Shown here: piece after piece, positions 1 through 64,000 of the stretch
How the letters are laid out: each line of letters starts with the position of its first letter
Position numbering within the stretch: position 1 is the first letter of the stretch
Origin: Candidatus Bathyarchaeota archaeon
GTDB lineage: Archaea > Thermoproteota > Bathyarchaeia > Bathyarchaeales > Bathycorpusculaceae
Direction: 5' to 3'
NCBI GenBank assembly: GCA_026014735.1
Contig: JAOZHT010000002.1
Location: 558,001 to 622,000, forward strand
Length of the DNA stretch: 64,000 bases
Translations under genes and position numbers: made by a program
Notes under the pieces: generated by a model
Told to the model about the DNA's origin: nothing
The model's input: only the letters and a program-made list of their open reading frames with translations
The model's database searches: none

Positions 1-1
1 T

Positions 2-649
2 CCGTTGATGATTTTTGAGCGCCGGCTAGTAGGCATCGAACGCAATGTTGATTTCGCTTACCGCGGAGCCCAGTCTTTTGAGTCAAACTGGAATGGCTCT
101 TTAAAGAGAGAAAGCTTTGCCGGCTTCGCGTTCGCCATCGTTATGTTTACTTTGGCAACAAGCATTTTCTCCACGCCGCTGCCGCTATTTATACATCAAG
201 CCCTAAACTTGCCTGCCTACATGGTTTATGTCGCCTACATCCTTATGTCCGTTGGCGCAACAACCGGGTACTTTGTGATTCGAAGCAAAGCACGCTCAAT
301 GGACCTGCGAAAGCAAATGCCTCGGTTTCTGCTGCTGCGCGGCCTGCTAATCTTCTCGTTAGTTGCCGCCATCTGGCTTGCCATCCAGCCTGTCCTGATG
401 ACAGGGGTGATACTGGTTATCTTCGGGTTTGCCTTCGCCATGTTCTATATCATGATGATTTCTGTTTCCATGGAGCTTATTCCCCCGGGTAAAAGCGGGC
501 TCTTCGACGTGCTGGTGGGTTTAGGCACCGGCATAGGCTCCTTCCTTGGTCCCTTCTTAGCGTCCTACATCAGCTATCTGCCGACGTTTATGGTGGCAGC
601 CGCCATTTTCGTTGTAGCGTTTGTAAGCTTAAAAATAGCAACAAGATAA
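2..649 (+). CDS. MFS transporter, C-terminal half (cut by window edge)
   Basis: The reading frame is open to the left edge, so only the last 215 or so residues of the protein are present. Six hydrophobic segments are visible, as expected for the C-terminal six-helix half of a 12-helix major facilitator. A glycine-rich helix (GLGTGIGSFLGPFLASY) resembles the helix 11 region of drug or sugar exporters of this superfamily. The protein would sit in the cytoplasmic membrane. The substrate cannot be told. The true start lies outside the window; the internal TTG/ATG near position 5 should not be taken as the start. The following gene is on the other strand and converges on it. Confidence 0.75.
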   Translation, partial: PLMIFERRLVGIERNVDFAYRGAQSFESNWNGSLKRESFAGFAFAIVMFTLATSIFSTPLPLFIHQALNLPAYMVYVAYILMSVGATTGYFVIRSKARSMDLRKQMPRFLLLRGLLIFSLVAAIWLAIQPVLMTGVILVIFGFAFAMFYIMMISVSMELIPPGKSGLFDVLVGLGTGIGSFLGPFLASYISYLPTFMVAAAIFVVAFVSLKIATR

Positions 650-693
650 ATAAAAGAAAATTTTTGGTGGAGCGGTTTTCCGCTCGCTCCGGT

Positions 694-2133
694 TTACTCG
701 GTGTGGACGCGGTAGAGGTCTACGTCTTCACGCATTGCCGGTGTTAACTCAAGGAAGTCCCGGACTGAGCGTTCAACATCTTTGGATTGGGTGACGTAGC
801 GGCCGACTATGAGTATATCTGCGCCCTGCTCGAGTGCTTCTTTAGCGGTTTCTGGAACGATGCCGCCTGCGACTGCGATGAGTAGTTTCTTGTTGGGGAA
901 GGCTTTGCGGATCATCTGTATGCGTTCAAGCCCGCAGCTTCTGCCTGTTTCCTGATCGATACCCCGGTGCAAGATAACGATGTCGGGTAAATCGTTAATC
1001 GACTTGAGTTTAGCTAATACGTCTTCCACGTTAAGCATGTCGATGACTGCGTAGATGCCTAGCCGCCTGGCTTCCTGTACCGTGGCGTCAAGGGTTTCCG
1101 GTGGAGCAAGCCCAGCTGCGACAACCGCATCAGCTGTATCCTCGTATGCGATGTCTGCCTCGACTTTGCCGACGTCGAGGGTTTTAAGGTCAGCAATGAT
1201 GAATTTATCAGAGGCCAATTTGCGGAGTTCGCCGATGACGCGGGTGCCGTAGCGTTTGATAAGTGGGGTTCCGACTTCAAGGATGATTCGGTCGCTTCCC
1301 GGCAGCTGCTCGATAACTTTCTTTGCTCCCTCCAAGGATGGCGCGTCGAGTGCAATCTGCAGGTACGGTGGCCTCCAGAGGCGTGGAACTTTAAAGCCCA
1401 TTATGGGGTGCTTGGCGCGGTCTTTGTCGTAGATGATTTTGTCCAGCGAGGGGTACTTCTTGAGGGCACGCTGCAGCGCCATCTTGGTTGCGCCGTAGTT
1501 GTACTGGTAGATTCTGCGGTAATCCGTTGCCTGCGGATGAATGAAGACACTGCAGATGATAACCCATTCGTCGAGTTTGTCAACGGGGATTACGCCTTCC
1601 TCGGCTGAGTCAGCGATGGCTTTGGCAACCGCGGCTTGGGCGGGACCGAAGATTTTGCCGGTGTCCTCCATGTTTTTAACTGTGACTTTTGGCACGATAA
1701 GCGTGTGGGGTTTAGGCGGCAGGTTAGGGCGGATGACTGCAAGCAGCGGTGTGTGGCCTGCTGAGAGGCTGGTGAGGCCGTTGGCGAATGCTTGGCCAAC
1801 TGGACCTGACTTGTCGCCTATCATGAGGTCAACATGCGCAACTTCGTTTCCTTCCCCGACCAGTGATTCACCAATCAAGTAAACGGGTGCTGAATTTTCT
1901 TTTTTATCATCATTTATTGTCGGCATACCATTAACGATCTCCTTAAAATCGACATTAAACTCCTTTAACCATGAATAAACTGTATCTCTGTGGATGTTCA
2001 GTTCTTTAGCGGTTCCGATAACTGTCGGTTTTGTCGGTTTGCCCTTGGCTGCAACTTCTTTTCTGGCGGCTTCTGCGAGCAATTTTATTAAAGCATCACG
2101 GTTTTCTGGCTTTTTCACGTCTGCTCCCGACAT
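694..2133 (-). CDS. fae-hps: HTH-Fae-Hps fusion: formaldehyde-activating enzyme / 3-hexulose-6-phosphate synthase with N-terminal helix-turn-helix
   Basis: Fae condenses formaldehyde with tetrahydromethanopterin; Hps makes or cleaves hexulose 6-phosphate and in archaea links pentose supply to formaldehyde. Fae occupies about residues 84-250 and keeps the expected histidine in EVAHVDLMIG (H100). Hps occupies about 255-475, with the TIM-barrel signature ADLKTLDVGK and the phosphate-binding end VAGGIVPETA. Archaeal Fae-Hps fusions normally run about 390-410 residues. Here an extra 80 or so residues precede Fae and contain a helix-turn-helix-like segment, IGTAKELNIHRDTVYSWLKE (39-58). A TATA-like TTTAAATA near 2168-2175 and GAGG ahead of the ATG support the long start, so the extension is probably real. 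No isomerase (Phi) gene is in the window. Confidence 0.93.
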   Translation of the reverse strand: MSGADVKKPENRDALIKLLAEAARKEVAAKGKPTKPTVIGTAKELNIHRDTVYSWLKEFNVDFKEIVNGMPTINDDKKENSAPVYLIGESLVGEGNEVAHVDLMIGDKSGPVGQAFANGLTSLSAGHTPLLAVIRPNLPPKPHTLIVPKVTVKNMEDTGKIFGPAQAAVAKAIADSAEEGVIPVDKLDEWVIICSVFIHPQATDYRRIYQYNYGATKMALQRALKKYPSLDKIIYDKDRAKHPIMGFKVPRLWRPPYLQIALDAPSLEGAKKVIEQLPGSDRIILEVGTPLIKRYGTRVIGELRKLASDKFIIADLKTLDVGKVEADIAYEDTADAVVAAGLAPPETLDATVQEARRLGIYAVIDMLNVEDVLAKLKSINDLPDIVILHRGIDQETGRSCGLERIQMIRKAFPNKKLLIAVAGGIVPETAKEALEQGADILIVGRYVTQSKDVERSVRDFLELTPAMREDVDLYRVHTE

Positions 2134-2333
2134 ATGGTTATCCTCGGTCGGTGTCTGTATCGGAGCTTGTATTTAAAACTGTCGGATTAGCTGTGTAGGA
2201 TTAAGGGCGACTCTAATGGGTTTAGCAGTGAACTGCCGCTGAGGCTTCTTGGCTGGGCGGCGGCGAATCTAAGCAGTAAATCTTTATATCTAAAGGGATT
2301 CATTGAATGCTCCATATCATATGGGGATCTAGT

Positions 2334-2519
2334 ATGTCTTGGACTGACTGGACACTGCTTGGCGTCTTCATTGCGGGGTTTCTGCTGTTTCTCTACGGCG
2401 CCAACGCCTACAACGCAGCTGTCGGATACGGCGGCGTTTACCTCTTCATAGGCTCCATCGCAGCCTACCTTGTCCTGTTCGTCTACAAGGAACTCACAAA
2501 GAAGCCCGTCGCCAGCTAA
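2334..2519 (+). CDS. Small two-helix membrane protein
   Basis: A 61-residue protein starting MSWTDWTLLG. It has two hydrophobic helices (about residues 7-22 and 32-52) and a short basic tail (KELTKKPVAS). I do not recognise the family. The ATG at 2334 is preferred over an in-frame ATG at 2307 because GGGGATCT lies just ahead of it, and a TATA-like TTTATATC is at about 2283. The gene converges with the carboxypeptidase, and their stop codons overlap by 4 nt. Confidence 0.6.
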   Translation: MSWTDWTLLGVFIAGFLLFLYGANAYNAAVGYGGVYLFIGSIAAYLVLFVYKELTKKPVAS

Positions 2520-4039
2520 AATCCGCAGAGCCGCCCATACTTCTCATTAAGGTACCCAAGGAAAGGAGAAGAGTCTAGGCTGCCTCCAGTAGCTAACTTG
2601 ATGAGTTCTTCGGGGTCATAGAGGTTGCCTCTGCTGTGAATCTGCTCTTTAAGCCAACCGTTAACTCCGCCCAGTTTCCCCTCCGCTACTTCCCCCCGCC
2701 AGTTGGGCAACGCATCATTTAAGGCGCGGCTGATTTGGCCATCATAGATGTTGCCTAGGGCATAGCTGGGGAAGTACCCATACAGCCCACTTGCCCAATG
2801 CGTATCCTGCATCACGCCCTCTGAGTCGTTTTCGATTTCTACTCCAAGGTAGTCGGCGTACTTCTGGTTCCAGACCTGCGGTAACTCGTCAACCTTTATT
2901 TTCCCGGCGAAGAGGTCACGTTCGAGCTCGAAGCGGATGATGATGTGAATACTGTAGGTGACTTCGTCGGCTTCTATGCGGATTTTGGAGCGCTGCACCC
3001 GGTTGATTGCATGCAGAAACGGCTCAAGCTCCAAAGCATCCAGCGAAGGCGCAGCCGCCGCCTTGATTTTAGGCAAAAAACACTGCCAGAACGCCTCTGA
3101 GCGTCCAAGTATGTTCTCGTAGAATCTGGATTGGGATTCATGGATTCCAAACGAGCAGGGCGAGCCGACTGGCTGGTACTCCCAGTCTCTTCTGAGGTTT
3201 TGCTCGTAGACGGCGTGTCCGGCTTCATGCAGCACCGAAAACACGGAGCTTGCAAAGTTGTTAACGTAGTAGTGGGTTGTTATGCGGACGTCGTCGTAGT
3301 AGCCGGAAGTGAAGGGATGCTCGGTTTCATCTACTCTGCCGCCTGCTGAGGGGGATGAGGTGTCGTAGCCCAGGGTCTGCGTGATAAGCTGGCTGATTCT
3401 GCGCTGCGCCTCAACCGGCACCGGTGGACTGGACGTTTTCTGCGTGGACTGGTGGCTCTCGATTTTCTCTATCAGCGGCTTAAGCCCCGCCAGCAACCCA
3501 TTAAATGTCTTGGTTATGGTTTCAGCGGATAGCTGCGGCTCGAAATTGTCAATTAACGCTTCGTAGGGCGTTTTGGTCTGCTTAACCTCCATAAGGATGC
3601 CTGCTGCCTGCTTTGAAAGATCCAGCAGTTTCTCCAAATCCGTCTTGAATAGGCTAAAGTCTTTTTTGGCTTTCGCCTTCTTCCAAGTGTTAACGGTGAC
3701 GGCTTGCTGCATCGCCAGTTCCCCAACGAGCTTCTCAGGCAACGCGGTTTGCTCACGGAAGCTCTTGTCGATAAGGTAAAGGTTGCGTTTCTCGACCTCG
3801 CCCATCTTTTGGTTTTCTGGGCTGGCTTTTATGTCGGCTAAGAGCTTACCGATTTGGGGGTCCGTGCCTAATTTGTGGTGTATGCGGCTAAGCAAAGCCA
3901 GCTGCTCGCTTCGCTGCGGCACCGCCCGAGGCGGCATCATGGTTTCCATGTCCCAGTTAATTATGCCCTCTGCCGTGGAGAGCACCGCTGCATCCTTGGT
4001 TTTGCCTAAAAGGCTCCGATAAGCAGAATCAGTGTCCAT
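2516..4039 (-). CDS. Thermostable carboxypeptidase Taq, peptidase family M32
   Basis: A cytosolic zinc metallocarboxypeptidase that removes C-terminal residues from peptides. The zinc motif HEAGH is at about residues 271-275 and is followed about 35 residues later by the family motif HESQSRFYEN, which supplies the third ligand. The total of 507 residues matches the usual M32 length of about 500. I chose the ATG giving MDTDSAYRSLL; the longer frame adds six residues with no family support. The gene stands alone on the minus strand, divergent from the DUF996 membrane protein. Confidence 0.93.
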   Translation of the reverse strand: MDTDSAYRSLLGKTKDAAVLSTAEGIINWDMETMMPPRAVPQRSEQLALLSRIHHKLGTDPQIGKLLADIKASPENQKMGEVEKRNLYLIDKSFREQTALPEKLVGELAMQQAVTVNTWKKAKAKKDFSLFKTDLEKLLDLSKQAAGILMEVKQTKTPYEALIDNFEPQLSAETITKTFNGLLAGLKPLIEKIESHQSTQKTSSPPVPVEAQRRISQLITQTLGYDTSSPSAGGRVDETEHPFTSGYYDDVRITTHYYVNNFASSVFSVLHEAGHAVYEQNLRRDWEYQPVGSPCSFGIHESQSRFYENILGRSEAFWQCFLPKIKAAAAPSLDALELEPFLHAINRVQRSKIRIEADEVTYSIHIIIRFELERDLFAGKIKVDELPQVWNQKYADYLGVEIENDSEGVMQDTHWASGLYGYFPSYALGNIYDGQISRALNDALPNWRGEVAEGKLGGVNGWLKEQIHSRGNLYDPEELIKLATGGSLDSSPFLGYLNEKYGRLCGF

Positions 4040-4222
4040 CAAAACACAAATCTCCACTATGACTCAGTAATATCGGCTTTATTTACCCTATGTATGGGAT
4101 GTTAGAGTGCAATACCTACCGAGTAGTCAGGGCTGATTGGCTCAGCGTGCTTGCGAAGGCTAATTCGCTTGAAAAAGCTTTTATTTGCCAAGCAACTGCT
4201 TTTTACTGAGGATATTCTAAAA

Positions 4223-4909
4223 ATGAGTAGTAGTAACGTTGAAACCAGTAAACTCTTAGCTGCAATCGGTGCACTTCTGCTGTTCCTTAGCTTTGTGCCC
4301 GTTGTCGGTATCGTCGGCTTAATTCTCCTTCTCATCGGAATGAAGGGGCTCTCAGAGTACTATCATGACGATGGCATCTACAGGCATGCATTCAAAGGCT
4401 TAATCTTCGGCATAATCGGTGTAATCGCTGTTTCAGTTATGGCCTTCTCTATCGGCGGAGCTTTTACGGCTTTTAGCTATAGTTTCTATAGCTTGGCAGC
4501 AGTGTTAGGCGCAATAGCATTGTTTGCCGTAGCAGTAATCGTGGCTTTCATTTTCTACGTACTGATGGCAATGAACTTCAGACGGGCATTTAACGCGCTT
4601 GCAGAACGCTCAGGCGAAGGCAAATTCAAAACTGCAGGAACTCTGCTCTTCTGGGGTGCAATCTTAACCATAATCTTCGGCATAGGCTTAATACTGGTCT
4701 GGATCGCATGGATATTCGCTGCACTTGCCTTCTTCAGCATGAACCTTGGACAAGCCCGACAACCTTCCCAATACGCTGCTCCGCCTCCGCCGCCACCCGC
4801 GCCCTCGTCAGCCCAGTCAGGCGGCTTCTGCCCCAACTGCGGCGCACCCATACAGCCCGGCACCACCTTCTGCCCCAACTGCGGAAAACCACTAAACCAA
4901 CCCACCTAA
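4223..4909 (+). CDS. DUF996-like membrane protein with C-terminal zinc ribbon
   Basis: About 228 residues starting MSSSNVETSKLL. The N-terminal 175 residues hold about five hydrophobic helices. They are followed by a proline/alanine linker and a C-terminal zinc ribbon with two CPNCG knuckles (FCPNCGAPI and FCPNCGKPL). The helix layout and the motif LIGMKGLSEYYHD resemble the archaeal DUF996 family, whose function is unknown. The upstream in-frame ATG at 4151 is rejected: it lies before the TATA-like TTTTATTT near 4178 and would add a non-hydrophobic leader. A T-rich run follows the stop. Confidence 0.8.
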   Translation: MSSSNVETSKLLAAIGALLLFLSFVPVVGIVGLILLLIGMKGLSEYYHDDGIYRHAFKGLIFGIIGVIAVSVMAFSIGGAFTAFSYSFYSLAAVLGAIALFAVAVIVAFIFYVLMAMNFRRAFNALAERSGEGKFKTAGTLLFWGAILTIIFGIGLILVWIAWIFAALAFFSMNLGQARQPSQYAAPPPPPPAPSSAQSGGFCPNCGAPIQPGTTFCPNCGKPLNQPT

Positions 4910-4915
4910 AAATCT

Positions 4916-4938
4916 CCAACCTTTTCTTTTTCTTTGTT
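4916..4938 (+). terminator. T-rich transcription terminator
   Basis: A pyrimidine run, CCTTTTCTTTTTCTTTG, starts a few bases after the stop of the DUF996-like gene. Archaeal intrinsic termination typically uses such T-runs. No hairpin is needed or seen. Confidence 0.45.
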
Positions 4939-5002
4939 GCAGCAGCATGCAACCACAAGAGTTTATGAATGCTGCTGAGCGCTTTTAGTTGAAGTGCATT
5001 TT

Positions 5003-5221
5003 ATGGAATCATTTTTCTGTTGCCAAATGAGCAGTTCCCATCCCCTGCCAAACGCGCCGCCGGTGCCCGAGGAGCCCCTTGAGCAGATGCCCAAGAGCAG
5101 GCTGGCATGCGAGATCTGCGGTAAAACCTTTAGAACCCACAGTGAACTCGACCGGCACCTTGAACAAATACATGGGCACCCAGAGAAAACACATGTGCAG
5201 CGAAGGCACCCAGAAGAATAA
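5003..5221 (+). CDS. Small single C2H2 zinc-finger protein
   Basis: 72 residues starting MESFFCCQMSS. The clear feature is one classical C2H2 finger: C-x2-C, twelve residues, then H-x4-H, with the usual aromatic (CEICGKTF...RHLEQIH) near residues 36-57. The N-terminal part is proline-rich and probably disordered. Single C2H2 proteins are common in archaea and likely bind nucleic acid or a protein partner; no specific role can be assigned. The start is uncertain: a GTG at 4994 and an ATG at 5027 are in frame. The gene ends 11 nt before the tRNA-Glu gene on the other strand. Confidence 0.65.
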   Translation: MESFFCCQMSSSHPLPNAPPVPEEPLEQMPKSRLACEICGKTFRTHSELDRHLEQIHGHPEKTHVQRRHPEE

Positions 5222-5231
5222 AGCGAAATAG

Positions 5232-5306
5232 TGCTCCGGCCGGGATTCGGACCCGGGTCGCCGACTCGAAAGGCCGGCATACTTGGCCGGACTATACTAC
5301 CGGAGC
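5232..5306 (-). tRNA. tRNA-Glu (anticodon UUC)
   Basis: Read on the minus strand, the acceptor arms GCTCCGG and CCGGAGC pair fully. The anticodon stem CCGGC/GTCGG encloses the seven-base loop CTTTCGA with anticodon TTC. The T arm CCGGG-TCCGAAT-CCCGG is intact, and the discriminator is A. There is no intron, and the 3' CCA is not encoded. A TATA-like GGTTTATTC lies about 40 nt upstream on the minus strand. Confidence 0.96.
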
Positions 5307-5378
5307 GCACAATAGTCGGGAAGCACATGCAGAATAGAATTTCCCATGAATAAACCTTACCCTTCCAGAAGCCCTCTT

Positions 5379-5936
5379 TTAGCTGTCAGGTTTCTTGCGG
5401 GGGCTTTTTTTGGATGAGGATGGTTTTGGAGTAAAAAGGAAGCCAGTGATTTGCTCGATGAGTTTGGATTGGCTCTGGATGGTTTTTTCGAGTTCACAAA
5501 CCCTTTTTTCGAGGTCGTTAGAGATGATTTTGCCTTCGATGCGGTTGGCGCTGCGGAACATCAGCAGCATCTTGAAGACTTCGCCCACGGCTTTTTCCTG
5601 CTCCTCCACCGACGCCGGCTTGGTGCCCGCGATGATGGAGAGCATCTCGACGTAGTGCTCTTTGATTTTTAGTTCCGCGTTAACTGAGGGGTCCTTGGGG
5701 AAAGCGATGTTAAGCGGGGTCTGCTTGGCAAGTTCAGCGGCGGTTGGGAAACGGATGATGATGTCGCCCCGAATCCACGAGGACACAAACTCGGTGACGT
5801 ATCGACGGATGTCCTGCCTGGAAAACAGCTGAGTCTGCTCCGGCGGCGTTTCCTCTTTACGTTTGATTCTGACACTGATTATTTTCTTGTCATCCGAGCC
5901 TACAGGTGGTAGATTTGACACTTCGCTCCCTTCCAC
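5379..5936 (-). CDS. Conserved-looking hypothetical protein, coiled-coil C-terminus
   Basis: 185 residues, GTG start, no recognised family. A charged N-terminus (ISVRIKRKEE) is followed by a globular part with SRQDIRRYVTEFVSSWIRGD and FPTAAELAKQTPLN. A predicted coiled coil near residues 140-165 (LEKRVCELEKTIQSQSKLIE) precedes a lysine/serine/proline-rich basic tail. It has no membrane segment or signal peptide. It is monocistronic between tRNA-Glu and the HD phosphohydrolase. A TATA-like run lies at about 5975. Confidence 0.6.
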   Translation of the reverse strand: MEGSEVSNLPPVGSDDKKIISVRIKRKEETPPEQTQLFSRQDIRRYVTEFVSSWIRGDIIIRFPTAAELAKQTPLNIAFPKDPSVNAELKIKEHYVEMLSIIAGTKPASVEEQEKAVGEVFKMLLMFRSANRIEGKIISNDLEKRVCELEKTIQSQSKLIEQITGFLFTPKPSSSKKSPRKKPDS

Positions 5937-6000
5937 ACTAAGAGTGCACTTATTATTCTCCTTATCAAGCTCTAGTATTTAAGAAAAAGCGTCTGGGAAG

Positions 6001-7278
6001 CTAAAAAGAGATTTTTGCCGCAGAAGGAATCTTGCCTAAAATCTTCGCGGTGGCCTTCTCCACTTTGGCGCGGTCAGAGGCGTTGGTGTAGACCCGCAGA
6101 ATATTCATGAAGCCCTTGAGGGTTTCGAAGATTTTGGAGCTTTCGCTGAGCCGCTGCAGCTTCTTCTCGCCTGCCTGCCGCGTGAAGGCTGGGATCTCCA
6201 TCGACTCCATCAAAACGGCATGGTGATAGGGCACCGAGGGAACCGTGGGCACATCGATTATGACCGATGAGAGTTCGACGCCTGCTTCCCGTGCGATTTC
6301 GGCTCGCACCTGGTTACGGTAGGATTCGCGGCCAAAGAGGTTAGAGATCATCGCGTCCTTCTCGTAGAAGGTCCGCTCGTAGGCGCATTTGAGCATGCGG
6401 CGGTTCTCGAGGTTGCTGATGACTTCGTTGGAGGCTTTGCATTTCTTAAGCGCCGCCCAAACCGTGTAGTCATCCAGCTGCATATACTCCTCGGGCGTGT
6501 TAAACGCGGTTAAGCCGAGTTCGCTGTTGGCTTTATCCATGGCGTCGGCAAGCATAATTTGGGCTGCGCGTCCGACTCGGTGGAAGTAGATGCTTTTGAA
6601 GGATTCGATGCGGGCAATCATGAACGCCTCAAGCGCCGAGAGGGCGCCGAGTTCAACGGCGAGGTTCTCGCCCAAAACATCGAGGGCGTGGATGAGGCGG
6701 TACACGTCGATGAAGCCGTATTCGGCGCCGGTGTGGTAGGTATCGCGGACGATGAAGTCCTGCTTGTCCACGTCGACGGCGCTGCTGATGATTTGATCCA
6801 GAAACGCGCGGTCCTTCCGATGCAGCTTGCCCACCGCTAGCCCCGCCACTTCCTTTGGGTTGTAGCCGAGTTTCTCAAGTTTGTCGGCTAGCAGGCTGTT
6901 CTCGATTATCCATGCCGTGAGGTCCTCGTGGGTTTTGTCAAGGTCCTTGATGAGGAGATGCTCAAAAACGTGGCTGAAGGGTCCGTGTCCGCAGTCATGG
7001 AGCAACGCGGAGAGGCGGCACATGTTTACTTCTTCGTCGCAGACCACCCGCGAGATGTTAGGGTTCTCTAGCACCTGCCCCGCCAGGTACATGACGCCCA
7101 GGCTATGCTCGAAGCGGGTGTGGTTGGCACCGGGGTACACGTATTCGCTGCCCGCTAGCTGCCGCAGTCGCCGAAGCCGCTGCATGGGGTAGGTGTCGAT
7201 GATTTGTTTCTCCTCATCCGTTATGTAGACGTAGCCGTGGACGGGGTCTTTGATTTCTCCCCAGTAAGCTTTAGGCAC
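6001..7278 (-). CDS. HD-domain phosphohydrolase (dGTPase/SAMHD1-like)
   Basis: A metal-dependent phosphohydrolase of the HD superfamily, in the branch containing dNTP triphosphohydrolases. The signature elements are in order: WGEIKDPVHGYVYIT at the N-terminus, then RFEHSLGVMYLAGQ (first H), ALLHDCGHGPFSHVFE (HD pair plus a third H), and further on DVDKQDFIVRDTYHTG (distal D). About 425 residues is usual for the family. The frame extends to a TTG at 7320, but I prefer the GTG at 7278. The TATA-like element at 7300-7309 sits about 27 nt upstream of that GTG, giving a leaderless start, and homologues characteristically begin just before the YWGEIKDPVHG motif. It is divergent from thymidylate kinase, which suits a role in nucleotide pools. 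Confidence 0.88.
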   Translation of the reverse strand: MPKAYWGEIKDPVHGYVYITDEEKQIIDTYPMQRLRRLRQLAGSEYVYPGANHTRFEHSLGVMYLAGQVLENPNISRVVCDEEVNMCRLSALLHDCGHGPFSHVFEHLLIKDLDKTHEDLTAWIIENSLLADKLEKLGYNPKEVAGLAVGKLHRKDRAFLDQIISSAVDVDKQDFIVRDTYHTGAEYGFIDVYRLIHALDVLGENLAVELGALSALEAFMIARIESFKSIYFHRVGRAAQIMLADAMDKANSELGLTAFNTPEEYMQLDDYTVWAALKKCKASNEVISNLENRRMLKCAYERTFYEKDAMISNLFGRESYRNQVRAEIAREAGVELSSVIIDVPTVPSVPYHHAVLMESMEIPAFTRQAGEKKLQRLSESSKIFETLKGFMNILRVYTNASDRAKVEKATAKILGKIPSAAKISF

Positions 7279-7298
7279 AAGTGGTCGCCTCAATGACA

Positions 7299-7311
7299 GG
7301 TTATATTTATG
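7299..7311. promoter_or_regulatory. Shared bidirectional TATA element between HD hydrolase and tmk
   Basis: The AT-rich block GGTTATATTTATG is the only TATA-like sequence in the 56 nt between the GTG at 7278 and the ATG at 7335. It lies about 27 nt from each start codon, which would make both transcripts nearly leaderless. Confidence 0.5.
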
Positions 7312-7334
7312 TATCTCCAATTAATGTGTAACGC

Positions 7335-7979
7335 ATGCAGGCAGGGTTGACTGGATTGGTTAAGAAGGGCGTTTTCCTGGTTATTGAGGGATTGGATGGA
7401 AGCGGCAAAACCACCCAAGCCACGCTATTGGCGGAGAAACTGATTGAGAAATATGCGGTGTGGTTAACGGCGGAGCCCAGCCGCGGCAAAATCGGCACCT
7501 TCATACGTGACTGCTGCCTCTACGAGCAAACCCGCTTGCCCACCGAAGCTGAGGCTCTGCTTTTCGCGGCTGACCGCATCGAACACATGTACAGCGAAAT
7601 CAAACCCGCCCTCGACGCGGGCAAACTGGTCATATGCGACCGCTACGTCTACTCCACACTCGCCTACCAAGGCAGCGCGGGACTTAGCCTTGACTGGATA
7701 AAAACCACCAACGCCCGAGCGCTCCAACCGGACTTCTCAATATTCATCGATGTGCCGCCCCAGCGGGTGATAGAGCGGCTGCAACGCAAAAAATCCGTCA
7801 TGGAAACCCTTGAGACACAGCAGAAAGTCCGCGAAGTCTACCTCAAATACGTGGAGAAAGGCGAGCTTATCCGAATCGATGGCGACCGCGAGAAGACGGC
7901 TGTGGCAGATGAACTCTACAGGCGGGTTTGTGAGTTGCTGACGCCCCTTGCGGGGTACCTTTGCCCCGTTAAACACTGA
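7335..7979 (+). CDS. tmk: Thymidylate kinase (dTMP kinase)
   Basis: Phosphorylates dTMP to dTDP in the cytosol. The P-loop EGLDGSGKTTQ is at about residues 17-27. The substrate-binding DRYVYSTLAYQG segment follows, as does the lid region with basic residues in ERLQRKKSVMETLE. At 214 residues it is typical for bacterial and archaeal TMP kinases. The ATG at 7335 lies about 27 nt after the shared TATA block, suggesting a leaderless mRNA. Confidence 0.95.
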   Translation: MQAGLTGLVKKGVFLVIEGLDGSGKTTQATLLAEKLIEKYAVWLTAEPSRGKIGTFIRDCCLYEQTRLPTEAEALLFAADRIEHMYSEIKPALDAGKLVICDRYVYSTLAYQGSAGLSLDWIKTTNARALQPDFSIFIDVPPQRVIERLQRKKSVMETLETQQKVREVYLKYVEKGELIRIDGDREKTAVADELYRRVCELLTPLAGYLCPVKH

Positions 7980-8105
7980 TTTTAATGGACTGGGGCTTGG
8001 TTGAGGCTGATATGCATGTACCCCTCTATGGTCTGTTCATAGAGTTTCTAATAGGCGGCAAATAGAGCATGCAAGAATTAAAAAAATTTAGAAGAGGGGG
8101 AAGGG

Positions 8106-9224
8106 TTAGTCTTCTCGCCACTTAAACAGCTTCACGGCCAACACGAAGATAACCGCTGTTATAACCGCGATAACCGCAAGGTCCACAACTGCGCCCAGGT
8201 AGTTCTGGTACACCATGACGTTGTTTAGGCCCTCCACGATGTAGTAGAGCGGCAGTATATGCGCGAAGGCCTGCAGGTACTCGGGCATAAACGCGATTGG
8301 GAAGAAGGTGCCTGACAGGAACATCATGGGGAAAGTCACGATGTTGCCGATGACGCCTGCGGTCTCGGGGTTCTTGGTTACTGTTCCAACCAGCATTCCA
8401 AGGGAAGCAAACAGCATGGGGCCAAGGATAAGGAAGGGTATAAGCCAAGCTGTCAAAGTGATGTTGGCGCCGAACACAAAGATGCCTACAGCCGCCATAA
8501 GCAGAAACGCCATCGAAGACAAAACGATGTACCACATGATCTTTGCAGTTAACCACTCGATTTTGGTCAGCGGCGTTAAAGAGAGCTGCTTGAAGAGCTT
8601 GTTCTTCTTGTAGTTGGAGGATATCTCAACCAGCGAAAACATGGGATTCACCAGTATGGCAAAGCCGATTAAGCCGGGCACAAGGAAGTCAATGTAGTTT
8701 TCCTGCGAACCCACATTCTTTTGATTTACAGAAATTATTGCGCTGCCATTGTATGCTTGGATGTTGAATTCATTGTTTATGGCGCCAACTACTCCCAGCA
8801 CTGTGCCGCCGGTGCTTCCGGAGGGGTTGGTGTAGACGGTGACGTTCACGGGTTGATGCGTAATGTAGGCTTCGGAGAATTCCTCGGGGATAATCATCCC
8901 GTTTTCAATGGAATTTTTAGACATGTACTCCGTGAAGTTCTCGGAATTATCAACCGTGACTACCTTGAGGGTTCCAGTGGAGTTTATGGCTTTCAGATAC
9001 GTCGTTGAAAAATTCATAAACTGAGTCGGAGCCACCTCTAAGCCGCTGTCTTTATTCTGCACGTAAACCGTGATTGATCCGCCGCTGCCTTCCGAAAAGA
9101 TGGCGCCAAAGATCAAAATCAGAATAACCGGAAAGATTAATCCGAAGAATAACCCGAATTTGTTTCTTAGGTATCCTCGGCTGAAAACTTTGAAGTCTGA
9201 TACGATTCTTCTTCCACTAACCAT
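8106..9224 (-). CDS. ABC-2 type transporter permease
   Basis: The membrane subunit of an ABC-2 exporter. An N-terminal anchor helix (FGLFFGLIFPVILILIFGAIF) is followed by a large extracytoplasmic domain of about 150 residues, then five or six helices including FPMMFLSGTFFPIAFMPEYL, the typical ABC-2 region. I chose MVSGRRIVSDFK at 9224 because it lies one base after the ATPase stop codon, indicating translational coupling. The longer frame would overlap the ATPase gene by more than 60 nt. The substrate is unknown; drug, lipid or polysaccharide export are the usual options. Confidence 0.92.
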   Translation of the reverse strand: MVSGRRIVSDFKVFSRGYLRNKFGLFFGLIFPVILILIFGAIFSEGSGGSITVYVQNKDSGLEVAPTQFMNFSTTYLKAINSTGTLKVVTVDNSENFTEYMSKNSIENGMIIPEEFSEAYITHQPVNVTVYTNPSGSTGGTVLGVVGAINNEFNIQAYNGSAIISVNQKNVGSQENYIDFLVPGLIGFAILVNPMFSLVEISSNYKKNKLFKQLSLTPLTKIEWLTAKIMWYIVLSSMAFLLMAAVGIFVFGANITLTAWLIPFLILGPMLFASLGMLVGTVTKNPETAGVIGNIVTFPMMFLSGTFFPIAFMPEYLQAFAHILPLYYIVEGLNNVMVYQNYLGAVVDLAVIAVITAVIFVLAVKLFKWRED

Positions 9225-9225
9225 T

Positions 9226-10185
9226 CTAGAACAACCCCTTCTTCTTTGCTTTCTGTTCCACAGCAACATCGCCCTGCTCGCCGGCTGGTTCACTGACCAG
9301 CTTTACGAATACATCATCGAGGCTATCTTGGCGCGTCTGGATTTGTCCCCAATCCAGCCCTGACTGCTCAGCAGCCGCCAACGCCGCAAGGGCATCGATT
9401 TTCTTTTTTAGCGGTATTACGATTTCTCCTTTGGTTTTGTCATAGTCTACCTGCAGCTCCGTGTTTGCTTTGATGTAGGCAGCGAGTTTTTCGTTTCCTT
9501 TGATTTCGAGGCGTTCACCTGAACCGTGTTTCTGGATGATTTCGCCTGTAGTGCCCATGGCAACGATACGTCCGTGATCCATGATGGCGACGCGGTCGCT
9601 GAGCTGCTGTGCCTCGTCAAGGTAATGAGTGGTTAAGATGATGGTTTTGCCCTTTGCTTTGAGGTTCCTTATGACATCCCAGATGGCGCGGCGCGCGTTG
9701 GGGTCTAAACCCGTGGTGGGTTCATCTAAAAAGAGCAACTCCGGGGAATTCACAAGCGAGAGCGCCAACCCTGTTTTGCGTTTCTGTCCACCTGAGAGGT
9801 CCTCAAAGAAGGTCTTTTTTGATTCTTCAAGCAACACATCTTTTAGGATTTCGTCGGGGTCCACTTTGACGTTGAAGAGGTCCGCATAGTAGAGTATGGC
9901 TTCTCTAGGCGTGGTTTTCTCAAGGAAAGTGAATTCCTGGGGGATGACGCCTATTTGCTTGTGCAATTGGTAGCCTTTTCTCCAGGGGTCAAGGCCAAGG
10001 ACTTTTACGTCTCCGCCGTCGCGTTCACGCAGCCCCTCCATGATTTCGATGGTGGTGGTTTTGCCTGCGCCGTTGGGGCCTAAAAGCCCAAAGACTTCTC
10101 CCTGCTTTACGTTAAAGGAGATGCCGTCTACGGCTTTTAGGCTGCCATAGTTTTTGCGAAGCGCGGATACTTCAATGGGTAACAT
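9226..10185 (-). CDS. ABC transporter ATP-binding protein (DrrA/CcmA type)
   Basis: The ATPase subunit partnering the downstream permease. It shows Walker A GPNGAGKTT (36-44), signature LSGGQKRK, Walker B ELLFLDEPTTGLDP, and the H-loop histidine in LTTHYLDEAQQLSD. A C-terminal extension of about 95 residues is the accessory domain common in DrrA-like exporter ATPases. At 319 residues it has normal length. The first gene of a two-gene operon; the permease starts one base after its stop. Confidence 0.95.
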   Translation of the reverse strand: MLPIEVSALRKNYGSLKAVDGISFNVKQGEVFGLLGPNGAGKTTTIEIMEGLRERDGGDVKVLGLDPWRKGYQLHKQIGVIPQEFTFLEKTTPREAILYYADLFNVKVDPDEILKDVLLEESKKTFFEDLSGGQKRKTGLALSLVNSPELLFLDEPTTGLDPNARRAIWDVIRNLKAKGKTIILTTHYLDEAQQLSDRVAIMDHGRIVAMGTTGEIIQKHGSGERLEIKGNEKLAAYIKANTELQVDYDKTKGEIVIPLKKKIDALAALAAAEQSGLDWGQIQTRQDSLDDVFVKLVSEPAGEQGDVAVEQKAKKKGLF

Positions 10186-10297
10186 GATGATTCCTCAATT
10201 TATTTTTGGAAGGCAGTTCCAGTTTAGGTATTGAAGGTAGAGATATAACTTTCGGCTATAGACGCAATAACTGGTTGCTTGAGTCTATATCCCTGGG

Positions 10298-10807
10298 TTA
10301 CAGGTTTGCTTCTCTTAGCATTCTGCGTTTGGAATCTTTGTTGGCTTCAGCCACCAAAAACTCAACCAAATCCTCCGGAGAAAGATAGCGGGGACCCCGC
10401 TCATGCGCCACCTGAACCTCCAAGCTGCCCTTCCCAAAAACCAGCCTTAGCATGTAGTAATCAAACTTCAACGGCGCCCGCGCCTCCCCGCAGCCCCGGT
10501 AGTAGCGTATGGCACAGAAACAATCCAGCTCGCCCACACGCGTCTTATCTAGAACCTGCAGTGCCATCTCCACTTCTGATTGGTCAATAAAGGTAAAGTT
10601 GCCTCCGTCAGCGAGCCCGAACTCAAAAATCACCCAGCCCTCGGGCACCGTGGGTACAGAAACCTCCTCGAAACGGAATTCCCGCTTGTTCACCTCGCCT
10701 AAAACTGTGATGAGGCGCTGCTGAAGCTGCCTGGTGGAGGCGGTTGAGAGGTAATTTTGGATAAAGTGGATGTTGGGGGGGAAATTGCTGTAGATGCCCA
10801 GCGTCAA
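10298..10807 (-). CDS. Hypothetical protein, archaeal
   Basis: 169 residues, family not recognised. The sequence looks globular, with strand-rich segments (WVIFEFGLADGGNFTFID and FDYYMLRLVFGKGSLEVQV). The C-terminal stretch LSPEDLVEFLVAEANKDSKR is helical and charged. There is no membrane segment and no cysteine cluster. It lies 7 nt downstream of the p27-like gene on the same strand, so the two are probably co-transcribed. Confidence 0.65.
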   Translation of the reverse strand: MTLGIYSNFPPNIHFIQNYLSTASTRQLQQRLITVLGEVNKREFRFEEVSVPTVPEGWVIFEFGLADGGNFTFIDQSEVEMALQVLDKTRVGELDCFCAIRYYRGCGEARAPLKFDYYMLRLVFGKGSLEVQVAHERGPRYLSPEDLVEFLVAEANKDSKRRMLREANL

Positions 10808-10814
10808 GGCCGAT

Positions 10815-11180
10815 TTAAGCCTTCATCTTCTTGATTTTCTCGACGCTGTTTAGCAGTTCGCTGAGGGCAACGGTGAGCTTTTGGAGTTCGTCGATGTCGT
10901 CGGTTTTCTCGATTTTCTCCTGCAGCTGAGCTATCTTGCCGTTTAAGGTGGCCTCCAGCTTAGTGTAGGCGCCGCTGGGCTGCGCTGCGGGCTTTGGAGG
11001 CTCATCTCCCTCTTTGACGATTATGACTTTTTTTTCGTCTTTGCCGCACCAGAGTGAGCCATCTTGGAGGCGGAACAGCGGCGAGTTGCAGGCAGGGCAG
11101 GAAAGGTCGGTTAAAGTGGCTCCCTGCCGCAGAAGCTCAGCCATACGCTTGATTGAGGTGCTCTCTTTGTCTTGTTGCAT
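10815..11180 (-). CDS. Sjogren/scleroderma autoantigen 1 (p27/UPF0148) family zinc protein
   Basis: 121 residues. The N-terminal 55 residues match the autoantigen p27 family: KRMAELLRQGATLTDLSCPACNSPLFR, then GSLWCGKDEK, giving a C-x2-C...C zinc site in which the fourth ligand is not obvious. A linker rich in proline and alanine leads to a C-terminal coiled coil (about 75-118). The function in archaea is unknown. It is divergent from the UPF0147 gene across a strongly AT-rich promoter region. Confidence 0.85.
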   Translation of the reverse strand: MQQDKESTSIKRMAELLRQGATLTDLSCPACNSPLFRLQDGSLWCGKDEKKVIIVKEGDEPPKPAAQPSGAYTKLEATLNGKIAQLQEKIEKTDDIDELQKLTVALSELLNSVEKIKKMKA

Positions 11181-11192
11181 TTTGAAACCCCA

Positions 11193-11225
11193 AACGTAAA
11201 TACGTATAAATACATATATAACTTG
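11193..11225. promoter_or_regulatory. Divergent promoter region
   Basis: A run of overlapping TATA-like words (GTAAATAC, ATAAATAC, ATATATAA) lies between the divergent p27-like and UPF0147 genes. It is well placed to serve both directions. Confidence 0.5.
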
Positions 11226-11260
11226 ATTACTGCCAACATGGAGTAAAAGGGGAAGAATCT

Positions 11261-11539
11261 ATGGTGCGAAAAAAGAAATCAGAGGAGTATGAAGCAAAGA
11301 TCAATCAAGCCCTCACAGTGCTTGGCGAGGTTTCAGAGGACAGCACGACACCGCGCAACATCCGCCGCAGCGCCAAAGACGCCATGAACGCCCTGCAGGG
11401 CACCGAGTACACGCCTGCCGTGAAGGCCTCAAACGCCGTTGCGTTGCTGGATGAGATTCTGCAGGACCCCAACATGCCGCCCTACACAAGGGTGAAGCTC
11501 TGGAACGTTATGAGCTTCATAGAAGCCATAAAAGATTAG
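11261..11539 (+). CDS. UPF0147 family protein
   Basis: 92 residues, nearly all helical, matching the archaeal UPF0147 family: LGEVSEDSTTPRNIRRSAKD, then NALQ, and the C-terminal ILQDPNMPPYTRVKLWNVMS. The family is small, soluble and conserved across archaea, with no established function. A GGGGAAGAA purine tract just before the ATG is a plausible ribosome-binding site. Confidence 0.9.
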   Translation: MVRKKKSEEYEAKINQALTVLGEVSEDSTTPRNIRRSAKDAMNALQGTEYTPAVKASNAVALLDEILQDPNMPPYTRVKLWNVMSFIEAIKD

Positions 11540-11625
11540 CCAGCCTCCGCACTTCCTTATTTTATCGTTGTTTTTCGATTTTGGTTCAAGCAACTCATAA
11601 ATAGCATGCTGGGGCTAGCTAGGAT

Positions 11626-12045
11626 ATGTTATACCAAAAGATTCTTGTTCCAATCGACGGTTCCGCATGCTGCCGCGGAGCACTAAGCGAAGCAGTCAAG
11701 ATCTCCAAGGTCACAGGCGACGTAATCACTCTTCTCCATGCCTACGATTCAGAGGCGCCCAACGTAATGTCCTCCAACGAGGCTTTCCGTGAATCACTGC
11801 TAGAGGACGGCAGAAAGGTGGTGGCTGAAGCCAAAAAAATCGCTGAAGCCGAGGGCATCAAAGTCGAGGCGTTGCTGGTTTCAGGCGACGCAGCGGGTCA
11901 GATAGTTAAAACAGCTAAGGAAGGCAGCTTTGAATTGATTGTTATCGGCGCGCGGGGACGCAGCAAACTGTCGGGGCTCATTTTAGGCAGCGTAAGCCAA
12001 GATGTGATAAAGAGAGCCCACTGCCCCGTGCTGGTCACCAAGTAG
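11626..12045 (+). CDS. Universal stress protein (UspA family)
   Basis: 139 residues with the full UspA fold. The start is YQKILVPIDGSACCRGAL. The ATP-binding signature is close to the C-terminus (GARGRSKLSGLILGSVSQ, matching G-x2-G-x9-G-S), followed by HCPVLVTK. Nucleotide-binding members dimerise in the cytosol. A TATA-like CATAAATAG at 11598-11606 sits about 25 nt before the ATG, suggesting a leaderless transcript. Confidence 0.93.
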   Translation: MLYQKILVPIDGSACCRGALSEAVKISKVTGDVITLLHAYDSEAPNVMSSNEAFRESLLEDGRKVVAEAKKIAEAEGIKVEALLVSGDAAGQIVKTAKEGSFELIVIGARGRSKLSGLILGSVSQDVIKRAHCPVLVTK

Positions 12046-12143
12046 TAATCCTTTATTCCTCATTTGTTTTACCTTAACAATATCTATCTGCTTGCTAAAA
12101 TAATTCTGATTTTAAAAATAAAAAAAGAAAGAGATTGTTTTGT

Positions 12144-14669
12144 TTATGGGCGTTTTCTTAGCAGCAATAGTGCCATTAAGGCAAAGCCGATTATGATTGC
12201 AACGATTATTCCAGCGATTGCGGGGAGGAAGTAGGTTTCTGAAAGCAGTGCAGGTGGCGCTGTTGGTTGAGTTGTTGGTTCAGCGGCTGCGTCGACTACG
12301 AAGGCTGTCTGCGCGCATGATGGATAGTACGAGTTTGTTCCTGCGAAGCTAGCGATAACGGTGTATTTTCCGGGGATGTCAGGTTTCCATTCAAGGTTGT
12401 AGGCGCCGGTGGCATCGCTGATTGCAGTGCCAACGTTGCGGTAGTTGCCGTTTGCATCTAAGACATCGATTGTGACTGGAACACCAACTGTGCTCATGGG
12501 TAGCTCGAATTGCTTATAGACATGCAGCATCCATTCGCTTTGGCTTTCGTCAGAGACTGCGGGAACGCCATTGGGGAAACGCATGGTTATAGCAAGGTCT
12601 TTGGTGCCGGGGGATACGTCCATTACGGTGCCGCTAATCATCAAGGATGAACCAGATGGAACACCCATGTTTGGTGCAGTGACGGTAAGAGCGCTTGGGC
12701 CTTTACCAACAGCGTAAACGCGCTGGTCATAAGTATCCATAGTCACCATTATGCTGTCACCGATGATGCCGCGTCCGCCCCAGCGGGTCTGTCGGAATAA
12801 GCCATCAGCAGTCCAGATTTCTTCGCCGGTTGTTGCGTTTAGGCAGATGAAGGGTGCGCCGCGTGGTCTGGGGTTCATAGGCGAGTGCTCTGTGTGGCCA
12901 AGGTAAATTTTGTCATCAGTGATGAACACTGGCTTTAGCCACCATGTGTCTTGGAATAGGTACTCAGTGTATTTCTGTTTAGCTTCGTAAGTCCAAAGGA
13001 GCTCGCCTGTTTTGACATCATAGCAGTATGCTATTCCGCCAACGCTTGCAACGTAGAGTTTACCGTAAGCAATGTTCCTAACGTCTGCAGCTGAGTCGTC
13101 GATGGCGTCTAAGTAATGTGTTGGTTCAGTGGGACCCCAAAGGAATTTGCCTGTTTCAAGATCAAACGCGAAGTGCTCTGTGGTTTCTTTTACCATGAGT
13201 ACACCGACGTGGTCTTCTTGACTCCACGCTACCCATCCGCCGCTAAAGCCGCTGATGGTTACTTCGTCCTCAGCCCATGATTTAGGAGGAGTCCAAGTTG
13301 TGTTGTAGAGTAGACGACCTTCTGTTCCTGGTTCTAAGCTGAAAGCCCACAGTCTAACTGCTGATCTATCTGAAGCTATCTGTGCGCCGACAACACGGTC
13401 GTTCATCCAGAATGCGGTGATGCTACCTGGCAAGGTTCCTGTTGGTGTCGTTATGTTGATGTACGATGTTTTTTGAGCAGTGGTGTTACCGGTCCAGCCT
13501 CCAGCGTCTAGCGTTTTATACAGAATACCTGTGCCCCAGCCGCCACCTTGCTGGTATCCACTACCAGACATGGTTCCTAAAGCTGTCATGTTCCAAATGC
13601 GCAGTAGATTTTGGTTTGCAGTGTATTGATAGCGATAGATCCAACCGTTTTCGTCGACAACAGTAGTTCCGGCAGGGACGTTGTTTATCGTAAACACCCA
13701 TTGTGCAGTTAGGGGATCATATGCATACCAAGTGGTGCCAACGCTTACCCATAGGTATGAGTAGACGCCGTGGTGGTTGTAACCTTCCCAGCGTAGTACT
13801 TGACCCATGGTAATTGATCGGTTGTCAAGGAAAGTCGTTGTCCAGAGGTGTTCTCCAGTGTGAATATTATAAGCAGAATATTCCAGTGGACGTGCACTAG
13901 TGTGGTGTGTATAGATGACAACGCCAGATACGACGAAGCGGCTAGTCCATTTGCCTTCATATGCATCGCCTGAACTGAACGCGTCGTCGCCGGTTTCTCC
14001 GCCTGCAATGCCTCCTACTGTTAACGGCTGTGTCCATAGAATGTGTGCACTATCAGGTGCTGCAGAGTTGTATGGAACAAACTTGTTATCTGGAGTGGCT
14101 ACTAGCCAGCTTCCTCCCATTGTGTTCCATTCCCTGAGTTGAGCATCGATTGGTCGGCTCCAGTATTCAGATGGAAGTGGATGCCCCGGATAGAGGGGTA
14201 TTGGCTCTTCTGTCACTACAAGGATTACTGGTGGGCTATACCCTTCACGCACTATTGTGCCTGCGGTCATGCTTTGTCCGACTTTGCTGCTTGTTGTTAC
14301 TTGCTCGGGGAAATGTGCCTGTAAAGTGTAATTACCAGCTTCTGTGGGTATGAATACGCCGCCGGTTCCGCCGGTGGAGTCTGTTTTGTATGGTCCAAGC
14401 GTTGAGTTGTGACCGTCTGGCCAAGTGACAGTTACAGTTATGCCTTCCCAGCCCATTTGGACGGACTGCAGTGCATGTGGACTTCCAATGTGAAGCAATA
14501 GTTCCTGGTTGACGCCTATTGGGTTATTGATGACGCCAAGGTAGACGTAGCTTGGTCTGCTTGGCGGGTCTTCTTGTGCTATAGTGTTTGGCAGTGCAAA
14601 AACTGATACAGTCATCGTTATTACCAGTATTAAAGCGATAGTTAGTGTCGTAGTTTTGTTTTTTAACAT
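12144..14669 (-). CDS. Secreted, membrane-anchored PQQ-like beta-propeller protein
   Basis: 841 residues. A signal peptide at the N-terminus (TTTLTIALILVITMTVSVFALPNTIAQ) and a single C-terminal helix followed by RKRP show an extracytoplasmic protein anchored at its C-terminus. In the middle, repeats of the type GELLWTYEA, GKFLWGPTE and GEEIWTADG are the tryptophan-docking motifs of PQQ-type propellers. No dehydrogenase active site is recognisable, so an enzyme role is not supported. An N-terminal Ig-like region precedes the propeller, and an Ig-like/CNA-B-like domain (about 690-790) precedes the anchor. A surface or binding role is likely. Confidence 0.8.
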   Translation of the reverse strand: MLKNKTTTLTIALILVITMTVSVFALPNTIAQEDPPSRPSYVYLGVINNPIGVNQELLLHIGSPHALQSVQMGWEGITVTVTWPDGHNSTLGPYKTDSTGGTGGVFIPTEAGNYTLQAHFPEQVTTSSKVGQSMTAGTIVREGYSPPVILVVTEEPIPLYPGHPLPSEYWSRPIDAQLREWNTMGGSWLVATPDNKFVPYNSAAPDSAHILWTQPLTVGGIAGGETGDDAFSSGDAYEGKWTSRFVVSGVVIYTHHTSARPLEYSAYNIHTGEHLWTTTFLDNRSITMGQVLRWEGYNHHGVYSYLWVSVGTTWYAYDPLTAQWVFTINNVPAGTTVVDENGWIYRYQYTANQNLLRIWNMTALGTMSGSGYQQGGGWGTGILYKTLDAGGWTGNTTAQKTSYINITTPTGTLPGSITAFWMNDRVVGAQIASDRSAVRLWAFSLEPGTEGRLLYNTTWTPPKSWAEDEVTISGFSGGWVAWSQEDHVGVLMVKETTEHFAFDLETGKFLWGPTEPTHYLDAIDDSAADVRNIAYGKLYVASVGGIAYCYDVKTGELLWTYEAKQKYTEYLFQDTWWLKPVFITDDKIYLGHTEHSPMNPRPRGAPFICLNATTGEEIWTADGLFRQTRWGGRGIIGDSIMVTMDTYDQRVYAVGKGPSALTVTAPNMGVPSGSSLMISGTVMDVSPGTKDLAITMRFPNGVPAVSDESQSEWMLHVYKQFELPMSTVGVPVTIDVLDANGNYRNVGTAISDATGAYNLEWKPDIPGKYTVIASFAGTNSYYPSCAQTAFVVDAAAEPTTQPTAPPALLSETYFLPAIAGIIVAIIIGFALMALLLLRKRP

Positions 14670-14696
14670 TTGTTTTTCACTTTTCTCCTATCAGTA

Positions 14697-14938
14697 TACA
14701 CTCAAAACTGAGTGTATTACAAATAAATTATAGATATCACTATTTAACGATTGCTGAAATAAAAGAAAACCGACTACCCACTTACCCACCAGACAACCTG
14801 CTAAAAACCTATTTTACATAGTTAGGGTAAACCAAAAAACATCCAAGCTGCGTGCCAAACCCAAAAAACTGCTCGACACAAATCAGTTTCAAGCGCCAAA
14901 GAACACATTTTATCTGGCGCGCTTCCGCTTGTCGGGTC
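14697..14938. other. Intergenic stretch, AT-rich
   Basis: About 240 nt between the propeller protein's promoter side and the stop of the PadR gene. AT-rich words (ACAAATAAATTATAG) near 14720-14737 can supply the minus-strand promoter of the propeller gene. No other structure was seen. Confidence 0.4.
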
Positions 14939-15397
14939 TCACATTAACTCTTTGTTTTGTTTGTATGCGGCTGCACAGTGGACACAGCAAAACGCTCTCT
15001 CGACGCCGCCGATTGTTTCGCGGTAGGCGCCCTCGTAGACTTTACATCCGCAGTGGGAGCACACGTCGAGGCTGGGGGCAATGGCTATGGAAACCAATTC
15101 TGCGAAGCGCCTGAAGAGTCCGGTGCAGAGTCCGCGTCCCGCCTCGGTTAGCTGGAAGATTTTTCGTTCTTTCTCGCCGACCATCTCTGCGGTGTGGCTG
15201 ACGAGGCCTTTTTCTTCGAGTTGCTGCAGAAAAGGGTAGACTAGGCTGGGGCTGATTTCTTTTTTGACGCGTCGTTTGAATTGGCTGATGATGCTGTATC
15301 CGTGGGCGGGGCCTTCGTAGAGTATGGTGAGTATGTAGAAGCGGCTGAAGTCGCTGATGAGGTCGTCGATGCCGTTGGATTGGGGGCTTTGAGTCAT
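14939..15397 (-). CDS. PadR-family regulator with C-terminal TRASH-like metal site
   Basis: 152 residues. Residues 10-100 form a PadR winged helix (LTILYEGPAHGYSIISQFKR, then SPSLVYPFLQQLEEKGLV). The C-terminal part departs from normal PadR: it carries C-x2-C-x20-C-x3-C (CSHC ... FCCVHC), which fits the TRASH treble-clef pattern used by archaeal metal-sensing regulators. This suggests a metal-responsive repressor; the metal cannot be told. It is divergent from a cupin gene whose N-terminus is also cysteine-rich, and the 66-nt gap has one obvious TATA block, so co-regulation is likely. Confidence 0.85.
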   Translation of the reverse strand: MTQSPQSNGIDDLISDFSRFYILTILYEGPAHGYSIISQFKRRVKKEISPSLVYPFLQQLEEKGLVSHTAEMVGEKERKIFQLTEAGRGLCTGLFRRFAELVSIAIAPSLDVCSHCGCKVYEGAYRETIGGVERAFCCVHCAAAYKQNKELM

Positions 15398-15463
15398 TTT
15401 TGGTCAATGTTTAGGGGTGCTTTGCGGTTATAAATGTTTATTAGATATATCTCAAGAATACAC

Positions 15464-15814
15464 ATGGCGGCTGAGAAAGCCATGAACATCTGCCATTACA
15501 AGTGTCTACGCCAAAAAACAGAAGCCTGCTGCACAAAAACCAAAACAACAACGCTAACCCAACCCTCTGTCTCTGTAACAGAAGTCGAGTTGCTTGAAAT
15601 GCAACCAGGCGGCTACAGTCCACTACACAGCCACAGAGCCCAACACACAATTCTTGTCCTCCAAGGAGAAGGCGCAGTCTTCGGCGGAGAAAAAACCTTC
15701 CCTATCCAAGCAGACGAAGTGGTTACGATAACCCAAAATGAACAACATCAAATCAGAAACATAGGGAAAACAGCCCTTAAACTTCTCCTTGTAACCTCGC
15801 AGTCAAAACAATAA
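15464..15814 (+). CDS. Cupin-domain protein with cysteine-rich N-terminus
   Basis: 116 residues starting MAAEKAMNICHYKC. A single cupin barrel covers about 35-112. Motif 1 is PLHSHRAQHTILVLQGEG with metal-binding HxH; the second motif is QNEQHQIRNIG with one histidine. The first 25 residues contain four cysteines (CHYKC and CC), unusual for a small cupin. I chose the ATG at 15464 because TTATAAATG at 15428-15436 places transcription just before it; the longer frame begins inside the TATA block. It could be an enzyme or a ligand sensor, and its partner is probably the divergent PadR regulator. Confidence 0.8.
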   Translation: MAAEKAMNICHYKCLRQKTEACCTKTKTTTLTQPSVSVTEVELLEMQPGGYSPLHSHRAQHTILVLQGEGAVFGGEKTFPIQADEVVTITQNEQHQIRNIGKTALKLLLVTSQSKQ

Positions 15815-15897
15815 CCTGATGTTTCCCAAGCGATAGGGCACTAACAAATATATGCGACCCTTGACATGTAATTCAGGGTTCCAGAGGGAAAAATCCT

Positions 15898-17283
15898 TTG
15901 AAATATGACGTCATCATCGTGGGCGCAGGCCCCGCAGGCATCTTCTCAGCGTTAGAATTAACCCAAAACACCAACCTAAACGTCCTAGTTATCGATCGGG
16001 GCAACGACATCGACAAACGCAAATGCCCCAGTAGCCGAGGCTTTGAATGCGTCCACTGCGAGCCATGCAACGTCCTTAACGGTTGGGGCGGAGCAGGCGC
16101 CTACAGCGACGGCAAACTTACCTTATCCACCGAAGTCGGCGGCTGGCTAAACCAGTATGTCTCCACCAAAGAGCTAGACAAGCTAGTTAAGTACTGCGAT
16201 GAAATCTACATCCGATTCGGAGCCAGCAAAGAAGTATTCGGCACCCCAAACGAGGCAGTGGACGAAATCGAACGCAAAGCCAGCCTCGCCGGTCTTAAAC
16301 TGATTAAACAGGAAGTCCGCCACATGGGCACTGACCGATGCCTAGACGTCTTAAAAGAGATGCGTAACTTCCTCGACGACCGAATCACCTTTCTACCCAA
16401 AACCGAAGTTAAGGGACTCATCGCCGAAAACCACACCATATTGGGCGTGGAAACCGTCGGCGGCGAGAAAATCATGGGCAAATACGTTATCATCGCGCCG
16501 GGCAGAAGCGGCGCCGAGTGGCTGCAGACGGAAGCTCAGGTCCGCGGACTCAAAACCGTCAACAACCCCGTTGACATCGGCGTACGCGTAGAGCTGCTCG
16601 CGTCAGTTATGGAGAATCTCACCAAAATCCTCTATGAACCCAAACTCGTCTATTTCTCACGCAGCTTCGATGACCAGGTCCGCACCTTCTGTGTGTCACC
16701 GCATGGCGAAGTCACCACCGAATCCTACGATGGCGTCTTAACCGTCAACGGCGGCAGCCACGCGGAAACCAAAACCCACAACACCAACTTCGCTATCCTG
16801 GTAAGCACACAGTTCACTGAGCCCTTCAAAGAACCCATCGCCTATGGCAAATACATCGCTCGGCTCAGCAACCTCTTAAGCGGCGGCGTCATGGTGCAGC
16901 GCCTCGGCGACCTCAACCATGGCAGACGCAGCACCCCCGAACGCATAAGCCACAGCGTGCTGACTCCCAGCCTCAAAAACGCCACCCCAGGCGACCTCAG
17001 CTTCGTGTTGCCCTACCGCTACCTCACCGACATCCGCGAGATGCTTGAGGCCCTTGACAAAATCGCCCCAGGCGTTGCTTCCCCCGAAACCCTGCTCTAC
17101 GGCGTCGAAGTCAAATTCTACAGCAGTCACCTTCAGCTTAGCAACTGCTTGGAAACCAAAATCGAGAACATGTTCACCATCGGCGACGGCGCAGGCGTCA
17201 CCCGCGGACTCATCCAGGCCAGCGCCTCAGGCGTCATCGTGGCGCGTGAAATTCTTAAGCGAGAAAACTTGTTGAAGGAATAA
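15898..17283 (+). CDS. FAD-dependent oxidoreductase (COG2509-like dehydrogenase)
   Basis: 461 residues, TTG start right before KYDVIIVGAGPAGIFSALEL, the dinucleotide-binding GxGxxG fold. Other signs are the GWGGAGAYSDGKLTLS segment and a C-terminal FAD-contacting stretch, FTIGDGAGVTRGLIQASASG. This pattern fits the uncharacterised FAD dehydrogenase family COG2509, which is distantly related to flavoprotein disulfide and geranylgeranyl reductases. The cysteine cluster KCPSSRGFECVHCEPC (about residues 41-56) is typical for the family. The zinc-ribbon gene follows after 4 nt. Confidence 0.88.
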   Translation: MKYDVIIVGAGPAGIFSALELTQNTNLNVLVIDRGNDIDKRKCPSSRGFECVHCEPCNVLNGWGGAGAYSDGKLTLSTEVGGWLNQYVSTKELDKLVKYCDEIYIRFGASKEVFGTPNEAVDEIERKASLAGLKLIKQEVRHMGTDRCLDVLKEMRNFLDDRITFLPKTEVKGLIAENHTILGVETVGGEKIMGKYVIIAPGRSGAEWLQTEAQVRGLKTVNNPVDIGVRVELLASVMENLTKILYEPKLVYFSRSFDDQVRTFCVSPHGEVTTESYDGVLTVNGGSHAETKTHNTNFAILVSTQFTEPFKEPIAYGKYIARLSNLLSGGVMVQRLGDLNHGRRSTPERISHSVLTPSLKNATPGDLSFVLPYRYLTDIREMLEALDKIAPGVASPETLLYGVEVKFYSSHLQLSNCLETKIENMFTIGDGAGVTRGLIQASASGVIVAREILKRENLLKE

Positions 17284-17287
17284 ATGC

Positions 17288-18031
17288 ATGGCTATGGCAC
17301 AGAACATCCGATGTTCCCACTGCGGCGCCCCCGTCGATTTCACCCCTGGAGAACTGGTTGCCTCATGCAAGTACTGCGGCTTCACCACCGTCATCGAGAC
17401 GGGGCAAGCCTTCAATTTTGAACACTCAATTCTTCTAAACAGGTACAGCCCCGAGCAGATGGAGGGGTTGATTCGGGATTGGATGCGTTCAGGCTTCATG
17501 AAACCCGGCGACTTAGCCAAGAAATCCAAGATCTTTGAGAAAAATCTGGTTTACCTGCCGTTTTGGGTGGTTAGCTGTGAAGCATCCACCAAGTACAAGG
17601 GCATCTTTGAACGCATTGCCCCCCCGATTGTTAAAGAAGGCGAAATCAAGAAGAAATATGACTGGCTGGTTCTGGCTAGGCAAGCCTCAGATTTCCCAAC
17701 CCAAGCCTACGACATCCCATTGGAGGGCAAAATACCCTATGACTTCCGCAAAATCGAGGGCTACGCCAAAGTCCTCAACAGCGAAATCGAGCGGGAACAG
17801 GCAACCGAATTAGCCCGCCAACAAATCGATACGCACCACCGCTTCCTGCTCCAAGAAGACATCGACCGCGTCATAGAAGCCACCACAACCTTGACGCCTA
17901 AGCAGATGGTCTATCTGCATGCACCCATCTGGTTTATCCGCTATGAATACAAAGGCAAAAACTACCAGATGCTGATAGGCGGCGCCAAAGGCATAGTGAT
18001 CAAAGGCGACATACCCAACACTCGCTTTTAG
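17288..18031 (+). CDS. Zinc-ribbon protein of unknown function (envelope-module member)
   Basis: 247 residues. The N-terminal zinc ribbon is CSHCGAPVDF...CKYCGF (residues about 9-32). The rest contains a conserved-looking LVYLPFWVVSCEASTKYKG strand pair and a C-terminal YLHAPIWFIRYEYKGKNYQ, with no membrane helix. Together with the next three genes it resembles the bacterial YdjG/zinc-ribbon plus SPFH arrangement linked to membrane stress. That link is inference. ATG at 17288; a second ATG six bases on is equally possible. Confidence 0.7.
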   Translation: MAMAQNIRCSHCGAPVDFTPGELVASCKYCGFTTVIETGQAFNFEHSILLNRYSPEQMEGLIRDWMRSGFMKPGDLAKKSKIFEKNLVYLPFWVVSCEASTKYKGIFERIAPPIVKEGEIKKKYDWLVLARQASDFPTQAYDIPLEGKIPYDFRKIEGYAKVLNSEIEREQATELARQQIDTHHRFLLQEDIDRVIEATTTLTPKQMVYLHAPIWFIRYEYKGKNYQMLIGGAKGIVIKGDIPNTRF

Positions 18032-18100
18032 CTGCTCTTTGATAATCTTTAAAAGCGACCGGTTTTTATATCGAGATGAATGCATGGGAGGATTTGGTAA

Positions 18101-18640
18101 ATGAGCGAAAACAAAGATGTATATGCAGAAGCGAAAAGCCAAATGAGGCTTTCCGAGAAAATCGCCGCGGCTCTTCCGGGTTTCCGAGGATATAAAGAGA
18201 AGGAGCTCCGCCGCGAATCAGACAAACTTATCCGTAACCACCTTGCCCTTAAACTAAGCAAAGACAAGGATACGGTCCGCAGTATCGCGCAGCGTATAGC
18301 CGATAAACGCTATCTTGACGTGTTAGCTGACATCGACCGCTTAAACGCCAAGATGGACCGCATCACCGAAAAAGTCAACCACGCATCCTATGGCTACTCA
18401 GGCTTCTTTGACATAGTCAAAATCAAGGAGGCAAACCTTGACCAGATGATAGCCTACGACAACCGTCTCCTCGACTACGTTAACGCCCTTGGCAGCGAAA
18501 TCGACGGCTTCAAAGCCGCGTTGCTAGCGGGGGACTACACGAACCTTAAGGATAAAATCCAAAGCGTCACCGACAAGTTTGAGTTGCTCGAAGACGCCTT
18601 TGATAAACGACAAGAAGTCATCATGGGAGTGCATGCATAA
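18101..18640 (+). CDS. Helical coiled-coil protein
   Basis: 179 residues, highly charged and almost wholly helical, with no cysteine and no membrane segment. Coiled-coil regions lie near 60-90 (DIDRLNAKMDRITEKVNH) and 130-175. The middle has a distinct YSGFFDIVKIKEANLDQMIAYDNRLL. I do not recognise it. It has its own TATA box (TTTTATATC at 18063) and the ribosome-binding site GGGAGG. Its last base is the first base of the SPFH gene's ATG (TAATG junction), so translation is coupled. By position it may play the part that PspA-like coiled coils play in bacterial SPFH operons. Confidence 0.75.
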   Translation: MSENKDVYAEAKSQMRLSEKIAAALPGFRGYKEKELRRESDKLIRNHLALKLSKDKDTVRSIAQRIADKRYLDVLADIDRLNAKMDRITEKVNHASYGYSGFFDIVKIKEANLDQMIAYDNRLLDYVNALGSEIDGFKAALLAGDYTNLKDKIQSVTDKFELLEDAFDKRQEVIMGVHA

Positions 18641-19620
18641 TGCCGCAGGTAATTGAATGGACAAACGTCGGCGCCGAAGACATCCTCTGGCGTTACCCCA
18701 CCGAAGACATCACATGGGGCGCTCAGCTAATCGTACATGAATATGAGATGGCGGTGTTCTTCCGCGACGGCAAAGCCTATGACGTCTTTGGAGCGGGACG
18801 CCACACCTTAACCACCCTGAATCTGCCCCTAATCACTGGGTTACTGACGAGGCTAGCGGGTTTCGGTGGCAACAAACCCTTCAAAGCCACCGTGCTCTTC
18901 ATCAGCACCAAAATCTTCGCAGGCAAATGGGGCACCCGCGCGCAGACCACCGAGCTTGCTCCTCTGCAGGTCTATGGGCAATTCTGGTTTAAAGTCGGCG
19001 ACGCCTCGCTCTTCGTCAACGAAGTGGTAGGCGGCCAACATGCCTTCACCACCGAGGGCGTCAACAGCTTCCTACGGGGCTTCCTTAACGAGAAAATCAT
19101 CGATGAACTCAGCCACTACGACCTTGTCTCAGTCTTCACACGCCTCGACGAAACCAGCGTCATCGTCAAAAACACGCTCATCGACTACTTCAAACGCGTC
19201 GGCATAGAACTCACCGACATGCGCTTCGAGGGCATAGACACCACACCCGAGTACCGTGAACGCCTCTTCTGGCTAAAAACAGGCAACACCGCCGCCGGCG
19301 ACGTGCTACGCATGGAAACCGTGAAGAGTGCAGCGGCAAGCCTTGGGCAGGGCGGAGGCGGAGCAGGCGCATTGGGCGCAGGCATGGTGCTTATACCGCA
19401 GGTCATGAACCAGATGGGCACGCCCCAGGCGGCACCGGTGGCGGCGCTGGTTATCTGTCCTAAATGCAGCGAAAAAGTGCCCGCTACCAGCAAGTTCTGC
19501 CCCAACTGCGGAACCAACCTCACACCACCCAGCCAACAAGCCATGACGTGTCCCAAATGCGGCAAATCCATCCCCGCCAACAGCAAATTCTGCCCTGAAT
19601 GCGGACAAAAAATCGAGTAG
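18640..19620 (+). CDS. SPFH-domain protein with two C-terminal zinc ribbons (YdjI-like)
   Basis: 326 residues. About 1-230 match the SPFH 'virion core protein-like' family: MPQVIEWTNVGAEDILWRYP, then GAQLIVHEYEMAVFFRDGKA and DVFGAGRHTLTTLNLPLI. A glycine/alanine linker leads to two zinc ribbons (CPKCSEKVPATSKFCPNCG and CPKCGKSIPANSKFCPECG). SPFH proteins form oligomeric platforms at membranes. In bacteria this family is encoded with PspA-like and zinc-ribbon proteins and is linked to envelope stress. The start overlaps the preceding gene by one base. Confidence 0.88.
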   Translation: MPQVIEWTNVGAEDILWRYPTEDITWGAQLIVHEYEMAVFFRDGKAYDVFGAGRHTLTTLNLPLITGLLTRLAGFGGNKPFKATVLFISTKIFAGKWGTRAQTTELAPLQVYGQFWFKVGDASLFVNEVVGGQHAFTTEGVNSFLRGFLNEKIIDELSHYDLVSVFTRLDETSVIVKNTLIDYFKRVGIELTDMRFEGIDTTPEYRERLFWLKTGNTAAGDVLRMETVKSAAASLGQGGGGAGALGAGMVLIPQVMNQMGTPQAAPVAALVICPKCSEKVPATSKFCPNCGTNLTPPSQQAMTCPKCGKSIPANSKFCPECGQKIE

Positions 19621-19631
19621 GCGGCCCAACC

Positions 19632-19970
19632 ATGAGCGAGAGCAACCGCAACCTCTTAACAATCGGCGTCGTCATCCTCACCTTCGTAGTAGCCATCCTG
19701 CTCTACGCGGCAGGGCTGATTGATTGGACGCTAATTGTGCCTGTGGTTCTGCTGCTTTCGGGTCTCTGGCTGCTAGCGCTGGGCGCGATGCGGATGGGCA
19801 AACCCGTCATGTATGAGCGCACCGCGTTTAGCACCGCCGCCCTGGGCTTAGTCGCCATCGCCGTAGGCGGGGCATGGGCGCTGTTTAGCGTCAACTGGCT
19901 TTACTCAGTGGTCGTGATACTGCTGGTTGTTGCCGCATTAGCCATCATAGCCGCACTAAAACGCAAATAA
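19632..19970 (+). CDS. Four-helix membrane protein
   Basis: 112 residues with four hydrophobic helices, arranged as two hairpins, and a basic C-terminal KRK. It resembles the small LiaI/DUF5668-like membrane proteins often found beside envelope-stress genes, but no signature motif confirms this. The ATG at 19632 lies 11 nt after the SPFH stop; the longer frame would start inside the SPFH coding region. It is the likely membrane anchor of the module. Confidence 0.72.
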   Translation: MSESNRNLLTIGVVILTFVVAILLYAAGLIDWTLIVPVVLLLSGLWLLALGAMRMGKPVMYERTAFSTAALGLVAIAVGGAWALFSVNWLYSVVVILLVVAALAIIAALKRK

Positions 19971-20047
19971 TCTCGGTTGAGCCCTTTTTTGGCTCTAAAC
20001 ATTTTTTTATATCTCTGCATTCTGTGTTTGGCTGAAGGAACGCTGTT

Positions 20048-21649
20048 ATGAGTGAAGAAATCGTCGGTCACGGCACATGGTACGATCTGATGGCAAAAAA
20101 AGTCATCGAGCGAGAACAAACCCTAAAGCGGGACATGAGCGTGGTCCGCACCGAAATGGGCTTGGGCGCCTCGGGTTTTCCCCACATCGGCAGCCTAGGC
20201 GACGCCACACGCAGCTACGCCGTCACGTTGGCCCTCAAAGACCAGGGCGTCAACTCGGAGCTTGTGGCTTACTGCGACGACAAAGACGGCTTACGCAAAG
20301 TCCCCGCTGGCATGTCTAAGGATATGGAGAAGTGGCTTGGCTACTCCGTTTCAAGCATCCCCGACTCGTTCGGCTGCCATGAAAGCTATGGTAAACATAT
20401 GAGCAGCCTGCTTTTGGAAGCTCTCGAAAAATGCGGAATAGAATACAAGTATTACTCAGCTAACGAAGTCTACAAAAAAGGGTTGCTGCTAAACGAAATC
20501 CGGACCCTGCTCACAAACGCCAAACAAGTCGGCGAAATCGTCAAAGAGGAAGTGGGACAGGAAACCTACACTGAGGTTCTGCCGTTCTTCGCGGTCTGCG
20601 AAAACTGTGGTCACCTCTACACTACCCGCGCATACAAATTTGACCCTAAAACAGACAAAGTCACCTACAAATGCGAGGGCCTAGAAATCCGCGGAAAAAA
20701 AATTGCTGGATGCGGCCACGAAGGTGAAGTCGACATCAAAAGCGGCGAAGGCAAACTCACATGGAAAAGCGAATTTGCAGCACGCTGGCGGGCGCTGGAT
20801 ATCCGCTTTGAAGCCTACGGCAAAGACATCGCTGACTCCGTGCGCATAAACGACCGCATCTGCCGCGAAGTCCTCAAGTTTGAGCCGCCTAGCCACGCCA
20901 AATACGAGATGTTCCTCGATAAAGGCGGCAGAAAAATCAGCAAATCCGCCGGCAACGTTTTCACGCCGCAGGTGTGGTTTAACTATGGTTCGCCGCAGTC
21001 GCTGTTGCTTTTGATGCTTAAGCGCTTTGTGGGCACCCGCAGCCTCGACGTCTCAGACATCCCCGCCTACATGAACGAGCTTGACTACATGGAGGAAGTC
21101 TATTTTGGCAGAAAGCAGGTGGGCGAGAAAGAGAAAATGCGCCTAAGAGGCCTGTTTGAGTACTGCTATCTCCTAAATCCCCCCGCCAAGCCCAGCCTAC
21201 ATGTCCCCTACAACCTGCTAACTTTCCTTGTCAAGATGGCACCCAAAGAATCCCAAAGCGATTACATCACCGAGAAGCTTCAAAGCTACGGCTACCTCCA
21301 GAAGGATCAGGGCATAGACGCGGGGCTGCAGCAGCGCATAGACTACGCCCTGAATTGGACACGGGACTTCGACGAAATCACCGAAACCGAAGTGGAACTC
21401 TCCGAAGACGAAAAGAAAGCGGTAACCGCGCTGGTTGCCAAACTGCAAACCGACCTCGACGCAGACGCCATCCAGAACGCCATATTCACCTCAGCCAAGG
21501 ACAGCGGCATAAAACCCGGCAACTTCTTTAAGGTGCTCTATCAGATCCTGATGGGTGCGCCTCAGGGGCCACGGCTTGGACCATATGTGCTTGCCATGGG
21601 CAAACAGAACGTGGTTGCGGCGTTGGAGCGGGCGCTAAAACGCAGTTAG
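20048..21649 (+). CDS. lysS: Lysyl-tRNA synthetase, class I
   Basis: Charges tRNA-Lys with lysine. It is the class I type found in most archaea. The HIGH-like motif is PHIGSLGD (about residue 41) and the KMSKS-like motif KISKSAGN (about 297). A zinc-binding segment, CENCGHLYTT ... GCGHEG, lies between. At 533 residues it is typical length. A strong TATA-like TTTTTTTATATC at 20002 and GAAGG before the ATG support the start. Confidence 0.97.
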   Translation: MSEEIVGHGTWYDLMAKKVIEREQTLKRDMSVVRTEMGLGASGFPHIGSLGDATRSYAVTLALKDQGVNSELVAYCDDKDGLRKVPAGMSKDMEKWLGYSVSSIPDSFGCHESYGKHMSSLLLEALEKCGIEYKYYSANEVYKKGLLLNEIRTLLTNAKQVGEIVKEEVGQETYTEVLPFFAVCENCGHLYTTRAYKFDPKTDKVTYKCEGLEIRGKKIAGCGHEGEVDIKSGEGKLTWKSEFAARWRALDIRFEAYGKDIADSVRINDRICREVLKFEPPSHAKYEMFLDKGGRKISKSAGNVFTPQVWFNYGSPQSLLLLMLKRFVGTRSLDVSDIPAYMNELDYMEEVYFGRKQVGEKEKMRLRGLFEYCYLLNPPAKPSLHVPYNLLTFLVKMAPKESQSDYITEKLQSYGYLQKDQGIDAGLQQRIDYALNWTRDFDEITETEVELSEDEKKAVTALVAKLQTDLDADAIQNAIFTSAKDSGIKPGNFFKVLYQILMGAPQGPRLGPYVLAMGKQNVVAALERALKRS

Positions 21650-21769
21650 CCACCGCGGAATTTCTCCCCTTTTTGAACCCTATTGCTTAGCGCAGGTTGC
21701 TTTACCAAAAAACTTTACTTGTTTCCCTCTCTACATTATAGTGGTTGGCGTTTTTAGAATCTGGTTGAA

Positions 21770-23380
21770 TTGTCAGAAAACCGGAAGGTAAAACCAAAGA
21801 AACACATCGATGAGGTTGACGATAGAGAAGCCGCCTCCATTAACTCTTCTCCACCCTGCGCTAGCGCCCTAACCAAGCAGAGGCTTGAAGAAATCCTCGA
21901 GAACGTCTTATCCGCCATCGTGGTCTTCGAAAGCGATAACGGAAAAATAGTTTACGCCAACCACCAAGCCGTCGAGATTTATGGAGGCAACCCCTGCGGC
22001 ATCACTCTTGTGCAGCTTGCAGAGAAACTCGACATCCGCTTTCAGAATGGTAAACGTTGCCCTGCCGAGGAACTCTTTGCCTACCGCGCACTAATGGGGC
22101 AGCCATCTCAGGGGACCCTTGTCACCATAGCTCGGCCAGACGGGCGCTATTTCATCGTTAACGTAATCGTAAGACCGCTTTTTGGTGAGGCTGGCGCAGT
22201 AGAGTATGCCCTGGTTATACTGTTGGATGTCACTGACGCCGTTAAAGCTGAGAGGGCGCTTAAGGAAAGCGAGAAACGCCTCAGGATGGCCCAGAAAATC
22301 GCACAGTTAGGCAGCTGGGAATACAACATCAAAGAGGACCGGGCGGTCTGGTCTGAGGAGCTCTTTAGGATTTTTGGGCTCCCCATTAGAGAGTTTGGCC
22401 CTAACTTTGTGGAATACTTCACATACATTCACCCCGATGATCGCCAGAAGCTTAAGGCAAGATTGCTTAAAGGCAGCTTACTGGAACCAATCAGTTTTGA
22501 CTACCGCATTATACGGCAAGATGGCGCCGTGCGGTATATCCATACAGATCAGGCGGTACGCGAATACGCTCAAGACGGAAGCCCCTTAAGAGTCATGGGT
22601 ATCGAACAGGATATAACCGAGCGCAAACAGATCGAGGATAAGCTTCAGCAGTACGCTAAAAACCTCGAGCACCTTGTGGATGAACGCACGCAGCAGCTTA
22701 AGGATGCGGAGCGGTTGGCGGCGATTGGGCAGACCGCAGGCATGATTGGGCATGATATCCGAAATCCATTGCAAGCCATCGTGGGGGAGCTGTATTTGAT
22801 GTCGCAGACCGTGGATGAATCTGCGGGCGGCCCATGCAAACAGGAGTTGCAGGAGGGCCTAGGCGCCATCCAAGAGCAAATCGAGTACATGAACAAAATC
22901 ATCGCTGACCTGCAGGATTTCACTCGTCCCCTCAAGCCGGAGCTATCTGAAGTTGACCTCTGCAAGATGCTGCCTCACCTGGTGCTCACGGTAAAAATCC
23001 CCGGCAACATTGAAGCATTCGCCAAATGTGACCTTGAGCTGCCTAAACTTAGGCTGGATCCCACGCTGCTAAAACGCATACTTGTTAACTTGGTGACTAA
23101 CGCTGTGCAGGCTATGCCTAACGGAGGCAAATTAACCCTGAGAGCCACCCGCCAAGACGGGGGCGTCGCCATCACCGTGCAGGACACAGGCGTAGGGATC
23201 CCCGATGAGGTTAAGCCACGGATTTTTCAGCCGCTTATGACGACGAAGTCGAAGGGACAGGGGTTTGGGTTGGCGGTGGTTAAGCGGCTGGTGGAGGCGC
23301 AGGGAGGCACCATAAGCTTTGAGAGCCAAGCCGGCGTAGGCACCCAATTCAAAATAATCTTCCCAAAGCAACTGGATTAA
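21770..23380 (+). CDS. PAS-domain sensor histidine kinase
   Basis: 536 residues, TTG start. It has two PAS domains (about 35-160 and 170-285; the second ends MGIEQDITERKQIEDKL, a PAC motif). The dimerisation/phosphoacceptor helix contains GHDIRNPLQAIVGEL. The HATPase domain follows, with N-box LVTNAVQAMPNGG, G1 DTGVGIPDE and G2 KGQGFGLAVVKRLVEAQGG. No membrane helix is present, so the sensor is cytosolic. No receiver domain or response regulator is adjacent; a partner must be elsewhere. The tRNA-Arg gene follows after 85 nt. Confidence 0.93.
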   Translation: MSENRKVKPKKHIDEVDDREAASINSSPPCASALTKQRLEEILENVLSAIVVFESDNGKIVYANHQAVEIYGGNPCGITLVQLAEKLDIRFQNGKRCPAEELFAYRALMGQPSQGTLVTIARPDGRYFIVNVIVRPLFGEAGAVEYALVILLDVTDAVKAERALKESEKRLRMAQKIAQLGSWEYNIKEDRAVWSEELFRIFGLPIREFGPNFVEYFTYIHPDDRQKLKARLLKGSLLEPISFDYRIIRQDGAVRYIHTDQAVREYAQDGSPLRVMGIEQDITERKQIEDKLQQYAKNLEHLVDERTQQLKDAERLAAIGQTAGMIGHDIRNPLQAIVGELYLMSQTVDESAGGPCKQELQEGLGAIQEQIEYMNKIIADLQDFTRPLKPELSEVDLCKMLPHLVLTVKIPGNIEAFAKCDLELPKLRLDPTLLKRILVNLVTNAVQAMPNGGKLTLRATRQDGGVAITVQDTGVGIPDEVKPRIFQPLMTTKSKGQGFGLAVVKRLVEAQGGTISFESQAGVGTQFKIIFPKQLD

Positions 23381-23465
23381 CTCTGCTTTCTGGCACCACT
23401 ATTCTTAAGTTGGAGAGCAAAGTATTTACTATTCTGCCCCCAGAATTGGAGGCACATGACAGGTT

Positions 23466-23544
23466 GGGCCTGTTGTATAGTACGGATTATTACACCGGCC
23501 TGCGGAGCCGGAGATCGAGGGTTCAAATCCCTCCGGGCCCGCCA
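23466..23544 (+). tRNA. tRNA-Arg (anticodon GCG), CCA encoded
   Basis: The acceptor GGGCCTG pairs with CGGGCCC (one G-U). The anticodon stem CCGGC/GCCGG encloses loop CTGCGGA with anticodon GCG. The T arm GAGGG-TTCAAAT-CCCTC is perfect. The discriminator G is followed by a genomic CCA, unlike the tRNA-Glu gene in this window. No intron. A TATA-like GTATTTAC is about 38 nt upstream. Confidence 0.95.
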
Positions 23545-23654
23545 ATCTAATTTTAGAAATTCATTCTATCCATACTTGTTTTAGTTTATAAAAAATAATC
23601 AAAAAATTTATTAAACTAATCTGTGAGCATTGATTTACTGAAGATGTGATTTAA

Positions 23655-24440
23655 TTGAGTCACCAGTTGGAAAGCTATCGGCATTTCCTGCTCCCCCAAG
23701 AAACGCTGCTTTTCTGGACAGAAGCCGCAAGGCTTGAACCTCATGGCACCGCCAATTTGGCACAGGCACGTGTGCTCACTTATGAAGCCGGCATGTACGC
23801 GGGAAAAGATATCACCACTATGAAAACCATGACTGGTCGTCAAGGCGGTCAGAGGCTGGCGGGTACACTCATGCTTACCGACAAGAGACTGTTACTTGTT
23901 CAACTCAGCACGTTGATTACGGGAAGAATAATTTTATGTGAAGTGATTTTTGATTCCGTCCTAGCAAAGAATCTTTTAGCGGTTTTCACAGAAAGAAACT
24001 ATGGATTTATCCAGAAATTCTATCAAGGTGGCCTTCTAAAACAAATGAAGATGACCTACACCATCACGTCAAACGGGCCTGCAATGACGATGCAGGTGCT
24101 ATCAGGCGTTTCAGCGGCTAAAACCATGCTTGGTATGCCAAGAGTAGAAATTGTGGTCTCCGAACTCTGGCTTTTCGCGGGTGATAAGAAGAAAGATTTA
24201 GCGCCTCAACCGATCAAAATGGTCACAAGTACCAACTACACAATGCATATTGTGCATCCTTGGAACATAATGGAGGGCGCCATGGCTTTTGTAGATTGGC
24301 CTTGGGCAGCAGCGATGGCAGTGAAACACAGGTCAAAAACTGAGGAGTATAATCCAATCATAGATATTGTAAATGCTAAGGTACCCGCTATGATGGAGCT
24401 AATAAATGAAATGAGCCGACCTCTTCCGCCTCCTCCTTAA
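23655..24440 (+). CDS. Hypothetical protein with PH/GRAM-like segment
   Basis: 261 residues, TTG start. The segment RLAGTLMLTDKRLLLVQ (about 67-83) is the strand pair typical of bacterial PH-like or GRAM domains, and FLLPQETLLFWTEAARLEP resembles their first strand. The C-terminus ends in proline (RPLPPPP). No membrane helix or enzyme motif is seen. It lies just behind tRNA-Arg and before a long AT-rich gap, so it may belong to a variable segment. The function is unknown. Confidence 0.55.
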   Translation: MSHQLESYRHFLLPQETLLFWTEAARLEPHGTANLAQARVLTYEAGMYAGKDITTMKTMTGRQGGQRLAGTLMLTDKRLLLVQLSTLITGRIILCEVIFDSVLAKNLLAVFTERNYGFIQKFYQGGLLKQMKMTYTITSNGPAMTMQVLSGVSAAKTMLGMPRVEIVVSELWLFAGDKKKDLAPQPIKMVTSTNYTMHIVHPWNIMEGAMAFVDWPWAAAMAVKHRSKTEEYNPIIDIVNAKVPAMMELINEMSRPLPPPP

Positions 24441-24835
24441 ATGGTAGATTAGAAATTTTGCGCTGCTCTGATGGTGGGAGTTAACAAGCAGTATGCAAGC
24501 CGCCTTGCCGTTTGATACTAAGATGAGATATTTTGCATAAACCCATAGAAGGGGCAATAAGATAGCTTTGAGACGTTAAATCTAGACCGCCAATTTCCCA
24601 AAGTAATAATTTCGACTGCGGGGCTGCCACTGGTCCTCAAGAAAAAGCCTGTTGATTATAGCTCAGCCTGTCGGGAAATCCATTACTCCCCCGATTTTAA
24701 TCGCCAAACGTAATAAGTATCTCTTAATTCAAATTTTTTCTTTTTTATGGAGTCTATACGCTTGATTGATTATGGAATTTTCAAAATAGAATAAATAGAA
24801 ACTTTTAAAAATAAAATTAGGTTATTATTAAGAAT
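24441..24835. other. Long AT-rich intergenic region
   Basis: About 395 nt with no convincing reading frame on either strand. Base composition falls markedly after 24700, with poly-T and poly-A tracts. The last 60 nt contain several TATA-like words (GAATAAATAG, TTTTAAAAATAA) that can drive the fibronectin-type gene. No tRNA 3'-end repeat or inverted terminal repeat was found by eye. Confidence 0.4.
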
Positions 24836-25630
24836 GTGAAATATATGATGCCAAACAAAAGTTATATCTTAGTAATTCTTGGCTTGATGCTTTTGCTTAT
24901 TTATTCTGCTAGTTATGTTCAAGGAGCGTATTCTCCGACACTATCTTCACCTGCTCAAACCGAAACTACAGTCACCTTACAGTGGACAAAATCAGATGAT
25001 TGGATTTTTAGTAAATATGAAACCTTTTATTCTACATCAGTAAATGGACCGTGGAAAAGTTTTTGGAGTACCGATAGCAAAGACCAAACGTCTACCTTTA
25101 TTGGTGGATTAATTCCTAACACCGATTACTATTTTAAAGTTGAAGACTCTGGTTCTCTAGTTGGAACAACCCCGTCCAATACCTTGCAAGTAAGGACTAA
25201 AGCTAATCCTGCCCTTGAAATAACCTCTAACACGTTAACTACAGCAAGCTTAAGGTGGATTGTTTACAATACATATTCTTCTTCGGTACCCTTCAAAAGC
25301 TATACAATACAAATGAGAACACAAGGAAGCTCATGGTCAATACTCACCACATCAACCGATGCTACACAGAATACCTATACAGTAACTGGTCTATGTCCAG
25401 GCACCTATGAATTTCAAATTATAGACAAGGTAGGAAACAACGGACAGTATTCCGCTAACTCAAATGTTGCGACGTTAGTAATCCCGGAACCAACACCGGA
25501 ACCCACAAGTGCGCCTTTAATAAGTGAACAATGGATGGTATCCCCAGTGATAATAGGGGCGATAATATTCATTATTGCCTTGGTCTTGATTGTTGTTGCT
25601 GCCCTATTAATTACTCGAAGAAGGAAGTAA
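24836..25630 (+). CDS. Secreted fibronectin type III protein with C-terminal anchor
   Basis: 264 residues. The signal peptide is SYILVILGLMLLLIYSASYVQG. Two fibronectin-III-like domains follow (about 32-121 and 122-216), each with the usual patterns TVTLQWTKSDD...LIPNTDYYFKV and TASLRWIVYNT...LCPGTYEFQI. A proline/threonine spacer (PEPTPEPTSAP) leads to a transmembrane helix and a basic RRRK tail. It is a cell-surface protein, probably binding or adhesive. Codon use is clearly more AT-rich than in neighbouring genes, hinting at transfer or relaxed selection. The start is GTG 24836 or ATG 24845/24848. Confidence 0.8.
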   Translation: MKYMMPNKSYILVILGLMLLLIYSASYVQGAYSPTLSSPAQTETTVTLQWTKSDDWIFSKYETFYSTSVNGPWKSFWSTDSKDQTSTFIGGLIPNTDYYFKVEDSGSLVGTTPSNTLQVRTKANPALEITSNTLTTASLRWIVYNTYSSSVPFKSYTIQMRTQGSSWSILTTSTDATQNTYTVTGLCPGTYEFQIIDKVGNNGQYSANSNVATLVIPEPTPEPTSAPLISEQWMVSPVIIGAIIFIIALVLIVVAALLITRRRK

Positions 25631-25720
25631 TAACAAAGGTACCAAACCGAAGGGCCACAAACACCAATATTACTTTTTTTAAGAAGCGTACTTGCTTACG
25701 GTTTTTCGGTTGGTTTTCTC

Positions 25721-26326
25721 CTAGATTTTATTTAAAAACTGTAATAGCCATCCTTTTTTTGGAAACCTTTTTCTGGACACCGAAGCCACCAGCAGTACAT
25801 TCACCGCTATCAGGTAGGCGGGGAACGCCAGCGCCGAGAAGCTCCAGGTTGCGGCGACAAGAAAACTCGTTGCCGGCGCCACTGCGCCGACGAGGTATGG
25901 CCAGATGGATTCGGTTTGGGGGCTGCGTCTGGCTTTGGTGAGGGTGGGCACGGCGGCTAATGCGTCGCTTAATATGGCAAAGACGATGGCGAGGTTGGCT
26001 TGCGCGGTTACAAACCAGAGGACAAGCGCTAGCCCCGAGAGGGCAGCGCAGATGTAGTCGAAGCGGGCGGATTTCCAGTAGGCTTTTTTGGTGAAGAAGG
26101 AAGCGGTGAAGATGAGGAAAGGCGAGAATCCCGACATGAAAACTGGCACCACTGCTAGTCCTACTCCGCTTGAGAGGGAGGCGGCGGTGGCTATGAAGGG
26201 CGCCACTGACCACATGAACCAGGTTACCCTGTTAGGCATGGTTTGGCCGCGGAACATGCTGCGGATGTAGGCTAAGGCGGCAAGCAGCGAGGCGAAGGCT
26301 GCCACAAACACGAGATAGTCAAGCAT
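25721..26326 (-). CDS. Polytopic membrane protein, unknown
   Basis: 201 residues with about six or seven hydrophobic helices. The motif MPNRVTWFMWSVAPFIATAA (about 30-49) has a proline-plus-aromatic pattern somewhat like small sugar-carrier or PQ-loop families, but the resemblance is weak. Basic residues in the loops (KARRS) and a basic C-terminus fit an inner-membrane protein. It is monocistronic, divergent from the methyltransferase. Function not assigned. Confidence 0.65.
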   Translation of the reverse strand: MLDYLVFVAAFASLLAALAYIRSMFRGQTMPNRVTWFMWSVAPFIATAASLSSGVGLAVVPVFMSGFSPFLIFTASFFTKKAYWKSARFDYICAALSGLALVLWFVTAQANLAIVFAILSDALAAVPTLTKARRSPQTESIWPYLVGAVAPATSFLVAATWSFSALAFPAYLIAVNVLLVASVSRKRFPKKGWLLQFLNKI

Positions 26327-26428
26327 ACATACTCATGTTGGCAGCACAGATATTTTAACCAAAACCACCAAAAACCCTCCCGCTTCACCCGCAAACAGCT
26401 TTTAGCAGCCCCAGCCAATAGTTCCTCC

Positions 26429-27070
26429 ATGTCAACCAGCATCAGAGACGACACTTTCATGGCCCAGTTCAAATGTCCCCATGGCATCCAGGGACGCGAA
26501 GTTGCAGCGTTAATGAACCGCGAACACGACGCCCTGACAGAGTGGGGTTTAGGCCACGTTAGGGTGGGGGCTGGCTTTTCGGTTTTGGATGTGGGCTGCG
26601 GAGGCGGCAACACCCTAAGTAAACTGGCGCAGCTCGCCTGCAGAGGCTGGGCGGTGGGGCTGGATTGCTCAAGAGACATGGTGGAATATTCCAGGCAAAA
26701 TAACCAAGCGCACACAGTGGATGGTAGGATGGGGTTTTTGCGGGGTTCGGTGGAGAAGCTGGGTTTTTCAAGCGGCACCTTTGACCTTGTGACGGCTGTG
26801 GAAACATATTATTTCTGGGGCAACCTGACGGATGCCTTTGGGGAGCTGTACCGCGTGCTTAAGGGGGGCGGCTGCCTGCTTTTGGTGAATGAGATGATAA
26901 AGGACGGCAGATACGAAGTCGAGCATGCCCAAACCATCAAGAGAGCGCATGTGCATCTTGAATCGCCAAGCGACCTGACGGCGCAGCTGCAACAGGCTGG
27001 GTTCAGTGAGGTTGAAATCTTCTTGAAGGCGCAGACGCCCTGGAACACGCTTGTAGCCCATAAGGAATAA
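26429..27070 (+). CDS. Class I SAM-dependent methyltransferase
   Basis: 213 residues. Motif I is FSVLDVGCGGGNTL (about 50-63), motif II WAVGLDCSRDMVEYS, and the post-motif SGTFDLVTAVETYYFWGNL. The organisation fits small UbiE/Methyltransf_11 enzymes acting on small molecules; the substrate is unknown. The N-terminal GIQGREVAALMNREHD resembles methyltransferases of the MarR/arsenite-type neighbourhoods, but the cysteines needed for arsenite are absent. Confidence 0.85.
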   Translation: MSTSIRDDTFMAQFKCPHGIQGREVAALMNREHDALTEWGLGHVRVGAGFSVLDVGCGGGNTLSKLAQLACRGWAVGLDCSRDMVEYSRQNNQAHTVDGRMGFLRGSVEKLGFSSGTFDLVTAVETYYFWGNLTDAFGELYRVLKGGGCLLLVNEMIKDGRYEVEHAQTIKRAHVHLESPSDLTAQLQQAGFSEVEIFLKAQTPWNTLVAHKE

Positions 27071-27126
27071 GCAGGCTTCGACGCTGTAGCTTCCGCTGCC
27101 AAATTTGATGCTTGCTTTATCTAAGG

Positions 27127-27192
27127 GGAGGGAGGTAGCGGTGGAGCAGCAGACGTTTGCGCTATGACCCTATAAATAGAGGGGGGATAGGT
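27127..27192 (+). repeat. Intergenic TATA/G-run element, copy A (long form)
   Basis: A 26-nt box, from GGAGGGAGGTAG to GGTGGAGCAGCAG (27127-27152), then a 17-nt variable spacer, then CTATAAATAG followed by AGGGGGGATAGGT. The same architecture and spacing occur in inverted orientation at 33284-33348. The core alone occurs at 41963 and 55707. Confidence 0.75.
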
Positions 27193-27208
27193 CGCTTGGA
27201 GCGCAAAG

Positions 27209-27538
27209 CTACTTTATCAGCGGCACAACGATCCATTTGACGTTGTCAAAGCCGTATTTGCCGATAAGCGGATCGATAACGTTTGGGGCTAATTCATCGT
27301 CGATTTCCGAGAAGACCACTGTGTCGCCGACGCGGTAGACAATGCCGATTTCGGTGAGGTCCTTGAGCGCAGCGTATTTCCCGCGGATTTCCCAGTAACC
27401 CGGCTCATCTCGGCCCTCCTGCATAATCCATGAGTACTTATCGTTGGGGTGCTCGCCTTCCGTGTAGTTAAAAGCGCAGACCACCTCGCCTACGGTTTTG
27501 GGGTCATCGTTTGTATTAACATAAAACCAAAGAGTCAT
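27209..27538 (-). CDS. Hypothetical small protein
   Basis: 109 residues, no family recognised. The sequence is acidic and mixed strand/helix, with aromatic-rich segments (MTLWFYVNTNDD and YSWIMQEGRDEPGYWEIRG) and a C-terminal YGFDNVKWIVVPL. No cysteine cluster, signal or membrane helix. Its 3' end faces the repeat element, so a transcript started at that TATA-like core would be antisense to it. Confidence 0.6.
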   Translation of the reverse strand: MTLWFYVNTNDDPKTVGEVVCAFNYTEGEHPNDKYSWIMQEGRDEPGYWEIRGKYAALKDLTEIGIVYRVGDTVVFSEIDDELAPNVIDPLIGKYGFDNVKWIVVPLIK

Positions 27539-27590
27539 AACTATACACCAAAATTAATGGGGCGCTTCTAGCTTAAAGCGTTTCTTGCAC

Positions 27591-28205
27591 TCACCGTTGA
27601 GCCTCAATAAGCGTCAGGGTCTCAAAAAAGGGCAACGGCAACGAAGAGACAACATGCGCCCTCAGGTTCTGGTCAGCGAAACCCCGCAGCGTCGCCTCCA
27701 AGCCAGTAAGCGTGGACTGCATCAGCAAAACACGACCGTCCACGTTGAGGTAAGCCGGCACCAGCGAAATAAAGCGGTCCACCACCAGCCGCCCATCCGC
27801 GCCGCCTGCCCAAGACCGCGCAAGCCACGACTCCTCCTCATCCTCCAAAGAGGGCAAATACGGCGCATTAAACAGGACCCAATCAAACTTGGCGGCCAAG
27901 GATAGCGCCGAGAAGAGGTCGCTGCGGATAAAGCTGACTGCTGCATCGACGAGGTTTAGCTCTGCGTTGGCTTTGGCGCGATGTATGGCATAGGGGTTCA
28001 CGTCGACTGCGGTAACGTGGGCGCCCTGCTTTGCCGCCGTTACGGCTAAGATACCGCTGCCCGTGCCCACATCCAAAACCTCCGCGCCCGCATTGACATG
28101 CAGGTTTTCAGCGAACAGAAAAGAATCCTCGGCTGGCTCATACACTTCCTCATCGACGTCGAAGCGGCATGGGCCAAAGTGGACTCGTTTAAGTTGGGAG
28201 GACAT
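27591..28205 (-). CDS. HemK2/Mtq2-like protein methyltransferase
   Basis: 204 residues. Motif I is EVLDVGTGSGILAVTAA, and the acidic SAM-ribose residue lies in VTAVDVNPYAIHRAKAN. The catalytic tetrapeptide region reads FNAPYLPSLED, where most HemK family members have NPPY. In archaea and eukaryotes this family methylates the GGQ glutamine of release factor 1. It is the last gene of the srp54 operon and overlaps the end of rsmA by 17 nt. The P-to-A change at the second position of NPPY should not by itself abolish activity. Confidence 0.85.
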   Translation of the reverse strand: MSSQLKRVHFGPCRFDVDEEVYEPAEDSFLFAENLHVNAGAEVLDVGTGSGILAVTAAKQGAHVTAVDVNPYAIHRAKANAELNLVDAAVSFIRSDLFSALSLAAKFDWVLFNAPYLPSLEDEEESWLARSWAGGADGRLVVDRFISLVPAYLNVDGRVLLMQSTLTGLEATLRGFADQNLRAHVVSSLPLPFFETLTLIEAQR

Positions 28206-29007
28206 CTGCGATTGCTCCGAAGTCTTTAGGGGAAAGCTCCCTTACCCGCCGCTCATGGTGGGGCAGGCGCTGGGCAAGGCTTTCTGCGTCTGCTTTAGAG
28301 ATTTTTCGGCTGCTTTTCAGGTAGGGCGCAAGGGCTTTAGCCAGTTTCTTGTTGCGCTGCGTAAAAAGCCACTTAACCAGCTGCTTAAACTCCGCGGGGT
28401 TCTTCACCGTGAACGCAGGGGTGCTGTGGGGTTTTAGCCGCAATATCACCGAATCAACCTCGGGCTGAGGGTAAAAAAGGGTTTTTGGCACCAAATCCAG
28501 CACCTCTGATTCCGCCTGCTGCGCCGCAACCACCGTTAACCAGCCGTACTCCTCGCTGCCTACCGACGCGACGAGGCGCATGGCAAATTCCCTCTGCACA
28601 ATCATAACTGCACAGTCCACATGGCGCTCAAGCAGCCACATCACCAGATGAGAGGACAAATAGTAGGGCGGAATAGAGACGGCTTTGTTGAAGGCAGGCA
28701 CAGGCGCTTTAAGCACGTCGCCCTCCACCAATGAAACGTTAGCTTTGCCCCTTAGGTGTTCACGTAGGAAAGCGGCTAGCTGCGGGTCCTTCTCGACGGC
28801 GACGACTCCTCGGCAACGCTCCAGCAGAAACCGCGTTAAAAACCCAAAGCCGGCGCCTGCATCCAAAACCACATCTGACGGTTGAAGATCTGCGTAGTCG
28901 GCGAGTTGGGGGTACAAGCTGGGCTCTATCATGAAGTTTTGTCCCAGCAGCCTGTTAGGGTTGATGTGGTGGGTTAAAAGCAGCTGCTCGATTTGCTCTT
29001 GACTCAT
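28189..29007 (-). CDS. rsmA: rRNA adenine dimethyltransferase (Dim1/KsgA/RsmA)
   Basis: Dimethylates two adjacent adenines at the 3' end of 16S rRNA during small-subunit maturation. Typical elements are HHINPNRLLGQNFMIEP at the N-terminus, motif I VVLDAGAGFGFLTRFLL, and the C-terminal arginine/lysine-rich domain WLFTQRNKKLAKAL. Motif IV, normally NLPY or NIPY, reads SIPPYYLSS, so the first asparagine is replaced. I start at MSQEQIEQLL; the longer frame overlaps the DUF655 gene. At 272 residues it has normal length, and it sits in the srp54 operon. Confidence 0.9.
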   Translation of the reverse strand: MSQEQIEQLLLTHHINPNRLLGQNFMIEPSLYPQLADYADLQPSDVVLDAGAGFGFLTRFLLERCRGVVAVEKDPQLAAFLREHLRGKANVSLVEGDVLKAPVPAFNKAVSIPPYYLSSHLVMWLLERHVDCAVMIVQREFAMRLVASVGSEEYGWLTVVAAQQAESEVLDLVPKTLFYPQPEVDSVILRLKPHSTPAFTVKNPAEFKQLVKWLFTQRNKKLAKALAPYLKSSRKISKADAESLAQRLPHHERRVRELSPKDFGAIADVLPT

Positions 29008-29017
29008 CTGCTTTGCC

Positions 29018-29584
29018 TTACTGTGCCCGCGTGAAGAGGCGATATTTGCTGTCGCCCTCAAGCTCCTCCATAACCCGCTTAGTAATCAACTTCACGGGGT
29101 TAGGCAACTCAGTGCGTTTTTGGAGGTCATCAAAACTTTCAAAGGGCTTGCGCTGCCGCTCGTTGATGACTTGCCACATGTATTTTTTGCCGATGCCGGG
29201 CACAAGCTCAAGGGCATGCATACGGGGTGTTATGGCTCGGGCAGTGTTAAAGAAGTTAACAAACCACTTCTCGCGGTTAGCAACGATTTTGCTGATGACG
29301 CTTGGAAGCTCAGCTCTTGCAGCGGCGGTTAACTCTTCGTAGCCTATGCGGCCGATGATGTAGGTGACTTCTTCGCGGCTGTCTTTGCCAACGTGAACGC
29401 GGTCGCCGGGCTTTAACATCAGCCCCTCCTTCACCAGCGCCTCAAGGACCGTGAAAAATTCTTCGCCGACGCATTGGATAAGGGCGCCTGCACGGTAGCC
29501 TGCGCGTCCAGTGGGGCGGACTCCGGGTTTGCCGTGGGATAGAAAGTCCAGTACGTAAGCGTTCTCTTCATACCTTTTTTCCAT
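29018..29584 (-). CDS. DUF655 family nucleic-acid-binding protein
   Basis: 188 residues starting MEKRYEENAYVLDFLSHGKP. It matches the archaeal DUF655 family: GRAGYRAGALIQCVGEEFFTVLE, an OB-like strand region with DRVHVGKDSREEVTYIIGRI, and a C-terminal helix-hairpin-helix stretch, HALELVPGIGKKYMWQVINE. The helix-hairpin-helix suggests nucleic-acid binding. The gene is usually found, as here, between rpoF and rsmA, and a role in ribosome or tRNA maturation is plausible but unproven. Confidence 0.9.
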   Translation of the reverse strand: MEKRYEENAYVLDFLSHGKPGVRPTGRAGYRAGALIQCVGEEFFTVLEALVKEGLMLKPGDRVHVGKDSREEVTYIIGRIGYEELTAAARAELPSVISKIVANREKWFVNFFNTARAITPRMHALELVPGIGKKYMWQVINERQRKPFESFDDLQKRTELPNPVKLITKRVMEELEGDSKYRLFTRAQ

Positions 29585-29647
29585 AGCAGTCACTTGTGCC
29601 TCTAATGTATTTCCGTTAACTAGTTAAAAACACTTTAGCCAATTTAC

Positions 29648-30001
29648 CTATTTGAGGAGGCGGTTTTCATTTAAAAGTTCTACGATTTGATTCAGTTTTT
29701 GGGTTTCGATGATTTTGCGTCCGCCTGCTAAGAAGACACGAAGTTCATCTACGGTTTCAGGCATGCAGTTGATGATTTGGACAGCTTCCGCTTCGTCTAG
29801 CTCGTATTCTTTGATGAGCGTCTGCAAGAGTTCTTCAGCTTTCTGAGGCTCAACTTTGCTGAATTTGCTCACGTAGTCAAGGGTGCGGCGCTGGAACTGG
29901 TCAAGGTTTTCCTCGCCGATGCTTTCCAGTACCTTTTTGACTTCTGGCAGAGTTAGCCGATTTTCGCTTACTTCTCTCTTGCTCATTTTACTTTCACTCA
30001 C
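29648..30001 (-). CDS. rpoF: RNA polymerase subunit F (Rpo4)
   Basis: 117 residues, the Rpb4 homologue that forms the stalk with Rpo7. It carries ENRLTLPEVKKVLESIGEEN at the N-terminus and the helix-rich C-terminal part SKFSKVEPQKAEELLQTLIK ... AVQIINCMPETVDELRVFL. The GTG start overlaps the stop of the eL21 gene by four bases (GTGA), a sign of translational coupling. An internal ATG (MSKREVSEN) five codons later is an alternative. Confidence 0.93.
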   Translation of the reverse strand: MSESKMSKREVSENRLTLPEVKKVLESIGEENLDQFQRRTLDYVSKFSKVEPQKAEELLQTLIKEYELDEAEAVQIINCMPETVDELRVFLAGGRKIIETQKLNQIVELLNENRLLK

Positions 30002-30294
30002 GTACCTGTATAGGGCTCAAGATGCTCCGAACGCACAATTATGGTTTTTATGGCTTCGCCCTGTGGGACGCTGACCACGTAGCCTCTGCCCCGCTTCTCA
30101 ACGATAAAGCCTATTTTGCCGTGGAAGCGCTTATGAGGCATACTTTTCTGTGTGCTGGAATCCATCTTTATGATAACCTGGTTACCGGCTTCGTATACGT
30201 GAAGGAGCTTGCTGATTTTAGGTTTGCCTTTTTCACGAGTGGGTTTGCGCAGAAGACTGCGGGTGCCAGTGTAGTAGCCTTTTGAACCTTTCAT
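29998..30294 (-). CDS. rpl21e: 50S ribosomal protein eL21
   Basis: 98 residues, strongly basic, with the family pattern GYYTGTRSLLRKPTREKGKP and the SH3-like part MPHKRFHGKIGFIVEKRGRGYVVSV. A structural protein of the large ribosomal subunit. It lies between pus10 and rpoF, an order conserved in many archaea. Confidence 0.96.
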   Translation of the reverse strand: MKGSKGYYTGTRSLLRKPTREKGKPKISKLLHVYEAGNQVIIKMDSSTQKSMPHKRFHGKIGFIVEKRGRGYVVSVPQGEAIKTIIVRSEHLEPYTGT

Positions 30295-30304
30295 TCTATT
30301 TCAC

Positions 30305-31639
30305 CTATTCCATGATTACGTTGAGAACGTCAAGCTTAAGCGTCTTCGCTGGGTTATCGAGCAAAGCCGACACGTTGGGTACTGTACGTCCTTCATCTCC
30401 AGACACCAATTCTTTCACGTAGAGTCCGCCCTGACAACGAATTAGGAGCAGAGCTCTCTTAAGCGTCACCTTCTTAACTTCAAGCTTATATATGTACCTT
30501 TCCCGCACAATGTCGGCGCGGCGATGCACAACACGCAGAGGCGTCTGCTGCTTTATCAATGCCCCCGTGAGCTTCTCCTCTATCATACGCAAGCCCTCGT
30601 CGGTGAGGTCATGTTCGAATTCAGCCAGTAAACGGTACTCCTTCTGGGCGCCCTCCCCCTTCTTTAGGTGCCGCACATCATCTTTGGTGGCGAAATGCAA
30701 CTCGGAAACCTCAACTTTGCCTAAGCCGCCAGCGTTGATTGCCTGCTCAATCACCTTGAGGTCAACGGCGCGTTTTTTGGGTTTAGAAACCTCCACGATG
30801 TAGGGTCTGCCTGAACCCAGCATACGCGCATCGATGTCTTCTCTGCCGGAGGCATGGAAAAACGATTCTTCGCCGCCTGTTGCTTCCAGCAGCGGCTTAG
30901 ACGTGAAGGCCTCCACTGATTCAGGGTAAAGTTTGCCTGTGCCGCCGCATTTCTCGCAGCCTCTGCCATGGCAGCTGGAGCAGAACCACTCAGACTGGGG
31001 AATGGTGCGGACGAGTTTGCGGTATCTGCCGCCTACAAAAAGCGGGTTAATTTGCACTTTGACTTTTTCCTGGAATGGATCGATGACTGGAACCACTTCG
31101 GGGGTGAGGTACTCGGCTTCTTTGCCTGTTGCCTTCGCCAATGCTTTACCGAAGACTCTGCCGAATTCGTGGCGGATGCTTTCGCCGTAGCTGATGTTTT
31201 GAGTGCCTTTGAATTCATCCTCCCGCTCCTCGACGGCGATGGGCAACTCGATGCCGACTAGGAAGGTTTTGAATTCGTATTCTTTGAGTGCATCGAGGGC
31301 TTTTTGGGTTAAAGTTTCAACCTGAGCGAATTTGCCGTCGCAGAGGTGGCATTTGGCGTCGGCGGCCTCTGTGGGGACGCTTTTTTTGAGGTGTTCAAGC
31401 GTTTTTTTGGCGGCGTCACAGAAGCCGTTGGATGCTAAGACCCTAAGGCGCTCAATGCCTTCTTCCGATGCCTGCTGCGTGGCTAAATCGTTAGCTGCCA
31501 TGACGAGGCTGACTTTGAGGGCTGCTCCCCGGAGGTTGTTTTCCATGCAGTAGCCCAGCTGTGCGAATTGGCGGCCTAAGCAGTGGTCGCAAAGCGGGTA
31601 TTTACTGAGTAACTCGTATGCTTTCTCTAAAACATCCAT
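30305..31639 (-). CDS. pus10: tRNA pseudouridine synthase Pus10
   Basis: 444 residues. Forms pseudouridine at tRNA positions 54 and 55 in archaea. The N-terminal zinc/THUMP-like part has CDHCLGRQFAQLG and CHLCDGKF; a second zinc-like knuckle is CSSCHGRGCEKCGG. The catalytic loop is SGREDIDARMLGSGRPYIVE, with the nucleophile aspartate in DIDARML. The C-terminus ends in the usual ALLDNPAKTLKLDVLNV. The gene follows srp54 by 15 nt. Confidence 0.95.
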   Translation of the reverse strand: MDVLEKAYELLSKYPLCDHCLGRQFAQLGYCMENNLRGAALKVSLVMAANDLATQQASEEGIERLRVLASNGFCDAAKKTLEHLKKSVPTEAADAKCHLCDGKFAQVETLTQKALDALKEYEFKTFLVGIELPIAVEEREDEFKGTQNISYGESIRHEFGRVFGKALAKATGKEAEYLTPEVVPVIDPFQEKVKVQINPLFVGGRYRKLVRTIPQSEWFCSSCHGRGCEKCGGTGKLYPESVEAFTSKPLLEATGGEESFFHASGREDIDARMLGSGRPYIVEVSKPKKRAVDLKVIEQAINAGGLGKVEVSELHFATKDDVRHLKKGEGAQKEYRLLAEFEHDLTDEGLRMIEEKLTGALIKQQTPLRVVHRRADIVRERYIYKLEVKKVTLKRALLLIRCQGGLYVKELVSGDEGRTVPNVSALLDNPAKTLKLDVLNVIME

Positions 31640-31654
31640 CGCAGTAACCTACAT

Positions 31655-33001
31655 TTACCCTAAGCCCATCGGCATGCCGCCTTTTCCGCCCAGCCCAAAC
31701 GGCAGCTTCTTTTTGCGCTTAAACATCTTGAGCATCTTCTTCATGTTAAAGTACTGTTTAACCAGTTCCTTGACTTCTTTCTCGCTGGTTCCGCTGCCCC
31801 GTGCGATGCGGCGTGCACGAGAGGAATTAAGCAGTTTCGGATTCTCTTTTTCCGCAGGAGTCATAGATTGGATGATAACCTGCCAGGTGTCCAATCGGCC
31901 CTCCGCGGTGTTTAACATGTCATCAGGAATGTTTGAACCCGACATACCCGGCAGCATCTTCATCACTTTGCTGAATGGACCCATGTTTTTGACTGCCGCG
32001 AACTGCTCGTACATGTCAGTTAGGGTAAAGTTGCCGCTGAGGATCTCCTTGGCCTTCTTCTGGGGAACCTTGATTTCGGCGTCATGCACCTTCTCCAGCA
32101 GCGTCTCAAGGTCTCCCATGCCAAGCAGGCGCCCCACGAAGCGGCTGGGCACGAAGGCTTCGATGTCCTCGACTTTCTCGCCGGTGCCTATGAATTTGAT
32201 GGGTGCGCCGGTGGCTGCGACTGCGGAGAGTGCGCCGCCTCCACGGCTGGAGCCGTCGAGTTTGGTGACGATAATTGCGCCGATGGGGGTGGCTTCATGG
32301 AAGGTTTTTGCCTGCGCCAGCGCCTGCTGCCCGATGGTGCCGTCGATAACCATGATGATTTCGTCGGGGTGAATGCCCTTCTCGATGTCCTTCATTTCTT
32401 TAATAAGGTCTTTTTCTTCCTTATGGCGGCCAGCGGTATCCACGATTATGAGGTCGCGGTCCTGAAACTGCTTAAAGCCCTCTTTAGCCACCTTAACGGG
32501 ATCCTTAGCTTTGGCGTCGCCGAAGATAGGCACGTTGATGCGGGTGGCTAGCTGCTGAAGCTGGGCGTAGGCGCCCGGGCGGAAGGTGTCCGCGGCGATT
32601 AAGCCGACTTTTATGCCGCGTTTCTGGAAGTACCGCCCGAGTTTGGCGGCGTGGGTGGTTTTGCCTGAGCCCTGGATGCCCACGAGCATGATGGTTTTCT
32701 TTTTGCCGGGTTCCACTTTAAGGGGGACAGCTTTGTCGCCTACGAATTTGGTGAGTTCCTCGTAGACTACTTTGATGACGTGTTCACGTCGGGAGACGCC
32801 TGGGGGAACCTTTTCTTTAAGGGCGCGTTCCTCGATGTTTTTGCTGATTTGGAGCACTAGCTGAACGTTTACGTCTGCTTGCAGAAGCGCCCGCTGTATG
32901 TCGCGGACAAGTTCCTTCACTGCTGCTTCGTCGACGACGCCTGCCTTGAACAGTTTCTTAATAGCGTCGGTTAATGAGGAACTGAGCTTGTCTAGTGCCA
33001 T
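31655..33001 (-). CDS. srp54: Signal recognition particle GTPase SRP54
   Basis: 448 residues. The N domain is helical. The G domain has P-loop GIQGSGKTTHAAKLG, IIVDTAGRHKEEKDL, and TKLDGSSRGGGALS. The methionine-rich M domain (about 300-430) includes NMGPFSKVMKMLPGM and SRARRIARGSGTSEKEV, which bind signal peptide and 7S RNA. It ends in a glycine-rich basic tail. It is the first gene of the seven-gene minus-strand operon. No 7S RNA gene was recognised in the window. Confidence 0.97.
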   Translation of the reverse strand: MALDKLSSSLTDAIKKLFKAGVVDEAAVKELVRDIQRALLQADVNVQLVLQISKNIEERALKEKVPPGVSRREHVIKVVYEELTKFVGDKAVPLKVEPGKKKTIMLVGIQGSGKTTHAAKLGRYFQKRGIKVGLIAADTFRPGAYAQLQQLATRINVPIFGDAKAKDPVKVAKEGFKQFQDRDLIIVDTAGRHKEEKDLIKEMKDIEKGIHPDEIIMVIDGTIGQQALAQAKTFHEATPIGAIIVTKLDGSSRGGGALSAVAATGAPIKFIGTGEKVEDIEAFVPSRFVGRLLGMGDLETLLEKVHDAEIKVPQKKAKEILSGNFTLTDMYEQFAAVKNMGPFSKVMKMLPGMSGSNIPDDMLNTAEGRLDTWQVIIQSMTPAEKENPKLLNSSRARRIARGSGTSEKEVKELVKQYFNMKKMLKMFKRKKKLPFGLGGKGGMPMGLG

Positions 33002-33489
33002 CTGGGTCTCCGCCTATCACTTTATTGTTCTTTTAGATAAAGATTACACAACAAAGCAACGTTTAAACCTGAATCCGCGGGGTTGAAGCCTCAGGATAAA
33101 TAATTCCCCATTTAGCGTTCTTCACAATTCAGACGGCTCTTCATGCATCATTGGCTTCACCAAAAAAGCGCCATGCTAGAACATAAACTTTGGCAGGTTG
33201 TTTGTTTTTTCTTTCTGTGAAGAGCCGCGGTTTCTGCTTCACCATAAAAGTGCATTTTGGGGCGATTGCTGCTGCTCCCAAAGACCTACCCCCCTCTATT
33301 TATAGAGACAAAGAAGCGGCGCCTGCTGCTCCACCACTACCTCCCTCCCCCTCTTCAGGTTTTCTTCATAGGTTAACCATTAGGCGGCTAATAGACTCAC
33401 AAACATCAGAAAGCAACGGCAACAACTTTTGTGGTTGGTTTGGATAAATTTTAATGCAGCAACCCTTAACTCTTCTTTATAGGTGAAAA
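33002..33489. other. Intergenic region with repeat copy B and a long inverted repeat
   Basis: About 490 nt between the divergent srp54 operon and a small membrane-protein gene. It contains GGCTCTTCA (about 33132) and its complement TGAAGAGCC (about 33220), separated by about 80 nt, with related GCTTCACCA words on both sides. The intergenic repeat is at 33284-33348. A TATA-like TTTAGATAAAG at about 33034 probably serves srp54. No protein frame is convincing. Confidence 0.5.
33284..33348 (-). repeat. Intergenic TATA/G-run element, copy B (long form)
   Basis: Reverse orientation of copy A. On the minus strand, the 26-nt box differs from copy A at one base, the 17-nt spacer is unrelated in sequence, and the core CTATAAATAGAGGGGGG is identical, followed by TAGGT. 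A transcript from the core would run toward srp54. Confidence 0.75.
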
Positions 33490-33699
33490 GTGTTGGGCGC
33501 TGAGCGGGTAATCCACGCATCGATATTTGTATTGTTACTAGTAGGGATAGCTGCATTGTGCTTCTGGGCGAGCTACACTTACCTGCCGCTGGAGAGCAAC
33601 CTCATATTGTTCGTTGCCAGTATCCCGCTAAGCTGGGGAATCTTGCTGTTGGCGCTCTACGTTGCCTTCAGTCGGCTCGGCTGGAAATGGTGGAGCTAA
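33490..33699 (+). CDS. Small two-helix membrane protein
   Basis: 69 residues, GTG start, two hydrophobic helices (IFVLLLVGIAALCFWASYTY and the segment around SIPLSWGILLLALYVAF), with a short exterior or interior loop between. Family not recognised. It has its own promoter-like TTTATAG just upstream at about 33475. It converges with aIF5A after 47 nt. Confidence 0.5.
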   Translation: MLGAERVIHASIFVLLLVGIAALCFWASYTYLPLESNLILFVASIPLSWGILLLALYVAFSRLGWKWWS

Positions 33700-33746
33700 A
33701 AAAGCAAAGCTGACTAAATGGAAAAGAAAGCCGCAGAAGAAAGCGG

Positions 33747-34139
33747 TTACTTTGCGCGGACGATTTTGACTTTGCCCAGAATCTTCCAGTACTCTATCTC
33801 GGTGCCCGGGGTCAATTTTGCTTTTAGGTCTTCCTCTTCTGGGAAGGGGGCGTCGAGGTACTCGTAGCTTTCTAGGTCCATGATTTGGACGCCTGTTGGG
33901 TTAACTGCGAAGACTTGGCCTGGGCGCTTGTCGATTATGGGGACTTCTGCGCCTGCATCCACTGGTTTAACGAATTGTCTTTTCTGGTTATCGAATACGC
34001 CGATTGCGACGATGCGGGCTTTGGCTGCGCCGTGTTTGCCTGGTTTAGATTTGGCTATGTCAACGATGCGGCAGGGTTCGCCTTCAATCATCATGTACCC
34101 GCCAACGCGTAGTTCTCCGACGTCTACTGGTTTGCTCAT
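33747..34139 (-). CDS. eif5a: Translation initiation factor 5A (aIF5A)
   Basis: 130 residues. The N-terminal SH3-like domain carries the modification loop SKPGKHGAAKAR, whose lysine is converted to deoxyhypusine or hypusine. The C-terminal OB-fold begins GVFDNQKRQFVKPVDAGAEV. The factor promotes peptide-bond formation at poor substrates such as proline runs. It stands alone, with a TATA-like region at about 34160-34195. Confidence 0.97.
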   Translation of the reverse strand: MSKPVDVGELRVGGYMMIEGEPCRIVDIAKSKPGKHGAAKARIVAIGVFDNQKRQFVKPVDAGAEVPIIDKRPGQVFAVNPTGVQIMDLESYEYLDAPFPEEEDLKAKLTPGTEIEYWKILGKVKIVRAK

Positions 34140-34295
34140 ACACTCACCACAGTAAAGATTCTATTTAATGCAATTCCTAATTACACCCATATATAGATTA
34201 AGGTTCACGCCCGCGTAAAAGTGACTTAGTGGCGTGTTGTATACCAGAGATTTTTACGTTTAAAAAAGCAAAAATGCAGAGAATGAGAAAGTCCG

Positions 34296-35495
34296 CTAGC
34301 GGTGGTAGAGGCGCTGTATCACAAAGAGGATAAATTGGCCATGCTCGGTCTTCACCAGATTAGACGCCAGCTTCACGGGGAGTTTGGCTCCGTCCTTGCG
34401 CAGATGAACCATCTCCAGATTCGCCTGCCCCCTTAACATGATGCGGCTCAGCAGATCCTTCACGGATGAGGCATCCGAGGGCGGCAGCAAAGCAGCGATG
34501 TTTAGGTTCAAGAACTCATCTACACTATAGCCGTAGGCCTTCGACGCCGCGTCGTTGGCGTATGCGAAGTCGCCTTTGGTGTTAACCAGAAAAATCGCGT
34601 TCAACGTGTTATCCAGGACGGCGGCTCGGAGCTTGAGGCCCTCCACGGTTTTTCTGTGCTCCTCAACCTCCAACGAGAGCTGCTCGTTTATTTTGGCGCA
34701 TTCGGAGGTTCGGACCGCCACGACCTCTTCAAGTCGCCCCCTATAGTTGCTGAGTTCGGTTTCAATATCCCTTTTCTTAGTTGCATCCAAAGACAGAATC
34801 AGGATTCCTTCAGGTATCGGTTCGATTCGGAGTTCAAACCAGCCTTTGGAGCCGTCGGGATAGGTGAATTCGTTGTCGACTTGATGCGAAATACGGTTGG
34901 TCATGGAGCTTTGCAGGTAACTGAAAAGTAAGGTTTTGTCGATGCCGGGGTAAACCTGCATCATCGTGTAGCCTAAAAGCGCCTCTTTGGATTTGCGTCC
35001 CTGCTTAGCGGCAGCGTCGTTTACGTAGAGGTAGCGCCAGTCATAATCGATTATCTGGTAGCCCTCAATCATGTAATCCAAGGTTACCTGCAGGCGATTC
35101 TCAACTTCATTTTGAGACCACACCTTTCTTGACCGCGCCGTAACATCTTCGCCTGAACTTAAAACCCCAATAACAGTGCCGTCAGTGTCGGTAACTAAAA
35201 CGTTATGGAAGTTAAAGACGACTTCTTCGCCGTTTCTGGCGGCGACTGGATGCTCGTAGTGCACGTGGCGAAGCGTACCGCCCAGCATGTCATGGAAAAG
35301 CCGTTTGGCCTCAGCGCGCTTGATGGCGGGAACGAAGCTTTCAAACCAGTTTTTGCCGACAACCTCGCCTTTGGGGTAGCCTAGAATTTGAAGGGCTTTC
35401 TTGTTTACGTCAACAACGACTTCTCTGCTGTTGACGGCGACTAAAAAGACGTCGGCTAAATCAAAGTAGAACTGCGCCAAATTTGATGTTTCCAT
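34296..35495 (-). CDS. Triple-PAS protein without kinase domain
   Basis: 399 residues starting METSNLAQFYFDLADVF. Three PAS domains lie at about 8-125, 135-245 and 290-395. Between the second and third is a coiled-coil linker (LEEVVAVRTSECAKINEQLS). The chain ends right after the third PAS, so there is no histidine kinase, GGDEF or HTH output. It may work through protein contact. It directly follows the glycogen phosphorylase gene on the same strand; an alternative ATG nine bases upstream overlaps that gene. The link to phosphorylase is positional only. Confidence 0.85.
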   Translation of the reverse strand: METSNLAQFYFDLADVFLVAVNSREVVVDVNKKALQILGYPKGEVVGKNWFESFVPAIKRAEAKRLFHDMLGGTLRHVHYEHPVAARNGEEVVFNFHNVLVTDTDGTVIGVLSSGEDVTARSRKVWSQNEVENRLQVTLDYMIEGYQIIDYDWRYLYVNDAAAKQGRKSKEALLGYTMMQVYPGIDKTLLFSYLQSSMTNRISHQVDNEFTYPDGSKGWFELRIEPIPEGILILSLDATKKRDIETELSNYRGRLEEVVAVRTSECAKINEQLSLEVEEHRKTVEGLKLRAAVLDNTLNAIFLVNTKGDFAYANDAASKAYGYSVDEFLNLNIAALLPPSDASSVKDLLSRIMLRGQANLEMVHLRKDGAKLPVKLASNLVKTEHGQFILFVIQRLYHR

Positions 35496-35496
35496 C

Positions 35497-37704
35497 CTAT
35501 TCATTCTCCTCTGGGCTGGGGTTTGCCTGTTTGGAGGCAGGCAGATACATTTGGGTAGTGTACTCCTTCATCATGCGGCAGGTGTTGAATCTGGGCGTAA
35601 CGGTTTTTATGGCTTCTTTCACGGCGCTTATCCAGCCGTTGGGGATGCCTCGTCGGTCCCGTTCATAGTAGAGGGCGGTGATCTGGTTTTCGAGTTGACT
35701 GTAGAGGGATTCGGCGTCGCTTCGGTCTTCCTCCTCGCGGGGCACCGTAAAGTCCCCGATGGCCCAGCCGTTTTTGCCGTTGTAGGCTTCTGCCCACCAT
35801 CCATCAAGGACACTGAAGTTCACAACGCCATTAAGCGAAGCCTTCATGCCGCTGGTTCCCGATGCCTCCTGCAGCCGCTTAGGCGTATTGAGCCACACGT
35901 CGACTCCTCGGACAAGATCACGTGACAAGTTGAGGTCGTAGTCCTCGATGAAGGCGATGCGTCCCTGAAAGCCCCGGTCAAGCGCAACCTCATACACCCT
36001 CTTAAGCAGCAGCTTTGACTGGTAATCAGCCGGGTGTGATTTGCCTGCGAAGATTATCTGCACGGGCCGCTCGGGGTTGGTGATGATGCGTTTTAGGCGC
36101 TCCATGTCCGCGAGGAGCAGGTAGGGTCGCTTGTACTCGGTGAATCGACGCGCGTAGCCGATTGTTAAGGCGTAGGGATCCAGCATCGTGCCCATGGCGG
36201 TTAACTGCTGGGGCGCCGCTGAACCATGCGTCCATCGCCTCTGCGCGCGATCCTGGACAGTGAGCATCATGCGGCTCTTCAAGGTTTGGCGCAGCTGCCA
36301 TAGCGCCTGCTCAGGTACAGAGTCGATGCAGTCCCAGTACTCTTGGCTGTCCTGCCGCTTATGCATATCAGGGCTGAGGTATTTCTCGCAGAGCGCGCCT
36401 ATCTCGGGGGCCTGCCAAGCCGGCAGATGCACGCCGTTGGTTATAGAGAGAATCGGGACTTCCTCAGCGGTTTTTCTGGGCCAAAGCACCTGCCACATCC
36501 GCCGCGTGACTTCCCCATGCAGCTTAGACACGGCGTTGGAGCGGCTGGAAAGCCGGAAAGCAAACGCGGTGAGGTTAAACCTATCATTATCCAGCCCCGG
36601 ATACTGCCCCAGCCTAGCGAAGGTGCCTCGGTCGATGCCCAGTGGCTCCCAGAGGTTGCGGGAGTAGCGGTCCATCAGGTAGAGGCTGAAAACGTGGTGG
36701 CCAGCCGGGACAGGTGTATGGGTTGTGAAGACCGTGCAGCTTCGGACGTTTTCGATGGCTTGCTCCAAAGAGGCGCCCTGTGCACGTTCAAGCCGCAACC
36801 GCTCAAGCATCATGAAGGCGGTGTGGTCCTCGTTAGCATGCCAAACCACGGGTTCAATATGCAGCTCCCGCAGCGTCCTAGCGCCTCCTACGCCCAGCAC
36901 GATTAGTTGGCGAAGCCGCTCTTCCTGGTCGGCGGTGTAGAGGCGCGCTGAGAGGGTTCTGTCAGCCTCCGTGTTTTCTTCGACGTTGGTGTCAAGCAAA
37001 TACAGGTTTACTCTACCCACTCTCACCTGCCAAACCTTCACGTAGACCTGGCGGTCAGCGAGGTCAATGGGGATAAGGGGCCCGCAGCCATAGGGCCAGG
37101 CGCAGGGACTGATGGGTGCATCGTTGAAGTCGATTTGAAGGTAATCTTCCTGCTGCTCGCCCTCCGCGGAGATGCGCTGGCGGAAGTAACCCTGAGGATA
37201 CATGAACCCCACCGCCACTAGAGGCAAGCTGCGGTCAGAGCATTCCTTGCAGATGTCGCCGGCTAAAACGCCAAGGCCACCCGCGTAGATGGGTAGGGAA
37301 TTGTGGATGGCGTACTCCGCGGAGAAATAGGCAATGGGTCCTTTGGGCACATCGGGGCTGGTTTGGCCGCACCACTGGGGCGGTCGGGACATTTCAGCGT
37401 CAAACTCTTGCATCACCGCATCGTAGAGCTCCAGAAAAGCGGGGTCACGCGCAGCCGCCTCCAGCCTCTGGGGATCAATGGTCCGCAGCTGCTTAACGGG
37501 GTTATGTCCGCTGGTTCTCCAAAGAGCATAATCTAGCGAGCGGAAAACCTGGCGGCCGCCCTCGTTCCAGCTCCACCACAGATTGTTAGCTAGCTCGAAT
37601 AGTCTGCCGATTCGTGGAGGAATCACCGATAATCTGGTTTCGCTGTAACCTTCAGCCGTCACTTGGGTATCCTCGTGGGTTTTTAGAAGCCAAGTTAGGG
37701 GCAC
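35497..37704 (-). CDS. glgP: Alpha-glucan (glycogen) phosphorylase
   Basis: Releases glucose 1-phosphate from storage glucan with pyridoxal phosphate. At 735 residues it belongs to the short archaeal/bacterial form with the extra N-terminal domain, LFELANNLWWSWNEGGRQVF. Substrate motifs include GGLGVLAGDICKECSD and AEYAIHNSLPIYAGG. The pyridoxal-binding region reads EASGTSGMKASLNG near residue 620. GTG start at 37704; a second GTG 15 codons in (MTAEGYSETRLS) is possible. The PAS protein follows. Confidence 0.95.
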   Translation of the reverse strand: MPLTWLLKTHEDTQVTAEGYSETRLSVIPPRIGRLFELANNLWWSWNEGGRQVFRSLDYALWRTSGHNPVKQLRTIDPQRLEAAARDPAFLELYDAVMQEFDAEMSRPPQWCGQTSPDVPKGPIAYFSAEYAIHNSLPIYAGGLGVLAGDICKECSDRSLPLVAVGFMYPQGYFRQRISAEGEQQEDYLQIDFNDAPISPCAWPYGCGPLIPIDLADRQVYVKVWQVRVGRVNLYLLDTNVEENTEADRTLSARLYTADQEERLRQLIVLGVGGARTLRELHIEPVVWHANEDHTAFMMLERLRLERAQGASLEQAIENVRSCTVFTTHTPVPAGHHVFSLYLMDRYSRNLWEPLGIDRGTFARLGQYPGLDNDRFNLTAFAFRLSSRSNAVSKLHGEVTRRMWQVLWPRKTAEEVPILSITNGVHLPAWQAPEIGALCEKYLSPDMHKRQDSQEYWDCIDSVPEQALWQLRQTLKSRMMLTVQDRAQRRWTHGSAAPQQLTAMGTMLDPYALTIGYARRFTEYKRPYLLLADMERLKRIITNPERPVQIIFAGKSHPADYQSKLLLKRVYEVALDRGFQGRIAFIEDYDLNLSRDLVRGVDVWLNTPKRLQEASGTSGMKASLNGVVNFSVLDGWWAEAYNGKNGWAIGDFTVPREEEDRSDAESLYSQLENQITALYYERDRRGIPNGWISAVKEAIKTVTPRFNTCRMMKEYTTQMYLPASKQANPSPEENE

Positions 37705-37875
37705 GCGCCGAAACTTTATCCCCTAACGTCAGTAAGATAGTGCCGAAACTAAATAAAAGATGTTTCTTTCGATTATAGCTGCGTTTTAGGGGGGTCTGGA
37801 AGATAGATGGCGCTTTGCCTCCGCGAACGTTAATATAGATTAATGGGTTCACGCTAATTACAAAGCGGTGGAAAA

Positions 37876-38715
37876 GTGTTCAAAAGCGTTGGGTTAATCG
37901 CCCGCTTCGACCAGAAGCCTGCGTTACAACTCGCTGAAGAGCTAGCCGAGTTTCTTGCAGAGAAGGGCTTGGAGGTTTACATAGAAGATACCCTTGCCGG
38001 CATCGTTTCAAGCAAAGAACGCTTTGTTCCACTTAGCAAGATGCAAACTGACTTCATAATAACCATCGGCGGAGACGGCACCATCCTGCGCACCGCCATA
38101 AACATCCCTAAACCCGACACGCCAATCCTTGCAGTCAACATGGGCGTAAGGGGATTCTTAACCGAGGTGGAGCCTAAATGCGCCTGCGAAGCCGTGGAGC
38201 GCACCCTGAAGGGCGATTTTCGCATCGAGAAATCCGCCAAGATGGCGGTTCAAGCCGGCAAAGAGCAGCTTCCCGACGCCCTAAACGACGTTGTCATCTC
38301 CACTGGTGAGCCCTCCAAGATTCTCTACGCCCAAATCTGCAAGAACGGCAAACCCATCCTGAAATGCCAAGCAGACGGCTTAATCATCGGCACCCAAACC
38401 GGCTCCACAGGCTACTCGCTCTCCGCCGGCGGACCAGTGCTGGACCCGCAGGTCGACGCGTTTGTGCTTACCCCGATTTGTTCGCTGACTGTTTTTCATT
38501 CGCTGGTGTTCCCCGCGGATTCCACCTTAACGTTTAATGTGCTGCGCCCCGAAAAGATGCTAGTTATGATTGATGGCAGCTACCGCAAAACCGTATGCAC
38601 CGACGAGTTAACGGTGAAGGTAACCCGCTCCCAAAACGTAACGTCGTTTATCCGTTTTGAAGCAAACTTTTATGATAGACTCCGCAATAGGCTGCTCTTT
38701 AAGGGAACCGAATGA
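37876..38715 (+). CDS. nadK: NAD kinase
   Basis: 279 residues, GTG start. It makes NADP from NAD. The GGDGT motif is in IITIGGDGTILRTAI (about 57-71), and the second conserved region is DGLIIGTQTGSTGYSLSAGG. A strong TATA-like TTAATATAG lies about 42 nt upstream. The stop overlaps the ATG of the next gene (ATGA). Confidence 0.96.
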   Translation: MFKSVGLIARFDQKPALQLAEELAEFLAEKGLEVYIEDTLAGIVSSKERFVPLSKMQTDFIITIGGDGTILRTAINIPKPDTPILAVNMGVRGFLTEVEPKCACEAVERTLKGDFRIEKSAKMAVQAGKEQLPDALNDVVISTGEPSKILYAQICKNGKPILKCQADGLIIGTQTGSTGYSLSAGGPVLDPQVDAFVLTPICSLTVFHSLVFPADSTLTFNVLRPEKMLVMIDGSYRKTVCTDELTVKVTRSQNVTSFIRFEANFYDRLRNRLLFKGTE

Positions 38716-39251
38716 GCACGCAACCCCCAAATCAGCCTCGCATAACGGTCCTGGATACCTCCGCGTTTGTCGGCGGCTTTGACCCCTTCGCCTCAGCTGA
38801 CTTGCTGGTGACTGCGCCGGCGGTGGTGGAGGAAATCAGGCGTGACTCGATGGTGAAAATGCGTTTTGAGGCTGCCTTGGAAAGCGGCAAAGTCAGAATC
38901 CAAGAGCCCAGCAAGCAATACCGAGATGCCGCGGAGGCTTCGGCGGGCAAAGTGGGGGATGCACATAAACTCTCAGAGGCGGACATGCAGCTGCTAGCGT
39001 TGGCGCTACAGCTTAAAGCCGAGGGTTACCTGCCCCAAATCGTAACCGACGACTACTCCATCCAAAACGTCGCCGTCAAAGTGGGCGTAGAGTTCTCGTC
39101 GCGCTCCACCTATGGCATCAAGCGGATGCTGGAGTGGATACGTTACTGCCCCGCCTGCCACAAACAGTACCCCGGCACAAGCAAACTTCAGGAATGCCAA
39201 ATCTGCGGCACCCCCCTTAAACGCAAACCAAAACGGCAACTTCAAACCTAA
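38712..39251 (+). CDS. nob1: Endoribonuclease Nob1 (PIN domain plus zinc ribbon)
   Basis: 179 residues. Cleaves the 3' end of precursor 16S rRNA. The PIN domain acids are in VLDTSAFVGG, the glutamate/aspartate SEADMQLLALAL, and IVTDDYSIQN. The C-terminal zinc ribbon is CPACHKQYPG ... CQICGTP. Translationally coupled to nadK by a four-base overlap. It converges on the DUF2070 gene. Confidence 0.93.
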   Translation: MSTQPPNQPRITVLDTSAFVGGFDPFASADLLVTAPAVVEEIRRDSMVKMRFEAALESGKVRIQEPSKQYRDAAEASAGKVGDAHKLSEADMQLLALALQLKAEGYLPQIVTDDYSIQNVAVKVGVEFSSRSTYGIKRMLEWIRYCPACHKQYPGTSKLQECQICGTPLKRKPKRQLQT

Positions 39252-41053
39252 AAGAGAAGCAAAAGCAGAATCAAAAGCAGCCCCTCCACGCCGAAAACTG
39301 GGGGCGCGACGCGTTTGGCTTTCGCGATGGCTTCATCCACCAGGACAGTTATGGATTTTAAGCGTTCTTCACCGATAACCCGCACGTTTGGAACAGTGAA
39401 TTGGATGCAGCCGGCTTTAGCATCTTCCAGGTCGGCGGCGGCGTTTCGGGCGGCTTGTTTAACATAGCCTATGAGGGCTTGGTGGTCGATGGCTTCGCCG
39501 AGGGGATGGTAACCGCGGCTGCCCGTGGACAGGGCGCTTACGGCATGTGTGTCGGTTGTGAAGACTTCGGCTGCATCAAACCCTGATTCAGATAGGGCAG
39601 AGAGGATTTTCTCGCGCAGATGCGGCACCATATTGTTTCCGTCAAGCACCACATACACGGTTTTTTGGCCCGCAACCTCAACGGCGACTGCGGTTACGCC
39701 GCCTGTTCCCATGCCCTGCTTCTGGGTGAATTCCTTTGGGTACACGGTTGCGGAGCCGACTTGAAACGGCTTTTTGGTTTCTGCGGTGGCTTTAAGCAGG
39801 CATTTGAAGGCGGCACGCTTAAGCTCGTCAACGTGCTGGGCGGTGTCGTCGACTTCGCCAAGGCAGTTATGTGCGTTAACGATGACCGCATGCTCAAAGC
39901 CATAGCGGTTGGCTTCCTCTGTGACGAGGCGTCCCAGCTCCTGTGGCAGGTCCTCTGTTGTTTGAGGTGCCAGCGAGAAGGCAATAAGGACGGTGTTGTC
40001 GAAGATTTGGCAGCTGGCGGTTGCGGCGCCGTCGGTTGCCACCAAAAAGGGGGAGGCTAAGTCGGAGGCGGCTTTAAACTTGGCTTTGGAGAGCACTTCA
40101 GCAATGATTTTTTGGTTCTGAGCCTGCGAGGCTAAGTCAAGTTCATGGCCCAATATGCCCAGGGGCGTGCAGGCGCTGCAGCCATACTGCTCCTCGTAGC
40201 CATGCTTTAGAAGCGACGGCAAAAGGCTGCTGCCTATGTTCTTGAATGGACCCGGATGCACAAGCGGCATGATGATGGCGGCTTTAGGTTTAGAGGCATC
40301 GAATTTAAGCAGGGTAACATCGATGTCGGCGTCTTGACCCATCTCTTCAAGGTATGTCTCCAGCGGTGCGTTTGCATCCGTGACCCAGTTGGTGATAAAG
40401 GCGCGGAACAGCGGCATCGCGGGTAATCCGTAGCTGCTTTTTCCCAGACGATTAATCGATTGCAGGAACAGGTAGACGGCTGCGTAGCTGATTACGGGGG
40501 CAAGGATGATGAAGGGTAAAAGGGGTAAAACCTCAAGGATGGAGACTTGCCAAAGGGCTAGGAAAGCAGCGATGACTAGGAGGGGCTGGAGGATTGCCGC
40601 GGCGATTTGCCGCCATGCGCCGCCGGTTGCCACCGACGAGAGCACTAGAAAACGCAGGGTAAGGACCGCTCCAAAGCCTATCAGGGCAAGCTTAACCCAT
40701 AGCAGCCCACCTAAAAAGAAGCCTAAAGCTGTGCCTACTGCCAGCAAAGCAATCCAGATTAACCAGCAGGTAAACGACACCACGGAGGTTCGCCGCGTGT
40801 TAAAGATGGGGTCGTCTTTTAGGATAACTTTGCTTATTGTCGAGTCGGCTATTAGGGTGGCGGCGAGTGTGAGGATGCCCAGCGCTAAACTGTAGAGGGG
40901 AGACAAAAAGGGCAATGCAGTGAGGGTGACGCCTGCCAGGCAGATGGCGGCGATGGCTAGCAGGGAGTTTCGGTAGGTGGGCAGGGAGAATAGGGAGGAG
41001 TAGTGTTTTTTGGCTTTGTCGATTGAGCTGTTAAGGGAACGGTCGGGCTCCAT
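39248..41053 (-). CDS. DUF2070 family membrane protein
   Basis: 601 residues. The N-terminal 210 residues contain seven or so helices. The remaining 390 residues form a large soluble domain with conserved-looking histidines and aspartates (MPLVHPGPFKNIG, HNCLGE and FTTDTHAVSA), consistent with a hydrolase-like fold. The family is archaeal and uncharacterised. A final hydrophobic stretch, GVEGLLLILLLLLF, may be an additional helix. Monocistronic. Confidence 0.9.
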   Translation of the reverse strand: MEPDRSLNSSIDKAKKHYSSLFSLPTYRNSLLAIAAICLAGVTLTALPFLSPLYSLALGILTLAATLIADSTISKVILKDDPIFNTRRTSVVSFTCWLIWIALLAVGTALGFFLGGLLWVKLALIGFGAVLTLRFLVLSSVATGGAWRQIAAAILQPLLVIAAFLALWQVSILEVLPLLPFIILAPVISYAAVYLFLQSINRLGKSSYGLPAMPLFRAFITNWVTDANAPLETYLEEMGQDADIDVTLLKFDASKPKAAIIMPLVHPGPFKNIGSSLLPSLLKHGYEEQYGCSACTPLGILGHELDLASQAQNQKIIAEVLSKAKFKAASDLASPFLVATDGAATASCQIFDNTVLIAFSLAPQTTEDLPQELGRLVTEEANRYGFEHAVIVNAHNCLGEVDDTAQHVDELKRAAFKCLLKATAETKKPFQVGSATVYPKEFTQKQGMGTGGVTAVAVEVAGQKTVYVVLDGNNMVPHLREKILSALSESGFDAAEVFTTDTHAVSALSTGSRGYHPLGEAIDHQALIGYVKQAARNAAADLEDAKAGCIQFTVPNVRVIGEERLKSITVLVDEAIAKAKRVAPPVFGVEGLLLILLLLLF

Positions 41054-41301
41054 GGCGTGTCTTCACTATGGAATTGGATAGCCCTATTAATATTTAGCTT
41101 ACAGGGACCTTTTGGGTTGTCATTAATTACAGGATTTTCTATAACAGCACAGGCAAGCAACCCTTTTTTAACATAAAAACGGCAAAAACAAGGGCCAAAA
41201 AGCGGAGGTTTGCTGCTTCAACCCAAAAAAGCACCATACCCGCGAGGAGATACCGTTTTATGCAAAGAAGCCCATCATTACTATTCCCTGAAGTCCTATC
41301 T

Positions 41302-41598
41302 ATGCCAGAGCAAGAATTGCCGCCGTCAATCTATAACATGCTGGAACGCAACATCGGAAAAAAAATCCGGGTAATTTTAGATCCAGCATATGGATTTGAA
41401 GGCACATTAGCCGCAGTTACAAATCAGCCATCGGGAATTTGGCTCTCCGACGCGGACGCCATCGTGCTTCGCTCAACCATAGCGCAGCCTATTCCGCAGG
41501 TAGCTAGCCGAGAGGAGCGCAGTGAGCTTTTTGTGCACCTAAACTCGGTTCAAAGAATAGAAGTTCTCCATCCGCCCGCGGCGCCCAGAAGAGGATAA
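41302..41598 (+). CDS. Sm-like protein (probable LSm fold)
   Basis: 98 residues starting MPEQELPPSIYNML. The pattern NIGKKIRVILDPAYGFEGTL followed by SGIWLSDADAIVLR resembles the Sm1 motif; the C-terminal SELFVHLNSVQRIEVL fits the Sm2 strand. It is diverged from canonical archaeal LSm, so the call is moderate. I prefer the ATG at 41302; the frame opens at 41260, but the TATA-like GTTTTATG at 41251 places transcription after that. Confidence 0.6.
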   Translation: MPEQELPPSIYNMLERNIGKKIRVILDPAYGFEGTLAAVTNQPSGIWLSDADAIVLRSTIAQPIPQVASREERSELFVHLNSVQRIEVLHPPAAPRRG

Positions 41599-41610
41599 AG
41601 AATAAAGGTT

Positions 41611-41781
41611 TTAGAAGAAGATTTTTGCTAAAACAGACACAACAATCAAAGTCACAGCCATACCTACGAGAAGTTCAGGGCGGATTTTGATGCCTTCGGT
41701 TTCTTCCTCGAAGAACCGCAGCAGCCCTGCGCTTGCAGCAGGCATTGGACCGGAGTCTTTCTTTCGTTTTCTCATACCCAT
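41611..41781 (-). CDS. secG: Preprotein translocase subunit Sec61-beta (SecG)
   Basis: 56 residues starting MGMRKRKKDSGPMPAASAGL. The typical Sec61-beta layout: a basic start, a short cytosolic LLRFFEEETEGIKIRPE and one C-terminal transmembrane helix (LLVGMAVTLIVVSVLAKIFF). It is the small subunit of the SecYEG/Sec61 channel. The frame extends five codons further upstream to another ATG. Confidence 0.92.
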   Translation of the reverse strand: MGMRKRKKDSGPMPAASAGLLRFFEEETEGIKIRPELLVGMAVTLIVVSVLAKIFF

Positions 41782-41796
41782 AGAGGTCGCATCCAA

Positions 41797-42128
41797 AGAT
41801 GTTGATACCAGCCTAAGTGCCGATTTTAACTAATTAATGTTATGCCAACCCGATAGAAAACAACTGCTGAATTCACAAATCCAGCTATAGCCAATTAGAA
41901 GTCACAGCAGACTTTATGGTGAAAGAGTAGGCACATGTGAGGTTTTGCCGAAAACGTGGATACTATAAATAGAGGGGGGGATAGATTGGCAGAGCAACAG
42001 CACGTCCTCTTTGACTGCTTTGGGTCTATAGTTTTTTCATACATCAGCTTCCGTATACAAAAGCATCAACAAAACCCACAAAAAACAATGCGTACACCCT
42101 TTAATACCGCCAAACACCAGTCTCTTCG
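41797..42128. other. Intergenic region with repeat copy C
   Basis: About 330 nt between the divergent secG and MazG-like genes. Apart from the repeat core at 41963 it holds a TATA-like CCTTTAATACC at 42098-42108 for the MazG gene and AT-rich words near 41827 for secG. The gap is longer than usual here, and no reading frame is convincing. Confidence 0.4.
41963..41986 (+). repeat. Intergenic TATA/G-run element, copy C (core)
   Basis: CTATAAATAGAGGGGGGGAT, then AGAT. The core matches the other copies with one extra G; the 26-nt upstream box of copies A and B is not present. Confidence 0.65.
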
Positions 42129-42425
42129 GTGAAACCAGTGCAGATACGTGAATTCCAAGAAATGATGAAGCAACTCTACTATAAACGCGACAGCGAACGC
42201 GGAATCGAAGGCACCTACAATTGGCTAGTAGATGAAGTCGCGGAGTTAGGCGAGGAACTTAAAGGCAGCGACCGAGCCGCCACCGAAAAAGAATTCGCCG
42301 ACGTCATCGCCTGGCTGGCATCGCTGGCAAACATCATGGGCATAGACCTTGAGAAAGTCGCCTTAGACAAGTATCCTCATCGATGCCCCAAATGCGGCCA
42401 GAACCCCTGCGGATGCACGTTTTAG
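42129..42425 (+). CDS. MazG-like nucleotide pyrophosphohydrolase with cysteine tail
   Basis: 98 residues, GTG start. The all-alpha NTP-PPase pattern is clear: a first helix with REFQEMMKQLYYKRDSERG, then the metal-binding EVAELGEEL and EKEFADVIAWLASLAN. It probably hydrolyses non-canonical or excess (d)NTPs. The C-terminal RCPKCGQNPCGC (C-x2-C-x4-C-x-C) is a possible zinc site outside the catalytic fold. It converges with, and overlaps by four bases, a winged-helix gene on the minus strand. Confidence 0.88.
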   Translation: MKPVQIREFQEMMKQLYYKRDSERGIEGTYNWLVDEVAELGEELKGSDRAATEKEFADVIAWLASLANIMGIDLEKVALDKYPHRCPKCGQNPCGCTF

Positions 42426-42685
42426 CCCAGTCGCCTCTGCCCCAGACCCGTCGAGAGCCAAACATAGCGACGATTGCCTCTGCGCTGGACGGTTCCTTCG
42501 CAACTTAAAAGCCGCAGGTGATGGGTAACTACGCTGTAGGATAAGCCGCTTTGCAGGGCAAGTTTAGTTGCGTTTTGGCCCTGATTGTCCAGCAGCACCA
42601 GGATCTTGGTTCGTGCAGCTAAGCCGCTGTGGACGTTGCGGATGCTTTTGAGGTAAGCGTTGGGGTGCCATGTGTCTTTTATGGC
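42422..42685 (-). CDS. Winged-helix regulator lacking a canonical start (AUA start, frameshift or decayed)
   Basis: An open minus-strand frame of 87 codons after tandem TGA-TGA reads as a compact winged helix: SIRNVHSGLAARTKILVLLD, then NATKLALQSGLSYSVVTHHL, then RLLSCEGTVQRRGNRRYVWL. This is an ArsR/MarR-like recognition helix plus wing. The frame contains no ATG, GTG or TTG before the fold begins; the first usable codon is ATA at 42682. A different frame has GTG-ATG just upstream and meets this one at CACCCC, where a +1 slip or a one-base assembly error in the C-run would join them. It follows DP2 by about 45 nt. Confidence 0.6.
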   Translation of the reverse strand, partial: AIKDTWHPNAYLKSIRNVHSGLAARTKILVLLDNQGQNATKLALQSGLSYSVVTHHLRLLSCEGTVQRRGNRRYVWLSTGLGQRRLG

Positions 42686-42729
42686 TCATCACCGATTATT
42701 GATTGTGCGGTTAGGTAGAAAAGGTTTAG

Positions 42730-45700
42730 CTAACCAAAATCGAAAAGCTTGGCTTGCTTGGGTTTTTTGTTATCAAACATCAAGACAAGCTCCTCTTTAA
42801 TGAGGTCCATGCGCTGCGTGTAATAATTCGGCAAGCCATACTTGTCGACCAATTGCTGCGCCGCATCCAGGTACTTCTCGATTCCGCCGCGGTAAACGGT
42901 GAGAGTTAGTTGGCCGCCGCAATTAGGAGTTGGGCATTTACCTGATAAGGGGAGTCTGCGGAATTTCCTGTTACATGATCTGCATCTGAATCCTTGCGTG
43001 GAAAAAGCGCGGAGGTTGCCTGCGATGTCACGCATGAAGTGGGTGTTGAGGACTTTTAGCGCCACGCTCTTAGCGCTTACGGCATCGATTTTTTCTCCCA
43101 GCTCAAGCTGCATGTTGAGTTTATCTATCATGGATTTGAATTCTTTGTAGCTGCTGTTAGCGTTGCCCAAGTTGATGTTGGTGCAGGGCGTGGTAAACTG
43201 GAACCCCTCAAACTGCGCTTCAGTGTCCAAGCGGTGGCTAATGGTATCCATGAAGGCGCTGACGGTTCGGGATTCGCCTTTTTCCCAGGATTTACGGTAA
43301 AACTCCAGCGGATAAGATGCGCTGACATCGAAGTCGTGGGCTTGCCGCTGCACCTCCTTGGTGTTGCAAACTGGAATCAGTAGAATCGGAGCATCCATGA
43401 TGCCGCCGATTTGGGCAGGCAGAAAAATCCTTGAGAAATTCAGCAGGGTATCTAAGCCCAGCATGATGGCGTCTTCGTCGCCGTCGCAGTCACGGCGCTT
43501 AGCTGAGTGCCAGACGGGATGGGCATAGATGACGTTGCGGTCGGTGTAGCCGACGATTCTGCCCAGAATGCAGGCGCAGGTATGAGGAGCTAACCCGAAG
43601 ATGAGGTGCCCCACAAGGTCCTGGGCTTTCTTAACGTTATAGTATGGTGGCAGCTTGTAGACGCGCACCAGCAAATCATCGATGAAGGCAGCGATTTTTA
43701 GAAAGTACTCTCCGGCCGACCAGGGAACAACGACATCTTGGAGTTTAAGTTCACAGACCTGATTGGGGTCAGTGAGGGGTAAGCCGTGGGTGTCGGCATG
43801 GTAGCCCATCTGATGCATCTTCTCGATTGAAACGCCGATTTCCGCGGGGGTAATATGGGTAAGCGGCGCGTTGGTGGCGTCGAAGCGTATGGTGCCGTCC
43901 TTGTAGACGGATAAGTCGTATTTGGCGCGCAGGATACCCTTCTCAAGCATCTCAGGGGTCTTGTCAAGGTTCGTTAAGCCCTTCACGCCCCGCAGCATCT
44001 TAGGAGCCTGATAGCCAAGGGTGACGCTGGCGGATTCCACTACCTCTTTGAAATTCACTGGTTGACGCTGATAGAGGATGGCTTCGGCTTTGCAGCTGCC
44101 GCAGTAGCTGTCCTTGAGGGGTCTGCCGCATCGGGGGCAAACCTTCTCGGGGAAGGTGGGTCCGCCGCAGGTGGCGCATTGGATTTTACGGGTGTAGGTT
44201 TTGCATTCGGGGCATTTGCGTTTAACCATCTCAACAAAAACGGGGCCTTTTTTGCCTGCCTCCATCAAGTCCCGGTGGCTGCCCCCTGCTAAACCGACGG
44301 GGAAAAGCACGTGTACGTTGGGTTTCATTTCGCGGTGCTTGGCTTTTTCGGGTCTGCCCATGCGTCCCCCCACGTAGGTAGGTGCCTTATCCTTAACCGT
44401 CACGCCGCAGAGCGCCGCCAGCAGCTCCAGCACAGATGAAGCCTGCATGTCCTCAGTGAAGCGTGGGGTGCCATAGCCCAACGTGAAGGCTAAGGAAGCC
44501 GCGTCATTGCCAATGATCACTGCTTTGCCATCGATTATTCGGTAGGGAGCAAAAATCTTACGCAGCACCTTTAAGGCCTCGCTGTCCGGCTCACCTGTGA
44601 TTTTGCAGGCAAACCCATCCTGCAGCGCCACCTCACAGCTGCCCAGCCACCTGCGGAGGCACAAAACATCCTCCACCGTGGGTGTTCCAGTCCAATAGAA
44701 GATGCAGTTTGGCGCCAGCGGCACACCTAAAACTTGGCTTATGGCTGCGGCTTCCTTGGCGGTGGGCTTGTTCTTAAAGGGATCATAGATGAAGTTCTCC
44801 AGTTTGTCGGAGGGGAGCTTGCAGGCTTCTGAGGCTTTGCAGGCGTCGCCGCCATATTTGGCTAAAATGGCGTTCTGCAGGTCTTTGCTCCACCATTCCT
44901 CCACGTACCCTGAGGGCGGAAGCGTCTTGTTGCTGTAGAGGAAATCTCCAAAGTCAATAAGCATGTCGCCTAAAAACAGGATTTTCTGGACCCTGCCCTT
45001 CACATCAACAAAGTTCTCCAGCGAAACCCGAACAACCGAGCCGTCTTTAAGCAGCACCACGGGTTTCTCGATGCTGTCCACAGGCATGGTGACGCCGCCT
45101 TTGCCAGGCAGCTCCAGGCGCATCTGGGTGCCTGCGGCTAGAAAGCTCTCGACGACCAGCATGGTGGCGGGGTGGATTCCTACGGCGGAGAGGCCTGTGT
45201 TACGTGAGCGGCCATATCGGAGGCGGAAGCCGCCGCGGGTTGAGGGAAATGCAAAGATGGGTCGCCCAGCAATCACGTCGTCCATGAAGCCGCCAGATTT
45301 CTTCTCGGATTTCTTCTTGAAGCTCTTAAGCCAATCCCACTCATGAAAGCCGAACTTGTCAACAACCACATACACCTTTTGTGCACGCCCGACGATGCCG
45401 TCGTTGATGACGCGTAGGGCGCCGCCGCGGACGCGGTTGGTTTCAACCCGCTCCAGGTTGCGGTAGGAGGAGACCTCGACGGGGTCTGATTCGGTGCCTG
45501 TGCATTCGACGGGGACAAGGTTTAGGGCTTTGCGGAGCTCCGCGTCGGGGATGTGATATTGGAAGCGGCCTACGGCGCGTTCGTAAAGCCGCAGTTCCTC
45601 TACGAAGCGGGAGATTTCCTCTTCAGTGGGTTTGTACACGTCTAAGTTGAGGGCAAGCCGCACGTAGTCCCCCACCACCAACGTTAAAGCCTGGTCGGTG

Positions 45701-46158
45701 CCGCCTGCCGAGCGGATGGGACCGGCGAAGTATATGCCGAGATAACGGGTTTGATCAGCGTTCTTCTTGACCTTAACCTGAGCGATACCCTGGATGGGCG
45801 CAGCGGTTAAGCCCTCAGTGAAAATGGCAAGCGCCGTACGAATAGCCTGCTCAGCTAGCTTCTCCTCGGTTTTCTCCTCGTCGGTTTGGGCGAATTTGCC
45901 CTGGGCGATTTCCTTGGCGACTACGAAGGCGATTTCTTCTCGGGGCTTGGTTTTGCTGAGTTCACGGATGCTGACTGCGACGCCTTTGGGTCCCACCAGA
46001 CCCTCGACGAGGTCAGCGATGTCTTGGGCGATGATGCATTCGGTTTTAAGCGCGGGGTCTAAGCCTTTGGATCGGGCGCTGTCGCTGATTTGGTAGATGT
46101 GCATTAACTCCTTGTTTAGGGCGTCAAGGTAGTTTTGGTAGCCTTTACTGATGTTCAA
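42730..46158 (-). CDS. polC: DNA polymerase D large subunit DP2
   Basis: 1142 residues, the catalytic subunit of the archaeal replicative polymerase PolD. The catalytic centre is recognised in HSAKRRDCDGDEDAIML (about 920-936). Two zinc-binding regions are visible: CPECKTYTRKIQCATCGG with CPRCGRPLKDSYCGSC, and near the end CRSCNRKFRR...CPTPNCGG. The C-terminus QAKLFDF matches a PCNA-interacting peptide. The length is normal and the motifs are continuous, so no intein is present. DP1 lies 8.3 kb away rather than adjacent. Confidence 0.97.
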   Translation of the reverse strand: MNISKGYQNYLDALNKELMHIYQISDSARSKGLDPALKTECIIAQDIADLVEGLVGPKGVAVSIRELSKTKPREEIAFVVAKEIAQGKFAQTDEEKTEEKLAEQAIRTALAIFTEGLTAAPIQGIAQVKVKKNADQTRYLGIYFAGPIRSAGGTDQALTLVVGDYVRLALNLDVYKPTEEEISRFVEELRLYERAVGRFQYHIPDAELRKALNLVPVECTGTESDPVEVSSYRNLERVETNRVRGGALRVINDGIVGRAQKVYVVVDKFGFHEWDWLKSFKKKSEKKSGGFMDDVIAGRPIFAFPSTRGGFRLRYGRSRNTGLSAVGIHPATMLVVESFLAAGTQMRLELPGKGGVTMPVDSIEKPVVLLKDGSVVRVSLENFVDVKGRVQKILFLGDMLIDFGDFLYSNKTLPPSGYVEEWWSKDLQNAILAKYGGDACKASEACKLPSDKLENFIYDPFKNKPTAKEAAAISQVLGVPLAPNCIFYWTGTPTVEDVLCLRRWLGSCEVALQDGFACKITGEPDSEALKVLRKIFAPYRIIDGKAVIIGNDAASLAFTLGYGTPRFTEDMQASSVLELLAALCGVTVKDKAPTYVGGRMGRPEKAKHREMKPNVHVLFPVGLAGGSHRDLMEAGKKGPVFVEMVKRKCPECKTYTRKIQCATCGGPTFPEKVCPRCGRPLKDSYCGSCKAEAILYQRQPVNFKEVVESASVTLGYQAPKMLRGVKGLTNLDKTPEMLEKGILRAKYDLSVYKDGTIRFDATNAPLTHITPAEIGVSIEKMHQMGYHADTHGLPLTDPNQVCELKLQDVVVPWSAGEYFLKIAAFIDDLLVRVYKLPPYYNVKKAQDLVGHLIFGLAPHTCACILGRIVGYTDRNVIYAHPVWHSAKRRDCDGDEDAIMLGLDTLLNFSRIFLPAQIGGIMDAPILLIPVCNTKEVQRQAHDFDVSASYPLEFYRKSWEKGESRTVSAFMDTISHRLDTEAQFEGFQFTTPCTNINLGNANSSYKEFKSMIDKLNMQLELGEKIDAVSAKSVALKVLNTHFMRDIAGNLRAFSTQGFRCRSCNRKFRRLPLSGKCPTPNCGGQLTLTVYRGGIEKYLDAAQQLVDKYGLPNYYTQRMDLIKEELVLMFDNKKPKQAKLFDFG

Positions 46159-46278
46159 AGCGACAGCTCACAGGCAAGATATGATAGGGAGCCTTATTTT
46201 GGCTTTCCTAAAGCCAAGTGAGAAAAAGTCAAGAAACAACAAGGCGGAAAATGTACATGCTAGAAAGGGCGTCCAGAG

Positions 46279-46542
46279 CTACTGGGGTTTTGCTGCTGGC
46301 GTTCTTTTCTGGTTGCCGTAAACGCGGTCGGTTAGCATGCAGTAAACGTCCACTTCACCCTGCGCGGGGCGAACCGTGAATTCCTCCTTAAGCCCGCAGC
46401 TGCTGCATTGGGCAATGGAGCGTCCGCCTTCTTCACGGAAGATCTCCACCAACACGGTTTCTTTTCCGCATCTTGGGCAAGAGAAGAATTTCGGTAGCTT
46501 TTTCTTTGGAATATGTACAACTTTTTTCCTTCTTCGCCCCAT
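46279..46542 (-). CDS. elf1: Elf1-like transcription elongation factor
   Basis: 87 residues: MGRRRKKVVHIPKKKLPKFF then a four-cysteine zinc ribbon (FSCPRCGKETV ... IAQCSSCGLKEEF). The basic N-terminal tail plus ribbon is the Elf1 signature of archaea and eukaryotes. The frame runs upstream to 46947, but the extra part lacks any family features and lies antisense to nadE, so the start is placed at the ATG of MGRRRKK. Confidence 0.9.
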   Translation of the reverse strand: MGRRRKKVVHIPKKKLPKFFSCPRCGKETVLVEIFREEGGRSIAQCSSCGLKEEFTVRPAQGEVDVYCMLTDRVYGNQKRTPAAKPQ

Positions 46543-46666
46543 ACAAGTAACCTTCGATTTTTGGTAGTGTTGATTAATATTTGTGCTTGTCCTTAAATAC
46601 TTGCCTACTATCGTTGACTGTAAGAGGCTGCGTAGTACCTTGAAGTTGACGCCTGCTGTGTTAGAC

Positions 46667-47482
46667 ATGGATTTTTCTAAGGTGGAAAACCGAATCCGCC
46701 GATTCATCAAAGAATGCGTAGAGAACGCATGTGCCGAAGGCATCGTACTGGGGCTCAGCGGCGGAGTGGACAGCGCAACCATAGCGGCTCTTTCAAGCAG
46801 AGCCATAGGAGGCAACAGGGTTTTGGCGCTTATGCTTCCCGAAGCGGAAACCCGAAGCCAACAAGACCTCGACGCCGCCAAAACCGTCGCTGACCTCTTT
46901 GGGCTCCGATCCCAAATCTGCGACATGACCCCCGCAGTGGAAGGCACCTACAAGAGCATCCCAATCTTCGATTCCACCGATCGACTGTGCAAGGGAAACA
47001 TCAAAGCCCGAACCCGAATGGTTTTCCTCTACTACTACGCCAACAAGCAAAACCGAATCGTCTGCGGCAGCTCAGATAAATCCGAGACTATGATGGGCTA
47101 CTTTACCAAGTGGGGCGACGCCGCAGCCGATATAGCACCCATCATTGATCTCTACAAGAGCCAGGTGCGCATGCTAGCCGTGCATCTGGGCATCCCCAAG
47201 GAACTGGCCTACAAGCCCTCGACGCCTGCGCTCTGGCCTAATCAAAAAGCCGAGGAGGAGCTGGAAATCAAATTCGAGACCTTAGACCTCATCCTCTATG
47301 GCCTGGAACGCTTCATGTCGCCGATGGAAATCGCTGAGCAACTCAGCCTCGACAGAGCAGTCGTGGACCAAGTTAAATGCCGCTGGCTAGCCAACGAGCA
47401 TAAGCGTTGTTTGCCAATGGCACCTAAGCTGGGGTATCGAACGGTCACAAACGATTTTAGGCTCCCAAGACACACCTACTGA
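46667..47482 (+). CDS. nadE: NAD synthetase
   Basis: 271 residues. Amidates deamido-NAD to NAD. The PP-loop is IVLGLSGGVDSATIAAL (about 24-40), and later motifs are CGSSDKSETMMGYFTKWGDAAADIAPI and YKPSTPALWPNQ. It is the short form, without a built-in glutaminase domain, so by itself it should use ammonia. The next gene, one base away, is a nitrilase-fold hydrolase like the glutaminase domain of long NAD synthetases. A TATA-like CCTTAAATAC lies near 46592. Confidence 0.95.
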   Translation: MDFSKVENRIRRFIKECVENACAEGIVLGLSGGVDSATIAALSSRAIGGNRVLALMLPEAETRSQQDLDAAKTVADLFGLRSQICDMTPAVEGTYKSIPIFDSTDRLCKGNIKARTRMVFLYYYANKQNRIVCGSSDKSETMMGYFTKWGDAAADIAPIIDLYKSQVRMLAVHLGIPKELAYKPSTPALWPNQKAEEELEIKFETLDLILYGLERFMSPMEIAEQLSLDRAVVDQVKCRWLANEHKRCLPMAPKLGYRTVTNDFRLPRHTY

Positions 47483-47483
47483 A

Positions 47484-48326
47484 GTGGACGCGATGAAGGA
47501 AAAAATCAAGCTTGCCCTCTGCCAAATAAGCTGTAGAAGAGAAAACAAAGAAGCCAACCTCAGCAAAATCGAGGAATTAACAAGACGCGCCAAACAGGAG
47601 GGGGCTGAACTCGCCATTTTCCCAGAGATGTCGCTGACTGGCTATGTGCTCCATGACCTTCTCTTCGAGGTAGCTGAACCCATCCCCGGGCCCTCGGTAA
47701 AGCGGATAGAGGCGTTGGCGAAGGAAACGCAGATGCATATCATCTTTGGCATGGCTGAACGCTCGGAGAAGGCGCAGGCAACCATCTATAACACCGCTGT
47801 CCTTGTGGGTCCAGAGGGGCTGCTTGGCAAGTACCGCAAGATGTATCTGCCTACCCACAGCGTCTTTGAAGAGAAACGTTATTTTCGCCCAGGCTACCAG
47901 CCCGCCGCCATAAAAACCAAGCTAGGCACCGTGGGCTTAACGATATGCTATGACGTGTTCTTCCCCGAAGTGTTTAGGCTGCCTCGACTGATGGGCGCGC
48001 AGCTTCTTGTCTGCATCTCTGCTTCGCCAGCGGTGCGTCGAAGCTACTTTGAAATCCTCACGGCTGCTAGGGCGCTGGAGAATACGGCGTATCTTGCCTA
48101 CGTTAACCTCGCCGGATTGGAGGATGGCATGCAGTTCTGGGGTGGAAGCCGACTTGTCAGCCCAACAGGGGACGTCTTAGCTAGGGCAAAGTATGATGAG
48201 GAGGACTTTGTGGTTTGCGAGGCGGATTTTGTGGACCTGCGTGCGGCTGAATCCTTTATTCCGACGCTGAGGGATCTGCGGCCTGAGCTTTACCGTAAGC
48301 TTGGGGAGCTTTCGGAGCAGTTTTAG
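47484..48326 (+). CDS. Nitrilase-superfamily carbon-nitrogen hydrolase
   Basis: 280 residues (GTG 47484, or ATG at 47493). The catalytic Glu-Lys-Cys set is visible in FPEMSLTGY, KYRKMYLP and LTICYDVFFPE. The fold hydrolyses amide or nitrile bonds. The tight coupling to nadE suggests it could supply ammonia from glutamine to NAD synthetase as a detached subunit; a generic omega-amidase or beta-alanine-type role remains possible. Confidence 0.9.
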   Translation: MDAMKEKIKLALCQISCRRENKEANLSKIEELTRRAKQEGAELAIFPEMSLTGYVLHDLLFEVAEPIPGPSVKRIEALAKETQMHIIFGMAERSEKAQATIYNTAVLVGPEGLLGKYRKMYLPTHSVFEEKRYFRPGYQPAAIKTKLGTVGLTICYDVFFPEVFRLPRLMGAQLLVCISASPAVRRSYFEILTAARALENTAYLAYVNLAGLEDGMQFWGGSRLVSPTGDVLARAKYDEEDFVVCEADFVDLRAAESFIPTLRDLRPELYRKLGELSEQF

Positions 48327-48815
48327 GCAGGTCACATATAAGCTCACTTGTTGTTTTTCGGTATCACAGCTGCATCACAGGGCTGTGATATCAAGTGATT
48401 TATGGGGAAATCACCGTGATTTGGCTGTGAGGGGTGACGTCACGACGGTTTTTTGGGGTATCACAGGGGCTTTTTTGGGGGTTTAGCGGTGTTTTGATGT
48501 TGGTTTGGGGATGAAAAACTGTGTTTTATTTTGCTGAATATGTCAAAAATGCACGGTTGCTTTTTTGGGGGCTTTGCAAAAGTGCATTTTTTGTGTAAAG
48601 TTAAGGGGTTATTGACCGTCCAAATACCGTGGAATTTAGCGCTATTTGTGTTAACTGTGTAAATTCTTGCGTCTTTAAGTGAAACAAGCAAAATATCGGT
48701 CGATTTAGGCGTTTAAAGGCTGTTTAAAGGCGTTAATCTTCCTATGTGTCGGCTAATGAGCCCTTGCAAAGGTTAAAAAGTAGGGTAGGTATACAAAACT
48801 GTATCCATTTGGCAT
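48327..48815. other. Intergenic region with TGTGA/TCACA repeats
   Basis: About 490 nt. Between 48340 and 48475 there are at least nine occurrences of TGTGA or TCACA-type words, several paired as inverted repeats (ATCACAGGGCTGTGAT at 48374-48389), and the perfect palindrome GTGACGTCAC at 48434-48443. The rest is T/G-rich with runs such as TTTTTTGGGG that recur three times. A TATA-like GGTTAAAAAG is at 48771. Confidence 0.6.
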
Positions 48816-49313
48816 ATGGAGGAAAGCGCTAATTTGAAGCTAAAAGACGGCGTAACTGCATGGTTAAATGGGGCATTAAATGACCCCATTGTAAAGATAC
48901 TGGCAAAAAACAGCCAATTAACTAAAACCCAGCTTGAAACGTTGCTCATTGACGTTTTAGCCGAAAATATATCAGGCAAACAGCTAAAGTACGACGATAA
49001 AGCCGCCTTACGCCTAACGAAGGCAAAAATAAGCCGCGGATCGTTTAATAGGACTTTAAAACAGTCCCGTGAAAACGTGATTAAATCCATCTACACAGTG
49101 CTACTTCTAGGATATTTGGGGGTTTTTGAGACCACAACTCTTGACCCGTACCTCGAAATAGCAAATAAACTGCACGAATATGTGGAGGCCCACCAGGACA
49201 TGCCTAACAAGGAAGAGGAACTAAAAGACCATCTAAAAGTCATAGAAATCATCCGAACGGAGCTTGAAACGAGCCTAAAACGGCTTTCTAGCCCATCAGA
49301 AGAGCTCTTGTGA
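48816..49313 (+). CDS. Origin-proximal hypothetical protein, 165 residues
   Basis: 165 residues, mainly helical and charged, with no membrane helix. The middle segment AKISRGSFNRTLKQSRENVIKS looks like a helix-turn-helix, followed by hydrophobic IYTVLLLGYLGVFETTTLDPY. I do not recognise a named family. Its stop codon lies inside a perfect 14-nt palindrome, TTGTGACGTCACAA (49308-49321), and a related GTGACGTCAC lies 370 nt upstream of its start. This invites autoregulation. It is about 1.7 kb from the proposed origin. Confidence 0.65.
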   Translation: MEESANLKLKDGVTAWLNGALNDPIVKILAKNSQLTKTQLETLLIDVLAENISGKQLKYDDKAALRLTKAKISRGSFNRTLKQSRENVIKSIYTVLLLGYLGVFETTTLDPYLEIANKLHEYVEAHQDMPNKEEELKDHLKVIEIIRTELETSLKRLSSPSEELL

Positions 49314-49638
49314 CGTCACAAATCACACTTTTTCCCATCTTTTGTAGCCATTTTTTGAAGTATTAATTACCTTCAATAATTCGACTGAATATAAGGTAAA
49401 TCAGCAAAATAAGCCCAAATCTGCCTTCCTTTATGGCATGAACGCAACCGTTGAAGAGGCTTTCTGCAAGGCTGTGATGTGTGATGTCATAGTTTGATGT
49501 GATTTTGATACCGCAAACCTTAAAAATCCATGGGAAATACTGTGATGTGTGATGCAACCGCTAAAATCACGGTTAAGTCACGGCTGAATCACAGGTGATG
49601 ACATCACGGCTGACCTCACATGGGTAATCTTAGGCGTT
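49314..49638. other. Intergenic region with TGTGATG direct repeats
   Basis: About 320 nt. A 15-nt direct repeat, CTGTGATGTGTGATG, occurs at 49472-49486 and 49540-49554. From 49560 to 49620 a chain of TCAC words (ATCACGG, GTCACGG, ATCACAGG, ATCACGG, CTCACAT) runs at about 10-12 nt spacing. These are separated irregularly overall, so this is not a CRISPR array. Confidence 0.65.
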
Positions 49639-50388
49639 TTGGTGGCTGTAACAGCGGTAGCTGCCTATGAATACTACCGACAAATCCGCATGGCCCACAA
49701 AGAATACGTCAAAGCCCGTGATTTCATCCAAGATATCGTGCTAAGTTTCGATCGGCAACTTAAACGTGAATCAAACCGCTTCGAATCCATGGTGGCAAAA
49801 GTAGATGGAACCAACGTTTCCGCTGAATCAAGCTACAGAAAAGCCGAAAACCTCGAGAGAAAATTGCAGCCGCTACAGGAGCAACTTAGCACTCTTAGCC
49901 AATCATATCAGGCGATGTCACAGAGCATCACAGAAAACCTCACTGAATCCAGCCAAGCCAGCACCACTATCCTCTCGGGACTTGAGGGCCTTGAATCGAA
50001 ACTAAAAGACATAGAAGCCACCCAGGAAACGCTGCGAAACAAAATCAGCGGGTTCGAGGAGCAAATCCAAAAACTCTCCATCGCTCGGCCCCTCCAGCCC
50101 CAAGTTGAGGTTGCGCTGCCGCCGATACCGATTAAACGCGATAAAGCCCTATCCGCCTTGACAGAAACAGAGATCACTGTTCTGGAGATGCTTTCCAAAG
50201 AGGGCCCCAAAACTGCGCCTGAAATAAAGGAGCATGTAAAGCTCAGCCGGGAACATACAGCTCGGCTTATGAAGAAGCTCTACGAGGAGGGTTACTTGGA
50301 GAGGGAGGCAGGCAAGATTCCGTTCCGTTACAGCATCAAAAAAGAGATGGAGCCGCTGCTGGCAAGGGCAGAGAACCCAGCGGTATAA
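49639..50388 (+). CDS. Membrane-anchored coiled-coil protein with C-terminal winged helix
   Basis: 249 residues from TTG. The N-terminal VAVTAVAAYEYYRQ is the tail of a hydrophobic helix that continues upstream in the open frame (WVILGVLVAV), although no ATG or GTG is available there. A long coiled coil (about 25-145) follows, and the last 80 residues form a MarR/TrmB-like winged helix: LTETEITVLEMLSKEGPKTAPE, then REHTARLMKKLYEEGYLERE. It could tie DNA to the membrane near the origin. The start codon is unresolved. Confidence 0.65.
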   Translation: MVAVTAVAAYEYYRQIRMAHKEYVKARDFIQDIVLSFDRQLKRESNRFESMVAKVDGTNVSAESSYRKAENLERKLQPLQEQLSTLSQSYQAMSQSITENLTESSQASTTILSGLEGLESKLKDIEATQETLRNKISGFEEQIQKLSIARPLQPQVEVALPPIPIKRDKALSALTETEITVLEMLSKEGPKTAPEIKEHVKLSREHTARLMKKLYEEGYLEREAGKIPFRYSIKKEMEPLLARAENPAV

Positions 50389-50431
50389 ACTAGTAGAGAG
50401 TAATTACATTTTGTGAAGTGTTGTGAAGACC

Positions 50432-50863
50432 CTATTTTATGTGTGGTTTGATGGTTGCCGCTGGAATGTTTGGCGCTGTCTTATACTTGAGGCTGTTTGA
50501 GCCGCCGGTGCGCATAAGCATACCCTTAGCGGCCATCCGCGATAGGTAAGTAGAAATTGTGCTTAGACTGACGGGTTCTTTGAGTTCCTGCTCGTAAACA
50601 GACTGGATATCTTTGGATGAGAACCATATCAGGGGGAAGTTTTTCTGGATAACAAGCTGCACCTTCTCGAAGCGGGAGAGGTTGCGGTTAGGCATCGCTG
50701 AACCGGTATTTGCAGCTGGGTTTTCGCCTGGTGCGCCGCCTAGCAATTCGACGAGATCCAGTAGGCGCAGAGCTTTATCGCGGGTCACTTGACCCTCAAA
50801 GGCAATGGTGTATCGATTACCATCGCTATCGAAGAGCTCAACGCGCATTTTGCGAGCCGGCAT
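50432..50863 (-). CDS. Origin-adjacent helix-turn-helix protein
   Basis: 143 residues starting MPARKMRVELFDSDGNRYTI. The N-terminal 45 residues form a strand-rich sensor-like part (ELFDSDGNRYTIAFEGQVTR). The C-terminal half is a helix-turn-helix domain (KEPVSLSTISTYLSRMAAKG with LIWFSSKDIQSVYEQEL). Family not recognised. It is transcribed away from the proposed origin, with its promoter facing the first ORB. A longer frame to 50902 is possible. Confidence 0.68.
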   Translation of the reverse strand: MPARKMRVELFDSDGNRYTIAFEGQVTRDKALRLLDLVELLGGAPGENPAANTGSAMPNRNLSRFEKVQLVIQKNFPLIWFSSKDIQSVYEQELKEPVSLSTISTYLSRMAAKGMLMRTGGSNSLKYKTAPNIPAATIKPHIK

Positions 50864-51056
50864 ATGGTTGACACCTAGGTGTTCACAATCTTTGTTATTC
50901 ACTGCTTATAACTGTGATGGTGAATTAAGGGAAATTAAAAAACTCATTTTAGGCTCGGAATCGGTAAATATGCTGTTTTTGGATTGATTATGCAATTACC
51001 AGCTTCACATGTGAATGGAAAGGGAAAAAAATTTTAGTTAAGGCTTAGTTCCCATT

Positions 51057-51079
51057 CTCCAGTAGAAACGAAGGGGTGG
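51057..51079 (+). repeat. Origin recognition box ORB1
   Basis: CCAGTAGAAACGAAGGGGT, preceded by CT. It differs from the common archaeal ORB core at one position (A for G in GTAG). Confidence 0.85.
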
Positions 51080-51313
51080 CTACTTCACTGTAAAAGGACA
51101 TAATTAGGGTAAATCAGGCGGAAAGAACCTTGATAAACCAGCAGTTTTATTGATATTTCACATGTATTCACAGATTTGTGAAGGAAAAAAAGCAGGGATC
51201 TCGGCAGAAAAAATTCTTGTCAAGATAGGAACCTGTCACGTTTCAGTTCTAAGGTAGTTGGCGTTAAAAAAGGATGTTTTAGCGGTTTTTTCATGGATTT
51301 TCCCATTGAAGGG

Positions 51314-51337
51314 ACACCCCTATGTTTCCTCTCGAAG
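51314..51337 (-). repeat. Origin recognition box ORB2 (inverted)
   Basis: On the minus strand it reads CGAGAGGAAACATAGGGGTG. It is opposite in orientation to ORB1 and ORB3, the arrangement normally seen around an origin's AT-rich centre. Confidence 0.75.
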
Positions 51338-51500
51338 TTTTAGCGGTAAAAAAGAAGTTTAGAGAGCCTGAAAAAATATTCACAGCGAATCTGTTTAGGA
51401 TTTTAGACAGGTATCATTAATATATAAAACTGCTATTTACCACTCAGAGTATAGTTATATATATTATAATAATAAGGAAAATTAATTTTAGTAAGATTTT

Positions 51501-51524
51501 TTCCAGTAGAAACGTTGGGGTGTG
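51501..51524 (+). repeat. Origin recognition box ORB3
   Basis: CCAGTAGAAACGTTGGGGTG, preceded by TT. It abuts the end of the AT-rich unwinding-type stretch. Confidence 0.85.
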
Positions 51525-51661
51525 TGTTTTCCCTGTTTACTTGCTTGTTATCGCCTGTTTTCATCCTCTTTTAGGAATGTTGCTGTTCTAAACCAGTTTT
51601 TTGTACTGCATGCTTTATCTGTTCCACTCGAAATAACGGTTCATCCTCTGAAACAGGGAGA

Positions 51662-52903
51662 GTGGGCAGAACGGGCAACACAAACGTACTCGACGATGTA
51701 TTCGAAAGTTTCGTTAACGCGCCGAAACTATTCAGGGACCGCGAAGTTCTAAGACACGACTACTTACCAGACAGACTTCCACATCGAGAAGACCAAATCC
51801 GCCTCTTAGGCTCAACCGTTGCTCCAGTGCTTAAATCCGCAAGATGTTCCAACATATTCATCTACGGCAAAACCGGCACCGGAAAAACTGCGGTCGCAAA
51901 ATATGTCCTAAGCCACCTTGAATCCAAAGCCAAAGAATACGGTGCACAAGTCAAATTCTGCTACATCAACTGCCGCATGACCGGCTCAGAGTACCGTGTG
52001 TTTGCCAGCCTCAGTCAAAGCGTTGGTTTATCCATACCCTTTACTGGGCTTTCTGTAGGTGAAGTTTTCGATAGGTTCCGAATGGGCCTTGACCAATCCA
52101 GAATAATCTTCATTATAGTCCTTGATGAAGTCGACGCTCTAATCAAGGATCGAGGAGACGCTTTCATGTATGAGCTTACCCGCATAAATGAGACCCTCAG
52201 CAAAAGCAAAGTCTCCATCATCGGCATATCCAACGATCTGCGACTAAAAGAATTTCTTGACCCACGCGTCTTCAGTTCCCTAAGCGAAGAAGAACTAGTT
52301 TTCAGACCCTACGACGCAGCGGAACTCCGAAACATTTTGATGGAGCGGTCAAAACTTGCTTTTCAGGATGGCGTGTTATCTGAATCCGCCTTAAGCATCT
52401 CCTCTGCGCTTGCTGCGGCTGAGCATGGGGATGCGAGACGTGCACTGGATTTGCTGCGGGTGGCAGGCGAGGTTGCGGAGCGTCAAAGTGCAAAATCCAT
52501 AACGGAGGAGCATGTGCGCCAAGCAGAAAAGCACATAGAGCATAACCGCGTCGTGGAGGCCCTCAAAAACTTGACGTTGCATTCTAAACTCGTGCTGCTC
52601 AGCGTATATCACCTCAACAAGCCCAGTGCCACCACAGGAGAAATCTATGACATCTACAATGAACTCTGCGGCGAGATGGGTGCGGGGCTGCTGACTCAGC
52701 GGCGTTTAGGTACCTTGGTTAATGAACTTGATTCGATGGGTTTAGTTAACGCTAAAGTAGTTAGCATGGGCAGATATGGCAGAACCAAAAAGATTCGCCT
52801 CGAGATTTCCCGGGGCTTAATCCGAGATGTCTTCACCGAGGATGCCCGCTTCAGCCAACTGCTAGGGTACTCCCCTAAAAGCAACCATAAACCCTCAGAC
52901 TGA
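51662..52903 (+). CDS. cdc6: Orc1/Cdc6 replication initiator
   Basis: 413 residues, GTG start with GGGAG just ahead. AAA+ motifs in order: Walker A YGKTGTGKTAVAK (about 67-79), Walker B IVLDEVDALIKD, sensor 1 GISNDLRL. The initiator-specific region follows, and a C-terminal winged helix (PSATTGEIYDIYNELCGEMG, then RRLGTLVNELDSMGLV) binds ORBs. Length and motifs are typical. It converges with DP1, overlapping it by nine bases. It lies immediately beside the proposed origin, whose boxes it should recognise. Confidence 0.97.
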   Translation: MGRTGNTNVLDDVFESFVNAPKLFRDREVLRHDYLPDRLPHREDQIRLLGSTVAPVLKSARCSNIFIYGKTGTGKTAVAKYVLSHLESKAKEYGAQVKFCYINCRMTGSEYRVFASLSQSVGLSIPFTGLSVGEVFDRFRMGLDQSRIIFIIVLDEVDALIKDRGDAFMYELTRINETLSKSKVSIIGISNDLRLKEFLDPRVFSSLSEEELVFRPYDAAELRNILMERSKLAFQDGVLSESALSISSALAAAEHGDARRALDLLRVAGEVAERQSAKSITEEHVRQAEKHIEHNRVVEALKNLTLHSKLVLLSVYHLNKPSATTGEIYDIYNELCGEMGAGLLTQRRLGTLVNELDSMGLVNAKVVSMGRYGRTKKIRLEISRGLIRDVFTEDARFSQLLGYSPKSNHKPSD

Positions 52904-54499
52904 CGGCTTAGTGAAATCAAGCTCTATCGTTTCTAGAGTTTGCAAGTTCACCACCGGCACTTTGCCTGGCGTAGGGGTCAAACCAAGCTTTTCCATGTAG
53001 TCGGTTTGTTCCTGCCAGCCACCCGAATTAACCACCAGCACCCCACGGTAGTTAAAGTAGCCTATAACGTGGATGTGGCCTGCATGGAAAATATCTGGGA
53101 CTTTATCAATTACCATGTAGTCACGGTTCTCTGGGGAAAGCATCGTTTTTCCACCGTAGACGGGTGCAAGGTGACGGCTCTGCATCATCAGCCTCATGGA
53201 GTTCTGGGGGTGATCATTATCCATGCCTGGCACAACCCCGATTATATCGTTGAGGCTTACACCATGGTACATCAACACCTCGACGCCATGCAGACTCAAA
53301 AAGCATGGGCTGCCCACCGAGTGAATGTTTGCTTTGCCCTCAATCGCGGTGAGGTAACCGGGGGGAATGGCGGGCTGAGGCTGAGATTTACGTGCCGCGT
53401 CATGGTTGCCGGGCGCTATCACGATTTCGATGTAATTAGGGACCTTCTCAAGATATTTTACCGCGAAATTGTATTGCTTGTGGACATCGCGGATGGTAAG
53501 TTCTTTCTGCTGATCAGGATAGATTCCTACGCCGTCCACGATGTCGCCTGCAATCAGGAGATACTTGACTCTGCCGGCGATTTCCCGCATCTCAGCTGTA
53601 CCATATTTGCCGCGGAGCCACTGGATAAAATTCTTAAACGCTGCCTTGTTGAATTTGGTGCTGCCCACATGTATGTCAGAGGTTAACACAGCGTAGACTG
53701 GTTCCTGCGCGCGCTGCGGTGGTTTTCTGCCTACCTCAGGAAGGATAATGTCCTCTGCCATAAGCAGGTTAGTTCGGGTTTTAATTACGGCGGCGCAGAA
53801 CACAGTGTCAGGCAAAAGCATAAGCGCCCTTTTTTTAACGTCCTCAGGCGCCTTCTGGGGAATCAGGATGGTTGCGCTTCCCTGCAGGTCCTCCACTGAG
53901 AGAATCATGTGGTTTTTGGAGTCCCGCTTCTCGGTGAGCATGCAGATGATTTTAAGCTTGGTTTTCGGCTGAGACTTTAGGGCTTCAACGATGGGCGTGG
54001 CGGCTCGTACATCCATTCTTTGGCGAAGTAGCTTTTCGATGCGTCTGAAGCGATCCTGAAAGAGCCCTACGTACTCGCCGAGGGTGCCGTTGGAGGTCAA
54101 CTTGCCCGTGGGGTCCTCGAGGATTTGGAGCTCGGAGGGTATGTACTTGGCTTCTGGATAGAAATAGTCGGCGGCATCAACCTCAGGGGTAGCAGCGGGG
54201 GCCGATACCTCTGGGTAGCTGGGTGACGCTGTGGGCTCCTGGTAGATTGCCTTTGGCGGCTCGATTATGGGTTCGGGGGGCGCCATGGCCTGCTGCATTA
54301 CGTCTTCTAAAAAGCTGCGTTCGATAAAGATGGGCTTATCCTGCAGCGCCTCCATCCTCTGCAGAGCAAGGTTCATCAGGGAAAGGGGATCGCTGGTCTG
54401 GGCGTTTTGGGTGAGGAACTCGAAGGCTTCGCAGTTCAGCTGGTAGCCTGCCGCGATTGTTGCCTCGATTGCTTTTTGAAGTTTTTCCTCCGCACTCAT
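52895..54499 (-). CDS. polB: DNA polymerase D small subunit DP1
   Basis: 534 residues. The proofreading 3'-5' exonuclease subunit of PolD. An N-terminal helical domain and proline-rich linker lead to an OB fold (about 180-260), then a calcineurin-like phosphoesterase domain with all metal motifs: LTSDIHVGS, IAGDIVDGVG, APGNHDAARK, MYHGVS and HAGHIHVIG. The exonuclease site is therefore intact, unlike eukaryotic homologues. Confidence 0.96.
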   Translation of the reverse strand: MSAEEKLQKAIEATIAAGYQLNCEAFEFLTQNAQTSDPLSLMNLALQRMEALQDKPIFIERSFLEDVMQQAMAPPEPIIEPPKAIYQEPTASPSYPEVSAPAATPEVDAADYFYPEAKYIPSELQILEDPTGKLTSNGTLGEYVGLFQDRFRRIEKLLRQRMDVRAATPIVEALKSQPKTKLKIICMLTEKRDSKNHMILSVEDLQGSATILIPQKAPEDVKKRALMLLPDTVFCAAVIKTRTNLLMAEDIILPEVGRKPPQRAQEPVYAVLTSDIHVGSTKFNKAAFKNFIQWLRGKYGTAEMREIAGRVKYLLIAGDIVDGVGIYPDQQKELTIRDVHKQYNFAVKYLEKVPNYIEIVIAPGNHDAARKSQPQPAIPPGYLTAIEGKANIHSVGSPCFLSLHGVEVLMYHGVSLNDIIGVVPGMDNDHPQNSMRLMMQSRHLAPVYGGKTMLSPENRDYMVIDKVPDIFHAGHIHVIGYFNYRGVLVVNSGGWQEQTDYMEKLGLTPTPGKVPVVNLQTLETIELDFTKPSV

Positions 54500-54716
54500 C
54501 CACTTAAGCCCTTCTTCCCGTTACCTGCCCCTTGGTGTTTAGGCTCTATGGCTTTTGGGTTATTTACTGTTTTTTGTTTGCAGCCGATTTCTGGCTAACC
54601 CTCGGCTTGGCGCTATTGATGCTGCTTGATGTTTGGCCGTTTTTGTAATCTAATGGATTAGTAGAAATTTATATAAGCACTTTAATGTTTAGATGCATTG
54701 TATCAAGGTGTGCTTC

Positions 54717-55688
54717 ATGGGTGACTTACGTAAGATTCAGCAGACGCCAACAGGGACCTTTTTTGTCTGTTTACCCCGCGAATGGGCAAAAGAAAACGGG
54801 CTGCAAAAAGGCAGTTTAGTTGATTTAGATGTAACCTCCGACGGTAAGCTTCTTGTAGACTCCAAATACGATGTGGAGCAGCAGCCAAAAGTGGCTTCTC
54901 TTAAGGTTAGCCCTTTTTTGGGCCGCGAAATCGTGGGGCGCTACCTGCTCGGCTACGATGTCATTCGAGTGGAAGCCAAAGACCGCATCGACTCCAACGT
55001 CCGTAACCTCATCAAATCCACAGCTAACTCCTTAGCAGGCTTGATGATTGTGGAGGAAACGCCCTCTATGATGTCGCTGCAGTGCTTGATGCAGCAGCCT
55101 TTCACTTCGCCCGAGAAGATTCTGCAGCGTAACCAAGCTAGCGCGGCAAGGATGATTCGGGACGCAGCCAACTCCTTTGTTACCTCAGATTTGGATTTAG
55201 CCAAAAACGTAATTGAACGTGATGTCGAGAACAACAAGTTCTATTTTCTGCTTGTCCGAATTCTGCGTACCATCATTCAGAATCCAAGACTCAGCGAAAA
55301 ACTCGCCATAACCCCCATCGAATGCCTCGACTACCGCCTAGCCGCAAGCCTCATCGAAGGCATCGGCGACGCATGTGTACAGATGGCGTCAACCACTCTG
55401 GGGCTAAACGGCGCAAAACTCTCTGAGGACCTGCGAAAGCTGCTGGTGGATTTAGAGTTGGCCTGCTGCGAAGCCAACGACCAAGCCTTCAAAGCCTTTT
55501 TAGGCAAAGACATCTCGCTAGCTGAATGCGCCCGTAACTTGAGATCAAAAATCGATGCTGACTCGGCTAAAATCGAGGTTGCCGCAAAGGAGTCCTCGGT
55601 GGATTTGATGCCGCAAATCCTGGCTTCCGTGTCTTTTCTGAGGCAGATTTACGAGCGCAGCGTAGACATAGCGGACCTTGTAGTTTAA
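54717..55688 (+). CDS. AbrB-like plus PhoU-domain regulator
   Basis: 323 residues starting MGDLRKIQQTPTGTF. The first 45 residues form a SpoVT/AbrB swapped-hairpin DNA-binding domain (LRKIQQTPTGTFFVCLPREW ... GSLVDLDVTSDGKLLV). The remainder matches PhoU helical bundles (SANSLAGLMIVEE and RDVENNKFYFLLVRILRTII). Such proteins regulate phosphate uptake genes in archaea. A TATA box, ATTTATATAAG (54667-54677), and AAGGTG (54705) precede the start. An in-frame ATG at 54693 is less likely. Confidence 0.85.
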   Translation: MGDLRKIQQTPTGTFFVCLPREWAKENGLQKGSLVDLDVTSDGKLLVDSKYDVEQQPKVASLKVSPFLGREIVGRYLLGYDVIRVEAKDRIDSNVRNLIKSTANSLAGLMIVEETPSMMSLQCLMQQPFTSPEKILQRNQASAARMIRDAANSFVTSDLDLAKNVIERDVENNKFYFLLVRILRTIIQNPRLSEKLAITPIECLDYRLAASLIEGIGDACVQMASTTLGLNGAKLSEDLRKLLVDLELACCEANDQAFKAFLGKDISLAECARNLRSKIDADSAKIEVAAKESSVDLMPQILASVSFLRQIYERSVDIADLVV

Positions 55689-55706
55689 AGCAGCTCTTGC
55701 TCACTC

Positions 55707-55730
55707 ACCTATCCCCCTCTATTTATAGAG
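55707..55730 (-). repeat. Intergenic TATA/G-run element, copy D (core)
   Basis: On the minus strand, CTCTATAAATAGAGGGGGAT then AGGT. It lies just after the PhoU-type gene and points into its 3' end. Confidence 0.65.
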
Positions 55731-55881
55731 TCAATGATGCTTGGGCTGTATCCCACGATTACCCCGCAATGCTTAGGGCGATAACCAATCCTGTTTATGG
55801 ATCGACCCAAGAGGCTTCTTTGCTCCTTAGGCCTTGGTAAGGGTTAAATCTGCAGGTTCACATTCACAGATGGGAAACCAC

Positions 55882-56505
55882 ATGTCCACAGTCACCGATA
55901 AAATCGCAGAAGCCCTCTACCAGTCGGGGTGCCTGCGGTTTGGCAGCTTCAAAATCAAATCCGGAGCCCTCAGCCCCTACTACATCGACTTAGCCCGCGT
56001 GCTAGCCGCCCCCGTTCAGCTTGACGTAATCGCGGAGGCTGCAGCAGAGAAAATCCGGGAAATCCAAGCTACCGAGCACATCGACAAGTTAGCTTCCATC
56101 GAGCTTAAAGGCGCTCTCATTGTGCCCAGCATAGCCGTCAAACTCAACATGCCCTGTGTTATCGTGCGCAAAGAAGAGAAAGCCTACGGCGTCACAGGCA
56201 GAACCGCGGGCGCCGACGTGGCAGCAGGCGAAAACATCCTGTTCTTCGATGATGTGGTCAGCGAGGGCTTATCCAAGGTTGAGGGAGTGAAGCCGCTTTT
56301 GGAGCTCGGCGCCAACGTTAAGCATATGCTGGTGGTGGTGAATCGGGAGCACGGTGGCAAAGAGAACCTTGAAAAACACGGTTACCGCGTGCATGCCTTA
56401 GCCAAAATCTCTGATGTGGTCGCTTCGCTGTATGGTAACGGGCGCATCTCTAAAGAGCAGGCTGATCGAGTATTAGATTACATTAAACAGTTCAATGTTG
56501 GCTAA
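55882..56505 (+). CDS. pyrE: Orotate phosphoribosyltransferase
   Basis: 207 residues starting MSTVTDKIAEALY. Adds the ribose phosphate to orotate in pyrimidine synthesis. Typical elements are GCLRFGSFKIKSGALSPYYI, VIVRKEEKAYGVTGR, and the PRPP loop ENILFFDDVVSEGLSKVEGV. The frame also opens at 55834 and 55870, but homologues start near the chosen ATG. Monocistronic. Confidence 0.93.
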   Translation: MSTVTDKIAEALYQSGCLRFGSFKIKSGALSPYYIDLARVLAAPVQLDVIAEAAAEKIREIQATEHIDKLASIELKGALIVPSIAVKLNMPCVIVRKEEKAYGVTGRTAGADVAAGENILFFDDVVSEGLSKVEGVKPLLELGANVKHMLVVVNREHGGKENLEKHGYRVHALAKISDVVASLYGNGRISKEQADRVLDYIKQFNVG

Positions 56506-56611
56506 TGTAATAGTGGATGATGACTTCTTTAACCCTCTCAGAGTAACCGCTCTGTAAAAGCGACTTCTCGAGGTAACTCAACAAATCAGCTTCGCTTGCT
56601 TCGTCAATCAC
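56492..56611 (-). CDS. Possible 39-residue helical peptide or gene remnant
   Basis: A minus-strand frame, GTG at 56611, reads MIDEASEADLLSYLEKSLLQ and continues SGYSERVKEVIIHYY, an amphipathic helical sequence with coding-like composition. It overlaps the 3' end of pyrE by 14 nt. A TATA-like CAATAAATAC is about 65 nt upstream. The frame opens only a few codons before the GTG after TAG, so it may be the tail of a decayed gene. Confidence 0.3.
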   Translation of the reverse strand: MIDEASEADLLSYLEKSLLQSGYSERVKEVIIHYYISQH

Positions 56612-56721
56612 TTTCTTAACCTTCCTAATCCCTTTCTAATTGATAGAACGTCACCTATCCAATGGCATCCCTAGTATTTATTGCCTAGCTACCCCACAAT
56701 AGCCAAGGGAAGAAACAAAAG

Positions 56722-57726
56722 ATGCCTACAGAAATATCCCAAGCCCTCCTAAACCCCCAAAGTTACCCTGAAAAAACAGGCGAAATCACGCTTATCCAGA
56801 CCCACATCTCCTTTGTCTTCGTCACAGAAAACTATGTATACAAAGTCAAGAAACCCGTGAACTTTGGTTTCCTGGATTTCTCTACCCTCGAAAAACGGCG
56901 CCTCTTCTGCGAGAAAGAACTACAACTCAACAGGCGACTCTGCCCCGAAATCTACCTGGCCGTGGTGCCTATAACCCGAGTCGGCGGCGGACTTAGGGTA
57001 GGCGGAGACGGAGAAGCCGTCGAGTACGCGCTTAAAATGAAGCGGCTGCCTCAGGAATGCATCATGACTAAGCTGCTTGAGGAGGGCAAGGTAGGAAAAG
57101 AAACCATAGACGCCATCGCTGAGATAGTGGCTAAATTCCATGGCGCCGCCCAGACTAACCCCGAGATCAGCCAGTTCGGTTCAATGGAAATCATCAAGAC
57201 GAATTGGGACGAGAATTTTGCGCAGACCCAAAAATACATTGGACAAACCGTAAGCAAAACCGATTTCGATTATATGCAAAACAAAATAGCCAGCTTCATG
57301 CTGCAGAACCGCAGCCTCTTTGAGGAGCGCATCGCAGACGAGCGCATCCGAGATTGCCATGGCGACTTGCATTCAGGCAACATCTTTGTCACGGATAAAA
57401 TCTGTATTTTCGACGCCATCGAATTCAACGACCGCTTCCGATACAGTGACGTAGCCGCAGACGTGGCGTTCCTCGCTATGGACCTTGATTACCAGAGTCG
57501 AAGCGATTTATCCGACTACTTTGTCTCGCAGTACCTTGCCTACTCCAAGGACGCTGAGCTTTTGCGGGTGCTGCCCTTCTATAAGTGCTACCGAGCATAT
57601 GTGCGGGGAAAAGTAGTTAGCTTCCGACTTGACGACCCAAACATTTCCGCTGAGGAAAAAGCATCTGCCACCCACGAGGCATCGGCGTATCTTTTGCTAG
57701 CCGCTAAATACGCAAAGAGCCTTTAG
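56722..57726 (+). CDS. Aminoglycoside phosphotransferase-like kinase (COG2187)
   Basis: 334 residues. The protein-kinase-like fold is shown by TENYVYKVKKPVNFGFLDF (ATP-binding lysine), CHGDLHSGNIFV (catalytic loop HGDxxxxN), and IFDAIEFNDRFRYSDVAADV (metal-binding acid). The family is COG2187. In bacteria it is often fused to a P-loop kinase of the COG0645 type; here that partner is a separate gene 0.9 kb away on the other strand. The substrate is unknown. Confidence 0.88.
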   Translation: MPTEISQALLNPQSYPEKTGEITLIQTHISFVFVTENYVYKVKKPVNFGFLDFSTLEKRRLFCEKELQLNRRLCPEIYLAVVPITRVGGGLRVGGDGEAVEYALKMKRLPQECIMTKLLEEGKVGKETIDAIAEIVAKFHGAAQTNPEISQFGSMEIIKTNWDENFAQTQKYIGQTVSKTDFDYMQNKIASFMLQNRSLFEERIADERIRDCHGDLHSGNIFVTDKICIFDAIEFNDRFRYSDVAADVAFLAMDLDYQSRSDLSDYFVSQYLAYSKDAELLRVLPFYKCYRAYVRGKVVSFRLDDPNISAEEKASATHEASAYLLLAAKYAKSL

Positions 57727-58586
57727 CTGAACTGGTCTGCAACCCAGTCAGGCACTGCAACCGAACCCATCACGACGGGTTTCTGGTGGCAGTCACTGCC
57801 CCCCGTCATCATCAAGCCGTGCTCCTTGGCGAATGCGACGTAATGGCTGGTGGCTTCTGGTGTGTGGCGGCTATGCCAGCATTCTACGCCGTCGATGTAG
57901 GGCAGCATGGAATCCCCAATTATCTCTGTTTGCTCGGCTAGATTCTTAGTTAATGCAGCTAGCGAGGTGCCGTGGGGGTCGTTGCCGTGTGCCAGGACCA
58001 GTTTGCCGCCGGCGCCGCGGATAAGTTTTGAGGCTTCCTCGAGGTAGAGGGGATATTTGGGGACATCGCATTTCACCAGGTACTTATCGAAGGCTTCCTG
58101 TCGGCTAGCCACTATGCCCTTGCTTATGAGGTAGTCGGCGATGTGGGGCCTGCCCAATGTGCCGTCGACGGATTCCTCGATGCGGCGGAAATCCTGCTCT
58201 GTTAAGGGAGGAATACTTTCCTTTTCAAATTCCACGTTGAGGTTACCTAGAATTTTATGTGCTCGCTCCTGGCGGTACTTCGCCATCAACTCAAGCTTAC
58301 CCAGCAGCGCCTGATCCTCTGGGTTGTATTGGTAACCCAGAAAATCCAGCGAAACCACCTTCCCCTCCGTATAGTTGGGATGCGAAAAAGTGACGTTTAA
58401 CTCAACGCCCGTGACATAGCAGATGCCTGCCTGCTTTGCCAGCTGCAGCGCCTGGGTTTGGCAGCTGATGTTATCATGGTCAGTTATCGATAAAAAACCG
58501 ATTCTGCGCTGTTTGGCTTCACCTAGGATTTGTGCCGCCGTGAATTTGCCGTCGGAGGCCGCCGAGTGGACATGCAGGTCAATCAT
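57723..58586 (-). CDS. PHP-domain phosphoesterase
   Basis: 287 residues. PHP metal motifs in order: HVHSAASDGKFT, ITDHDNISC, GVELNVTF, LAHGND, GVECWHSRHTPE, and GGSDCHQKP. It is likely a trinuclear metal phosphoesterase of the TrpH/RNase AM type acting on nucleotides or RNA 5' ends. Its stop overlaps that of the convergent COG2187 kinase by four bases, and it follows the P-loop kinase gene by 10 nt, so the latter two are an operon. Confidence 0.9.
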   Translation of the reverse strand: MIDLHVHSAASDGKFTAAQILGEAKQRRIGFLSITDHDNISCQTQALQLAKQAGICYVTGVELNVTFSHPNYTEGKVVSLDFLGYQYNPEDQALLGKLELMAKYRQERAHKILGNLNVEFEKESIPPLTEQDFRRIEESVDGTLGRPHIADYLISKGIVASRQEAFDKYLVKCDVPKYPLYLEEASKLIRGAGGKLVLAHGNDPHGTSLAALTKNLAEQTEIIGDSMLPYIDGVECWHSRHTPEATSHYVAFAKEHGLMMTGGSDCHQKPVVMGSVAVPDWVADQFS

Positions 58587-58596
58587 CGCTATGCTG

Positions 58597-59205
58597 CTAC
58601 CTTTTTTCTTGGGCGACGATGTACCATTGTTCTTTTTCGTCGTGGCAGGTGTCGACGGTTAAATGGGTGATTCTGAGCTTCGGAAACTTGGCTTTAAGCG
58701 CTTCCACATCGACGGGTTCGAATTTGCTTTTGTTAGCCAAGTAGGCTTCGGGGGTGAGGGCGTTGGATTCATATTTTTCTTTGGTGCGCCTGCTTATCCG
58801 GGACAGCGAAACCTCCTGTGGACAACTGGTCTGCAATACCACAAAAGTCAGGTTGTTTTTCGCGGCGATTTCAGCGGCGCGTTCCCGCAGTTCCTGGGTG
58901 ACGAAGGTAGCGTCTAATATCATGCCGCCCTCTGTGTCTTTTTTGGCTAGCTCGTCTGCGCGTTTAAAGAGTTCATCGTAGACGGATAGGCGCTTGTTCA
59001 TGTTCCCCGCGACTTTCACGTCGAAGATATCTTCGTTTTTGAGGACTTCGAGGCGAATTAGGTCGCTGCGTAGGATGGTGTAGCCTTTGATTTTGGCGAT
59101 TTGCTCTGAGGTTTCGGTTTTGTAGCTTGCCGGCAACCCACAGGTTATCAGAAGAGTTCTTGGTTCCAGTTTTTCTTTAACAAATTCTGCAAAAGCTTCT
59201 TTCAT
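58597..59205 (-). CDS. P-loop kinase, COG0645-like
   Basis: 202 residues. The Walker A-like loop LITCGLPASYKTETSEQIA (about 19-37) has tyrosine where the usual glycine precedes lysine (SYKT). A conserved region, YTILRSDLIRLEV, and later GMILDATFVTQELRERA, are typical of zeta-toxin-like and COG0645 kinases. Start ATG. Co-transcribed with the PHP gene. The nearby COG2187 kinase suggests the two halves of the bacterial fusion protein act together. Confidence 0.82.
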   Translation of the reverse strand: MKEAFAEFVKEKLEPRTLLITCGLPASYKTETSEQIAKIKGYTILRSDLIRLEVLKNEDIFDVKVAGNMNKRLSVYDELFKRADELAKKDTEGGMILDATFVTQELRERAAEIAAKNNLTFVVLQTSCPQEVSLSRISRRTKEKYESNALTPEAYLANKSKFEPVDVEALKAKFPKLRITHLTVDTCHDEKEQWYIVAQEKR

Positions 59206-59358
59206 TACAGTGCACCCTAAATACAGTTAGCTTATGTTAGGGTGTACTTAACTTTTTTCTAGGCAGGTTCTTGATAGACACACTTTACACCTTATGAAAT
59301 GTAGGTAAATTCTAAATAAGGAGTAACACACACAATCACTTTAAAGAAGGACTGTTCC

Positions 59359-60615
59359 ATGGAAAACTTCCAAGTTAAAGATAAAAGCCTTGCACCTCAA
59401 GGACATTTACAGATTGAATGGGCAGCTAAACACATGCCCGTACTAAACATCATCAAACAGCGTTTTGAAACCGAAAAGCCTCTCAAAGGTCAAACCCTAG
59501 CCGCATGCCTTCACGTCACCAAGGAAACCGCGGTTCTCATTAAAGTGCTCATTGCAGGCGGCGCCAACGTAGCCCTTTGCGGCTCAAACCCGCTTTCAAC
59601 CCAAGATGACGTAGCCGCGGCGTTGGCAGATAGCGGAGTTCACGTTTTTGCTTGGAGGGGACAGAACACCGAGGATTACTACAAATGCATCCAGAATGTC
59701 CTCGAATTCGAACCCACCATAACCATGGATGACGGCGCAGACGTCGTGGGTATGCTGCATAGCAAGCGCAAGGACCTGATTAAAAACTTGAAGGGCGGAA
59801 CCGAAGAAACCACCACCGGCGTGGTTCGCCTAAAAGCCATGGAGCAGGACGGCAGCCTCAAATACCCCATCGTCGCCGTCAACGACGCCTTCACCAAGTA
59901 CCTCTTCGATAACCGCTACGGCACCGGGCAAAGCACCATCGACGGCATCCTGCGCGCAACCTCAGTGCTGCTGGCAGGCAAAAACTTCGTCGTCGGAGGA
60001 TACGGCTGGTGCAGCCGCGGCATCGCCATGCGGGCTCAGGGTATGGGCGCCAACGTGATTGCAACCGAAGTTCAGCCTACCCGCGCGTTGGAGGCAGTTA
60101 TGAATGGTTTGCGGGTTATGCCCATGTCTGAGGCAGCTCCCATCGGCGACATCTTCGTAACCGCCACCGGCGACATAAACGTCATCCGCAAGGAGCATAT
60201 GCAGAAGATGAAGGATGGCGCCATCATATGCAACAGCGGCCACTTCAACGTGGAAATCAGCTTAACGGATCTGCAGGCTCTCTCTAAATCTAAACGAACC
60301 ATGCGCGCCAACATGGAGGAATACACGCTTAAAGACGGCCGACACATCTATTTGCTCGCGGAGGGCAGACTCGTGAACTTATCGGCTGCGGAAGGTCACC
60401 CCTCAGAAGTGATGGATATGTCCTTTGCTAATCAGGCGCTGTGCTCGGAGTTCATCGCTAAATCAGATAAGCTTGACACCAAAGTTTACGTGGTGCCCAA
60501 GGATATTGACGAGAAGGTTGCTGAGTTGAAGCTGCAGACAATGGGCGTTAAGATCGATGAGCTTACGGATGAACAGAAAAAGTACCTTTCCACATGGGAA
60601 ATGGGGACAACCTAA
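59359..60615 (+). CDS. ahcY: S-adenosylhomocysteine hydrolase
   Basis: 418 residues. Splits S-adenosylhomocysteine to adenosine and homocysteine, with bound NAD. Typical sequence features are [30 protein letters not shown], the NAD fold [20 protein letters not shown], and [15 protein letters not shown]. Archaeal lengths of about 410-420 match. It supports the methyltransferases of the cell. A GAAGGA site lies before the ATG. Confidence 0.97.
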
Positions 60616-60693
60616 TCGGTCATGTAACAAAAAACATGACAAACTTTAAATTGATTAAGCGAATACATGGCTACTAAAGTGGTGAATCACTAA

Positions 60694-61008
60694 ATGGTAA
60701 GCAAAGATCAAGGAATAGGTGGAGCAATCCTCGCAGTCTGCGTCATCGTCGCTGTACTTTACATAGTTGCACTATTTGGTTATCCATGGATAGTGTCCAC
60801 GTTGAATTGGACATGGCTACCAAGCACTGCTGCCGTATCATATTGGCTTATAGCTGCGCCAGTATTCATCGCGTTCGTCGCAATCCTCTTCATAGGCGCA
60901 TGGATCGGCTGGACAATGGCAACAACCCCCCCGCCCAAGCCAATCGAAGAAATCACAACTGAAATCGAAGACAAAAAAGAAGAAACAGCCACCAACAAAA
61001 CTAAATAA
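60694..61008 (+). CDS. Small two-helix membrane protein with acidic tail
   Basis: 104 residues. Two transmembrane helices (GGAILAVCVIVAVLYIVALF and YWLIAAPVFIAFVAILFIGA) enclose a tryptophan-rich loop (PWIVSTLNWTWLP). The C-terminal 30 residues are charged and probably cytosolic (IEEITTEIEDKKEETATNK). Not recognised. A T-rich run follows the stop. Confidence 0.6.
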   Translation: MVSKDQGIGGAILAVCVIVAVLYIVALFGYPWIVSTLNWTWLPSTAAVSYWLIAAPVFIAFVAILFIGAWIGWTMATTPPPKPIEEITTEIEDKKEETATNKTK

Positions 61009-61013
61009 TCCTC

Positions 61014-61048
61014 CTTTTACATTTCATCCTTTTTCCTTTTAGTTTTTT
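61014..61048 (+). terminator. T-rich terminator region between convergent genes
   Basis: Several T-runs (CCTTTTAC, CCTTTTTCC, TTTTAGTTTTTTT) follow the stop of the small membrane protein and separate it from the converging zinc-protein gene. Confidence 0.4.
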
Positions 61049-61089
61049 TCATCAAACCAAAAGCATGAGACGCCGATTGTCCGCCAAAA

Positions 61090-61446
61090 CTAGGTTTCGT
61101 CCCGCATTCTCTTAAGCATACACTCAACGATGCTCTGGCACAACATGCAATCCTCTGGAATCTGCTCCTTCTGCGTCCTCTCACTTAAGTAGCCCATATG
61201 GAACTTGCACTCCGACGGATTGCCTGTACTTTTTTCACTTTGCTTTTTCTGGGTTGATTCTTCTTTAAGGGGGGCCTGCGGTAGTTCTATGGTGGGTTCC
61301 TCAATCTTGGTTAGGCAGAATGGGCAGGCATAGTAGGGCTCGGTGGGGTCTGCTTGGAGGTTCAGCGTTTTAAGGGGTGCCGTGAATGTCTGCTGGCAAG
61401 AAGGGTTCTGGCAAACAAAATTTTTCTTCTCACCCGTACTCATCAC
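61090..61446 (-). CDS. Cysteine-rich zinc-binding hypothetical protein
   Basis: 118 residues with two cysteine sets. The first, FVCQNPSCQQTF ... YYACPFCLTKI, is a C-x4-C plus C-x2-C zinc ribbon with a phenylalanine typical of nucleic-acid or protein-binding ribbons. The second (ECKFHMGYLSERTQKEQIPE, then DCMLCQSIVEC) is histidine/cysteine-rich and resembles a separate zinc site. The linker is lysine/glutamine-rich. Family unknown. Confidence 0.65.
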   Translation of the reverse strand: MMSTGEKKNFVCQNPSCQQTFTAPLKTLNLQADPTEPYYACPFCLTKIEEPTIELPQAPLKEESTQKKQSEKSTGNPSECKFHMGYLSERTQKEQIPEDCMLCQSIVECMLKRMRDET

Positions 61447-61494
61447 TCACCATTCCTGTGGGTATAGACGCTGGGGCTTATAGTTTTGATGAAG

Positions 61495-62733
61495 CTAAAA
61501 TATTGATTCTTCCTCTTCAACCTCGCAGGATTGGCTAGGAGACGCCAGCTTATGCAGCGCATCCGCGCCCTCAGCGTAGCCGCTTGCAACCAGCACATCC
61601 CCCACCTGAATCCTGGTGTCTTTGCGTGGACGCAGACAGCGGTTATCACGCTTAATCACCAGCACCCACATTCCGGTTTCATCGTGGACCCGCACTTCCC
61701 GCAGGGTCCTGCCGACCAGCGGCGAATCAGCGGCGACGCAGGCTTGTTCAACGGTTTCCTCAGCTTCCTCGATGGCTAACTTGAGAATCGGATGGGGCTC
61801 CACTCCACGCAGAACCACCTCAGCCATGTCGGCGGCGGCATCAGCTATTTTCTCGGTTGCGATGCCAAGGCGGATTAACCCCAGAAAACCTGAGGCTTCC
61901 TCTTTCTTAAAGCCGCTTGTCAAAGCCAGCAATTCAAAGTCAGTGTGTAACGTGTCCATGCGTTCCTCTAGCTGCTCAACTTCTTCAGCTAACTCTTTGC
62001 TGTTTAACATAAGTGAGGAGTAAGCTAGATCCATCATTAACTCCGAGGTGTCTTTCAGCTCCACAAATTCAGATACGATTTTTTCGAATTGCGCACGTTT
62101 CTCGGTGTCTATGGTGGCGAGTTTGCCTTCGGCTAAATCCTTGAATTCCTCGATGCCTGAGGGTGCGCCGCGGGTGATGAGGGTGTCGCCCTGATAGACC
62201 CTTTCGTTTTCTTTGGGGTTTAGAATCCAATCGTGGTTTCTGCGGATAGCAATTATGTCTACGCCCATGCTTGCAGCCAAGTCTAATTCATCAATTTGTT
62301 TTCCGATAAGCGAGGAGTTGGGCTTTATGGTTACTTTCATTAATCGCTCCTCGACTTTCTCGAAGATCTCCCCGACGATGGGATGCACCCCGATGTCGTG
62401 GGTTACGATGCCTGCGATGTCGGCTGCGGCGTCAGAGATTTTATCGGTGGAAGCCGCCACCGTGGAGACGCCTATGAGTTGCTCGGCGTCTTTGGGGTCT
62501 CGTGCAGCAACCATGATTTCCATATCAAGCAAATAGGAGAGGTTGTCCACGCGGTCTTCCAGCGCTAAAACGTCCTCGGCGAGGTCTTTATCGTTGTAGA
62601 GGGCAGAGGAATAGGCGAGGTCGATCATTAATTCGGAGAGGTTCTTCATTTCAAGCAACAATTGCCTGACGGGGATAGGTTTGTACTCTAATTTTTCGAA
62701 ATGGTGCAACTTTAAAAGGGCACTCCAAACCAT
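61495..62733 (-). CDS. Duplicated PhoU-TrkA_C protein (ion transport regulator)
   Basis: 412 residues in two tandem halves, each a PhoU-type helical bundle (about 15-108 and 215-310: MKNLSELMIDLAYSSALYND and LKDTSELMMDLAYSSLMLNS) followed by a TrkA_C ligand-binding domain (about 110-200 and 320-400). The second domain has LVIKRDNRCLRPRKDTRIQV. No membrane helix is present. TrkA_C domains bind nucleotides or ions and gate potassium or magnesium transport. It is one gene downstream of an MgtE-like transporter, with a 39-nt gap, so it is probably that transporter's cytosolic regulator. Confidence 0.85.
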   Translation of the reverse strand: MVWSALLKLHHFEKLEYKPIPVRQLLLEMKNLSELMIDLAYSSALYNDKDLAEDVLALEDRVDNLSYLLDMEIMVAARDPKDAEQLIGVSTVAASTDKISDAAADIAGIVTHDIGVHPIVGEIFEKVEERLMKVTIKPNSSLIGKQIDELDLAASMGVDIIAIRRNHDWILNPKENERVYQGDTLITRGAPSGIEEFKDLAEGKLATIDTEKRAQFEKIVSEFVELKDTSELMMDLAYSSLMLNSKELAEEVEQLEERMDTLHTDFELLALTSGFKKEEASGFLGLIRLGIATEKIADAAADMAEVVLRGVEPHPILKLAIEEAEETVEQACVAADSPLVGRTLREVRVHDETGMWVLVIKRDNRCLRPRKDTRIQVGDVLVASGYAEGADALHKLASPSQSCEVEEEESIF

Positions 62734-62772
62734 AGAATACCTATCCTAGCATATTTTACTTGTGCTCAGTTT

Positions 62773-63936
62773 CTAAAGGAAGAGTAAAATCGCGATAAAG
62801 AGCGCTATCGTGGTCAAGGCGTCGGCCAAGGCGCTTCCGAGGGGGATAACAAAGTTGTCGGGGTCCAATCCGCGTTTAAACGTTAAAATCGAAATTGCAT
62901 AAGTAATCAGGATGACCGCTGAGAAGGCAATCACGTTGGCGACTAAAAGAATCGGCAGCAAAGCCACGACGCCCTCGACGGTTAAAACGCCATTGATGGC
63001 TAGCGCCAGCATACCCGTGAAGACGAAGAGCAGAAGAGTCGATGCCCAGGCGCTCACAATGTTTTTGGCATGTTTTTTAATGGAGGAGAATGTGGGCGTT
63101 AAAATTCCCAGGGTGAGTTTCACTGTGGCCGCCGCCCCCACCACTAAGCCTGCGTCGCCTATCATGTCAATTATGGCGGGGTACACAGTGAAGATTACTC
63201 GTTGTCCGCCTACGACGTCGCTGATGCCCTTGAGGAACGTTCCAGTTATGTTAACCATAAACGCCACCAGAAGCATCGTGGGCAATGATTCCTTGATTAT
63301 GCTGCGGAACTCTAAGTCTCGGAGGCTCATCGGAACGATGAAGAGTACCAAAAACACGTTGATGAGCCCGAACATAATTATCGTCCACTGCCCCAGCCCC
63401 CCCGAGAAGTAGAGGCTCAGGACGGCGATGTAGAGGAAGGTTATGATTATGTTGGCGACTGTAGAGGTCAGCGGGTACCCGATGGTGTCGGGGTCGAGGC
63501 CGCGTTTGAAAGAGACAAAGGTGACTTTTACGGTTGTTAGGGTGATAAGTAGCCCCAAAGAGAGGGTTGCAAGCATCACGGAAAGGATGGCTGGAAACTC
63601 GTTTACGGTGACTCCCCAAAAGAGGATGCCGAAAAGAATCGATATCGCGCTTATGGTTGCGCTTGTCGCCAAAGTTAAAACAATCATGGCGCTGATGAGT
63701 CTACGGAAGCTTTTGGTGTTGCCTAAAAACTTCGGGTACACAGTGCCTAAATGCAGTGCAGTGCTCAGTCGCCCTGTAAGCAAACCCGTGAGGACGCCTT
63801 TTACGCTGATGACGGCGGGGTAAAGCGCGATAGCCCACGGGGACTCGTTAAAGAGGCCCAGCTGCAGGGCAACCATGAAGCCAGCGATTAAGCCGCCGAT
63901 GTCAAAGAGACATGCCAGTGAGGTTTCTTTAAACAT
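62773..63936 (-). CDS. MgtE/SLC41-like divalent cation transporter
   Basis: 387 residues, membrane, with ten or so helices in two related halves. Each half has the MgtE-family signature TFKRGLDPDNFVIPLGSALA (second) or SFKRGLDPDTIGYPLTSTVA (first), the conserved GxDPD...P. The soluble N and CBS domains of bacterial MgtE are missing, as in SLC41 and archaeal homologues; regulation probably comes from the downstream PhoU-TrkA_C protein. It transports magnesium or a similar divalent ion. No upstream start is possible beyond 63936, because a stop lies about 50 nt before it. Confidence 0.92.
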   Translation of the reverse strand: MFKETSLACLFDIGGLIAGFMVALQLGLFNESPWAIALYPAVISVKGVLTGLLTGRLSTALHLGTVYPKFLGNTKSFRRLISAMIVLTLATSATISAISILFGILFWGVTVNEFPAILSVMLATLSLGLLITLTTVKVTFVSFKRGLDPDTIGYPLTSTVANIIITFLYIAVLSLYFSGGLGQWTIIMFGLINVFLVLFIVPMSLRDLEFRSIIKESLPTMLLVAFMVNITGTFLKGISDVVGGQRVIFTVYPAIIDMIGDAGLVVGAAATVKLTLGILTPTFSSIKKHAKNIVSAWASTLLLFVFTGMLALAINGVLTVEGVVALLPILLVANVIAFSAVILITYAISILTFKRGLDPDNFVIPLGSALADALTTIALFIAILLFL

Positions 63937-64000
63937 GCCAAAGAAACCCTTAGAGATGCCAGCATGTCCTATGTTGGCGCCCTCCTAGCATCCGCTGCTT

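Follow-up and report, generated by a model that had tools for sequence, protein, structure and literature searches.

The window analysed here, a 64,000-nucleotide stretch of a Candidatus Bathyarchaeota contig from a genome of 2.9 Mb, carries a replication neighbourhood with the gene order DP2(-), nadE and nitrilase(+), P1(+), P2(+), P3(-), origin, orc1(+), DP1(-) and a PhoU/AbrB-like gene(+). The orc1/cdc6 initiator gene (51662..52903, + strand) was identified by its Cdc6_lid and Cdc6_C domains and a match to PRK00411 (E 3.5e-149). The small and large subunits of DNA polymerase D, DP1 (52895..54499, -) and DP2 (42730..46158, -), were named by recognition of their sequences without a family search, and their homologues occupy the same places in other loci. 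A scan for origin recognition boxes (ORBs) returned three matches beside orc1, in about 800 nt of A/T-rich DNA, where 0.13 were expected by chance: TCCAGTAGAAACGAAGGGGTG (51058..51078, +), an inverted box with 2 mismatches (51315..51335, -) and TCCAGTAGAAACGTTGGGGTG (51502..51522, +). Based on this excess, it is reasonable to call the region a replication origin, and the A/T-rich stretch between ORBs at 51418..51475 is its probable unwinding element. GC skew within the window was uninformative for the origin. No Rfam match was found over positions 46000-53000, and Tandem Repeats Finder found no long array.

The original prediction placed three genes of unrecognised product between nadE-nitrilase and the origin. 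Analyses of their open reading frames confirmed P1 (48816..49313, +), P2 (about 49603..50388, +) and P3 (50432..50863, -) as real genes, with two of the predicted starts moved. The P2 frame probably opens at ATC 49603, before the first canonical codon, TTG 49639. The start of P3 is better placed at ATG 50863 ('MPARKMRVELFD') than at 50902 because its homologues align from the former, M1, and not from the latter. Each of the three genes was detected in 42 of the 45 good relatives, almost without exception as a single copy. Beyond the order, among 64 good genomes of the class, P1 was found in 61, P2 in 51 and P3 in 50.

P1, a protein of 165 aa, had homologues in 55/61 relatives, 103/121 genomes of the class and 127/300 genomes of the phylum. 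Its AlphaFold2 model was all helical (pLDDT 86.6). Searches of Pfam and NCBIfam gave nothing above a curated cut-off, a sequence search of the PDB nothing significant, and Foldseek against the PDB no real fold match (best E 1.0). The most diverse P1 profile (A7), compared with HTH_10 by hhalign, aligned over 51 columns, the whole domain, with a probability of 77 (controls, 5.4 and 0.7); narrower profiles gave 2-9. By sequence, only 4 of 23 distant P1 members matched HTH_10 (best E 0.025), and none of these matches reached the Pfam cut-off. P1 looks like a helix-turn-helix protein of the sigma-region-4/HTH_10 kind, as assigned by one profile comparison.

In P2, a coiled coil and a winged helix are combined with a membrane helix predicted at the N-terminus, the arrangement that had been proposed for one of the three proteins. 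The winged helix (residues 174-233) scored above the Pfam cut-offs for both MarR (33.1 bits, cut-off 24.6) and TrmB (31.2 bits, cut-off 25.6), and its recognition helix, REHT-RLMK-LY, was strongly conserved. Matches to Pfam, NCBIfam and PHROGs ran through the winged helix only, those of the coiled coil (SMC, EzrA etc.) being unspecific. An N-terminal stretch with transmembrane hydropathy was present in 141 of 147 homologues, and in 113 of these 141 the charge distribution predicted a cytoplasmic C-terminus; the helix was missing from the P2 of three lineages (f66, f20 and f21). The predicted topology leaves almost no residues outside the membrane. We file P2 as a predicted membrane-anchored protein with a MarR/TrmB-type domain.

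P3 is a protein of 143 aa in which a beta-beta-alpha domain is predicted to be joined to a winged helix. The AlphaFold2 model had a pLDDT of 69.9 overall and about 80-87 in the winged helix, the beta-beta-alpha domain being of low confidence, and Foldseek matched the model to Fur, RosR and MecI with a probability of 1.0. P3 scored 18.0 bits against Pfam Penicillinase_R (MecI-BlaI), below the cut-off of 22.6, and as the likeness is in fold only, we did not file it in that family. It had no Pfam or NCBIfam family above a curated cut-off and no PHROG, and the PDB sequence search gave a weak match to the bacterial transcriptional regulator 2k4b (E 0.01). At least two of the three proteins had been expected to carry winged-helix or helix-turn-helix parts, as P2 (by Pfam score) and P3 (by predicted fold) do; since P1 also looks helix-turn-helix, all three have parts of a DNA-binding type.

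Gene order was compared in 81 loci, those of 80 named Bathyarchaeota and the window. At the order level, all 66 loci that carry the complete set of four genes had the order P1+ P2+ P3- orc1+. Of the 66, 22 had a HerA-type helicase gene (Pfam DUF87) and a second gene between P2 and P3, and nadE-nitrilase was absent from the interval in several families, which identifies P1-P2-P3 as the fixed core. The same block with DP2 and DP1 was found in other Bathyarchaeota families, and most genomes bearing archaeal amoA, those of ammonia-oxidising archaea, have the block DP2-P1-P2-P3-orc1-DP1. Homologues of the three proteins were therefore not scattered with respect to orc1, as the comparison of gene order suggested by the original prediction might have revealed, but followed one order in the 66 loci and in the ammonia oxidisers. 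In genomes of f62 and f14, P1 and P2 lie together, away from orc1. The block straddles the start of the record in one closed genome (1,645,259 bases).

The gaps between these genes had been described as loaded with TGTGA words, and the counts bear this out, with 10-46 TGTGA/TCACA words per kb (nitrilase-P1, 12.3; P1-P2, 27.7; P2-P3, 46.5; P3-orc1, 10.0) against 1.0 per kb in the genome. This background was taken from 20 sampled stretches of the same genome, with 405 words in 390 kb (1.04 per kb; 0.99 per kb in intergenic DNA), and from whole-genome pattern searches. The densest background window of 325 nt held 4 sites, and the P1-P2 gap 9-10. Across 76 loci the P1-P2 gap, of about 300 bp, always held 5-13 sites (median 9; 26.6 per kb), at fixed positions: at the P1 stop codon, about 160 nt and about 230 nt into the gap, and just before P2. 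The P3-orc1 gap of 65 loci held 2-11 sites (8.6 per kb), and their positions were likewise fixed in the 65 genomes, at 20-45, 140, 220 and 290-310 nt from P3. The predicted 15-nt direct repeat, CTGTGATGTGTGATG, lies at 49472 and 49540, and the two predicted palindromes, TGACGTCA, at 48436 and 49311. The form GTGACGTCAC had no copy in the 390 kb of background, and the 14-mer tandem TGTGANNTGTGAYG had three copies in the 2.9 Mb genome, all inside the P1-P2 gap. Six TGTGA sites and one GTGACGTCAC palindrome 5' of P1 (48327..48470) are seen mainly in the organism's own genus and a few other lineages.

The enrichment of TGTGA words thus held, whereas their treatment as a single set did not. In the relatives, the base after TGTGA was T in 78% of P1-P2 sites and A in 88% of P3-orc1 sites, and on this basis we rejected one family of sites for two: TGTGAT/C, in the P1-P2 region, and TGTGAA, next to the origin. 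Each of the two accompanies a different protein.

The sites of the P1-P2 gap in the window form four groups. Site A, TGTGACGTCACAAATCACA (49309..49327), overlaps the P1 stop codon and is conserved there in the order. Site B (49473..49502) comprises TGTGATGTGTGATGTCA and then TGTGAT at 49498, and contains a 14-mer that is unique to this gap in the genome; it lies upstream of a putative P2 TATA box, TTAAAAAT (49520..49527, +), whose role as a promoter is presumed. Relatives, when aligned, also have an A/T box in the interval from site B to site C. Site C, TGTGATGTGTGATG (49541..49554), falls at the transcription start of P2 expected from the distance to the TATA box. Site D, TCACAGGTGATGACATCACGGCTGACCTCACA (49589..49620), spans the ribosome-binding site of P2 and its probable start codon. 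Standing on either side of the putative TATA element, sites B and C resemble operators. TGTGACGTCACA and the tandem TGTGATG, which lie around the putative promoter of P2, occur together with P2.

This co-occurrence was evident at the class level. TGTGAY sites within 450 nt after the P1 stop averaged 5.5 in 34 loci with P2 and 0.7 in 14 loci without it, against a background of about 0.5 (Mann-Whitney p 2.5e-7, with relatedness ignored), the exception being one locus (L329) with 3 such sites and no P2 detected. The sites were kept in genomes of f62, f14 and f64 that have no P3, and genomes with amoA had 2-9 TGTGA words (mostly TGTGAT) at the P1-P2 junction, where about 0.4 were expected. The proposal that the 165-residue protein, P1, binds TGTGA is disfavoured and was rejected, as hardly any of these sites are left in genomes with P1 but no P2.

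P1 has instead a candidate operator of its own, which the original prediction missed: the inverted repeat GTATACAAAACTGTATCC (ATACA-N4-TGTAT; 48789..48806), proposed on the basis of conservation. In 81/81 order-level loci, and in most other classes, the best 14-mer before P1 matched 9-10 of the 10 arm bases (shuffled sequences mostly gave 7). The arms are conserved and the spacer variable, and the repeat occurs at almost every P1 locus in several classes, ammonia oxidisers included. A whole-genome pattern search found a single exact copy in this genome. The repeat is retained at P1 loci without P2 or without P3.

The TGTGAA-type sites are found at both ends of P3. Two TGTGAA words lie in the convergent P2-P3 gap (50412..50426), and on the other side sites at 50883, 51005-51014 (TTCACATGTGAA), 51158, 51168, 51177 and 51380, with a TGTGAT at 50913, occupy the P3-side part of the origin (50883..51384). 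TGTGAA sites reach about 300 nt from P3 into the origin. Counting TTGTKAA in the 800 nt before orc1 proved a poor measure where orc1 had moved, and sites were recounted upstream of P3. In the 450 nt upstream of P3, 27 of 28 class-level loci had 3-9 TGTKAA (TGTGAA/TGTTAA) sites against 0.2-1.6 expected, whether P2 was present or absent. In ammonia oxidisers, TGTTAA takes the place of TGTGAA between P3 and orc1; TGTTAA alone was counted 5-13 times upstream of P3 in 7 of 9 amoA genomes. One exception (L185) has P3 and only 2 TGTTAA, and almost no TGTKAA was found in two amoA-bearing genomes (L151, L169) or at P3 genes of other classes that are not beside orc1 (L163, L166, L173, L174).

Comparison of loci in which genes have moved or been lost allowed us to refine what P3 accompanies. 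In f13 and f66, where orc1 is about 3 kb or more distant, the ORBs are still found next to P3, and 16 loci with neither P3 nor orc1 had no ORB-like sequence; the statement that P3 follows orc1 was replaced by one that P3 follows the ORBs. These natural patterns of gene loss associate P3 with the origin, P2 with TGTGAY and P1 with its own palindrome. The gene order, the conservation of the sites and their co-occurrence with the proteins are direct observations. The pairing of each site with a protein rests on co-occurrence in related lineages, from which we infer binding.

Together, these data suggest a conserved control module beside the origin, made up of three DNA-binding proteins whose genes each have a candidate operator next to them, and we consider this reading somewhat favoured. 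That all three proteins are autoregulated is likely, as judged from conservation and co-occurrence. P1 would repress its own gene via ATACA-N4-TGTAT. P2 would bind the TGTGAY palindromes and tandems around its own promoter, 1.5-2 kb from the origin, and repress itself. P3 would bind TGTGAA/TGTTAA repeats both in its promoter and in the stretch of the origin next to it, limiting its own expression and probably modulating origin firing or the access of orc1. Since these sites continue from the P3 promoter into the origin, competition or cooperation between P3 and Orc1 is to be expected there; whether P3 acts directly at the origin we regard as evenly balanced. A second job of P2 may be to hold the origin region at the membrane, given the predicted place of P2 in the membrane and its many sites beside the origin: the helix, if used as predicted, would bring the neighbourhood of the P2 sites to the membrane. 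This tethering is speculative and we consider it rather improbable. The loss of the helix in f66, f20 and f21 argues against it, and the location of P1-P2 away from orc1 in f62 and f14 disfavours an obligatory origin tether. With respect to the system linking origin, membrane and regulation that was originally proposed, the links to the origin and to regulation are well supported by a gene order kept in 66/66 loci and in ammonia oxidisers, by TGTGA densities of 10-46 times background and by fixed site positions; the membrane part consists of the helix predicted in 141/147 P2 homologues.

A simpler explanation is that P1, P2 and P3 are three ordinary autoregulated transcription factors residing in an ancient replication cluster, with sites that serve their own promoters and with neither origin control nor a tether. 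The candidate operators at their own promoters, the tandem operator unique to the locus and the pairing of P1-P2 without orc1 in f62 and f14 are all consistent with this. However, 5-13 sites (median 9) in about 300 bp exceed the needs of simple repression, the TGTGAA sites extend about 300 nt from P3 into the origin, P3 tracks the ORBs rather than orc1, and a membrane helix on a merely local repressor would need explaining. We consider this explanation unlikely. At the other extreme, P2 could be mainly an origin-membrane anchor or partition protein, with the TGTGAY cluster acting like a centromere and self-repression a by-product. A predicted membrane helix that leaves the C-terminus in the cytoplasm, a coiled coil and a conserved recognition helix would suit such a protein, and so would the dense cluster of sites that lies 1.5-2 kb from the ORBs and has a tandem form seen nowhere else in the genome. 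Yet three lineages have lost the helix, the cluster lies away from orc1 in f62 and f14, and the placing of the sites on both sides of the putative P2 promoter is just what operators would show. We consider this possibility rather improbable.

A single N-terminal helix and a cytoplasmic winged helix are also the parts of a membrane-bound one-component sensor of ToxR-like design, and P2 might in that case relay an envelope signal to the origin region via its sites. This is very unlikely, as almost no residues would lie outside the membrane to sense a signal and the tandem site has no further copy in the genome. Returning to the three-operator module, its most far-reaching version is that Bathyarchaeota and ammonia oxidisers tether the origin at the cell membrane by P2 alone, in which a membrane helix and a coiled coil are joined to a winged helix that would recognise a TGTGAY cluster present only beside the origin. 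P3 would meanwhile cover part of the origin and so time initiation. Such an anchoring system would be older than the split of the lineages; we consider this joint reading rather improbable.

Several known systems resemble parts of this module. Archaeal replication islands with cdc6-DP1-DP2 clusters are described in Thermococcales and others (PMC2643942), and the present locus shares with them orc1/cdc6 at an ORB origin and PolD genes beside it. The neighbours that our search of that survey turned up are PolD, RFC, MCM and GINS, with P1-P2-P3 not among them (PMC2643942); here, in contrast, three proteins form a fixed core with their own conserved candidate operators. SegB of the Sulfolobales SegAB system resembles P2 as a DNA binder whose sites cluster around its genes and close to oriC1; SegB lies toward the cell periphery, a location read by the authors as a hint of membrane tethers (PMC12284271). 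The SegAB sites are chromosome-wide and SegB works with a partner, SegA, whereas the P2 tandem site occurs at this locus only, and P2 has no ParA-type ATPase beside it but brings, along with a winged helix, a predicted membrane helix of its own. Among the ORFs from nadE to DP1 (nitrilase, P1, P2, P3, orc1) there was no ParA-type gene, and the genes of the module are the same in other loci. Bacterial ParB-parS systems with polar or membrane anchors likewise have a site cluster near the origin that could be held at the cell surface, but P2 would unite site recognition and membrane anchoring in a module without a ParA partner.

MarR/TrmB and MecI/BlaI-type repressors share with P2 and P3 their domain types, by fold in the case of P3, and palindromic sites over the own promoter, which for P2 and P3 are candidate operators. 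The former are typically soluble, and P2 adds a predicted membrane helix and a coiled coil; compared with the latter, P3 adds a beta-beta-alpha domain and has sites that extend into the origin. The WhiP protein contains winged helices and is in this domain type similar to P3, a protein of 143 aa with a single predicted winged helix that accompanies orc1. Like P3, WhiP is encoded beside an archaeal origin, oriC3 of Sulfolobus, but there it replaces Orc1/Cdc6 as initiator (PMC5333045). While the orc1-DP1-DP2 neighbourhood is already known, we found no description of P1-P2-P3, their operators or their linkage in a literature search that covered few subscription journals, where absence is not proof. 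An archaeal tether, if shown, would be new as far as we know.

Little is known of how origins are positioned and their firing controlled in archaea with one PolD-linked origin; according to a review, Nitrosopumilus maritimus has a single replication origin (PMC5333045). The locus provides a deeply conserved gene set at an origin, with three predicted protein-DNA pairs, in Bathyarchaeota and in ammonia oxidisers that can be cultivated. On a modest reading, it adds three widespread regulators and their likely operators in groups with few site-assigned regulators. If P2 is indeed a membrane-anchored binder beside the origin, it would be a one-protein archaeal counterpart of the origin-anchoring systems of bacteria.

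No ATG, GTG or TTG codon was present 5' of the membrane helix of P2 (about 49603-50388, forward strand), a predicted winged-helix protein, in about a dozen close relatives. Based on the conserved ATC (or ATT) that follows a good ribosome-binding site in several of these relatives, the sequence suggests translation of P2 from a non-canonical start codon (ATC or ATT); the observation concerns 49603-49605 in the window and loci L189, L190, L192, L194, L196, L201, L203 and L211.

The interval between P2 and the winged-helix gene P3 (50432-50863, reverse strand) contained two extra genes in about one third of relatives, one encoding a HerA-type helicase (Pfam DUF87) and the other a protein that appeared NurA-like by eye and had no Pfam match. 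This insertion, found at L046, L055 and L064, was absent from the window.

The gene directly 3' of P1 (48816-49313, forward strand in the window) in other families of Thermoproteota encoded a short protein resembling P2, of about 150 residues and comprising a hydrophobic helix and a winged helix; both DP2, the large subunit of DNA polymerase D, and an adjacent orc1 initiator gene were absent from these loci (L153-L155, L164, L167, L175). The lineage f66 had a P2 lacking the membrane helix together with an orc1 relocated to the opposite side of P1 (L183, L322, L323, L324).

In lineages f62, f14 and f64 (L290-L307, L309), P3 was absent, orc1 was not found within the locus and the DNA polymerase D small subunit gene, DP1, adjoined P1-P2 instead; none of the 16 loci scanned among these lineages had an ORB-like sequence. 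In f13 (L159, L310, L313, L314, L315), orc1 was located about 3 kb away and the origin recognition box (ORB) repeats still adjoined P3. The initiator gene of f13 is thus separated from its origin.
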